Source: an uncultured Mycoplasmatota bacterium (GTDB lineage: Bacteria; Bacillota_I; Bacilli_A; RF39; UBA660). From it: 32,390 nt of DNA. The stretch lies in the NCBI GenBank assembly GCA_948466735.1, contig CAOKBR010000011.1, positions 1 to 32,390 on the forward strand, read 5' to 3'. The notes under the pieces are model-generated. The model ran no database searches, was not told where the DNA came from, and saw nothing but the letters and a program-made list of their open reading frames with translations. Of the stretch, positions 1-32,390 are shown in pieces. The first letter of the stretch is position 1. Each line of letters begins with the position of its first letter. A program made the position numbers and the translations under genes.

Positions 1-2
1 TT

Positions 3-1124
3 GAACCAAAAGAAATAAAACATAATTTAAAAGATTTTGATGAATTGAAAAATCAAATTAATAGTTTTAAATTAGAAGATTTAACAATATTCATGGAATC
101 AACAGGAATCTATCATTTACCAGTTGAAAGATATTTTAAAGAGAATAATTTTAATACTTTGGTAATCAATAGTTTAACTACTAAAAATAATTATGATACT
201 TTAAGGAAAACGAAAACAGATACAAAAGATTGTATGAGATTAGCCAAGTTGTTTTTTGTTAATGAAGTGGAATATCACGATTTATCAAAGAATGATTTAT
301 ATGCCAATTTAAAAGCAATGACAAGGCAATATTTTTATCTAACACAATTAAATGTTAGTTGTAAAAATAGATATAAAAGACTAATTAATATTTGTTTTCT
401 AGAGTTTGAAGAAATATTCAAAGGCAGTAGAATTTATGAAGAAACAGCATTAAACTTTATAAAAACATTTCCTCATGCTTATATTGTTAAAGAAAAAAGA
501 ATTGATGCTTTATATAATAACTTATATAAAACAAATTCTAGACATGATTATTATTACAAAAGACTAGCAAATAGGATTAAAGAGATTTCCCTAAATTCTT
601 ATCCAGGTGTAGACAAAGATCATTCAGATGTTAAAAACTTATCAGATATGGCAAGTATTTTACAAGAAAACATTAAGACAATAAATGAGTTAAAAAACAA
701 GATGGTTGAGACAGCAAAAGAGTCACCATATTTTGATATTATTAATTCATTTTATGGTATTGGAGAAGTATTAACGACTGAATTACTTGGAGAACTTGGA
801 GATATTACAAGATTTGATAATCATAAACAATTAATTGCTTTTTGTGGTTTAGATCCAACCATTATACAATCTGGAAAAAGTATTAATGTTCATGGAACAA
901 TTTCTAAACGAGGAAACAAATATGCAAGATGGATATTATTTAATATTAGTCAAATGGTAGTTAAGTTAGGTCATCAATGTCCTAATCACCCAGTATATAA
1001 TTATTATTTAACAAAAAAAGCAGAAGGCAAACATTATTATGAAAGCCTAACTGCGTGTTCAACAAAAATATTAAGAATGTTATATACAATGTGCAAAAAT
1101 AATACAACATTCAAAATAAATTAA
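3..1124 (+). CDS. IS110-family transposase, 5' end outside the window
   Basis: The frame is open from the first bases, so the N-terminus, including the first Asp of the DEDD RuvC-like site, lies outside the window. Visible are the Glu of FMESTGIYH and the two Asp of KTDTKDCMRLAKLF, which fit the remaining DEDD residues. The C-terminal half has the Transposase_20 helix-hairpin-helix segment (GIGEVLTTELLGELGDITRF, then FCGLDPTIIQSGKS) and the conserved Ser region near GTISKRGNKYARW. IS110 enzymes recombine circular element intermediates into target DNA, guided by an element-encoded bridge RNA. A TTG at 45 could be mistaken for a start, but IS110 homology continues upstream of it (EPKEIKHNLKDFDELKNQ). 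The C-terminus looks intact and ends in TAA. The element's right boundary cannot be set from one copy. Confidence 0.9.
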   Translation, partial: EPKEIKHNLKDFDELKNQINSFKLEDLTIFMESTGIYHLPVERYFKENNFNTLVINSLTTKNNYDTLRKTKTDTKDCMRLAKLFFVNEVEYHDLSKNDLYANLKAMTRQYFYLTQLNVSCKNRYKRLINICFLEFEEIFKGSRIYEETALNFIKTFPHAYIVKEKRIDALYNNLYKTNSRHDYYYKRLANRIKEISLNSYPGVDKDHSDVKNLSDMASILQENIKTINELKNKMVETAKESPYFDIINSFYGIGEVLTTELLGELGDITRFDNHKQLIAFCGLDPTIIQSGKSINVHGTISKRGNKYARWILFNISQMVVKLGHQCPNHPVYNYYLTKKAEGKHYYESLTACSTKILRMLYTMCKNNTTFKIN

Positions 1125-1157
1125 CAAATTCATTTTATCACATATATCACTATAATA

Positions 1158-1190
1158 CACGAAAATTTTAAAAAAATGCCTATTTTCGTG
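1158..1190. repeat. Inverted repeat downstream of the IS110 transposase
   Basis: CACGAAAAT (1158-1166) is matched by its exact reverse complement ATTTTCGTG (1182-1190) across a 15-nt A/T-rich gap, 34 bases after the transposase stop. It could be a weak terminator, part of the IS noncoding end (bridge-RNA-like structure), or a subterminal repeat. The sequence does not decide between these. Confidence 0.45.
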
Positions 1191-1269
1191 ATTTTGGTCG
1201 TGATATAATATTTATATAAATTTAGTATTGACAAAACTTAGATAGTCAATTTGAAAGTGAGATGTAATT

Positions 1270-1413
1270 ATGGATAAGAAAAAAATTATGAATTGGGTAA
1301 TAGCAATCATAGTGGCTATTGTGTATTTAACAGTAAGTCTTATATTTGATATATGGGCATTCTCTTGGCTTATATGGGTTGCTTATGCAATTTATAGATT
1401 TATCGCAAAATAG
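1270..1413 (+). CDS. Small two-helix membrane protein, 47 aa
   Basis: The ATG at 1270 opens a 47-codon frame ending in TAG. The product starts MDKKKIMNWVIAIIVAIVYL and continues with a second hydrophobic, Trp-rich stretch (SLIFDIWAFSWLIWVAYAIY) and a short basic tail. This predicts two membrane helices with little outside them. The upstream GAAAGTGAG is a poor ribosome binding site. The gene lies 29 bases before the next membrane protein gene on the same strand, so co-transcription is likely. I do not recognise the family with confidence. The length and Trp pattern recall small inner-membrane proteins found near transcriptional regulators in Bacillota. Confidence 0.55.
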   Translation: MDKKKIMNWVIAIIVAIVYLTVSLIFDIWAFSWLIWVAYAIYRFIAK

Positions 1414-1442
1414 AAAAAATTACAATTTAGAATGGAGCAAGT

Positions 1443-2081
1443 ATGAAAGAATTTTTGGAAAAAATTAGAATTCCTGATAGAAGTTTAAAAATAAGTAGGA
1501 AAATATTAAATACAAGTTCAATATTTTTATTAGGAATAATATTGGGAATGTTTTCTAAATGGCTAGATAATTTGAGCATTGATGATACAATATGGTGGAA
1601 ACATATATTTGGAATATTAGATTTAAGAAATGTATTTTCTTTGTTTGGAATATGGATATTTATTGCTACTACCATTTCAGTATTTAGTAAGACACCATTA
1701 AGAGCAAGTTTGAATGTATTTTTGTTTTTTGTAGGTATGACAGTAAGTTACCATTTATATACAATTTATTTTAGTGGTTTTAATCCTAAAAACTATATGA
1801 TGATTTGGTATGGAATAACTATGATAACACCAATACTTGCCTTTATTTGTTGGTATGCAAAGGGAAAAGAAAAAATATCAATTATTATTAGTAGCATAAT
1901 CCTTACTATAATGTTAATATCATCTTTTAGTATAGGAGTTGGGTATTTTTATTTTAAAAGTATAATTGATACTATTTTGTTTATAGGAACAATATTAGTG
2001 TTATATGTAAATCCTAAAAATAGTGTTTATAGTTTGTTAATAGCATTATTATTAGCTTTTGCATTTAGAATTTTAGTATAA
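1443..2081 (+). CDS. Polytopic membrane protein, unknown function
   Basis: The 212-aa product has a short basic N-terminus (MKEFLEKIRIPDRSLKISRK) followed by about six hydrophobic helices with short loops. GGAG at 1434-1437 is a suitable ribosome binding site for the ATG. The Gly-rich first helix (FLLGIILGMFSKWLDNLS) and the FSKTPLRASLNVFLFFVGMT segment recall the DUF6518-like group of small Bacillota membrane proteins, but that assignment is from memory and weak. No transport or catalytic motif is visible. It lies between a 47-aa membrane protein and a 55-aa acidic protein with short gaps, suggesting a small accessory operon next to the insertion sequence. Confidence 0.75.
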   Translation: MKEFLEKIRIPDRSLKISRKILNTSSIFLLGIILGMFSKWLDNLSIDDTIWWKHIFGILDLRNVFSLFGIWIFIATTISVFSKTPLRASLNVFLFFVGMTVSYHLYTIYFSGFNPKNYMMIWYGITMITPILAFICWYAKGKEKISIIISSIILTIMLISSFSIGVGYFYFKSIIDTILFIGTILVLYVNPKNSVYSLLIALLLAFAFRILV

Positions 2082-2112
2082 CACAAATTACAATTTGAAA
2101 GGAGATGACAAT

Positions 2113-2280
2113 ATGAATAATGAAGTTAAAAAAGTTATTGAGAAATTTAAAGAAGTAAAAAATATATTAAAAGATTTTTCTACGAAAGAGGAAGCAATAG
2201 AATATCTTGTTAATGAAACAAAACTATTAAAAGAAGAATGTTCTGTTGCATATGATATTATTATGAAAATTGAAGATTAA
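2113..2280 (+). CDS. Small charged helical protein, 55 aa
   Basis: AAAGGAG (2098-2104) lies 8 bases before the ATG at 2113, so this start is preferred over the in-frame TTG at 2095, which has no ribosome binding site. The product MNNEVKKVIEKFKEVKNILK... is rich in Lys and Glu, has no membrane segment and looks almost wholly helical. It sits 31 bases after the membrane protein gene on the same strand. I do not recognise a family. It could be a small regulator or partner of the preceding membrane proteins. Confidence 0.65.
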   Translation: MNNEVKKVIEKFKEVKNILKDFSTKEEAIEYLVNETKLLKEECSVAYDIIMKIED

Positions 2281-2381
2281 ATTACAATTAGTCTGTTTTT
2301 GTTTCTTAAATTATAAAATAATGCTATACTTATATTAATTAGTAATTATTACTCCCTATTAATGTTTGTAAAAAAAGTTAT

Positions 2382-2573
2382 TTGACTTCTTCTTCACAGG
2401 CACCATTAGGAAAAATCGTCGCACTAAGCGATGTTGATATAAAGGAAGACTTAATATCTTATATGGATGAAGACATATTTAATCATCTAACAGAAACGCA
2501 CCAAGAGAAAGTTAAAGGATCTTCATTAGCTTTAAGGAGAAAAAATAGTAGTAGCCAAAATCTGCAAAAGTAA
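2382..2573 (+). CDS. Doubtful ORF or gene remnant, 63 aa
   Basis: The only start available is TTG at 2382, without a ribosome binding site. The translation has a plausible protein-like core (APLGKIVALSDVDIKEDLIS, YMDEDIFNHLTETHQEKVKG) and a Ser/Lys-rich end. The core looks like real protein sequence, while the poor start suggests a fragment of a longer gene now lost, in line with the broken genes downstream. I do not recognise the parent family. The flanks, 2281-2381 and 2574-2712, hold no other feature I can support. Confidence 0.3.
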   Translation: MTSSSQAPLGKIVALSDVDIKEDLISYMDEDIFNHLTETHQEKVKGSSLALRRKNSSSQNLQK

Positions 2574-2712
2574 CAAAATTATATTGCTATTTTTTACTTT
2601 ATTTGGTAAACTTATAGCGGAAATTGATGCAAATATTGTATTGATGAGTAGATTTAGTAAAAAAATAAAATAGTATGTTGAGTAATATGCTATGATTAGG
2701 GGGAAATGAAAA

Positions 2713-3423
2713 GTGCATAATACATTAAAAATTAGTTTAATAGCGATGCTTGTAACAGGTGCTATAATTGGTGGGATATCAATTAAAAATTTATCTATGT
2801 TATATACTACAAATAAAGAATTATATGATTCTAATATAAAAGAAAACCATATAAATGATGTAACAGTAGATTTTCAAAATATACATAAAAGTGATGCTGA
2901 TAAAGACTTGAATTCATCATTTAATAAAAATAATCTAAATGATAGCTCCCAGTATAATAGTGAAAAGAAAAAAGAAACGATTAATTCTAATATAAAAGAA
3001 CCAAGTCATAATATTCCGCAAGAACAGATAATTATTAATTCTAAGTTAGAAGATGAAAATAGTAATACAATAAATAATCAAGTCAGTGTGGATGAGCAAA
3101 CAACTATTAATTCTGAATTAAAAAATGAAAACAATAATGTAAATATAGAGGATCAGACTAATACAAATACTACTTTAGAAGAAAAAATACCAGTAATTCA
3201 ATATGATAGAACGACTTCTATTTATACTGATGATTATAATACTTTATTAAGAATAGAGTATTATATGAATAATAAGCTAACTTATTATTCTGTTATTGAA
3301 GAATATGATGTTACAACAAAATCTTATATTGAAAAGATTTATCAATGTAATCGTGAGACTAATATTGATCCTTTAATACGTACTGATATATATGTTAATG
3401 GCAATTTAACAAAATCATATTAA
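2713..3423 (+). CDS. Secreted or membrane-anchored low-complexity protein
   Basis: The start is GTG at 2713, with AGGGGGAA at 2698-2705 as ribosome binding site. The 236-aa product opens with a signal-anchor-like stretch (LKISLIAMLVTGAIIGGISI, about residues 5-24) without a lipobox. A long Asn/Ser/Lys/Glu-rich region (about 30-155) follows, with imperfect repeats of the type INSKLEDENSN / INSELKNENNN / NTTLEEK. The C-terminal 75 residues are Tyr-rich and look folded: YTDDYNTLLRIEYYMNNKLT, then YSVIEEYDVTTKSYIEKIYQ. The layout (anchor, flexible spacer, small C-terminal domain outside the cell) suggests a surface or secreted protein. I do not recognise the terminal domain. A stem-loop at 3461-3495 probably ends the transcript. 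Confidence 0.7.
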   Translation: MHNTLKISLIAMLVTGAIIGGISIKNLSMLYTTNKELYDSNIKENHINDVTVDFQNIHKSDADKDLNSSFNKNNLNDSSQYNSEKKKETINSNIKEPSHNIPQEQIIINSKLEDENSNTINNQVSVDEQTTINSELKNENNNVNIEDQTNTNTTLEEKIPVIQYDRTTSIYTDDYNTLLRIEYYMNNKLTYYSVIEEYDVTTKSYIEKIYQCNRETNIDPLIRTDIYVNGNLTKSY

Positions 3424-3460
3424 TTTGTTCTAGAGCAATAATTATATATTTTTAAATCAT

Positions 3461-3495
3461 AAAATGTACGATATTTTTAAAATGTTGTGCATTTT
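3461..3495 (+). terminator. Stem-loop after the secreted protein gene
   Basis: AAAATGTACGA (3461-3471) pairs fully with TTGTGCATTTT (3485-3495) if two G-U pairs are allowed, with a 13-nt A/T-rich loop and a T run in the 3' arm. It lies 38 bases after the stop codon. The stem is A/T-rich, so strength is uncertain. Confidence 0.45.
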
Positions 3496-3620
3496 TAATG
3501 TTCTTTATAAAGTATATTGCAAAGGATAGATAGTGATTTAAGATAAGCATTACTAAAACAGGTAATATTATAAGGTGAATTTAGAATAAAAATTATTAAA
3601 AAAGAATGGAGGTTAATTAA

Positions 3621-4326
3621 ATGTATGGTGCAGTTATTGGAGATTTAGCAAGTTTTATATAAGAGATAAGCAAATAAAAAAAGTTTCCACAGTTTCTGTG
3701 GATAAAATTATTTCACAAACAAGTTTTTTTAGCGATGATACCATATTTAACAATATCAATATTAGATGCAATATTAAATGATTTAGATTATGAAAAATAT
3801 TTAAGGAAGTATACAAAAGAGTATTTGAATTATCATCTAGACTTTAATCTATATTTTAAAACTTCTTTTTCTCCTCAATTCATAAAATGGTATGAAGTGC
3901 TTATTGAAGGAAAAAGTTTGGGAAATGGTGCTATAATGAGAATATCTCCTGTTGGATACTTATTTGATAGTGAAAATGAAGTGAAGAAACAAGCGCAATT
4001 AGCTATTCTACCTTCACATAATTCAATAGAAGCCCTAGAAGCGTCGCAAATTGTGGTACTAATTATTTATTATGGAAGAATTGAACTTTCTAAAAGGAAA
4101 TCATGAATAAATTAGGAAAGACACTCCAATATTTTCATCAAATAGTTTTACTGAATCGATTAAAAAAGTCATTTCCTATGGCGGGGATACCGACACTAAC
4201 GCTTGTATTGTTGGTTCTATGGCAGAAGCTTTATATGGAATAGATGAATCACCGATTAAACTAGCTAAACAAAAGCTTCCTGATGAATTTAATGCTACCA
4301 TAGAAAAGAGTTATCAAAAAAAATAA
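3621..4326 (+). pseudogene. ADP-ribosylglycohydrolase, broken by stop, frameshift and deletion
   Basis: GGAGG (3609-3613) precedes an ATG giving MYGAVIGDLASFI, the family N-terminus (usually MxGAIIGDxxGSxYE), then an immediate TAA. Homology resumes at once (KQIKKVSTVSVDK... TSFFSDDTI), with the metal-ligand motif SDDT at about 3731. An extra T near 3746 shifts the frame. The next segment (ISILDAILNDLDYEKYLRKY, FKTSFSPQFIKWYE, GNGAIMRISPVGYLFD) is open until 4106. After a deleted middle part, the C-terminus returns in a third frame with SYGGDTDTNACIVGSMAEAL, the second metal motif, ending at 4326. An intact enzyme (about 250 aa) would remove ADP-ribose from modified targets using two metal ions. 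At least three lesions make this copy non-functional. Confidence 0.88.
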
Positions 4327-4428
4327 AAGCTTAAAATAAAAATGTCTTACATTATTGTAATGTTTTGTAAGATTAAAATGACGATTAATTTCTCTTTTTG
4401 TACTAATATAAGAGAAAAAGGAGGAATT

Positions 4429-4760
4429 ATGAGTAAAACAGTTGGAATGATTGTAGGTATTTTCTTACTCGTTGGTTGCTGTGGAATGCTACTATATCAT
4501 ATGGAAAACTATGAAGAGGGGTATTATTCCATAATAGATAATCAAAAAATGAAAGAATTATCTACTGATGATAATATGAAATATGAGTCAATGCCAAAGG
4601 AAAAAAGAAAGCTTTAAAATTTAAAACGAGAAGAGTCCTAAAAGAAGATGCTTATATTCTATTAGAAGTTAGAGCTTTAGGTGTTTATCAATGGAAGGAA
4701 GTTAAGTTTGATGAATTACCTAAGAAGGTACAAGATAAATTAGAAAATATAAAAAAGTAA
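4429..4760 (+). pseudogene. YxeA-like (DUF1093) secreted protein, frameshifted
   Basis: GGAGG at 4420-4424 precedes the ATG at 4429. The first part is a signal-anchor (MIVGIFLLVGCCGMLLYHM) followed by GYYSIIDNQKMKEL, and it reaches a premature TAA at 4615-4617. Downstream, in another frame, the family C-terminus continues: KFKTRRVLKEDAYILLEVRA, then GVYQWKEVKFDELPKKVQDK, ending at 4760. YxeA-family proteins are small secreted proteins of about 110-120 aa with an OB-like fold. The break falls in the A-rich run around 4598-4612, and some central residues also seem missing. A sequencing error in the homopolymer is possible, but the neighbouring glycohydrolase is also broken. Confidence 0.75.
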
Positions 4761-4781
4761 TCGTTAAGTTTGATTACTTTT
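4753..4781. terminator. Bidirectional terminator between YxeA remnant and Cdd1-like gene
   Basis: AAAAGTAATC (4753-4762) pairs perfectly with GATTACTTTT (4772-4781) around a 9-nt loop. T runs follow on both strands. It ends the plus-strand remnant and overlaps the end of the minus-strand gene whose stop is at 4774. Confidence 0.75.
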
Positions 4782-5028
4782 TATCTTTCCAATACCACCA
4801 TATTAATTTTTCACTATCCCAAGTATCATGATTGGCATAATAAACAGCCATTCTAAATAAATATAATTGGCATCTATCTTCTTGATATCCTTTAAGCTTA
4901 CAATCTTTTAAATATAACTCTTCTGGGTCTTTGCCTTTTAAATCTTCAACACAAGTAATTCCAATATTACATAAGTCTTCTTTTGTATTTTTTCCAATAT
5001 ATGGGATTGTTAATAAATTAGTTTTCAT
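4774..5028 (-). CDS. Cdd1-like helix-hairpin-helix protein
   Basis: The 84-aa product has a helix-hairpin-helix start (LLTIPYIGKNTKEDLCNIGI) followed by VEDLKGKDPEELY and DRCQLYLFRMAVYYA and a Trp-rich end (KLIWWYWKDKK). This pattern matches the Cdd1 / pathogenicity-locus family (PF11731), small proteins that probably bind DNA. Their biological role is not established. The ATG lies at 5026-5028 inside the end of the upstream membrane protein gene (4-base ATGA overlap), with GGAGG 6 bases before it, so the two are translationally coupled. Confidence 0.8.
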   Translation of the reverse strand: MKTNLLTIPYIGKNTKEDLCNIGITCVEDLKGKDPEELYLKDCKLKGYQEDRCQLYLFRMAVYYANHDTWDSEKLIWWYWKDKK

Positions 5029-5309
5029 CTTTTACCTCCTTTTTTCTTCAATAAATAAGTTTTTCTAAATTGAATTATGCTAGTAAATAATATTATTACC
5101 TCAATAAAAATAAAGAGTGTACCGATAAATTGATTTTGGTTAAGTACAAGAATTCCTGTTATTAATATTAATCTAATTGCGGCAAGAAAAAATAAAGTAA
5201 TAAAAATAATTAACGAGTATCTTAACCATTTTGGTATTTTTTGATTCTTACTTATTTCTATACTTCCCTCTAGAATGAATTCTAAAATAAATTCAAAAAT
5301 TATTTCCAT
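5025..5309 (-). CDS. Small membrane protein, coupled to the Cdd1-like gene
   Basis: The 94-aa product begins with an acidic amphipathic segment (MEIIFEFILEFILEGSIEIS), then has two membrane helices (LRYSLIIFITLFFLAAIRLI and a second ending LFTSIIQF) and a basic tail. The similar N-terminal FEFILEFILEGS stretch is common in small Bacillota membrane proteins of unknown role. It overlaps the downstream gene by 4 bases. Its own upstream ribosome binding site (GAAGGATGC) is weak. No function can be assigned. Confidence 0.7.
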   Translation of the reverse strand: MEIIFEFILEFILEGSIEISKNQKIPKWLRYSLIIFITLFFLAAIRLILITGILVLNQNQFIGTLFIFIEVIILFTSIIQFRKTYLLKKKGGKR

Positions 5310-5333
5310 GCATCCTTCAAAATCTATATATTA

Positions 5334-5359
5334 AATATAGTTTTTTAGATAACTATATT
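5334..5359 (-). repeat. A/T-rich dyad upstream of the minus-strand pair
   Basis: AATATAGTT (5334-5342) is the exact reverse complement of AACTATATT (5351-5359), with an 8-nt spacer. On the minus strand a TATAAT hexamer falls over its outer arm at about 5356-5361. The dyad may therefore be an operator or the 5' end of the transcript of the membrane protein/Cdd1 pair. In such A/T-rich DNA chance is also possible. Confidence 0.35.
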
Positions 5360-5400
5360 ATAACAAATTTTAAAAATTTTTACTATTAAAGAAAAAAACA

Positions 5401-5460
5401 TTGACAATTGAATAGATGTTCAACTATAATTAAAAATAGTTGAACAAATGTTCAATTATT
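5401..5460 (+). promoter_or_regulatory. Promoter with two ArsR/CadC-type operators
   Basis: TTGACA (5401-5406) and TATAAT (5425-5430) are separated by 18 bases, a near-consensus sigma-A promoter. One dyad, TTGAATA-GA-TGTTCAA (5408-5423), fills the spacer. A second, perfect one, TTGAACA-AA-TGTTCAA (5440-5455), lies over and just after the expected start site and extends to a 12-2-12 repeat with one mismatch (5435-5460). This is the operator form known for the CadC/CzrA/SmtB branch. Repressor bound at either site would block polymerase, and metal would release it. Confidence 0.88.
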
Positions 5461-5485
5461 GCGTATATTATATTAAGGAGGAGTC

Positions 5486-5848
5486 ATGGCAAAAAATGAG
5501 TTTACTTGTGATTGTAATGTAATTCACCAAGATTTAGTCAATAATGTCTTAAAAAAAATGCCTGATCAGAACACTTTTAACCATTTAGCTGATTTATATA
5601 AGTTAATAGGAGATACAACACGATGTAAAATTTTGTTTGCTCTAGATCAAGAAGAAATGTGTGTATGTGATTTAGCAAATGTCTTAAATATGACAAAATC
5701 ATCTATTTCACATCAATTAGCGGTACTAAGAAGAAGCGGAATTGTTCGTTGCCGAAGAAGTGGAAAAGAAGTTTACTATACTTTAGATGATGAACATATT
5801 GTAAAATTGTTTGAAATTGGGTTAGAACATATTAATCATAAAAATTAG
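5486..5848 (+). CDS. cadC: CadC-type ArsR-family metal-sensing repressor
   Basis: This 120-aa winged-helix protein has the ArsR core (LADLYKLIGDTTRCKILFAL, recognition helix TKSSISHQLAVLRRSGIVRC, wing RRSGKEVYYTL). Both CadC metal sites can be read. The alpha-3N thiolate site has Cys8 and Cys10 in the N-terminal arm and Cys59/Cys61 in MCVCDL. The alpha-5 site has Asp102, His104, His115 and His118, with exactly the spacing of S. aureus CadC (101, 103, 114, 117). The protein should repress its own operon and leave DNA on binding Cd, Pb or Zn. GGAGGAG at 5476-5482 precedes the ATG. It is the first gene of the efflux operon and has two matching operators in its promoter. Confidence 0.9.
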   Translation: MAKNEFTCDCNVIHQDLVNNVLKKMPDQNTFNHLADLYKLIGDTTRCKILFALDQEEMCVCDLANVLNMTKSSISHQLAVLRRSGIVRCRRSGKEVYYTLDDEHIVKLFEIGLEHINHKN

Positions 5849-5860
5849 AAGGAGAAGTTT

Positions 5861-6085
5861 ATGAAGACGTATAAGTTTAAAATAGAAGGTCTAGATTGTG
5901 CGAATTGCGCTAATGAGCTTGAAGAAACATTGTCAAAAATAGATATCATTGAAAATGTAAGCATTAGCTTTATGATGGAACGATTAACCTTTGATTGTAA
6001 GGAAGAAAATCAAATTCTTGCTATTGAAAAAGTGAAAAAGGTAATAAAAAAGGAAGAACCAAATGTAGAGATAAAGGAGGTATAA
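5861..6085 (+). CDS. Free-standing HMA metal-binding protein
   Basis: The 74-aa product is a single heavy-metal-associated domain with the metal motif GLDCANCANELE (GxxCxxC) near the N-terminus and a ferredoxin-like pattern of strands and helices. AGAAGGAG precedes the ATG. It ends 5 bases before the P1B ATPase that lacks such a domain. In usual CadA pumps this domain is fused at the N-terminus, so this is probably the detached N-terminal domain or a soluble metallochaperone for that pump. DCANC rather than TCSAC also fits the Zn/Cd branch better than copper. Confidence 0.88.
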   Translation: MKTYKFKIEGLDCANCANELEETLSKIDIIENVSISFMMERLTFDCKEENQILAIEKVKKVIKKEEPNVEIKEV

Positions 6086-6090
6086 ACGTT

Positions 6091-7971
6091 ATGAATAAGA
6101 AGCAAAAAAAGCAATTGTTTAAGATTGTTATTGGAATACTTTTAGTTGCTCTATCTTTTTTTGTTCCCCTAAATAATAAAGTTATTTCTTCTATTTTGTT
6201 AATTACCGCATACTTTATTGTCGGGTATGATATCATATTAAAAGCAATTAGAAATATTTTTAAAGGTAAAATCTTTGACGAGAACTTTTTAATGAGTGTT
6301 GCTACTATTGGTGCTTTTTATATAGGAGAATTGTCTGAAGCAGTAGCTGTTATGCTTTTTTATCAAGTGGGAGAGTTATTTCAAAGCTATGCTGTTTCTA
6401 AATCAAGAAAATCAGTAGCAAATCTTATGGATATAAGACCAAATTATGCTAATTTGTACCGAGACAAGCAAGCGGAAAAGGTAAATCCAAATGAGGTGAA
6501 AATTGGAGATATTATTCTCATTAAACCAGGCGAAAAAATTCCCTTAGATGGTGTTATCATTGAAGGAGAATCGTTATTAAATACAACTGCTTTAACAGGA
6601 GAATCACTTCCTAAAGGGGTAAAAGTAGATGATGAAGTGTTAAGTGGATGTATTAATCATGAAGGAATTTTAAAAGTAAGAGTAACAAAAGAATTTAGGG
6701 AATCTACCGTAAGCAAAATATTAGATCTAGTGGAAAATGCAAGTAGTAGAAAATCAAAATCAGAAAATTTTATTAGTAAATTTGCTAAAGTTTATACTCC
6801 TATTGTAGTTATCATAGCCTTAATATTAGCTATTGTTCCACTGCTTATCATTAAAGATACTTCTTTTACTCTTTGGTTATATCGAGCTCTATCCTTTTTA
6901 GTGGTATCATGTCCTTGTGCCTTAGTTATTTCTATTCCTTTATCTTTCTTTGGTGGAATAGGGGCAGCATCTAAAATTGGTGTCTTAATAAAAGGAAGTA
7001 ATTACTTAGAAGCCTTAGCAGACGCTAAAATTGTTGTCTGCGATAAAACAGGTACTTTAACAGAGGGAATATTTAAGGTACAAAAGGTAGATGCGATAGA
7101 ATACTCTACTGATGATTTATTGGAATATGCAACTTATGCGGAAAGTTTTTCTAATCATCCCATTTCTTTGTCTTTAAAACAAGCTTATTCAAAAGAAATT
7201 ACTGAAAAATTAGTAAAAGATGTTAAAGAATTTTCTGGTAAAGGGGTAAAAGCTATTGTAGGCGGTAGAATTGTTCTTGTTGGAAATGAAAAATTAATGA
7301 AAGAATATAAAATAGAATTTCAAAAAAATAGGGAAAAAGGAACTGTTATCTATGTGGCAATCGATAATAAATTTGCTGGAACGATCATCATTGCGGATAA
7401 AATTAAGGATGATTCTTATCAAGCAATAAAGTTACTTAGAAAAAATCACATAAAAAAAATAGTAATGTTAACGGGAGACAATGAAATAGTAAGTAAAGAA
7501 ATAGCCAAGGAACTAAAAATAGAAGAGTACCACTCACAGTTGTTGCCACAGGATAAAGTAGAATGGGTAGAAAAGTTAATGAAGAAAAATATCCCTGGTA
7601 GGCTTATTTTTGTTGGGGATGGAATTAATGATGCTCCTGTATTAGCAATGTCTGATATTGGTGTTGCTATGGGAGGTTTAGGAAGTGATGCTGCAATTGA
7701 AGCGGCAGATGTAGTCATTATGAGTGACGAATTATCAAAAATTGCAACTTCCATTCAAATTTCTAAAAAGACAATGAAAATTGTCAGGGAAAATATTATC
7801 TTTGCAATAGTAGTAAAAATAATCGTTTTATTATTAAGTGCCATTGGTATTACAAATATGTGGATGGCCGTATTTGCTGATGTTGGTGTATCTATTCTAG
7901 CGATATTGAATGCACTTAGAATTTTAAATTTTAAAGGTGATAAAGTTGATGAAAATAGTGTTAAAAATTGA
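6091..7971 (+). CDS. cadA: Zn/Cd/Pb-exporting P1B-type ATPase without N-terminal HMA
   Basis: This 626-aa P-type ATPase has membrane helices, the actuator motif LTGESLPK, the CPC metal site in TM6 (VVSCPCALVISIPLSFFG), the phosphorylation site DKTGTLT, the HP of the N-domain (SNHPISLSL) and the hinge GDGINDAP. In the last membrane pair the Lys of VVKIIVLLL and the FADVGVSILA motif (Asp-x-Gly) mark the P1B-2 (Zn/Cd/Pb) class. It begins directly with membrane helices, so no metal domain is attached; one is encoded separately just upstream. AAGGAGG at 6074-6080 overlaps the end of that gene. Its 3' end overlaps copA by 23 bases. It should pump divalent soft metals out of the cell, using ATP. Confidence 0.95.
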   Translation: MNKKQKKQLFKIVIGILLVALSFFVPLNNKVISSILLITAYFIVGYDIILKAIRNIFKGKIFDENFLMSVATIGAFYIGELSEAVAVMLFYQVGELFQSYAVSKSRKSVANLMDIRPNYANLYRDKQAEKVNPNEVKIGDIILIKPGEKIPLDGVIIEGESLLNTTALTGESLPKGVKVDDEVLSGCINHEGILKVRVTKEFRESTVSKILDLVENASSRKSKSENFISKFAKVYTPIVVIIALILAIVPLLIIKDTSFTLWLYRALSFLVVSCPCALVISIPLSFFGGIGAASKIGVLIKGSNYLEALADAKIVVCDKTGTLTEGIFKVQKVDAIEYSTDDLLEYATYAESFSNHPISLSLKQAYSKEITEKLVKDVKEFSGKGVKAIVGGRIVLVGNEKLMKEYKIEFQKNREKGTVIYVAIDNKFAGTIIIADKIKDDSYQAIKLLRKNHIKKIVMLTGDNEIVSKEIAKELKIEEYHSQLLPQDKVEWVEKLMKKNIPGRLIFVGDGINDAPVLAMSDIGVAMGGLGSDAAIEAADVVIMSDELSKIATSIQISKKTMKIVRENIIFAIVVKIIVLLLSAIGITNMWMAVFADVGVSILAILNALRILNFKGDKVDENSVKN

Positions 7972-10135
7972 TGGTATGACTTGTAGTGCCTGCTCTTCTG
8001 GGTTAGAAAAGTATCTAAACAAACAAAAAGGAATAAGTTCTGCTAATGTGAACTTAGTATTGTCCCTAGCTACAATTGAATATGAAAATTTAAGTAAAAA
8101 AGATTTAGAGCAATATATTAGTGAAGCTGGATTTACTAGTTTAGGAGAGTTTAATGGAATTGATGGTCAACAAGATAAAAGTAGGGAAAAGGTAAAATTA
8201 CTTGGATTGGGATTTCTTCTTCTATTCATGATGTATATTTCTATGGGACATATGTTAAATTTTCCTAGTATTCCTTTTATTCCTCATGAAAATTTGATGA
8301 TATTAGCAACAGTAATGTGTTTTTTAACTTTACTTTTTCTATGGTATGGTCGCGATATATTAAAAAGCGGAATAAAAAATTTATATCATAAAATGCCTAA
8401 TATGGATACTTTAGTAATGTTTAGTGTATTATTTAGTTTTTTTTATAGCATTTATGGTTATATTCACCTTGCCTTTGGGAATATCGATTATATGTCTAGT
8501 TTGTACTTTGAATCTACTTGTATGGTCATTTATTTTATTCAACTAGGTAGATTTCTTGAAAATAAGAGTAAAGAAAAAACTAAGTCAGCGATTAAAAAGT
8601 TAGTAGAGATTACGCCATTAAATGCCATTTTAAAAGTAGGTGATAGGGAAAGAGAAGTAACCATTGATGAAGTGAAAAAAGGCGACATTTTAATTGGTAA
8701 AGCTTATGAAAAAATTGCTGTAGATGGTATTGTGGTGAGTGGAAAAACTTATGTTGATGAGAGTTTTATCACAGGAGAGAGTGTTCCTGTTTTAAAGGAA
8801 AAAGGAAGTAGGGTTATTGCTGGTTCTATTAGTTATGATGGGTATATTGAGTATCAAGCGACTAAAATTGGAAGGGAATCAACAATATCAGAGATAGTAA
8901 AACTAGTAGTTGAAGCAACAAATACAAAAAGTAAAATCCAAAAATTAGCTGATCGCGTTAGCGGGTATTTTGTTCCTATTATATTAGTGATTGCCATACT
9001 TACCTTTGTTATCCAAATGTTTTTAGGGCTTTCTTTGGAAAAATCGTTAATGCATATGATTACTGTATTAGTAGTAGCATGTCCTTGTGCCTTAGGTTTA
9101 GCGGTACCTTTAGTTGTAGTAGTAAGTAATGGTTTATGTACTAGAAAAGGTTTATTTTTAAAAAATGGTGAGGTTTTAGAAAAGGCTAAGGATATTGATA
9201 CGATTGTATTTGATAAAACAGGAACGTTAACGTTTGGAAAATTAAAGGTATTTAAGGTATTTAATTATTCAAAATACGCAAAGGATGATTTATTGAACAT
9301 TGTAGCAAATATTGAAAAAGGGTCATCTCATCCGATTGGAAAAGCGTTTGAAGTTGATGAAAACTTAGAAGTAAAAGACTTTAAAACTTTAACAGGACTT
9401 GGTGTTTATGGAAAAATAGAGAAAAAGGAATATTATTTAGGTAATAAGAAGATATTGTCAAAGTTAGGAATTATAGATGATAGAAATGTCGATTATGATG
9501 ATTTAGTTAATAAGGGTTGTAGTATTGTTTATGTTGTTGAAAATAACAAAGTGATTGGAATGATTGGTGTACGAGATACGATACGAAAAGAGGTAATTGA
9601 CACCATAAGTCAATTTACAAAAATGAATATTGATGTGATGATGTTAACTGGAGATAATAAAGTTGTAGCTAAGTTAATTGCTAAAGAGTTGGGAATTACT
9701 AAAGTTGTTGCTGATGTATTACCACAAAGTAAGGCGAAAGAGATAAAAAATTTAATGGACGCGGGGAAAAAAGTTGTTATGGTAGGAGATGGAATCAATG
9801 ATGCTCCTAGTTTAGTGAGTGCGTTTATTGGTATTAGTATTAATGAAGGATGCGATGTTGCAATGGACTCATCAGATGTAATTTTGATGAACAATAATCT
9901 TGCCAATATTTTAGATTTGATTAAAATTAGCAAGCAATCTTACCGTGTCATCAAACAAAATCTTTTTTGGGCGTTTTTCTATAATATGTGTATGATACCT
10001 ATTGCGATAGGACTTTTGGAACCATTTCATATTACGATGAGTCCAATGCTAGGAAGTATTGCCATGACCTTTAGTAGTTTAACTGTTGTATTTAATTCGC
10101 TAAGATTAGGAGGAAAGAAAAATGAAAGAAATTAA
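7949..10135 (+). CDS. copA: CopA-type Cu(I)-exporting P1B ATPase
   Basis: The ATG at 7949 is chosen because AAAGGTG lies 9 bases upstream; the in-frame GTG at 7937 has no ribosome binding site. The 728-aa product has an N-terminal HMA domain (GMTCSACSSGLEKYL), the actuator motif ITGESVPV, TM6 CPC (VACPCALGLAVPL), DKTGTLT, SSHPIGKAF and GDGINDAPSL. The TM7 YN (FFYNMCMIP) and TM8 MxxSS (MTFSSLTVV) motifs mark the Cu(I)/Ag(I) P1B-1 class. It overlaps the preceding Zn/Cd pump gene by 23 bases and the following CopZ-like gene by 14. It should export cytosolic Cu(I) received from the chaperone. Copper pumps are usually under CsoR or CopY, but the only visible operon regulator here is CadC-like. Confidence 0.95.
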   Translation: MKIVLKIDGMTCSACSSGLEKYLNKQKGISSANVNLVLSLATIEYENLSKKDLEQYISEAGFTSLGEFNGIDGQQDKSREKVKLLGLGFLLLFMMYISMGHMLNFPSIPFIPHENLMILATVMCFLTLLFLWYGRDILKSGIKNLYHKMPNMDTLVMFSVLFSFFYSIYGYIHLAFGNIDYMSSLYFESTCMVIYFIQLGRFLENKSKEKTKSAIKKLVEITPLNAILKVGDREREVTIDEVKKGDILIGKAYEKIAVDGIVVSGKTYVDESFITGESVPVLKEKGSRVIAGSISYDGYIEYQATKIGRESTISEIVKLVVEATNTKSKIQKLADRVSGYFVPIILVIAILTFVIQMFLGLSLEKSLMHMITVLVVACPCALGLAVPLVVVVSNGLCTRKGLFLKNGEVLEKAKDIDTIVFDKTGTLTFGKLKVFKVFNYSKYAKDDLLNIVANIEKGSSHPIGKAFEVDENLEVKDFKTLTGLGVYGKIEKKEYYLGNKKILSKLGIIDDRNVDYDDLVNKGCSIVYVVENNKVIGMIGVRDTIRKEVIDTISQFTKMNIDVMMLTGDNKVVAKLIAKELGITKVVADVLPQSKAKEIKNLMDAGKKVVMVGDGINDAPSLVSAFIGISINEGCDVAMDSSDVILMNNNLANILDLIKISKQSYRVIKQNLFWAFFYNMCMIPIAIGLLEPFHITMSPMLGSIAMTFSSLTVVFNSLRLGGKKNERN

Positions 10136-10328
10136 GTTAGTAATTAATGGAATGAAATGTGAAGGATGTGTTAATCGTATTAAAAATGCTTTATCTAAAG
10201 TAAAAGGTATAGAGAATACTGCTCTTTCGTTAGAAAGTAGAAATTTGACTTTTACAGTTAAGAAAGAAAAAATAGTACAAGAAATAATCGAGAAGCTAGA
10301 AAATTTGGGATTTCAAGTAAGTGAATAA
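10122..10328 (+). CDS. copZ: CopZ-like copper chaperone
   Basis: The 68-aa product is a single HMA domain with GMKCEGCVNRI as metal site and the strand-helix pattern of Atx1/CopZ proteins (KEIKLVINGMKCEGCVNRIK, then an NLTFTVKKEK strand). Position and overlap with copA (14 bases, GGAGG inside copA) support delivery of Cu(I) to that pump. A stem-loop at 10351-10370 closes the operon. Confidence 0.9.
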   Translation: MKEIKLVINGMKCEGCVNRIKNALSKVKGIENTALSLESRNLTFTVKKEKIVQEIIEKLENLGFQVSE

Positions 10329-10350
10329 GGGAAGAATAATGCGTAATGAA

Positions 10351-10370
10351 AAAAGGACTTTAGTCCTTTT
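10351..10370. terminator. Terminator of the metal-efflux operon
   Basis: AAAAGGAC (10351-10358) pairs with GTCCTTTT (10363-10370) around a TTTA loop. It lies 22 bases after copZ and 3 bases before the end of the convergent lipoprotein gene, so it may serve both strands. Confidence 0.75.
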
Positions 10371-10372
10371 AG

Positions 10373-11161
10373 TTATGGTACAATGGAAAAACGTATTCCT
10401 CTACCATAAGAATGATAATCTTTATCAATCAAAATGTTTTGACCAACGAAGATGATTTTGTCATAAGCATCAGATAAAGAGCTTTTTACAAATTCTGTTT
10501 TACATTTGATATCAACATAAGTATTACACTTTTCTAAATTGGTTTGCGTTAAGGTATAATAAGCCTTATTTGTTTTAATTACACCTCCACTAAGATAGAT
10601 AATCGTCTCATCGGTGGGAATACTTCCAATTAAAAAGTTCTTATTTTCTTCATCCACATAAAATACTTTATGATGATTAATGATGATTACTTCATCTTTG
10701 ATATCACTTCGATAAGTAAAAAAATCAAATTTTAGTGATTTTATATCGATAGATGGATAGTAATCATACCCATTTTTTTCTTTGTATTCGCTTGGACTCA
10801 TAAAAGTTAATTGGTTATCATTATAATTAGAAACATATACTAATTCTTTATCCTTATTATAAATAGCGTTACGATAAGAAAAAGAAGATTCACCACTGTT
10901 ATAGTCAGTTTTGATACAATTTTTATCATTAGAAAATAGCTTGCTACTATTAAATTGATAAATATCTCCTTTAGAGGTAATAAAATAATGACCTTCAAAC
11001 ACAGTAGCATCCTTTAACTCATCACATTTTAACCCTTCTTGATTGGATTCTCCCCAACCATATCCATAGTTGTTTTCTCTAATGATCTTTTCAAACTCAG
11101 ATTCACTTCCACAACCTGAGAATAAAAACATTGTTATCAATAAAAAAATTAATTTTTTCAT
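10373..11161 (-). CDS. Lipoprotein of unknown function
   Basis: The 262-aa product starts with a lipoprotein signal peptide (MKKLIFLLITMFLFSGCGSE) with a clear lipobox (FSGC), so the mature protein should be anchored by Cys17. The body has short recurring strand-like segments (VFEGHYFITSKGDIYQFNSS, YRNAIYNKDKELVYVSNYND, VFYVDEENKNFLIGSI) suggesting a beta-propeller-like or repeated beta fold. GGAGGGC precedes the ATG. It converges with the metal operon but has its own promoter side at 11162-11269. No enzyme motif is visible. Confidence 0.75.
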   Translation of the reverse strand: MKKLIFLLITMFLFSGCGSESEFEKIIRENNYGYGWGESNQEGLKCDELKDATVFEGHYFITSKGDIYQFNSSKLFSNDKNCIKTDYNSGESSFSYRNAIYNKDKELVYVSNYNDNQLTFMSPSEYKEKNGYDYYPSIDIKSLKFDFFTYRSDIKDEVIIINHHKVFYVDEENKNFLIGSIPTDETIIYLSGGVIKTNKAYYTLTQTNLEKCNTYVDIKCKTEFVKSSLSDAYDKIIFVGQNILIDKDYHSYGRGIRFSIVP

Positions 11162-11269
11162 TATGCCCTCCTTTATATAGCATTATAACAATTCTTATCT
11201 TTCTATACAAGTTGCACTTTAACAACTAGACGTTTATTGATATAATACTATCTAAGGGAGTGATTCATT

Positions 11270-12370
11270 TTGGAAAGTTATATTGAAGTGATAAAAATAG
11301 CTTTTTTGGTGTTTCCTTTTCTAGCTTTTTTAATGAGTGTACCTTTTATTTTGATCCAATATCATCGATACGGCTCTATTTCTTTTTTTAAAGCATTGAT
11401 GATTTATTCTTTCGCGTTATATCTACTTTGTGCTTACTTTTTAGTGATTTTACCACTTCCTAAAATTAGTGAAGTAGCCCTTTTAACAACACCAAGAACG
11501 CAGTTTATTCCTTTTAAATTTGTTACTGATTTTATTAGTCAAACTTCCTTTCGTATTAGTGATATACATACATATTTAATAGCATTAAAAGAATCTAGTT
11601 TTTACGTTCCTTTATATAATATTTTCTTAACCTTACCATTTGGAATATATTTAAGGTACTACTTTAAATGTGATAAAAAAAGAATAGTATTATATACCTT
11701 TTTACTTAGTATGTTTTTTGAATTAACTCAGCTTAGTGGTTTATACTTTATTTATCCAAGAGGATACCGTTTATTTGATGTTGATGATTTGATTTTAAAT
11801 ACCTTCGGTGGATTACTAGGTTACGTCATTGCTAAACCTTTATTAAAAATTTTACCTAAAACCAAGGTAGTCGATGAAAAAACCAAAGAAAAAGGGAAAA
11901 TAGTATCAGGTTTTAGAAGAACAACTTGTCTATGTTTAGACTTCTTTTTATTCTTACTATTGCAACTTTCTTTAGAAATTACGTTTTCTAGTAAGATAAG
12001 TAATTACTATATTTTAGGAATTTCTATTTTTGTCTATTACTTTTTAATTCCTAGTATTTTAAAATGTAGTACCCTAGGAGAAAAGTTTTTAAAAATCCAA
12101 GTACAAAATGAAGAAAATGTTCCTCATCTTGGTAGATATTACTTACGAAATATTATATTTATGATCATTTATATTGGAATTCCTTTTGCCTTTGGGTATC
12201 TTTTAATGCACTTTTATTTCGGTGATATTTTAAAAGAGTTTATCGGAGTAATTTTTCTAGGATTTATCTTTTTACTTTATATGATTAGTGGGATTAAGTA
12301 TTTATTTACGAATAAAAGGATGTTATATGAAAAACTAAGTAAGACTCATTTAGGTAGTACGATAAAATAA
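11270..12370 (+). CDS. VanZ-RDD fusion membrane protein
   Basis: The start is TTG at 11270 with AGGGAG at 11255-11260. The first 190 residues are a VanZ-type domain: helices, the VILPLP turn, TPRTQFIPFKFV, YNIFLTLPFGIYLR, then FELTQLSGLYFIYPRGYRLF with DVDDLILNTFGGLLGY. The remainder (about 215-355) is an RDD domain with FRRTTCLCLDFFLFLLLQL, the TLGEKFLKIQV motif and RYYLRNIIFM. VanZ proteins are linked to low-level glycopeptide resistance in some Gram-positives, while RDD domains are of uncertain transport function. The fusion occurs in Bacillota. A TTTAAC-17-TATAAT promoter at about 11219-11247 is possible. Confidence 0.85.
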   Translation: MESYIEVIKIAFLVFPFLAFLMSVPFILIQYHRYGSISFFKALMIYSFALYLLCAYFLVILPLPKISEVALLTTPRTQFIPFKFVTDFISQTSFRISDIHTYLIALKESSFYVPLYNIFLTLPFGIYLRYYFKCDKKRIVLYTFLLSMFFELTQLSGLYFIYPRGYRLFDVDDLILNTFGGLLGYVIAKPLLKILPKTKVVDEKTKEKGKIVSGFRRTTCLCLDFFLFLLLQLSLEITFSSKISNYYILGISIFVYYFLIPSILKCSTLGEKFLKIQVQNEENVPHLGRYYLRNIIFMIIYIGIPFAFGYLLMHFYFGDILKEFIGVIFLGFIFLLYMISGIKYLFTNKRMLYEKLSKTHLGSTIK

Positions 12371-12374
12371 CTTA

Positions 12375-12403
12375 TTGCAAAGTATAGTATTTTGTGCTAG
12401 AAT
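12375..12403 (+). promoter_or_regulatory. Promoter of the T-box leader
   Basis: TTGCAA (12375-12380) and TAGAAT (12398-12403) are 17 bases apart. Transcription would begin about 12410, just before the T-box Stem I. Confidence 0.7.
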
Positions 12404-12409
12404 GAAATC

Positions 12410-12610
12410 ATAAATTGTTGATGAGGACATAGTTTATTTCTAGTTTTTATAGAGAGTTATCGCCTGGTGAAAGATAATAAAATGAAAAATAAATTCCTAC
12501 CTCTAAGAGAAATGGAAACATTTTCGGCTAATCGTCGTTATTAGATAAAAGTAAAATAAAGGATGGTACCGTGTAAATATGCACTCCTTGGCCATTCTTT
12601 TTTTGTTTTT
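12410..12610 (+). promoter_or_regulatory. T-box riboswitch with terminator, probable Pro specifier
   Basis: The leader has Stem I elements GAGGACATAGT (from 12423), AGAGAGTTATCGCC and TGGTGAAAG. The conserved T-box AAAGGATGGTACCGTG (12558-12573) follows, then a terminator in which AAGGATGG pairs with CCATTCTT (12592-12599, one G-U) before a T run. CCT at 12496-12498, just before the CCTC that closes Stem I against GAGG, is the likely specifier (Pro). That agrees with the prolyl-tRNA synthetase gene directly downstream. Uncharged tRNA-Pro should pair with the T-box, prevent the terminator and allow expression. Confidence 0.9.
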
Positions 12611-12639
12611 TCTAATAAAATAAAAAAGGAGAGAAAAAT

Positions 12640-13908
12640 ATGAAATTAAGTGGATTAAATATTAAAAAGATTAATTTATCTGATGTGGATAGTAATTATT
12701 CTGGTCAAGATATTTTAATGAAACTAGGAGAGTTATACCAATATGAAAGTGGTATTTATGGTTATGGCAATTTATGGACGAAGCTTGAGAGAAAGGTTGA
12801 AAATATCATTATTGAGGAATTAGATAAAGCTGGATGTATTCAAGTAGAATTTCCTAAAATGCAACCTAAAAAAGTATGGGAACAATCTAATCGATGGGAT
12901 ATGTACACCAAGGAAAATGATATTATGTTTACTATCGATAATAATCTAGGTGAATATGGCCTAGCTCCAACTGCTGAAGAGTGTGCTACCCTTTTTGGAG
13001 CAAATCGCTTGCCATCTTATAAGAATTTGCCAGCAATTTATTATCAAATCGGTGATAAATTTAGAAAAGAAATTAGAACAAGAGGTTATTTATTTCGTCC
13101 ACGAACTTTTGTGATGATGGATGCTTATTCTTTTGATAAAAGTGAAGAAGATATGAAAAAGACATATCAATTGATGCATAATGCGTACATGAATATTTTT
13201 AAACGTTTAGGAATTTTTGTAGTGCCAACGGTAAGTGATAATGGTGTCATCGGTGGAAAAGTTGCTGAAGAGTTTCAAGCACCAACCAATCTTGGGGAAG
13301 ATAAGATTTTTTATGATAGAGAAAATCATATAGGAATTAATCAAGAAGTGTTAACATTTGATAATAAGGAAGAATATTTAATGCAGTTAGGAATTAAGGA
13401 TATTAATACTTTAGAAGAATATCAATCAGTAGAATTAGGAAACAATTTTCAACTAGGGACAAGGTATTCAGAAAGCATGAAATTATATTTTCAAGATGAT
13501 AAGGGTAAGAATAGTCCTTACTATATGGGATGTTATGGTATTGGCTTAGGTAGAATCATCGCTGTGTTAATTGAAAATAATGTTATTCGAAAAGAAGGTA
13601 AAATAGAAGGTTTTTCTCTACCTTTAGCAATCGCACCATACAAAATTCAAATTGTTTATAAAGAAGATAAAGAGGAAATTGCTAAAAATTTATATGAAAA
13701 ATTAACGAATTTAGGAATTTCTTCTATCATCGATGATCGTGAAGGATATTCCTTAGGTAATCGAATTAAAGATGCTTATACCTTAGGAACTCCATATATT
13801 GCTATCATTGGAAATCATGCGACAAGTGATACGATAGAAATTGAAATAACAAAAACTGGTGAACGATTCGATCAAGAAATTTCTAAAATTGAAGAGTTAT
13901 TTGATTGA
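12640..13908 (+). CDS. proS: Short prolyl-tRNA synthetase without editing insertion
   Basis: The 422-aa class II synthetase has motif 2 (KFRKEIRTRGYLFRPRTFVM, then MDAYSFD), FQLGTRYSESMKLYF and motif 3 (GCYGIGLGRIIAV), and the HGTP anticodon-binding domain (IAPYKIQIVY, DDREGYSLGNRIKDA). These match bacterial ProRS. The typical bacterial enzyme is about 570 aa and carries a cis-editing (INS) domain between motifs 2 and 3. Here that region is only some 90 residues, so Ala-tRNA-Pro would have to be cleared by another protein. No free YbaK/ProX gene is in the window. AAAAGGAG precedes the ATG. A T-box with a probable CCU specifier controls it. The divergence (TRGYLFRPR for the usual RPRFGLMRG) suggests it might be a second, accessory ProRS. 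Confidence 0.88.
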   Translation: MKLSGLNIKKINLSDVDSNYSGQDILMKLGELYQYESGIYGYGNLWTKLERKVENIIIEELDKAGCIQVEFPKMQPKKVWEQSNRWDMYTKENDIMFTIDNNLGEYGLAPTAEECATLFGANRLPSYKNLPAIYYQIGDKFRKEIRTRGYLFRPRTFVMMDAYSFDKSEEDMKKTYQLMHNAYMNIFKRLGIFVVPTVSDNGVIGGKVAEEFQAPTNLGEDKIFYDRENHIGINQEVLTFDNKEEYLMQLGIKDINTLEEYQSVELGNNFQLGTRYSESMKLYFQDDKGKNSPYYMGCYGIGLGRIIAVLIENNVIRKEGKIEGFSLPLAIAPYKIQIVYKEDKEEIAKNLYEKLTNLGISSIIDDREGYSLGNRIKDAYTLGTPYIAIIGNHATSDTIEIEITKTGERFDQEISKIEELFD

Positions 13909-13933
13909 CAATATAAAAATTTGTGATTAAGAT
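13905..13933 (+). promoter_or_regulatory. Possible promoter of the SDR gene
   Basis: TTGACA (13905-13910, overlapping the proS stop) and TAAGAT (13928-13933) are 17 bases apart. No terminator is visible between proS and the SDR gene, so read-through from the T-box transcript is also possible. Confidence 0.45.
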
Positions 13934-13958
13934 TATATTGATGATGAGGAGGATAAAT

Positions 13959-14696
13959 ATGTTAAAAGATAAAGTTGCCATTATTACTGGAGGAACTAGA
14001 GGTATTGGTTTTGAAATTGCTAGAGTATTTTTAGAAAATCACGCTAAAGTAGTTATCTTTGGTTCTAAAAAAGAAAGTGTGAATCAAGCTCTTGCTTCTT
14101 TAAGGGAAGAAGGATATGATGCTAGTGGTTATTATCCTAATTTAAGTGATTTTAATCAAATTGCTCAAGTTGTTCAAGGAATTAAAGATAAGTATGGACA
14201 CATTGATATTTTAGTGAACAATGCTGGGATTTCTGCTAATAAAAAGATAGAGGATACTACAGTAGAAGATTTCCAAAAGATAATGGATTTAAATGTTAAT
14301 GGAATGTTTAATATGACGAAGGCTGTTGTTCCTTTCATGAAGGAAGCACATGATGGTGTAATTCTAAATACTAGTTCGATGGTTAGTATCTATGGTCAAC
14401 CATCTGGTGTAGGGTATCCTACTAGTAAGTTTGCCGTAAATGGAATGACAAAATCTTTAGCTAGAGAGTTAGGTTCATTTAATATCAGAGTAAATGCTGT
14501 AGCTCCTGGAGTTACTAATACTGATATGGTAGCAGCACTTCCTAAAGAAATGATTGAACCCTTAATTAAAACGATTCCACTAGGAAGAATTGGACAACCA
14601 CGGGATATAGCAAATGCTTTTCTATTTTTAGCAAGTCCATTAGCAAGTTATGTAACTGGTGAAATCTTATCAGTAGATGGCGCTGCTAGAAGTTAA
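13959..14696 (+). CDS. Short-chain dehydrogenase/reductase (FabG- or BaiA-like)
   Basis: The ATG at 13959 follows GAGGAGG at an 8-base distance, so the longer in-frame start at 13923 is not used. The 245-aa product is a classical SDR with the nucleotide motif TGGTRGIG, NNAG, the catalytic Ser in NTSSMVSIYG and YPTSK (Tyr and Lys), then VAPGVTNTDM and the C-terminal VTGEILSVDGAARS. The family covers 3-oxoacyl-ACP reductase and hydroxysteroid dehydrogenases. GGTRGIGFEIARVFLENHAK, the spacing, GYPTSK and the VDGAxR end resemble bile-acid 3-alpha-HSDH (BaiA) as remembered, but substrate cannot be set by motif. No other fatty-acid genes adjoin it, which argues mildly against a housekeeping FabG. 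Confidence 0.88.
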   Translation: MLKDKVAIITGGTRGIGFEIARVFLENHAKVVIFGSKKESVNQALASLREEGYDASGYYPNLSDFNQIAQVVQGIKDKYGHIDILVNNAGISANKKIEDTTVEDFQKIMDLNVNGMFNMTKAVVPFMKEAHDGVILNTSSMVSIYGQPSGVGYPTSKFAVNGMTKSLARELGSFNIRVNAVAPGVTNTDMVAALPKEMIEPLIKTIPLGRIGQPRDIANAFLFLASPLASYVTGEILSVDGAARS

Positions 14697-14763
14697 GAAT
14701 CAGAGTTTTCTAGTTCTTTTCTTTTTTTATTAGGTGTGTTAAAATTTACTACTAGGTGGTATC

Positions 14764-15240
14764 ATGAGTAAAATTGTTCATCCAATTGAACCTATATATG
14801 ATGAATTTTCTAAAGTATTAATATTAGGTTCTTTTCCTTCTGTGCAATCTAGGAAAGAATTATTTTATTATGCACATCCCCAAAATCAATTTTGGAAGTT
14901 ACTAAGCGACATTTTTGATGAAGAGATTCTTAATCGTAAGGAATTCCTTTTAAGTCATCATATTGCGTTATGGGATGTAATCAAAAGTTGTGAAATTACA
15001 GGTTCACTAGATAGTACAATAAAAAAGGTAAAAGTAAATGATATAGAAAAACTTCTTAAAAGTACTAATATTAAAACCATATTTACAACGGGAAGAAAGG
15101 CAACAATGCTATATCAAAAATATTTAGAAAAAAAGTTAGGAATTCCTACAATTTATTTACCTTCTACAAGTCCTCTTTATTCAAAAATGAAGTATGAGGA
15201 GAAAAAGCAGGAATATCAAAAAATAAGAAATTATTTATAA
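14764..15240 (+). CDS. DNA-deoxyinosine (hypoxanthine) glycosylase, UDG superfamily
   Basis: The 158-aa product has the UDG-superfamily motif 1 region ILGSFPSVQSRKELFYYAHP followed by QNQFWKLLSDIF and the motif 2 region LPSTSPLYSKMKYEEK. This is the signature of the Mug/TDG-like family annotated as DNA-deoxyinosine glycosylase, about 160 aa. It should remove deaminated bases (hypoxanthine, perhaps uracil) to start base excision repair. AGGTGG precedes the ATG. It stands alone after the SDR gene. A weak hairpin with a T-rich tail at about 14697-14730 may separate them. Confidence 0.88.
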   Translation: MSKIVHPIEPIYDEFSKVLILGSFPSVQSRKELFYYAHPQNQFWKLLSDIFDEEILNRKEFLLSHHIALWDVIKSCEITGSLDSTIKKVKVNDIEKLLKSTNIKTIFTTGRKATMLYQKYLEKKLGIPTIYLPSTSPLYSKMKYEEKKQEYQKIRNYL

Positions 15241-15267
15241 AAGTATTTTCAAATAGGAAAGTTATGT

Positions 15268-15273
15268 TATAAT
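15268..15273 (+). promoter_or_regulatory. -10 box of the tRNA-Thr gene
   Basis: TATAAT (15268-15273) lies 27 bases before the tRNA 5' end. TTTTCA about 16 bases upstream is a weak -35. Spacing fits transcription starting shortly before the mature tRNA. Confidence 0.5.
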
Positions 15274-15300
15274 TTTATATGTAGTTTATTGTTATTTTTT

Positions 15301-15376
15301 GCTGGAATAGCTCAGTTGGTAGAGCAATCGTCTCGTAAGCGATAGGTCGCAAGTTCAAATCTTGTTTCCAGCACCA
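15301..15376 (+). tRNA. tRNA-Thr (CGT)
   Basis: The 76-base gene folds as a full cloverleaf. The acceptor GCTGGAA/TTCCAGC pairs perfectly. The D-stem is GCTC/GAGC, the anticodon stem ATCGT/GCGAT and the T-stem GCAAG/CTTGT, with the TTCAAAT loop. The anticodon loop CTCGTAA gives anticodon CGT, reading ACG (Thr). Discriminator A and an encoded CCA end follow. Confidence 0.97.
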
Positions 15377-15387
15377 GATTGATAGGA

Positions 15388-15404
15388 AACTCGAACTTCG
15401 AGTT
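15388..15404 (+). repeat. Perfect dyad after the tRNA
   Basis: AACTCGAA (15388-15395) and TTCGAGTT (15397-15404) form a perfect 8-bp dyad around one base. It lies between tRNA-Thr and its terminator. It may shape the tRNA 3' trailer for processing. No other role is evident. Confidence 0.5.
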
Positions 15405-15412
15405 AAAATAAC

Positions 15413-15438
15413 AAAACGACTTGTAAAAAAGTCGTTTT
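15413..15438 (+). terminator. Terminator of tRNA-Thr
   Basis: AAAACGACTT (15413-15422) pairs perfectly with AAGTCGTTTT (15429-15438) around a 6-nt loop, with a T run in the 3' arm. The -35 box proposed for the downstream RNA overlaps it. Confidence 0.85.
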
Positions 15439-15449
15439 TATGATATTAT
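15421..15449 (+). promoter_or_regulatory. Proposed promoter of the antisense RNA
   Basis: TTGTAA (15421-15426) and TATTAT (15444-15449) are 17 bases apart. They would start a plus-strand RNA at about 15456 that converges on the peptide mRNA. The -35 overlaps the tRNA terminator, so its independence is uncertain. Confidence 0.5.
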
Positions 15450-15472
15450 GTATTTGTCAAGGAAACTTGCAT

Positions 15473-15515
15473 AAAATAAAAAAGGGAATACTTAACTTTG
15501 GCGAGTTGAGTACTT
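15473..15515 (-). terminator. Terminator of the peptide mRNA
   Basis: Read on the minus strand, AGTACTCAACT and AGTTAAGTATT (15504-15514 and 15487-15497) form a stem with one mismatch and one G-U pair, followed by CCC and TTTTTTATTTT (15473-15483). It would end the minus-strand mRNA 43 bases or more beyond the peptide stop. Confidence 0.6.
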
Positions 15516-15530
15516 ACCTATAAATGGTTA

Positions 15531-15567
15531 AGCACTTAATCTATGCTAGATTGAGTGCTATTTTTTT
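15531..15567 (+). terminator. Strong terminator overlapping the peptide gene's 3' end
   Basis: AGCACTTAATCT (15531-15542) pairs with AGATTGAGTGCT (15548-15559), 12 bp with one G-U, around ATGCT, followed by A and seven T. The minus-strand stop codon (15558-15560) lies in its 3' arm. Confidence 0.85.
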
Positions 15568-15647
15568 ATAGATAAAATCATTAAAGAGACTATTAATAAA
15601 ATGATTATTAATATTAGAAATGAGATTAATAAATCTTTTTTCTTCAT
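15558..15647 (-). CDS. 29-aa hydrophobic membrane peptide, candidate type I toxin
   Basis: The ATG (15645-15647) has an excellent ribosome binding site, AAAGGAGG, with 9 bases between AGGAGG and ATG. The peptide starts MKKKDLLISFLILIII, continues with Leu/Ile/Val to about residue 26 and ends in IKK: a basic end, one membrane helix and a basic end. This is the shape of type I toxins such as BsrG, TxpA and Fst, although the sequence is not one I recognise. A minus-strand promoter lies at 15711-15739, a 5' leader of about 57 nt has its own hairpins, and a convergent plus-strand RNA overlaps the 3' end. A small regulatory membrane peptide without toxicity is the main alternative. Confidence 0.7.
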   Translation of the reverse strand: MKKKDLLISFLILIIILLIVSLMILSIKK

Positions 15648-15710
15648 AATATCAAGCCTCCTTTCATAAGAAAGTTGGCAAGCACTCAACAATTAAGTTT
15701 CCCTACTTCA

Positions 15711-15739
15711 ATTATAATAAATTAATAGCTATATAGCAA
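15711..15739 (-). promoter_or_regulatory. Promoter of the 29-aa peptide gene
   Basis: On the minus strand TTGCTA (15734-15739) and TATAAT (15711-15716) are 17 bases apart. Transcription would start at about 15704 with GAAGTAGGGAAAC. A hairpin CTTTC-TTAT-GAAAG (15661-15674) then covers the beginning of the Shine-Dalgarno. Confidence 0.65.
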
Positions 15740-15819
15740 TAAATATAAACTAAATTATGACAATATAGTAAACACACTTGTATATTGATATATAGTCAAT
15801 ATAGGAAAGGATTATAAGT

Positions 15820-16290
15820 ATGTCGGAATTAACTATTGTAATTGATAATTGGGGACATAAAGAACTAAAAGAATATTTAATGTCTTTAAAAGGAATTTTA
15901 GATGTTGAAATTAAAAATGATGAACAACTAGACATTTATTTAAAATATGATTCTAGTTTAATAACTTCCAAAATAATAAAAATGGAAATTACATTGTTTT
16001 TAAATATTACAAAAATTCCTTTTCTACTTTCTTTTAATAAGTATCCAAAATTTGAAACATCTAATTATACAATAACTAGAGATAATCTTTGTTGTGAATA
16101 CTGTTACAAAAGCGCCATAGATGATTTGTTTGAAATAGAAGGAATAGAAATGGTTAAAGGGAATTTTAATGATGATTATTTATTTAAAAAATATGAAGAT
16201 CGTGAAAAAATCATAATAAACATAAAATATGATCCTAATTTGATAAGCACTGAAGAAATGAAACAAATTGAATTAAAATTAAATATATAA
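15820..16290 (+). CDS. Two-domain HMA-like (ferredoxin-fold) protein, unknown role
   Basis: The 156-aa product has two halves of similar strand-helix pattern. The first (TIVIDNWGHKELKEYLMSLK, then GILDVEIKNDEQLDIYLKYD) has no Cys. The second (YTITRDNLCCEYCYKSAIDD, then IEGIEMVKGNFND and EKIIINIKYDPNLISTEEMK) has CCEYC at the place of the HMA metal motif and the usual '-xV..Y-P--I...' end. It looks like a divergent tandem of heavy-metal-associated domains in which only the second could bind metal. GAAAGGA precedes the ATG. It stands alone after the TA-like locus. A role in metal handling is an inference. Confidence 0.65.
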   Translation: MSELTIVIDNWGHKELKEYLMSLKGILDVEIKNDEQLDIYLKYDSSLITSKIIKMEITLFLNITKIPFLLSFNKYPKFETSNYTITRDNLCCEYCYKSAIDDLFEIEGIEMVKGNFNDDYLFKKYEDREKIIINIKYDPNLISTEEMKQIELKLNI

Positions 16291-16299
16291 AAAAGTTGT

Positions 16300-16399
16300 T
16301 GAACGTCCTTCTTTAGGGCACCAGTGGGAAATCCTTCTAACTTTTAAATTAGGAGTTTAAAGTAAAAATCAACTTTCTAGAAATGGATTGTTGATTTTT
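16300..16399 (+). terminator. Structured 3' region ending in a terminator
   Basis: AAAAATCAAC (16364-16373) pairs perfectly with GTTGATTTTT (16390-16399) around a 16-nt loop that itself contains TTTCTAGAAA. Before it, 16310-16326 can fold as GTCCT-TCTTT-AGGGC (with G-U), and 16333-16359 as CCTTCTAA against TTAGGAG. The last stem is a good terminator for the CxxC protein gene. Whether the earlier stems form a regulatory RNA is unknown. Confidence 0.65.
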
Positions 16400-16450
16400 G
16401 TATGTTTAAGAGTTGTAAACGTGGTTGCTACTCGCACTAGAATGATTGTT

Positions 16451-16478
16451 ACTCGAACCTACTAAAAAAGGTACGAGT
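16451..16478 (+). terminator. Second stem-loop before the convergent gene
   Basis: ACTCGAACCT (16451-16460) pairs with AGGTACGAGT (16469-16478) with one mismatch and an 8-nt loop, followed by TTTATTTT on the plus strand. It can stop plus-strand read-through into the minus-strand gene ending at 16495. The stretch ACTCG also occurs at 16426-16430, as an imperfect copy of TTGTTACTCGAACC. Confidence 0.5.
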
Positions 16479-16494
16479 TTTATTTTGGTAAATT

Positions 16495-17223
16495 TTATGT
16501 GAAAAAAACTTTATAAATGATTTCAGGATAATTTGTCATAAACGCTAACTGATTAAAAGTTTGCTGTAGTAAAGGAGTAGATTTTTCTCCTAAATAGTGT
16601 TCGTAAAGATAAGAAATATAATAGTTAGATAAGATATAAATAATGACTTCCTTTTCCTTTTTTAATAACATATCAATAATCGTATCATTTTGGGTATTAG
16701 AAACTAATACATAATAATCTACATCAATAAAATTAAGATCAAGTCCAGTTACTGCAAAACCAACTTTAACATCAGGAATCATTTTCTTAATTCGTTCGAT
16801 TAAGCTTCTATTAACACTATGTAGATGAATTACTAAATTCTTGTATGTATCCATTAAACTTTTCATACTTTTAATATAATTATCCATCCGATTAGCAATT
16901 TCCATAGCATTTTCATCGTTAATTAATTCATAATTAGAAGGAGTTAAATTGATATAAATATCTTTTTTTATAGGATTTTCTGATAAAGATTTTAATATGC
17001 TTTCTAAAGAAGCAATTTCATAGTATTCTAGTTCATTAAAAGTAGAATTATTAATGGTACTAGTAATTGCTGTTCCAATAGAATTTGCATTAAAAATTAC
17101 GAGTTTCTCATCTTTAGTAAAAGCTACATTAAAGCTTATTGATGTAACAAAATTTTTTGATAAACTGCTATTAAAAAATTCATCTGTATTTAAAGCATCA
17201 CTTTTTTGGGCTATAATTTTCAT
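16495..17223 (-). CDS. GDPD-like protein with lost catalytic residues
   Basis: The ATG at 17221-17223 is chosen because GTAGGTGAG lies just upstream; the in-frame GTG at 17268 has no ribosome binding site. The 242-aa product aligns by eye to glycerophosphodiester phosphodiesterases at the N-terminus. MKIIAQKSDA stands for the family's IIAHRGxxx, TSISFNVAFTKDEKLVIFN for IEIDVxLTKDxxLVVFHD, and FNELEYYEIASLESILKSL for the LxELxxxxIPTLEEVL region. The catalytic His-Arg are Gln6-Lys7, the metal-binding Glu and Asp are Ser30 and Asn32, and the second His is Asn45. The TIM-barrel scaffold may remain as a binding or regulatory protein. It is divergent from a LytTR regulator gene. Confidence 0.65.
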   Translation of the reverse strand: MKIIAQKSDALNTDEFFNSSLSKNFVTSISFNVAFTKDEKLVIFNANSIGTAITSTINNSTFNELEYYEIASLESILKSLSENPIKKDIYINLTPSNYELINDENAMEIANRMDNYIKSMKSLMDTYKNLVIHLHSVNRSLIERIKKMIPDVKVGFAVTGLDLNFIDVDYYVLVSNTQNDTIIDMLLKKEKEVIIYILSNYYISYLYEHYLGEKSTPLLQQTFNQLAFMTNYPEIIYKVFFT

Positions 17224-17316
17224 TTTCTCACCTACAGCAATTTTATTCAATTGATTGGTATTTAACACTTTTTATAACAAATTGATAAAATAAAAATGGA
17301 AAAATATGGTAAAAAT

Positions 17317-17385
17317 ACCATTCAAGTACAAAAATCGACATTTCAAATACAAAAGTGCTAGTGGCTTTTTCTTTTGTGCTAAAAT
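17317..17385 (+). promoter_or_regulatory. LytTR-type direct repeats and promoter
   Basis: Two direct repeats, ACCATTCAAGTACAAAAA (from 17317) and ACATTTCAAATACAAAAG (from 17338), are exactly 21 bp apart, two helical turns. LytTR regulators such as AgrA and ComE bind 9-bp direct repeats with this periodicity. A -10 box TAAAAT (17380-17385) has no -35 match; the second repeat lies about 42 bases before the predicted start, where an activator would replace the -35. The site precedes a LytTR gene, so self-activation is likely. It could also act on the divergent GDPD-like gene. Confidence 0.65.
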
Positions 17386-17406
17386 TTGAAATTGGAGTGG
17401 GAGAGT

Positions 17407-18177
17407 ATGAACTTTGTTGTATATGAGAAAAAAGTACAATTTGTAGAAATATATAAACACATTATTGCTAAATTAATGGTTTCTACAAATTTAAATTATC
17501 AAATAATTGAGGTAAGTAGTTTTGATAGTGAAACAAAAAATAAATTGTTAAATTTAGATGGTCATAATATCTATATATTAGATATTGATATGATGGATAA
17601 AAGCGGAATAGATGTAGCAAGAGAGATTAGAAGTTCTGATGATTGGAGTAGTCCAATTATTTTAATGACGAATAAAAAGGGGAACGCCATTGGGAATATA
17701 AGTAAAATATTAATGCTTGATTTAATTGCTAAAGATGAATTTTTTATAGATAAATTGCACTCAGCTTTAGTAGTAGCATTACAAATTGTAAATCAGAAAA
17801 AATCTTTTTGTTTTATTACACGTGGTGAGTTATATCAATTACCACATCAAGATATTTTATATGTTGAAAAATGTTTAAATAATAATCTATCTTACATTGT
17901 TACTAAAAGTAAGAAATATCCAATTCGGCAGACAATACAATATTTAGAAGGTGTATTAAAAAATGATTTGAATTTCTTTAAATCACATCGAAGTTTCATT
18001 GTTAATTTACTCAATATTAAAAATATTAATTTTGAAACAGGTATTATTAACTTTGGAGAAAATCGCCAAGCATTGCTATCTAGGTCAAACAAGAAAATAA
18101 TTAAAGAAAAACTAAAAGCAATTGAAGATATAAAAAAGATAAACAATAAATCGTCAAAGAAAAAAATACATAATTAA
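17407..18177 (+). CDS. Orphan LytTR-family response regulator (AgrA-like)
   Basis: The ATG at 17407 follows GGGAGAG; the earlier TTG at 17386 would start before this site. The 256-aa product has an AgrA-like receiver (1-125) with the phospho-acceptor Asp59 in IYILDIDM, Thr88 (LMTN) and Lys109 (LIAKDEF). The usual acidic pair at the N-terminus (EDD in AgrA) is replaced by YEKK, leaving one Glu. The C-terminal LytTR domain (about 140-245) shows CFITRGELYQLPHQDILYVE, the FKSHRSFIVNLLNIKNI core and NRQALLSRSNKKII. It has a Lys-rich tail. No histidine kinase or peptide gene lies near, so it is an orphan or serves a distant kinase. Upstream direct repeats fit autoregulation. Confidence 0.85.
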   Translation: MNFVVYEKKVQFVEIYKHIIAKLMVSTNLNYQIIEVSSFDSETKNKLLNLDGHNIYILDIDMMDKSGIDVAREIRSSDDWSSPIILMTNKKGNAIGNISKILMLDLIAKDEFFIDKLHSALVVALQIVNQKKSFCFITRGELYQLPHQDILYVEKCLNNNLSYIVTKSKKYPIRQTIQYLEGVLKNDLNFFKSHRSFIVNLLNIKNINFETGIINFGENRQALLSRSNKKIIKEKLKAIEDIKKINNKSSKKKIHN

Positions 18178-18199
18178 TCAAAAATAAATTGTGTTTTTA
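18161..18199 (+). terminator. Weak stem-loop at the end of the LytTR gene
   Basis: AAAAATACATAATT can pair imperfectly with AATTGTGTTTTT, with one bulge and a long A-rich loop. The T run in the 3' arm supports a terminator role. Confidence 0.35.
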
Positions 18200-18254
18200 A
18201 GATAAATGAAAAATAATAACGAAATCTTTTATTTTTTTCTACTTTTTTGTGGTA

Positions 18255-18260
18255 CAATGG
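18255..18260 (+). promoter_or_regulatory. -10 box of the 288-aa protein gene
   Basis: TGGTACAAT gives a TACAAT -10 at about 18253-18258 in a T-rich context. No clear -35 is visible. A start near 18265 leaves a leader of about 28 bases before the ATG at 18293. Confidence 0.4.
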
Positions 18261-18292
18261 AAATGAAATATGAAGAAGTAGAGGAAGTAGTT

Positions 18293-19159
18293 ATGTTAAG
18301 CAAACACGAATTAATTAATGCCCTAGTCGAATTTGATCATTTGTTTTTTTCAGAAGTAGCTTTAGAAAATAGAAATCATCTAGTTTTAGAATTTCAAAAA
18401 AGCGAAATTGTAACTAAATTTGCTAGTTATTTAATGAAAGAAGATCGGTTTTCCCTCTCTATGGAACAGTTAAAAATGTTAGTAAGTGAATCGCTAAAAA
18501 GAATTCCTTATCTTTTTATTAGTCAAATGCCTTATGATGAACGCTTAATTGTTAATTTTTCAGTAAGAGATGCCCTAGCTTATTTGAATAAAAAGTATCC
18601 GCTAGAAAAGGATGAATCAATATCAACCTTTGCTCGAATGTTTTATCAAAGTTATCAGTTAGAATGTGTTTTTAAAAAGGAAGATAGGGAAGATTGTTCT
18701 TCTATTCCTGATAGAAAGCGTCGTTTAAATATTTATCCTTATTTTAAGTTAGATAATTATGTGTTATGTCAAGGAACCTATAATTATGATACTGTTACAT
18801 GGGAACTTTGGACAGATGGAAAAATAAAGGAAATTCCTTCTACAATTGAGATTCCATCTTATTATATGTATTTAAATCCAAAGAAGGAAAATTCCTTAAT
18901 AAATATTAGATTACAAGAATTTCATCAGGTAGAAATACAAGATTTTTCTTATATTTTATACCAAGGTACACTAAAATCAAATACAAGTGAATATCTTAAT
19001 AGAAGCTTATATATAGAATCTGAATTGGATTTTAGAGCATTAAGGGAGCTAAGTAGTCCGTCTATTGAATTAGAGAAAGAAGTAAAAGGCGAAGTGCCTG
19101 GAGCATATCAAAAAAAATTAACTCATTTAAATCAGCCCATTAAAAAACTTTCTGTTTAG
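18293..19159 (+). CDS. Hypothetical cytoplasmic protein, 288 aa
   Basis: The ATG at 18293 follows GAGGAAG, and a promoter-like TACAAT lies within the longer frame, so the upstream start at 18206 is rejected. The product (MLSKHELINALVEFDHLFFS..., then SYLMKEDRFSLSMEQLKMLV, VRDALAYLNKKYPLEKDES) has no signal peptide or membrane helix. The first half is helical. The second half (RRLNIYPYFKLDNYVLCQGT, YDTVTWELWTDGKIKEIPST) looks beta-rich. I do not recognise a family or active site. It converges with gmk and shares a terminator with it. Confidence 0.75.
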   Translation: MLSKHELINALVEFDHLFFSEVALENRNHLVLEFQKSEIVTKFASYLMKEDRFSLSMEQLKMLVSESLKRIPYLFISQMPYDERLIVNFSVRDALAYLNKKYPLEKDESISTFARMFYQSYQLECVFKKEDREDCSSIPDRKRRLNIYPYFKLDNYVLCQGTYNYDTVTWELWTDGKIKEIPSTIEIPSYYMYLNPKKENSLINIRLQEFHQVEIQDFSYILYQGTLKSNTSEYLNRSLYIESELDFRALRELSSPSIELEKEVKGEVPGAYQKKLTHLNQPIKKLSV

Positions 19160-19168
19160 AAAGTTTTT
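19143..19168. terminator. Bidirectional terminator between the unknown gene and gmk
   Basis: AAAAACTTTC (19143-19152) pairs perfectly with GAAAGTTTTT (19159-19168) around TGTTTA. It spans the stop codon of the plus-strand gene and the end of gmk. Confidence 0.8.
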
Positions 19169-19838
19169 AAATTTTATCAATAGTGTTTAAAAAGGTTTTA
19201 TTACTCAATAATTCGTGAATTTCTTCTTCTTGGTTACCTACAAAAACTTCTTCGATTCGCTCTACTTTTAAGCGTTCTGCTAATAAAATAGCTTCAACTT
19301 GTTGTACCGCGGTATCTAATTTATCATTAATAACAACATAGTTATATTTTGGTAATTCATTGATTTCTGTATATGCACGTTTAAAACGTTTTAATATTTT
19401 TTCACTATCTTCTGTGTTTCTTAGGATTAATCTTTTCTTTAATTCTTCCATTGAAGGAGGTAAGATGAAAATAAATAGAGCATCCTTGATTTTTTCTTTA
19501 ATTTGTAGTGCTCCTTGAATTTCAATTTCTAGTAGTACATCGTATCCTTCATTTAACCATTTCTCAATGTTTGCTTTTGGCGTTCCGTAGTAATTTTCGT
19601 TATACTTAGCGTATTCTAAAAAACCATTTTCTTTAATTTTTTCTTCGAATTCATCATTTGTTGTAAAATAATAAGTAACATCAGGTATATCATTTTCTCG
19701 TGGTGTTCTAGTTGTCATGGAAATGGATGGTTTTATGTTATTATTATGATGAATTAATTGTTCACAAATCGTTCCCTTGCCTGCACCAGATGGACCAGAG
19801 ATGACGATTAATAATCCTCTTTGCTTCGTTTTAATCAT
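19167..19838 (-). CDS. gmk: Guanylate kinase
   Basis: The ATG at 19836-19838 has AAAGGAG 6 bases upstream. The longer frame to 19898 has no such site and adds non-family sequence. The 223-aa product has the P-loop SGPSGAGKGT, the GMP-binding region SISMTTRTPRENDIPDVTYY, FEEKIKENGFLEYAKYNENY, YGTPKANIEKWLNEG and LEIEIQGALQIKEK. This is complete bacterial GMK (usual length about 205). It phosphorylates GMP to GDP in purine nucleotide synthesis and helps limit (p)ppGpp precursor pools. The usual neighbours (rpoZ, coaBC) are not present here. Confidence 0.95.
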   Translation of the reverse strand: MIKTKQRGLLIVISGPSGAGKGTICEQLIHHNNNIKPSISMTTRTPRENDIPDVTYYFTTNDEFEEKIKENGFLEYAKYNENYYGTPKANIEKWLNEGYDVLLEIEIQGALQIKEKIKDALFIFILPPSMEELKKRLILRNTEDSEKILKRFKRAYTEINELPKYNYVVINDKLDTAVQQVEAILLAERLKVERIEEVFVGNQEEEIHELLSNKTFLNTIDKI

Positions 19839-20031
19839 GATTTGCTCCTTTATTTGAAATTTGTACCCATTATAGCACAAAAGAAGAAATTTTGCCAAAT
19901 AATAATTTCAAAAATGCCCCAAAAAATAGATTGCGTATATTATAATGAATATTGAAATATACTTGATAGTTAGGTGTTTCCCTTTGTTCGATTTAGTAAA
20001 CGTTTATTAAAAAGAATGGAGGTGATGTTCA

Positions 20032-20142
20032 ATGGGAAGAACCTTAAATGGATTTAGTCATAGTAGCGTTAGCAATTATACTATTTATCATCAAAGGGTT
20101 AAACTCAAAGAACTAAGAAAAAACACCCTTCATCACATCTAG
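20032..20142 (+). CDS. 36-aa ORF with strong ribosome binding site
   Basis: GGAGGTG (20018-20024) is ideally placed, 9 bases before the ATG at 20032. The 36-aa product (MGRTLNGFSHSSVSNYTIYH, then QRVKLKELRKNTLHHI) is basic and not hydrophobic, and its sequence is not protein-like. It overlaps in another frame a 22-aa hydrophobic ORF. It may be a leader that carries ribosomes into that ORF, or spurious. Its stop lies in the stem of the downstream terminator. Confidence 0.3.
   Translation: MGRTLNGFSHSSVSNYTIYHQRVKLKELRKNTLHHI
20048..20116 (+). CDS. 22-aa hydrophobic micro-ORF, possible small membrane peptide
   Basis: The ATG at 20048 opens MDLVIVALAIILFI, then IKGLNSKN: one membrane helix with a short polar, basic end, typical of very small type I toxins or regulatory membrane peptides. 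The direct ribosome binding site (GGGAAG, 20034-20039, 8 bases before) is modest. A much stronger one at 20018-20024 serves overlapping upstream starts (ATG 20025 and 20032). The frame from 20025 ends in TAG at 20055-20057, just past this ATG, so translational coupling is possible. A strong bidirectional terminator begins 2 bases after the stop. I do not recognise the sequence. Confidence 0.45.
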   Translation: MDLVIVALAIILFIIKGLNSKN

Positions 20143-20157
20143 TGATGGCTGTTTTTT
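20118..20157. terminator. Terminator directly after the micro-ORF
   Basis: AAAAAACA (20118-20125) pairs with TGTTTTTT (20150-20157), and the inner CATCAC (20131-20136) with GTGATG (20142-20147), with an internal loop CCCTT/GC. T runs exist on both strands, so it could stop transcription in either direction. Confidence 0.8.
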
Positions 20158-20164
20158 CTTGCAA

Positions 20165-20181
20165 CAATATTTAAAATATTG
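20165..20181. repeat. Perfect A/T palindrome between two terminators
   Basis: CAATATTT and AAATATTG form a perfect 8-bp dyad around a single A, lying between the two stem-loops. It could be an operator. TTGCAA just upstream (20160-20164 region) has no matching -10. Confidence 0.45.
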
Positions 20182-20182
20182 A

Positions 20183-20227
20183 AAAGAGGTAGCACTTAAC
20201 GACGAAATTAAGTGTATCTCTTTTTTT
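20183..20227 (+). terminator. Second strong stem-loop with T run
   Basis: AAAGAGGTAGCACTTAA (20183-20199) pairs with TTAAGTGTATCTCTTT (20208-20223) with one bulged base and one G-U, followed by a T run to 20227. Only 25 bases separate it from the preceding terminator, so it may end a second short RNA instead of the same transcript. Confidence 0.75.
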
Positions 20228-20595
20228 ATTTTGTGCGAAAACACAAGATAGAATTCTTTCTCTTTTAAGAAAGTAGCTATATTATACCTCTTTTTCTAAA
20301 AAAAAATAAAATATATAATCGGAGAAAAGACAATAGAACCTTAATAAGAACTAATGAACATTTTCAATGACATTATAACAATAGCAAAAGTGGATAATTC
20401 AACCATTTTTTGTTAATTGTCAATGGTAATTTTTAGTAGTTGTCAATGTTTTTTTTGATACTAATTCTAACAATTGTCAAAATTAAAGAAAAATAGTAAA
20501 TTTAAAAAGATTTGAAAACGAAAAATAGGATAATTTATTGTTTTTTTTTTTGCCAAGTGGTATCATAATAATAGAGTATAATAAGAGGGAGTGAT
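20228..20595. other. Noncoding A/T-rich stretch with repeated TTGTCAA
   Basis: No ORF with a ribosome binding site is visible. TTGTCAATG occurs at 20417-20425 and 20440-20448, and TTGTCAA at 20474-20480. Read on the minus strand these are TTGACA-type hexamers, but none has a good -10 at 16-18 bases. Near the end, TTGCCA (20550-20555) and TATAAT (20577-20582), with a long 21-base spacer, may serve the next gene. Confidence 0.5.
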
Positions 20596-21426
20596 ATGAT
20601 GAATGTTATTGATTTTTTTGTAAAGACGTTAGATGGTCCTTTATATATTGTTTCTACGGTAATATGTGTAATTTTAATTTTTGCGTGTATTGGTTATTTA
20701 GCTGAAAAATCAATTTCAGAGAAAAAAGAAAAAGAGAAGTTTGTTAGTGTAGATGAAGGTCAAGGTGCACCTAATCCAGTAGAGCCCACTTCAGTATTAC
20801 CACAAGGTGTCGTTGCTTTTAATCATGCACCATTAAATCAGGCTCCTTTCGTACCTATAAAAAATCCAATGAATAACAATATGGGAATACCAACGACAGT
20901 AGTACCACAAATGGAAAATAGTCTTACGCCAACGCCATCAACTCCTAGTATTAATAATCCTATTCCTTCTATTCCTGAAATACCGACGATTAACGGAATT
21001 CCAACAGCAATTGCTCCACCTACACCATCAGTTAATTCTCAAGTAATTCCTACAGTGAATACACCAAATGTGAATTTAACTCCGAATTCTAACTTAAGTA
21101 AAGGGGTAGTTCAACCTAAGGAAGAAAAAACAACTTCACAAGTGCAATCTGTAGGAACACCGATGGCACCAAATGCAAATTTAACTCCAAATGCTAACTT
21201 AAGTAAAGAGTTAGTTCAACCTAAAGAAGAAAAGACAACTTCACAAGTGCAATCTGTAGGAACACCGATGGCACCAAATGCAGACTTAGCAAAAGCACCA
21301 ACGTTAACACCTCCTCCAGTTACTACTACACAAGAAGCAACAATTGTTGCACCACAGCAAAGTAAAAATATAACAATTCCAACAGCAAATCAAGCACCAG
21401 TGGCACCACAAGCACCAATCATATAA
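20596..21426 (+). CDS. Membrane protein with repeat-rich Pro/Asn tail, upstream of cdaA
   Basis: GGGAGTG precedes the ATG at 20596 (20599 is also possible). The 276-aa product has one membrane helix (residues about 14-36, LYIVSTVICVILIFACIGYL), then a short charged segment (EKSISEKKEKEKF) and about 220 residues rich in Pro, Asn, Thr and Ala. Within the tail a 35-residue unit (NLTPNSNLSKGVVQPKEEK... MAPNA) is repeated in tandem with few changes. The tail should be disordered. Its side of the membrane is unclear: the basic segment after the helix suggests a cytoplasmic tail, the Pro/Thr content a wall-spanning one. It sits before cdaA-cdaR but has its own and cdaA's separate promoter. The family is not recognised. 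Confidence 0.75.
   Translation: MMNVIDFFVKTLDGPLYIVSTVICVILIFACIGYLAEKSISEKKEKEKFVSVDEGQGAPNPVEPTSVLPQGVVAFNHAPLNQAPFVPIKNPMNNNMGIPTTVVPQMENSLTPTPSTPSINNPIPSIPEIPTINGIPTAIAPPTPSVNSQVIPTVNTPNVNLTPNSNLSKGVVQPKEEKTTSQVQSVGTPMAPNANLTPNANLSKELVQPKEEKTTSQVQSVGTPMAPNADLAKAPTLTPPPVTTTQEATIVAPQQSKNITIPTANQAPVAPQAPII
21063..21290 (+). repeat. 105-bp tandem repeat, two full copies plus a partial one
   Basis: Copy 1 begins ACCAAATG at 21063, copy 2 at 21168, and a third start at 21273 continues only briefly. The period of 105 bp equals 35 codons, so the frame is kept. The copies differ at few bases, some of them silent (for example AAGGAAGAAAAAACA against AAAGAAGAAAAGACA), suggesting a fairly recent duplication. 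Confidence 0.9.
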
Positions 21427-21429
21427 CCG

Positions 21430-21458
21430 TTGCCAAGTGCTTTTTTTTTTGCTATAAT
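21430..21458 (+). promoter_or_regulatory. Promoter of cdaA-cdaR
   Basis: TTGCCA (21430-21435) and TATAAT (21453-21458) are 17 bases apart, the spacer containing ten T. The same TTGCCAAGTG string also occurs before the upstream gene (20550-20559). Confidence 0.7.
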
Positions 21459-21495
21459 AATATAGTACTTTTATAGTAAGAAAAGAGGCTAAAAA

Positions 21496-22317
21496 ATGAC
21501 ATTATCAAATGCATTATCCATTTTGATTAAATTTATAGATATTTCACTAGTTTGGTTCATGTTTTATTTTATCCTAAAAAACATGCGTAATAACGTAAAA
21601 TTGACTTTGATTTTCAAAGGGGTGGCAATTGTTTTAATTTTAAAACTTGTTAGTGATTGGTTAAACTTTAAAACGATTGGATGGCTTTTAGAGTATATCA
21701 TTATGTGGGGACCTTTAGCTCTAATTATTATTTTCCAACCAGAAATTAGAAATATTTTAGAGCAATTAGGAAGAAGTCAATTATTGGGTCGACATAAAGT
21801 ATTAACGGTTGATGAGAGAGAAAGATTGGTATATGAAATCATTCAAGCTATGGATTATTTACGAAAAACAAGAATTGGTGCCATTATTGTTATTGAGCGC
21901 GATGTTAGTTTAAGTGATTATATTGATAAAGCGAAAAAAATTTACGCCGATTTATCCAATGAATTATTAATTTCCCTTTTCTTTCCAAACAATCCATTAC
22001 ATGATGGTGGAGTAATTATTCAAGGAGATCGTATTACTTGCGCAGGTGCAGTTTTTCCTACAAGTAATAATATCAAAACGAATCGTCGCTTAGGAACTAG
22101 ACATAGAGCAGCCTTAGGGATTGCTGAGGAAACTGATGCCATTGCCTTAGTTGTATCTGAAGAAACAGGTCGTGTGTCTATTGCTGTTAAAGGAGAGTTG
22201 TTCTATAACTTATCATTAGATGATGTTAGAATGATGTTAATTGATGAATTACGTCCAAAACAAGATTTAGTTGAAGACGATGTAAATGAGGAAGAGATAT
22301 ATGAAGAAAACAATTAA
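21496..22317 (+). CDS. cdaA: Membrane diadenylate cyclase CdaA
   Basis: The 273-aa product has three N-terminal membrane helices (about 8-28, 36-53, 60-80) and the linker QPEIRNILEQLGRSQ. The DAC catalytic domain follows, with the NNPLHDGGVIIQGDRI segment and the RHR motif (LGTRHRAALGIAEE, Arg202-His203-Arg204) and SEETGRVSIAVKGEL. CdaA makes cyclic di-AMP from two ATP and controls potassium and osmolyte balance. The usual DGA triad reads Asp170-Gly171-Gly172. AAGAGGC precedes the ATG. It overlaps cdaR by 17 bases, as is typical of the cdaA-cdaR operon. Confidence 0.95.
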   Translation: MTLSNALSILIKFIDISLVWFMFYFILKNMRNNVKLTLIFKGVAIVLILKLVSDWLNFKTIGWLLEYIIMWGPLALIIIFQPEIRNILEQLGRSQLLGRHKVLTVDERERLVYEIIQAMDYLRKTRIGAIIVIERDVSLSDYIDKAKKIYADLSNELLISLFFPNNPLHDGGVIIQGDRITCAGAVFPTSNNIKTNRRLGTRHRAALGIAEETDAIALVVSEETGRVSIAVKGELFYNLSLDDVRMMLIDELRPKQDLVEDDVNEEEIYEENN

Positions 22318-23668
22318 AAAGAAGAAAAAGGGAATCTTAGGTGTTATTGCTTCAATTATCCTATTTTTAGATAAATGGTTAATTACCCCTATTACGAAAT
22401 TAATATTAAAAGTCACAGACTTTTTCAAAAATAATAGTCAAGGGTTCGAACGTTTTATTAGTAAAAAACAAACATTAATTGTAGCGTCATTAGTCTTTGC
22501 TTTTGCTGTATTTATCTTAGTTGACCGTGAATCGACGATGATGATTGATCAGCAAGCAGAAATTTTGTATAACCAAGAAGTAACCCCTATTTACAATGAA
22601 GAGGCATATGTTGTTGAAGGATTACCAAAGACAGTGGATATTACTTTAATAGGAAAACGTCGTCATATATTCTTAGCTAAACAATCTCCTGTTAAAACAG
22701 TATCTGTTGATTTAACAGGACTTCAACCAGGTTCTCATAAGGTAACATTAAAATATTCACAATCTGTATCTTCTATTAATTATAAACTAGATCCGTCTAC
22801 TGCTCAAATTTATATTTACGAGAAAGTATCAGAAACACGTGAATTAACGACTGATGTACTACATCGTGATAGTTTAGATAGTAAATTATACATTAAAAAT
22901 ATAGAGTTAAGTAGAAATAATGTAATTATAAAAGGTGCTGAACATCGGTTAAAAGAAGTAGCGACAGTAAAAGCATTAGTAGATGTTAACAATATTTCTA
23001 ATCCTCAAGTTGGAGAAATGACGTTAAAAGATGTTCCATTAGTAGCCTATGATACAGAAGGGCAAATTGTTGATGTGGAGGTTGTTCCTAATAAAATTGA
23101 TGCAAAAATTTTAATTACATCGCCAAGTAAAGAAGTACCAATTCAAGTGGTACCAACGGGAGAAATTGCTTTTGGTAAAGCAATTAAATCATTAATTACA
23201 AATGTATCTACTGTAGTGGTATACGGTGATGAAGCTGAATTAGAAGATTTAAATATGATTCCAGTAGAAATTGACATTACCGATTTAGACCGAGATAAAG
23301 AGTTTAATGTTAATATTAAAAAGCCAAATGGTGTACGTGATATTAGTACAAAAACGGTAGTAGTAAAAGTGGCCATTGATGATTTATCTACTAAAGAATT
23401 TGAAAATATTGGTATTTCAACAGAAAATTTAGGTAGTGAGTATCGTGTTCAAGCGTTATCTGTTGAAGATAGTGCTGTAACAGTAATCGTTAAAGGTAGC
23501 CAAAGTGTTTTAGATGAATTAGATACAGCAACAATTCATCCATATGTAGATTTAAGTAATTACGCTGAAGGTGAATATGAAGTTGATGTTCTTGTTCGAG
23601 GAGACGACTTAAGGTTAAATTATTCTCTAAAACAACGTAAAGTTAAAATTAGAATTATGAAAAAATAG
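22301..23668 (+). CDS. cdaR: CdaR (YbbR-domain regulator of CdaA)
   Basis: The ATG at 22301 is preferred: GAGGAAG lies 8-10 bases upstream, while the ATG at 22286 is embedded in that site. The 455-aa product has a basic N-terminus (MKKTIKKKKKG), one membrane helix (about 60-75, IVASLVFAFAVFILVD) and an extracytoplasmic part with several YbbR repeats, visible as recurring VEGLPKTVDITLIGKRR / VNNISNPQVGEMTLKDVPLV / SVEDSAVTVIVKGSQSVLDE patterns and ending VDVLVRGDDLRLNYSLKQRK. CdaR binds CdaA at the membrane and changes cyclase activity. glmM, often third in this operon, is not next here; a terminator follows. Confidence 0.92.
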   Translation: MKKTIKKKKKGILGVIASIILFLDKWLITPITKLILKVTDFFKNNSQGFERFISKKQTLIVASLVFAFAVFILVDRESTMMIDQQAEILYNQEVTPIYNEEAYVVEGLPKTVDITLIGKRRHIFLAKQSPVKTVSVDLTGLQPGSHKVTLKYSQSVSSINYKLDPSTAQIYIYEKVSETRELTTDVLHRDSLDSKLYIKNIELSRNNVIIKGAEHRLKEVATVKALVDVNNISNPQVGEMTLKDVPLVAYDTEGQIVDVEVVPNKIDAKILITSPSKEVPIQVVPTGEIAFGKAIKSLITNVSTVVVYGDEAELEDLNMIPVEIDITDLDRDKEFNVNIKKPNGVRDISTKTVVVKVAIDDLSTKEFENIGISTENLGSEYRVQALSVEDSAVTVIVKGSQSVLDELDTATIHPYVDLSNYAEGEYEVDVLVRGDDLRLNYSLKQRKVKIRIMKK

Positions 23669-23685
23669 GTTATGACACCTATTTT
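23662..23685. terminator. Terminator of cdaA-cdaR
   Basis: AAAATAGGT (23662-23670) pairs perfectly with ACCTATTTT (23677-23685) around TATGAC, followed by T. It overlaps the cdaR stop and lies 3 bases from the end of the convergent DUF378 gene. Confidence 0.85.
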
Positions 23686-23687
23686 TT

Positions 23688-23885
23688 TTATTCATCGTGT
23701 TTGAATAGTAACCCAATATTGATAATTCCACATATAGCAATAATTACGTATACAATTCTTGCAATTACATTATCTGCATCTCCAAATAATGAAGATACTA
23801 AATCAAATTGGAATAATCCAACTAATCCCCAGTTTAGTGCACCAATGATTACTAAAACAAGAGCAACTTTTTGTAATGTCTCCAT
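23688..23885 (-). CDS. DUF378 family small membrane protein
   Basis: The 65-aa product has the family signature VALVLVIIGALNWGLVGLFQ, then FDLVSSLFGDADNVIARIVY and a second helix VIIAICGIINIGLLF. Two membrane helices fill almost the whole protein. GGAGG precedes the ATG (AAAAAAGGAGGATTAAA). The family is widespread in bacteria and its function is unknown. Confidence 0.9.
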   Translation of the reverse strand: METLQKVALVLVIIGALNWGLVGLFQFDLVSSLFGDADNVIARIVYVIIAICGIINIGLLFKHDE

Positions 23886-24066
23886 TTTAATCCTCCTTTT
23901 TTATTGTCAGTATTATGATAAACGTTTTTTTGAATTTTATGCATGAACAATTCAATGAATTTTTATTTTTGAAATTTTAAAATTTTTCAAATTTTTTGTC
24001 GGTAGAAATGAATAATTGCTTTTTTATTTCAATATAATGAAATGTAAATATTAATAGAGGTGAAAG

Positions 24067-25068
24067 ATGAAAAAGGTATTTGTAGTAGGAATTTTATGTA
24101 TGATGTTTTTAATAACAGGATGTGGAAAAAATTCCAAAGATGATGTTTTGAAAAATTTTACAAAAAATGTTAATGATACAAACGGATATCAAATTAAAGG
24201 AGAATTGGATATTCTAAATAATGATGATGTTTATCATTATGAAGTGAATGTTTCATATCAAAAAAAGGATAACTACAAAGTTAGTTTACGAAATACAGCA
24301 AATAATCATGAGCAAATTATTTTAAAAAATAGCGAAGGAGTATATGTTTTAACACCATCATTAAACAAAAGTTTTAAATTTCAAAGCGATTGGCCATACA
24401 ATAATTCTCAAATTTATTTATTGCAATCGTTGGTAAATGATTTAAAAACAGATAGTAACAAAGAATTTAATGCAAAAGATAATGGTACTTATGAATTTAT
24501 TAGTACAGTAAATTATCCTAATAATCGTAAATTAGTAAAACAAAGAATTACTTTAGATAAAGATAAGTTGCCGATTAAAGTAGAGGTAATGGATGATACT
24601 TCTATTCCTCAAATGACCATGAAGTTTAATAGTATTAATATGAAACCTAAATTTGATGATGATCATTTTGATTTAGATACGATAATGAAAACAGCTATTA
24701 TTGATGAAAGTAGTAAACCGATGAGTAGCTTAGATGATATTGTGTATCCATTATATATTCCAGCAGGAACAAAGTTAACCAATCAAGATAAAGTAGCTAA
24801 AACGAATGGTGAGCGAATTATTATGACATTTGATGGAGAAAAGCCTTTCCTTTTAGTGGAAGAGACTGTATCTAAAGAGGATGAATTAACAATTATTCCA
24901 ACATATGGTGAACCTTATATGTTAATTGATACCGTTGGTGCGATTACTGATAGTTCCATCACTTGGTCATCAAATGGAATTGAGTATTATTTAACGTCTG
25001 ATGTAATGAGTCAAGTTGAGTTATTAGAAATTGCTAAATCAATTAGTGTTCTTCCAACAATGAAATAG
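24067..25068 (+). CDS. LolA-like lipoprotein (YdcC-type)
   Basis: The 333-aa product has a lipoprotein signal (MKKVFVVGILCMMFLITGCG, lipobox ITGC). The LolA/RseB-like beta sheet domain follows (GYQIKGELDIL..., YHYEVNVSYQKKDNYKVSLR, ANNHEQIILKNSEGVYVLTP, KQRITLDKDKLPIKVEV). The C-terminal part (PLYIPAGTKLTNQDKVAKTN, MTFDGEKPFLLVEETV, ITWSSNGIEYYLTSD) resembles DUF4367-type domains. Similar proteins in Bacillus (YdcC/sporulation-associated) have uncertain roles in envelope lipid or sigma-factor signalling. AGAGGTG precedes the ATG. It is monocistronic: a terminator follows at once. Confidence 0.85.
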   Translation: MKKVFVVGILCMMFLITGCGKNSKDDVLKNFTKNVNDTNGYQIKGELDILNNDDVYHYEVNVSYQKKDNYKVSLRNTANNHEQIILKNSEGVYVLTPSLNKSFKFQSDWPYNNSQIYLLQSLVNDLKTDSNKEFNAKDNGTYEFISTVNYPNNRKLVKQRITLDKDKLPIKVEVMDDTSIPQMTMKFNSINMKPKFDDDHFDLDTIMKTAIIDESSKPMSSLDDIVYPLYIPAGTKLTNQDKVAKTNGERIIMTFDGEKPFLLVEETVSKEDELTIIPTYGEPYMLIDTVGAITDSSITWSSNGIEYYLTSDVMSQVELLEIAKSISVLPTMK

Positions 25069-25094
25069 GATGTTCCTTAGGGAATATCTTTTTT
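25069..25094 (+). terminator. Terminator of the LolA-like lipoprotein gene
   Basis: GATGTTCC (25069-25076) pairs with GGAATATC (25081-25088), with one G-U, around TTAG, followed by six T. Confidence 0.85.
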
Positions 25095-25232
25095 ATTTAT
25101 GTTAATCATAAGGAAAAGTTTAATAAAAATGAAAAAGGCAAAAACCTTGAAAAACAATTAATTCATTATCTAAAACATTAATTTTTTACAAATGGTATTT
25201 TTAAGAGTAACTAATGAATTGAAAAATAGTTT

Positions 25233-25261
25233 TTGACCTTTATATACAGTTGTGCTATAAT
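25233..25261 (+). promoter_or_regulatory. Promoter of the thioredoxin-like gene
   Basis: TTGACC (25233-25238) and TATAAT (25256-25261) are 17 bases apart, 20 bases before the ATG. Confidence 0.8.
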
Positions 25262-25281
25262 TCATCTTAGGAGTGATTGCA

Positions 25282-25800
25282 ATGGGAAAAAGCAAAAATT
25301 TAAATCACAATCATCAAAAGATATCAACTAGTTCTAACGACGAAGTGATGAAAATAGTAAAAGTGTTAATTTTAGTATTAATTCTATTTGGATTTATATA
25401 TTTCTTAACCATGATACTAACAGGAGAATTTAAATTTGGAGGAAATAAGAAAACACCTAATGAGGTAAAAATACAATATACCGAGATTTTAGGAGGAGAA
25501 ATCTTTAATATGAAGGAAGATTCCTACTATGTTATTCTTTATGATTATTCAAAAGATGATGCGAATTTGTTTGCTACAATAATTAGTCAGTACAATAAAA
25601 AAGAAAATGCAACTAAATTATATCAGGTTAATATGGCAAGTCCATTAAATCAACGATATGTGGATTTAGAAAATAGTAATCTCTATATTGACCACGCGTC
25701 AAAGTTAAAAGTAAAGGATGCTTCACTTTTAAAAATAGAAAATGGTAAAGTTACTAGTGCAGTTGAAGGAAAAGATAAGATTAAAGAAGCATTACAATAA
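25282..25800 (+). CDS. Membrane-anchored thioredoxin-like protein without CxxC
   Basis: AGGAG (25269-25273) lies 8 bases before the ATG at 25282; the in-frame start at 25273 lies inside this site. The 172-aa product has a His/Asn/Ser-rich N-terminus, one membrane helix (about 30-49, VKVLILVLILFGFIYFLTMI) and an outer domain. That domain's order (YTEILGGEIFNMKEDSYYVI, LYDYSKDDANLFATIISQYN, LYQVNMASPLNQRYV, VKDASLLKIENGKVTSAVEG) follows a thioredoxin fold, with the active-site CxxC replaced by YSKDD. Such proteins cannot act as thiol oxidoreductases and may bind a partner. A terminator follows. Confidence 0.65.
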   Translation: MGKSKNLNHNHQKISTSSNDEVMKIVKVLILVLILFGFIYFLTMILTGEFKFGGNKKTPNEVKIQYTEILGGEIFNMKEDSYYVILYDYSKDDANLFATIISQYNKKENATKLYQVNMASPLNQRYVDLENSNLYIDHASKLKVKDASLLKIENGKVTSAVEGKDKIKEALQ

Positions 25801-25803
25801 GAG

Positions 25804-25829
25804 AAAAAGAAATGATGGAGTTTCTTTTT
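25804..25829 (+). terminator. Terminator of the thioredoxin-like gene
   Basis: AAAAAGAAA (25804-25812) pairs with TTTCTTTTT (25821-25829) around an 8-nt loop; the T run continues. Confidence 0.75.
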
Positions 25830-25941
25830 TTCTACTTTTGATTTAATAGATAAGCATAAATCAAAAAATGATGAATAGAATTACTTTTAGAATAAGTGAA
25901 AATGTGATATGATAGAAAATAGATAAAATAAGAGGTGACAT

Positions 25942-27201
25942 ATGAGAAAAGAAAATAAGTCGCAGTCTAATAAAGTAGAAATAGAAAAAGTGCAACAAGA
26001 GCCACTAGTTAAGGAAAAAGAAAAGCAAACAGGATATAATACTATCGAAGTTATTGTCATTATGATAGTAACCATTATCTTTGGGGTAATTATTGGAAGT
26101 ACAGTAACCTTATCTTTTCAAAGAGGAAAACTAGGGGGAATGTCCAATAGTTTAAAAGAATTTGTGGCAACTTATAATAGTATTGTGGAAAACTATTATG
26201 ATGATGTTGACGAAGAAGCTCTAGTTGATGCAGGAATTGCTGGAATGATGAATTATTTGGGAGATCCTTATTCAGTGTTTATGACGGAAGAAGAATCAGA
26301 AGCTTTTAATCAAAAGGTAAATGGTTACTATATCGGTATTGGTACAGAGGTTCGTTTCTTTGAAAATATCTTTACGATTGCTCAAGTGTTTGAAGACTCT
26401 CCTGCAGAAAAAGCTGGCTTACAAGTAGGAGATGTTATTTTACAAATTGATGGCGTTGACGTTGAAGGTAAGAAGTTAACGGAAGTATCTGATCTAATTA
26501 AAGGCGATGAAAATACAAGTTTTATTATAAAAGTCCTTCGCGGTGAAGAAGAGAAAAAATTTACTGTGATTCGTTCAAAAATTGATTTAGCCTCTGTTAC
26601 TAGTGAAATATATGAGATGAATAATCATAAAGTTGGTTATATCAAAATCGATATTTTTGCATCCAATACGCAAGAACAGTTTAAAAAAGAATTACAAGCG
26701 TTAGAAAAAGAAGGAATGGATCGTTTAATTATAGATGTACGTGATAATTCTGGTGGTTACTTAACAACTGTTTCTGATATTTTATCCTTATTCTTAAATA
26801 AGAGTAAGATTATGTATCAACTAGAAACAAAGGGAGTAAAAGAACCAGTGCATGCCTTAACAAAAGAGTCTAGGTCATATCCAGTTGCCGTATTAATTAA
26901 TCATTCTAGTGCATCAGCTTCAGAAATTTTAGCATCGGCAATGATGGAATCTTATGGGGCAGAAGTAATTGGTGTAAATTCTTATGGTAAGGGAACAGTA
27001 CAAAAGGCAGTAGAATTAGGTAGTGGTGCATCATTTAAGTTTACTTTCCAAAAATGGTTAACGCCAAATGGGAATTGGATTAATGAAGTAGGAATAACAC
27101 CTACGATTGAAGTTCAATTAAACGATGAATATTATCATGACCCAGTGATTGAAAAAGATCCTCAATTTAATAAAGCTTTAGAAGTCTTAACAGAAAAATA
27201 A
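25942..27201 (+). CDS. S41-family carboxy-terminal processing protease (CtpA/CtpB-like)
   Basis: The 419-aa product has a charged N-terminus, one membrane helix (about 34-56, IEVIVIMIVTIIFGVIIGST), a helical part (VENYYDDVDEEALVDAGIAG, MMNYLGDPYSVFM) and a PDZ domain (YYIGIGTEVRF... SPAEKAGLQVGDVILQIDG). The peptidase core has RLIIDVRDNSGGYL, the nucleophile Ser region NHSSASASEILASAM and the catalytic Lys in SYGKGTVQ. It therefore has the Ser-Lys dyad of CtpB-type proteases, which act outside the membrane on envelope proteins. AGAGGTG precedes the ATG. No dedicated substrate is visible, though the thioredoxin-like gene just upstream is on the same strand. Confidence 0.92.
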   Translation: MRKENKSQSNKVEIEKVQQEPLVKEKEKQTGYNTIEVIVIMIVTIIFGVIIGSTVTLSFQRGKLGGMSNSLKEFVATYNSIVENYYDDVDEEALVDAGIAGMMNYLGDPYSVFMTEEESEAFNQKVNGYYIGIGTEVRFFENIFTIAQVFEDSPAEKAGLQVGDVILQIDGVDVEGKKLTEVSDLIKGDENTSFIIKVLRGEEEKKFTVIRSKIDLASVTSEIYEMNNHKVGYIKIDIFASNTQEQFKKELQALEKEGMDRLIIDVRDNSGGYLTTVSDILSLFLNKSKIMYQLETKGVKEPVHALTKESRSYPVAVLINHSSASASEILASAMMESYGAEVIGVNSYGKGTVQKAVELGSGASFKFTFQKWLTPNGNWINEVGITPTIEVQLNDEYYHDPVIEKDPQFNKALEVLTEK

Positions 27202-27205
27202 TAGA

Positions 27206-27243
27206 TTAAAGTGTTGGAAGAAATTTTCAGCACTTTTAATTTG
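27206..27243 (+). terminator. Terminator of the Ctp protease gene
   Basis: TTAAAGTGTTG (27206-27216) pairs with CAGCACTTTTAA (27228-27239), with a G-U pair and one bulge, followed by a T-rich tail. Confidence 0.65.
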
Positions 27244-27277
27244 TTGTCATTTTCTGTCGTTTTCTTTGGTAAAAAAG

Positions 27278-27318
27278 TTGGCACTTTATGTTGACAAGTG
27301 CTAATTTTTGAGTATAAT
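27278..27318 (+). promoter_or_regulatory. CIRCE-like HrcA operator over the clpB promoter
   Basis: TTGGCACTT (27278-27286), nine bases, then AAGTGCTAA (27296-27304) matches the CIRCE form TTAGCACTC-N9-GAGTGCTAA in spacing and in most bases; each arm deviates slightly. The promoter TTGACA (27291-27296) and TATAAT (27313-27318), 16 bases apart, overlaps it. HrcA would repress here and heat or unfolded protein would relieve it. No CtsR heptad repeat is visible. Confidence 0.88.
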
Positions 27319-27351
27319 AAGTATTGAAAATTAAGAAAAGAGGGGATAAAT

Positions 27352-29466
27352 ATGTATCAAAATCCAAATCAAGAAGAAGAGAATGTGCTTGAAAAATATG
27401 GGCGAAACATCACTGAATCAGTGAAAAAAGGAAAAATGGATCCTGTTATTGGTAGGGATGAAGAAATTAGAAGCATTACTAGAATTTTATCACGAAAAAC
27501 TAAGAATAATCCCGTTTTAATTGGTGAACCTGGTGTTGGAAAGACAGCAATTGTAGAAGGTTTAGCTCAGCGAATCATTTCTCAAGATGTTCCTAATAGC
27601 TTAAAAAATAAGATAATTTGGGAGCTAGATATGGCAAGTTTAATTGCTGGAGCAAAGTATCGAGGAGAATTTGAGGAGAGATTAAAGAAGATTTTAAATG
27701 AAGTAGCAAAAAGCGATGGTGAAATCATTATGTTTATTGATGAAATTCATACTATCGTTGGTAGTGGTAATATGGAAGGAGCTATGGATACATCGAATAT
27801 TTTAAAACCGATGTTAGCTCGTGGTGAAATTCATGTGATTGGTGCAACAACATTGAATGAATATCGTAAATATATTGAAAAAGATGGTGCTTTAGAGAGA
27901 AGATTTCAAAAAATTAAAGTAAGTGAACCTACAGTAACGGATACGATTACCATTCTTCGAGGGTTAAAAGAACGTTTTGAAATCCATCATGGCGTAACCA
28001 TTCAAGATAAAGCCTTAGTAGCATCTGCTACTTTATCGAATCGTTATATTATTGATCGTTTTCTACCTGATAAAGCCATTGATTTAATTGATGAAGCTTG
28101 TGCAACTATTCGTGTTCAAATGGACTCTGTTCCCATTGAACTAGATACTCTAACTAGACAAATTATGCAATTAGAAATTGAAAAAGAAGCGATAAAAAAA
28201 GAAAAGGATGCTTTTTCTAAGAAGCGTTTTGAAGAAATTGAACAAGAGCTAGTAGGGCTAAAAGAAAAAGAAAAGCAATTAAAGTCTGCTTGGGAAAATG
28301 AGAAAAGTATTAATAATGATATCAAAAAGAAAAAAGAAGAAATTGAACGCGCTAAATTTGACTTAGCTCAAGCAGAGAATCGTTATGATTTAGAAGAGGC
28401 CGCAAAACTTCGTCATGGAAAGATTCCTGAGTTAGAAAAGCAACTAGAAGAGTTAAATAACCAGGAAAAAAATAAGATTTTAAGTGATGTTGTTACCGAA
28501 GAATCTATTGCTTTTATTATTTCTAAATGGACAAATATTCCACTTAGTAAATTGATGAGTGGAGAAAAGGAAAAGTTATTACACTTAGAAGATAACCTAA
28601 GAAAACGTGTCATTGGACAAGATGAAGCTCTAAATTTAGTATCATCAGCTATACTAAAGTCTCGTAGCGGCATAAAAGATCCCAATCGTCCCATTGGTTC
28701 ATTTATCTTTCTAGGATCTACTGGTGTCGGAAAAACAGAAGTTGCTAAGAGTCTAGCGTATGAATTATTTGATGATGAGAAACACATGGTTAGAATTGAC
28801 ATGAGTGAATACATGGAAAAATTTAGTGTTTCACGACTTATCGGCTCACCTCCAGGATATGTTGGATACGAAGAGGGTGGACAATTGACAGAAGCCATAC
28901 GACGCAACCCTTATAGTATTGTGTTATTTGACGAAATTGAAAAAGCTCATCCAGAAGTGTTAAATCTACTTCTTCAAATTTTAGATGATGGAAGAATTAC
29001 CGATTCCAATGGTAGAACAGTAGATTTCAAAAATACAATTATCATTATGACATCTAACTTAGGAAGCGAACATATCCTAAATCATGAAGCCAATTTAGTC
29101 ATGGATGAAGTACGTCACTTCTTTAAACCAGAATTTTTGAACCGAGTTGATGAGATAATCCTATTCCATTCTTTAACAAAAGAAGTGATTGATAAAGTCT
29201 TAGATAAAATTATAGGTGAGATTGAAAGTCGTTTAAAGAATAGAAATATTCATTTAAGGTTAACAAATGATGCTAGAAATTATTTAATTGAAGCAGGATA
29301 CGATCCTAATTATGGAGCGCGTCCGATGAAAAGATTAGTTAGTAAAACTATTGAATCATTAATTGCAACAGCAATTATCAAAGAAGAAATTATGATGAAT
29401 CAAGAATTAGAGTTTGATTTAGAAGAAGGGCATATTGTTATGCATATAAAAAAGGTTAACGATTAA
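27352..29466 (+). CDS. clpB: ClpB-type disaggregase lacking the N-terminal domain
   Basis: The 704-aa product has two AAA+ modules. The first has Walker A GEPGVGKT (58-65), [12 protein letters not shown] and [20 protein letters not shown]. The second has GSTGVGKT (about 455-462), [31 protein letters not shown] and [14 protein letters not shown]. Between them lies a long ClpB-type coiled-coil middle domain (about 255-380, from [20 protein letters not shown] to YGKIPE-like [14 protein letters not shown]). No IGF/IGL ClpP loop is present, so this is ClpB, not ClpC. The Clp_N domain (about 145 residues in E. coli ClpB, 857 aa) is absent; the protein begins at the linker ([20 protein letters not shown]). 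It should rescue aggregated proteins with DnaK. The CIRCE-like promoter fits a heat-shock gene. Confidence 0.93.
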
Positions 29467-29481
29467 GGATTAACCTTTTTT
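29448..29481. terminator. Terminator between clpB and the sortase gene
   Basis: AAAAAAGGTTAA (29448-29459) pairs perfectly with TTAACCTTTTTT (29470-29481) around a 10-nt loop. It spans the clpB stop and, on the minus strand, the end of the sortase gene, so it can act both ways. Confidence 0.88.
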
Positions 29482-29960
29482 GCTGTAATGTTTAATTGTT
29501 CATCACTATTATTTCCACAAGTAGTTAAAATGATAGTTGGGTCATCTTTTTTTGGAATGCGAATACTTCCTGTCTTTTTTACTGTTTCAATTTTAGTCAC
29601 TACATAATTATTTTTACTTTGATAAAGCTCTATCTTGATTAAATCACCTAATTTTAGTTCTTCTAAGTGACGAAAATAGGCATTTATTCCATCTCCTGAA
29701 TGAGCTGCTAAGATAGTAAGGTTTTCATCATGATATAAAATGGTTACAGACTTATCTACTTGATTATCACTACTACTTATTTCATAAAGATTTTGATAGA
29801 GTCCAATGGATTTGATATGGATACTTCCTATTTTAGAAGAATAACTAGGTTTACCCAAAATAGGTTGGATAGGATTACCTAGTTTTGTTTTATTGATATG
29901 GATAAAAAAGAGACAACTAAATAGAATGAGGACAATTAGTAAAAGGTTTCTTTTTTTCAT
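29463..29960 (-). CDS. Sortase-family transpeptidase
   Basis: The 165-aa product has an N-terminal membrane helix ([18 protein letters not shown]) and a sortase barrel: [16 protein letters not shown], the catalytic His in [20 protein letters not shown], and the catalytic Cys in [10 protein letters not shown]. The Arg that usually follows the Cys (as in HRLLV) is not found: the strand reads [10 protein letters not shown], with no Arg after Cys. The ATG (29958-29960) lies within the end of the surface protein gene (44-base overlap) with no clear Shine-Dalgarno, so it depends on translation of the upstream gene. Its likely substrate is that adhesin. At 165 aa it is shorter than most class A sortases. 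Confidence 0.85.
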
Positions 29961-31350
29961 CAGATTCTATAGAGAAAATTTTAGGAATAAAAGATGAAGT
30001 ATCAGGAACATCTATTTTATAATCTTTCAAGTGATAAAAGTATTCTTTTTCATTTTCATTAATGACTACTTGAAAAGAATCAACCATTTGATAGCCATCA
30101 ATTGTGTTTTGTTGTACAATGGTGTATTCTCCAAAGGGAAGAGTTATGTTTAGAATTCCCATACTATTTGTTGTTGCATCACTTACTAATTCACCGTCTT
30201 TATTGTAAATTAGAAAAGTCACTTCATCTTCATTTATCCAATTGTTCTCTTTTCCATATTGTTTATGAATAACTAATTTGCCTTTAATTAACTGATTGGG
30301 AATCGTAATTTCTACTTTAGGATTATCCCCATTTAAGGTAAAGTGAAACTCATTACTATTTAATTGGTATCCAATACCAGGAAGTAATTCTTTAATGATG
30401 TAGCTACCACTAGGTAAATTAGAAATAGTGGTGGTTAAATTTTCATCGATGGTAAATTTATTCATCAAGTTTCCATTATTATCATATAATCCAAAAATAA
30501 CATTAGATAAAATGGCATCTCCTTTATATAATTCTTCCATTTCATCAATTTTGTTTACTTTAACTTCACTAGGAATTACATGAATCTTCAAATTGGCTAT
30601 TTTTTCTTTTGCATCTCCCAAGGTTAAAATGTCTTGATTAATATTGCTTCTATATAACACTGCTGGGTGGTGATATTGATTAAATTTTCTAGTTAAGGTA
30701 ATTTGGTATTCACCTTCTTCTTTAGGTTGATTAATGATAAGAAGATTCTTTTCTTTTTTAACGGGAAGATTACTTTCAATAGAAAAATTTTCTAAGATAT
30801 GGTTAGTATCTTCTAAAGTGATTTCATCGTTAATTAAAATAGTGTGTTCTTCTTGATGAAATGATGGTAATTTATTTGCATTCTCTACTAAAGATAGAAT
30901 TTCTTTTTCCTCTTCCAAGTATGGATTAATAAGTTCACCATTTAACCCATTAGTAAAATAGAATGAGGCATAAGGGTCTGCTGTTTTCCAAATTAAAAGT
31001 TGAGTAACGGCATACCACTTATCTTCTTGATGATTTTGATATTGATAACCAAAATAACTAATTAAGGAAATTTGCTCAATTATTTCATCATCTAGTTCAT
31101 TAATGTTTATTCCTTGTTGATAATCATGTCGATCATCTAAGAAGGCAAACGGTTCAATGCAGTAGGCAATTTCTCTACTATTCTGTTTTCTGATAAAACG
31201 AGCTTGCTGATATAGTCTTGTACCTTGTCTTTCTCTTATCATATAGATATTTGGAATATATTCAGCATCATAGAAACTTTCCTTGGCTTCTACTTGAAAT
31301 TGGGGAAGAAAAAACATTCCCCCCAATAAAATTAATAATAATTTTTTCAT
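29917..31350 (-). CDS. Thioester-domain surface protein with SpaA-type domains
   Basis: The ATG at 31350 has AAAGGAA 8-9 bases upstream; the longer frame to 31401 lacks one. The 477-aa product has a signal peptide (MKKLLLILLGGMFFLPQFQVEA). A thioester (TQXA-like) domain follows with Cys64 (IAYCIEPFAF) and Gln117 (WYAVTQLLIWKTADPY), which should form an internal Cys-Gln bond for covalent attachment to host surfaces. About residues 262-355 and 356-445 are SpaA/prealbumin-like domains (DAILSNVIFGLYDNNGNLMN, LPSGSYIIKELLPGIGYQL, LPFGEYTIVQQNTIDGYQMV). The end has VPDTS (448-452) as a likely sorting motif, but only a charged tail follows, without a membrane helix. It overlaps the sortase gene. Confidence 0.87.
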   Translation of the reverse strand: MKKLLLILLGGMFFLPQFQVEAKESFYDAEYIPNIYMIRERQGTRLYQQARFIRKQNSREIAYCIEPFAFLDDRHDYQQGININELDDEIIEQISLISYFGYQYQNHQEDKWYAVTQLLIWKTADPYASFYFTNGLNGELINPYLEEEKEILSLVENANKLPSFHQEEHTILINDEITLEDTNHILENFSIESNLPVKKEKNLLIINQPKEEGEYQITLTRKFNQYHHPAVLYRSNINQDILTLGDAKEKIANLKIHVIPSEVKVNKIDEMEELYKGDAILSNVIFGLYDNNGNLMNKFTIDENLTTTISNLPSGSYIIKELLPGIGYQLNSNEFHFTLNGDNPKVEITIPNQLIKGKLVIHKQYGKENNWINEDEVTFLIYNKDGELVSDATTNSMGILNITLPFGEYTIVQQNTIDGYQMVDSFQVVINENEKEYFYHLKDYKIDVPDTSSFIPKIFSIESDEKKKPFTNCPHSI

Positions 31351-31372
31351 AAAATCATTCCTTTCGCGAATG

Positions 31373-31410
31373 ACTATATCAAAAGATGAAAAGAAGTGCA
31401 AATCGCACTT
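31373..31410 (-). promoter_or_regulatory. Promoter and dyad of the adhesin-sortase operon
   Basis: On the minus strand TTGCAC (31396-31401) and TATAGT (31373-31378) are 17 bases apart. The dyad AAGTGC-N5-GCACTT (31394-31410) covers the -35 and could be an operator. Confidence 0.6.
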
Positions 31411-31423
31411 TTGTCAAATCAGA

Positions 31424-31476
31424 CCAAAAAAAGAGGGGAAAAATCGCTTTTTCTCCTACAAGGTTTTCCCTTTTTG
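31424..31476 (-). terminator. Terminator between the DHHW gene and the adhesin gene
   Basis: On the minus strand AAAAAGGGAAAA pairs with TTTTTCCCC... and an inner GAAAAA-GCGA-TTTTTC hairpin can form. A run of T follows (31424-31433 on the plus strand is A-rich). It lies 30 bases after the DHHW stop. Confidence 0.65.
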
Positions 31477-31505
31477 CTTATAAAAAGTCTTTTAAAAAGT
31501 TTTTT

Positions 31506-32390
31506 TTAAGAAATTGAAATAATTCCTAAATCTTTTCCTAAAGTGTTCATATTGTATAAAAATAGTACTTGCTCAATGTTATTTTCTTTTATGTAGGTAG
31601 TAATACTTTCCTTATAATATCTAGGATCAATGATGTGAATGGTTTGATAATGTTTACTTAAGAAAGGAATAAAGGAGTTAGCATAACTATCTTTTAGTAT
31701 TAAAATACTAGATGAATTAGTAACACTTGGATTTTCTATAGTGATTAAGGAATGATTTCCGTTCAAAAAGTAAGAATACTTATCTTTTTTCTCTAACCAT
31801 GATTTTTCATAGAAAGAGTTCGTTTTTTGTTTTTCATAAATATAAGATACATTTACTTTATCGTGTACATATTCATAAATAACATCGCTTTTGTAGGAAT
31901 AGATATTGGCTTTAGAGTAAAGCGTTCCATTAAAATCTTTACTAACTATCACAGGATGGAAACTATTAATCGAAATAGGTGTTATTCCTTTTTCTTTTAA
32001 GTATCCGAAATATCCATAGTAAGCACCCTTCGTTGTCCAGTGGTGATCTAGTCGATAAAATAAGTCATTAGCTTCGTTATGTTGTTGTAAATATGGTAAG
32101 ATATCAATCACATTTACTCCTTTTAACTTTTTGGTAATGCTTTCTCTATCTTCTAATTGTGTAGTAGCATCTACATATTTTGGTAACTTATTTTGATTTA
32201 ACACGATAGAAGTAGGAACAAACATTATATCTATTACTACACTTGGATTTTTTTCTTGAAAACGATTAATGGCACTAATAATTTTTTGCTTATCTTTTTC
32301 ACTAATGGGTTCGTATTTTTCAATTAAAAATTGATCTTTTCCAATGTAGACATCCTTATTTTCATCTTTTAAACTAAGACGTTCTAAGCC
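31506..32390 (-). CDS. DHHW-family protein, 5' end outside the window
   Basis: The frame is open to the window edge (GLERLSLKDENKDVYIGKDQ... is read from 32390), so the N-terminus is missing; the ATG at 32225 is internal. The visible 294 residues show the early VYIGKDQFLIEKYEPIS region, FYRLDHHWTTKGAYYGYFGY, which gives the family its name, and a late ILILKDSYANSFIPFLSKHY. The family (PF14286) is related to AlgX/SGNH-fold proteins, which act on acylation of surface polymers and often stand beside MBOAT O-acyltransferases. Asp and His of DHHW and Asp-Ser of KDSYANS are the likely active-site residues. The upstream partner gene would lie beyond the window. Confidence 0.88.
   Translation of the reverse strand, partial: GLERLSLKDENKDVYIGKDQFLIEKYEPISEKDKQKIISAINRFQEKNPSVVIDIMFVPTSIVLNQNKLPKYVDATTQLEDRESITKKLKGVNVIDILPYLQQHNEANDLFYRLDHHWTTKGAYYGYFGYLKEKGITPISINSFHPVIVSKDFNGTLYSKANIYSYKSDVIYEYVHDKVNVSYIYEKQKTNSFYEKSWLEKKDKYSYFLNGNHSLITIENPSVTNSSSILILKDSYANSFIPFLSKHYQTIHIIDPRYYKESITTYIKENNIEQVLFLYNMNTLGKDLGIISIS

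Follow-up and report, generated by a model that had tools for sequence, protein, structure and literature searches.

A 29-codon reading frame for a putative membrane peptide lies on the minus strand just beyond a tRNA-Thr gene in a contig of an uncultured Mycoplasmatota bacterium, and a short plus-strand transcription unit converges on it; the question that this locus raises is whether the two constitute a type I toxin–antitoxin (TA) module. The original prediction, made from the stretch of 32,390 nucleotides that we analysed (hereafter, the window), had proposed as much, and the type I TA-like module is supported by our results as the best explanation of the locus, the peptide being conserved and the tRNA adjacency significant.

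Elements of the locus and extent of the family

The elements on which that proposal rested were recovered at the positions collected in Table 1: the minus-strand frame with its Shine–Dalgarno sequence shortly 5' of the ATG, a promoter of its own, a promoter on the plus strand, and a strong plus-strand terminator that the stop codon of the peptide touches. Terminator-like sites in the region numbered 2 against 0.2 expected in shuffles; promoter-like matches, taken by themselves, were near chance (13 against 11.3 expected), but the promoters are nevertheless credible because the loci of relatives repeat them. Promoter position, leader, hairpins, ORF, and Shine–Dalgarno sequence recurred in some 150 loci, with conserved -10 elements at both convergent promoters, and the antitoxin-promoter context TGTTATTATGAATATGTC was kept across the collected copies. 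For the antitoxin transcript, the most likely start is the conserved GTCAAGG at 15456.

Table 1. Features of the locus in the window, with coordinates in the numbering of the whole stretch.
Feature	Position	Strand	Remarks
tRNA-Thr(CGT)	15301..15376	+	upstream neighbour; recurrent neighbour type of the loci; ARAGORN and Rfam
Two-hairpin spacer, tRNA 3' end to antitoxin promoter	15377..15440	+	GATTGATA...CTCGAAC...TTCGAG, then terminator-like AAACGACTT/AAGTCGTTT
Antitoxin promoter	15421..15449	+	-35 TTGTAA, 17-nt gap, -10 TATTAT, TG-extended
Putative antitoxin RNA, ~111 nt, three hairpins	15456..15566	+	fold z and covariation
5' leader hairpin CAAG-GAAA-CTTG	15458..15469	+	common to all groups
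A-rich antitoxin leader (+), U tract of the toxin-transcript terminator (-)	15470..15483	both	CCCTTTTTTATTTTATG
H2: antitoxin hairpin; on the minus strand, toxin-mRNA terminator hairpin and 3' panhandle arm	15484..15518	both	
Antitoxin intrinsic terminator	15531..15567	+	hairpin 15531-15559, then T7; co-varies with toxin 5' UTR and H2
Predicted full-length toxin mRNA, ~230 nt	15474..15703	-	5'-3' panhandle fold
29-aa membrane peptide, putative toxin	15558..15647	-	MKKKDLLISFLILIIILLIVSLMILSIKK
Shine–Dalgarno hairpin	15656..15679	-	AAAGGAGG at 15664-15657, in small hairpin GCC..CTTTC-TTAT-GAAAG..GGC
T5: toxin mRNA 5' end	15677..15703	-	inverted copy of H2, 5' panhandle arm
Toxin promoter	15711..15739	-	-35 TTGCTA, 17-nt gap, -10 TATAAT; without LexA box here
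Remnant, similar to the promoter region of a next cassette	15738..15803		AAACACACTTGTATATTG

Repeats of GCACCAG at 15371-15377 and 16319-16325 flank about 950 bp that hold the TA unit together with a 156-aa ORF (15820-16290, plus strand), and in the sister species another arrangement follows the same tRNA-Thr; this stretch may be an inserted cassette. The ORF contains CCEYC and had no Pfam match; from its appearance, it may have a tandem heavy-metal-associated-like fold.

A DNA search with the region 15380-15820 matched the locus in 39 of 60 relatives, mostly in multiple copies, and returned a second copy, 86% identical, from within the window's own genome. The antitoxin promoter and leader (...TGTTATTATGAATATGTCAAGGAAACTTGCATAAAATAAAAAAGG...) were common to all copies, and the exact leader occurred in at least 115 stretches of named genomes, which were gut MAGs labelled uncultured Bacilli, Tenericutes, or Candidatus Ventrenecus. 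Reading frames of about 30 aa that face a convergent RNA, for which relatives had been the proposed place to look, were obtained by a strict scan at 158 loci (143 after removal of duplicates), all gathered outward from a single member and with peptides of 24–31 aa. By a covariance model of the antitoxin (E≤1e-5), copies were present in 99 of 154 genomes of the host's family, up to 15 in each, and in a class-wide sample 22 of 38 family genomes were positive versus 1 of 258 outside the family. That sole outsider carried a B-type unit (L269, G220:C32:8000-12038, at 3732-4025) of 86.8% identity over ~294 bp, which unit looks like a transfer of itself alone, since the neighbours were unrelated and the homology, starting from the antitoxin -10, was limited to the unit.

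The window's genome held two complete A units, one C unit (its peptide read by eye), and one remnant, namely an antitoxin whose toxin gene was broken; the sister species had a decayed, toxin-less copy after the same tRNA-Thr. Head-to-tail arrays also occurred, of the same or of mixed groups, with units mostly 344–475 bp apart, as in L145 (4829, 5304, 5779) and L167 (3823, 4177, 4521, 6718). The pair observed in the window represents a single member of a large family of TA-like units that had not been named before. A phage or plasmid origin was considered and rejected: the exact leader was absent from 2.9 million viral contigs, plasmids gave no match, and one short match of 76% in a Staphylococcus phage lay where no feature is annotated.

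The loci sorted into at least five specificity groups. Group A peptides (analysed as A1 and A2) read MKKKDLLISFL..., those of B MKTKTFILKVLK..., of C MTKREFSLFIIILL..., of D MRKQEKYLCSIII...IKIVPTV, and of E MNKKDFLIFAL.... The H2 hairpin, the terminator, the toxin 5' UTR, and the peptide varied between groups and were matched within each locus, whereas the antitoxin promoter and leader were constant. The original prediction had made its case depend on conservation of the peptide in relatives, and purifying selection was indeed what we found, the median pairwise dN/dS being 0.12 in A1, 0.17 in A2, 0.41 in B, 0.13 in C, 0.58 in D—for which reason the group D peptide is weakly backed—and 0.16 in E; in the window's own group, with its peptide median of 0.12, the other two frames gave pN/pS values of 0.67 and 3.9. 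Group means were 67–79% hydrophobic, with a net positive charge. The peptide had been described as unrecognised, and scans of Pfam, NCBIfam, PHROGs, and the PDB likewise gave no significant relative; that of the window has neither P nor G, so that the PXXXG motif is absent. On sequence grounds, the 29-aa frame is a real gene.

Predicted structure and pairing of the two RNAs

The antitoxin RNA (15456-15566) folds to three hairpins with a z of -5.1. In an alignment of 144 hits that covered all groups, standard pairs made up 95% of the cells, 25 of 25 pairs showed a double change, and doubly changed cells numbered 618 versus 125 in shuffles—a large margin, although covariation is favoured by an alignment that had been fitted to the structure—while sliding the partners left 28–45% paired. 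No Rfam family reached its gathering threshold for this RNA; the weak matches to mir-142 and Srn266, well under their cut-offs, were dismissed.

The toxin transcript, for its part, apparently ends at H2 as read on the minus strand. An end at the hairpin 15531-15559 was set aside, that hairpin having its T run on the plus strand only and no U tract on the minus, and the fold of an mRNA so ended having a z of -4.0 versus -8.4 for one ending after H2, which is where the toxin-strand U tract stands; the leader stretch complementary to that tract held at least 8 A in 14 at every locus scored. With the ends thus revised (an mRNA of ~230 nt running to 15474) the antisense overlap of ~90 nt that had been estimated stands, the antitoxin being fully antisense to those final nucleotides of the toxin mRNA.

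Because the 5' end of that mRNA, T5, is an inverted copy of H2, the full-length molecule would close into a panhandle. The fold predicted for the 230-nt sequence has an energy of -69 kcal/mol (z -8.4), pairs the 5' and 3' ends over ~23 bp, and puts the Shine–Dalgarno sequence in a small hairpin; such a panhandle was predicted in 141 of 143 loci, and RNAalifold, given no prior structure, also produced it for groups A and B. The mean energy of each locus's own 5' and 3' ends was -32.1 kcal/mol, versus -19.1 upon permutation across loci and -29.1 upon permutation within the group, and 0 of 5000 permutations of either kind reached the own value, which counts, the loci being related by descent, are not probabilities of independent events. 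In most of the 28 group B sequences, the Shine–Dalgarno sequence of the toxin mRNA can also pair with a conserved CTCCT within the ORF (columns 52-56 with 125-129 of alignment A4), like the internal anti-Shine–Dalgarno of aapA3.

The complementarity between the antitoxin body and the toxin 5' UTR was -20.8 for own pairs versus -17.4 for others overall, and within a genome -20.9 for cognate versus -17.1 for non-cognate pairs, the own partner being the best in 50 of 77 instances (34% expected). Same-group non-cognate pairs in one genome reached -20.1, so that copies of the same group are expected to cross-react. When both RNAs were allowed to fold, the antitoxin body was predicted to bind the isolated toxin 5' UTR no better than shuffles (-1.9 versus -3.0 kcal/mol), in consequence of which we locate the principal contact in the 3' overlap and regard trans-pairing at the 5' end as doubtful; control may rest on that overlap.

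Location beside tRNA genes and possible control of the toxin promoter

The position after a tRNA gene, to which the original prediction had drawn attention, was a significant property of the family: among leaders with enough upstream sequence 63 of 207 had a tRNA within 260 nt upstream, always on the same strand, versus 11 of 635 control windows. The GATTGATA spacer was 85–90% identical beside different tRNAs of other genomes, and it also precedes other cassettes that have no TA unit. The candidate CACCAGATTGATA was rejected as a boundary unique to the TA element, since it is found as well after tRNAs that have no TA unit; such non-TA examples are L253, L254, L255, and L258. The tRNA 3' ends of several genomes carried the GATTGATA...CTCGAAC hairpin plus a promoter-like stretch, AAACACACTTGCATATTG, before non-TA sequences. 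Small cassettes at tRNA genes may form a wider system.

Many copies are apparently wired to the DNA-damage response through LexA-type boxes. The pattern RAACN4GTTY, in forms including AGAACAAATGTTTG, occurred in 47 of the 143 toxin promoters (0.12 in shuffles) at a fixed register, 14 nt before the start of the -10, and in none of the antitoxin promoters of the collected loci. LexA was present in all the family genomes examined (24/24), and of 23 lexA promoters, 21 carried this box themselves. An operator-like motif of a second kind, TGTTCGNTTGT, stood at the -35 of 21 of the 143 toxin promoters (L010, L123, and L018 are examples), 15 of them at one register, and never together with the LexA box. 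The toxin promoter of the window had neither motif, and no boxed toxin promoter was seen in the window's genus, whose LexA-like protein keeps the DNA-binding domain, as well as a lexA box in its promoter, and no longer has the Ala-Gly cleavage site or the active-site Lys; in the window's species the active-site Ser is also replaced, by E. These degenerate genes (G000:C1:27268-27873, L246; G001:C27:7793-8311, L247) possibly encode a non-cleavable protein.

Interpretation and relation to known systems

Taken as a whole—convergent RNAs, a dual-use H2, a closed mRNA, antisense removal, and peptide release—the reading that we prefer has, in our estimation, a probability of about 0.86. Two convergent transcripts would be made, a constitutive antitoxin of ~111 nt with three hairpins and a toxin mRNA of ~230 nt encoding a single-span membrane peptide of 24–31 aa, with H2, one hairpin in the DNA, put to two uses: as structure in the antitoxin and, in its minus-strand reading, as the terminator of the toxin transcript and the 3' arm of its panhandle. 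The panhandle and the Shine–Dalgarno hairpin—structures for which conservation speaks—would hold the full-length toxin mRNA in a state that we infer to be untranslated, and the antitoxin would trap or destroy that mRNA at the 3' overlap, probably through RNase III. Upon a shortfall of antitoxin, as might follow LexA cleavage in the LexA-boxed copies, the peptide would be made and, by analogy with TisB, DinQ, and Fst, would depolarise the membrane. The arms, having changed together by specificity group, would enable several units to coexist in one genome. To a more general proposition we give even odds: that these are lineage-wide, modular, partly orthogonal, SOS-triggered type I TA cassettes, mobile units of ~300 bp that settle preferentially 3' of tRNAs, with a constant antitoxin promoter and leader, with specificity hairpins and toxin exchanged as a set, and with a single hairpin that is both the antitoxin pairing domain and the toxin terminator and panhandle arm.

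The same parts could, however, serve a selfish role, that of a small mobile cassette 3' of tRNAs that addicts its host and stabilises itself or its neighbours with no response to stress. This reading, which we rate as less likely than not, is compatible with the best explanation, because the difference is one of function and not of parts. It finds favour in the tRNA adjacency (63/207 versus 11/635, the strand always the same), the head-to-tail arrays and remnants, the decayed copy that the sister species has at its syntenic tRNA-Thr, the passage of a unit alone into another family with unrelated neighbours, and the occurrence of the tRNA-side spacer before other cassettes; yet the LexA boxes in a third of the toxin promoters suggest regulated use, and the viral contigs searched gave no exact match to the leader and the plasmids no match.

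One-span peptides of such size can be regulatory, and the peptide might then be a non-toxic small regulatory or structural membrane protein under the control of an antisense RNA; its toxicity is something that we infer, and hydrophobicity by itself makes no toxin. Against this stand the many fast-turning paralogous copies, some of them decayed, the several peptides, seemingly unrelated, that share one RNA architecture, and the double translational lock of panhandle and Shine–Dalgarno hairpin, all of which are typical of toxins, so that we consider such a protein improbable. Less credible still, and by a wide step, is that T5 and H2 are the terminal repeats of a MITE-like transposable element with the RNA structure as a by-product: an imperfect inverted repeat of ~30 bp does bracket the toxin gene, and the copies are dispersed, but the parts best conserved, namely the leader, the promoter, and the first hairpin, are not included in that repeat. 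From group to group, the two repeat arms of a locus have changed in concert, covariation in H2 and in the terminator is that of hairpins, and purifying selection acts on the peptide; a MITE would be expected to show none of this.

The type I TA-like module may now be set beside the systems to which it had been likened. In TxpA/RatA and BsrG/SR4 of B. subtilis, convergent genes reportedly overlap by ~90 nt at their 3' ends, with the stop codon near a shared hairpin, and that layout is the part of the original analogy that holds; as to mechanism, the closer parallels are par/Fst, aapA/hok, and, for the sister copies, tisB. The flanking-repeat panhandle and the tRNA-side location distinguish our locus from those two systems, and no Pfam, NCBIfam, or Rfam family above threshold linked its peptide or RNA to theirs.

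With par/Fst-RNAII, the reference system of the Fst/Ldr family (PMC7472228), the locus shares convergent promoters, a short hydrophobic peptide, an antisense RNA over the 3' end of the mRNA, a 5' stem-loop over the Shine–Dalgarno sequence, and low-GC Gram-positive hosts. It differs in having the inverted repeat T5/H2 in place of the direct repeats DRa/DRb of par, apparently two separate terminators in place of a bidirectional one, a peptide without PXXXG, and an antitoxin of ~111 nt with a constant leader; since it has neither the peptide motif nor the direct repeats, we place the family outside Fst/par. In aapA (PMC6733600) and hok, the full-length toxin mRNA is closed and requires 3' trimming, and the likeness to aapA/IsoA of Helicobacter and to hok/Sok extends to the long-distance 5'-3' closure, the multiple copies, and the antisense RNA, whereas the bacteria are unrelated, the peptides appear so from the Pfam and NCBIfam scans, and the 3' arm is here the other strand of the antitoxin hairpin and terminator. 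In E. coli, LexA represses the toxins tisB and dinQ but not their antitoxins (PMC8309996); as in tisB/istR-1 and dinQ/agrB, there is a membrane peptide of ~27–29 aa, with a LexA-boxed toxin promoter in those 47 of 143 copies and an unboxed antitoxin promoter, but the convergent overlapping layout, the multicopy specificity groups, and the Gram-positive-type LexA box are different, and the copy in the window is unboxed.

Searches of the open-licence literature returned no description of the family. It would constitute a new family of type I TA-like systems, combining the convergence of par/Fst, the closed mRNA of aapA/hok, and, in many copies, an SOS link like that of tisB. Its ~150 natural variants with co-varying arms offer a data set on how an RNA antitoxin keeps its specificity as paralogs multiply, and the making of a panhandle from a terminator, together with the LexA boxes, would tie translation control, termination, and the SOS response into one unit of ~300 bp.
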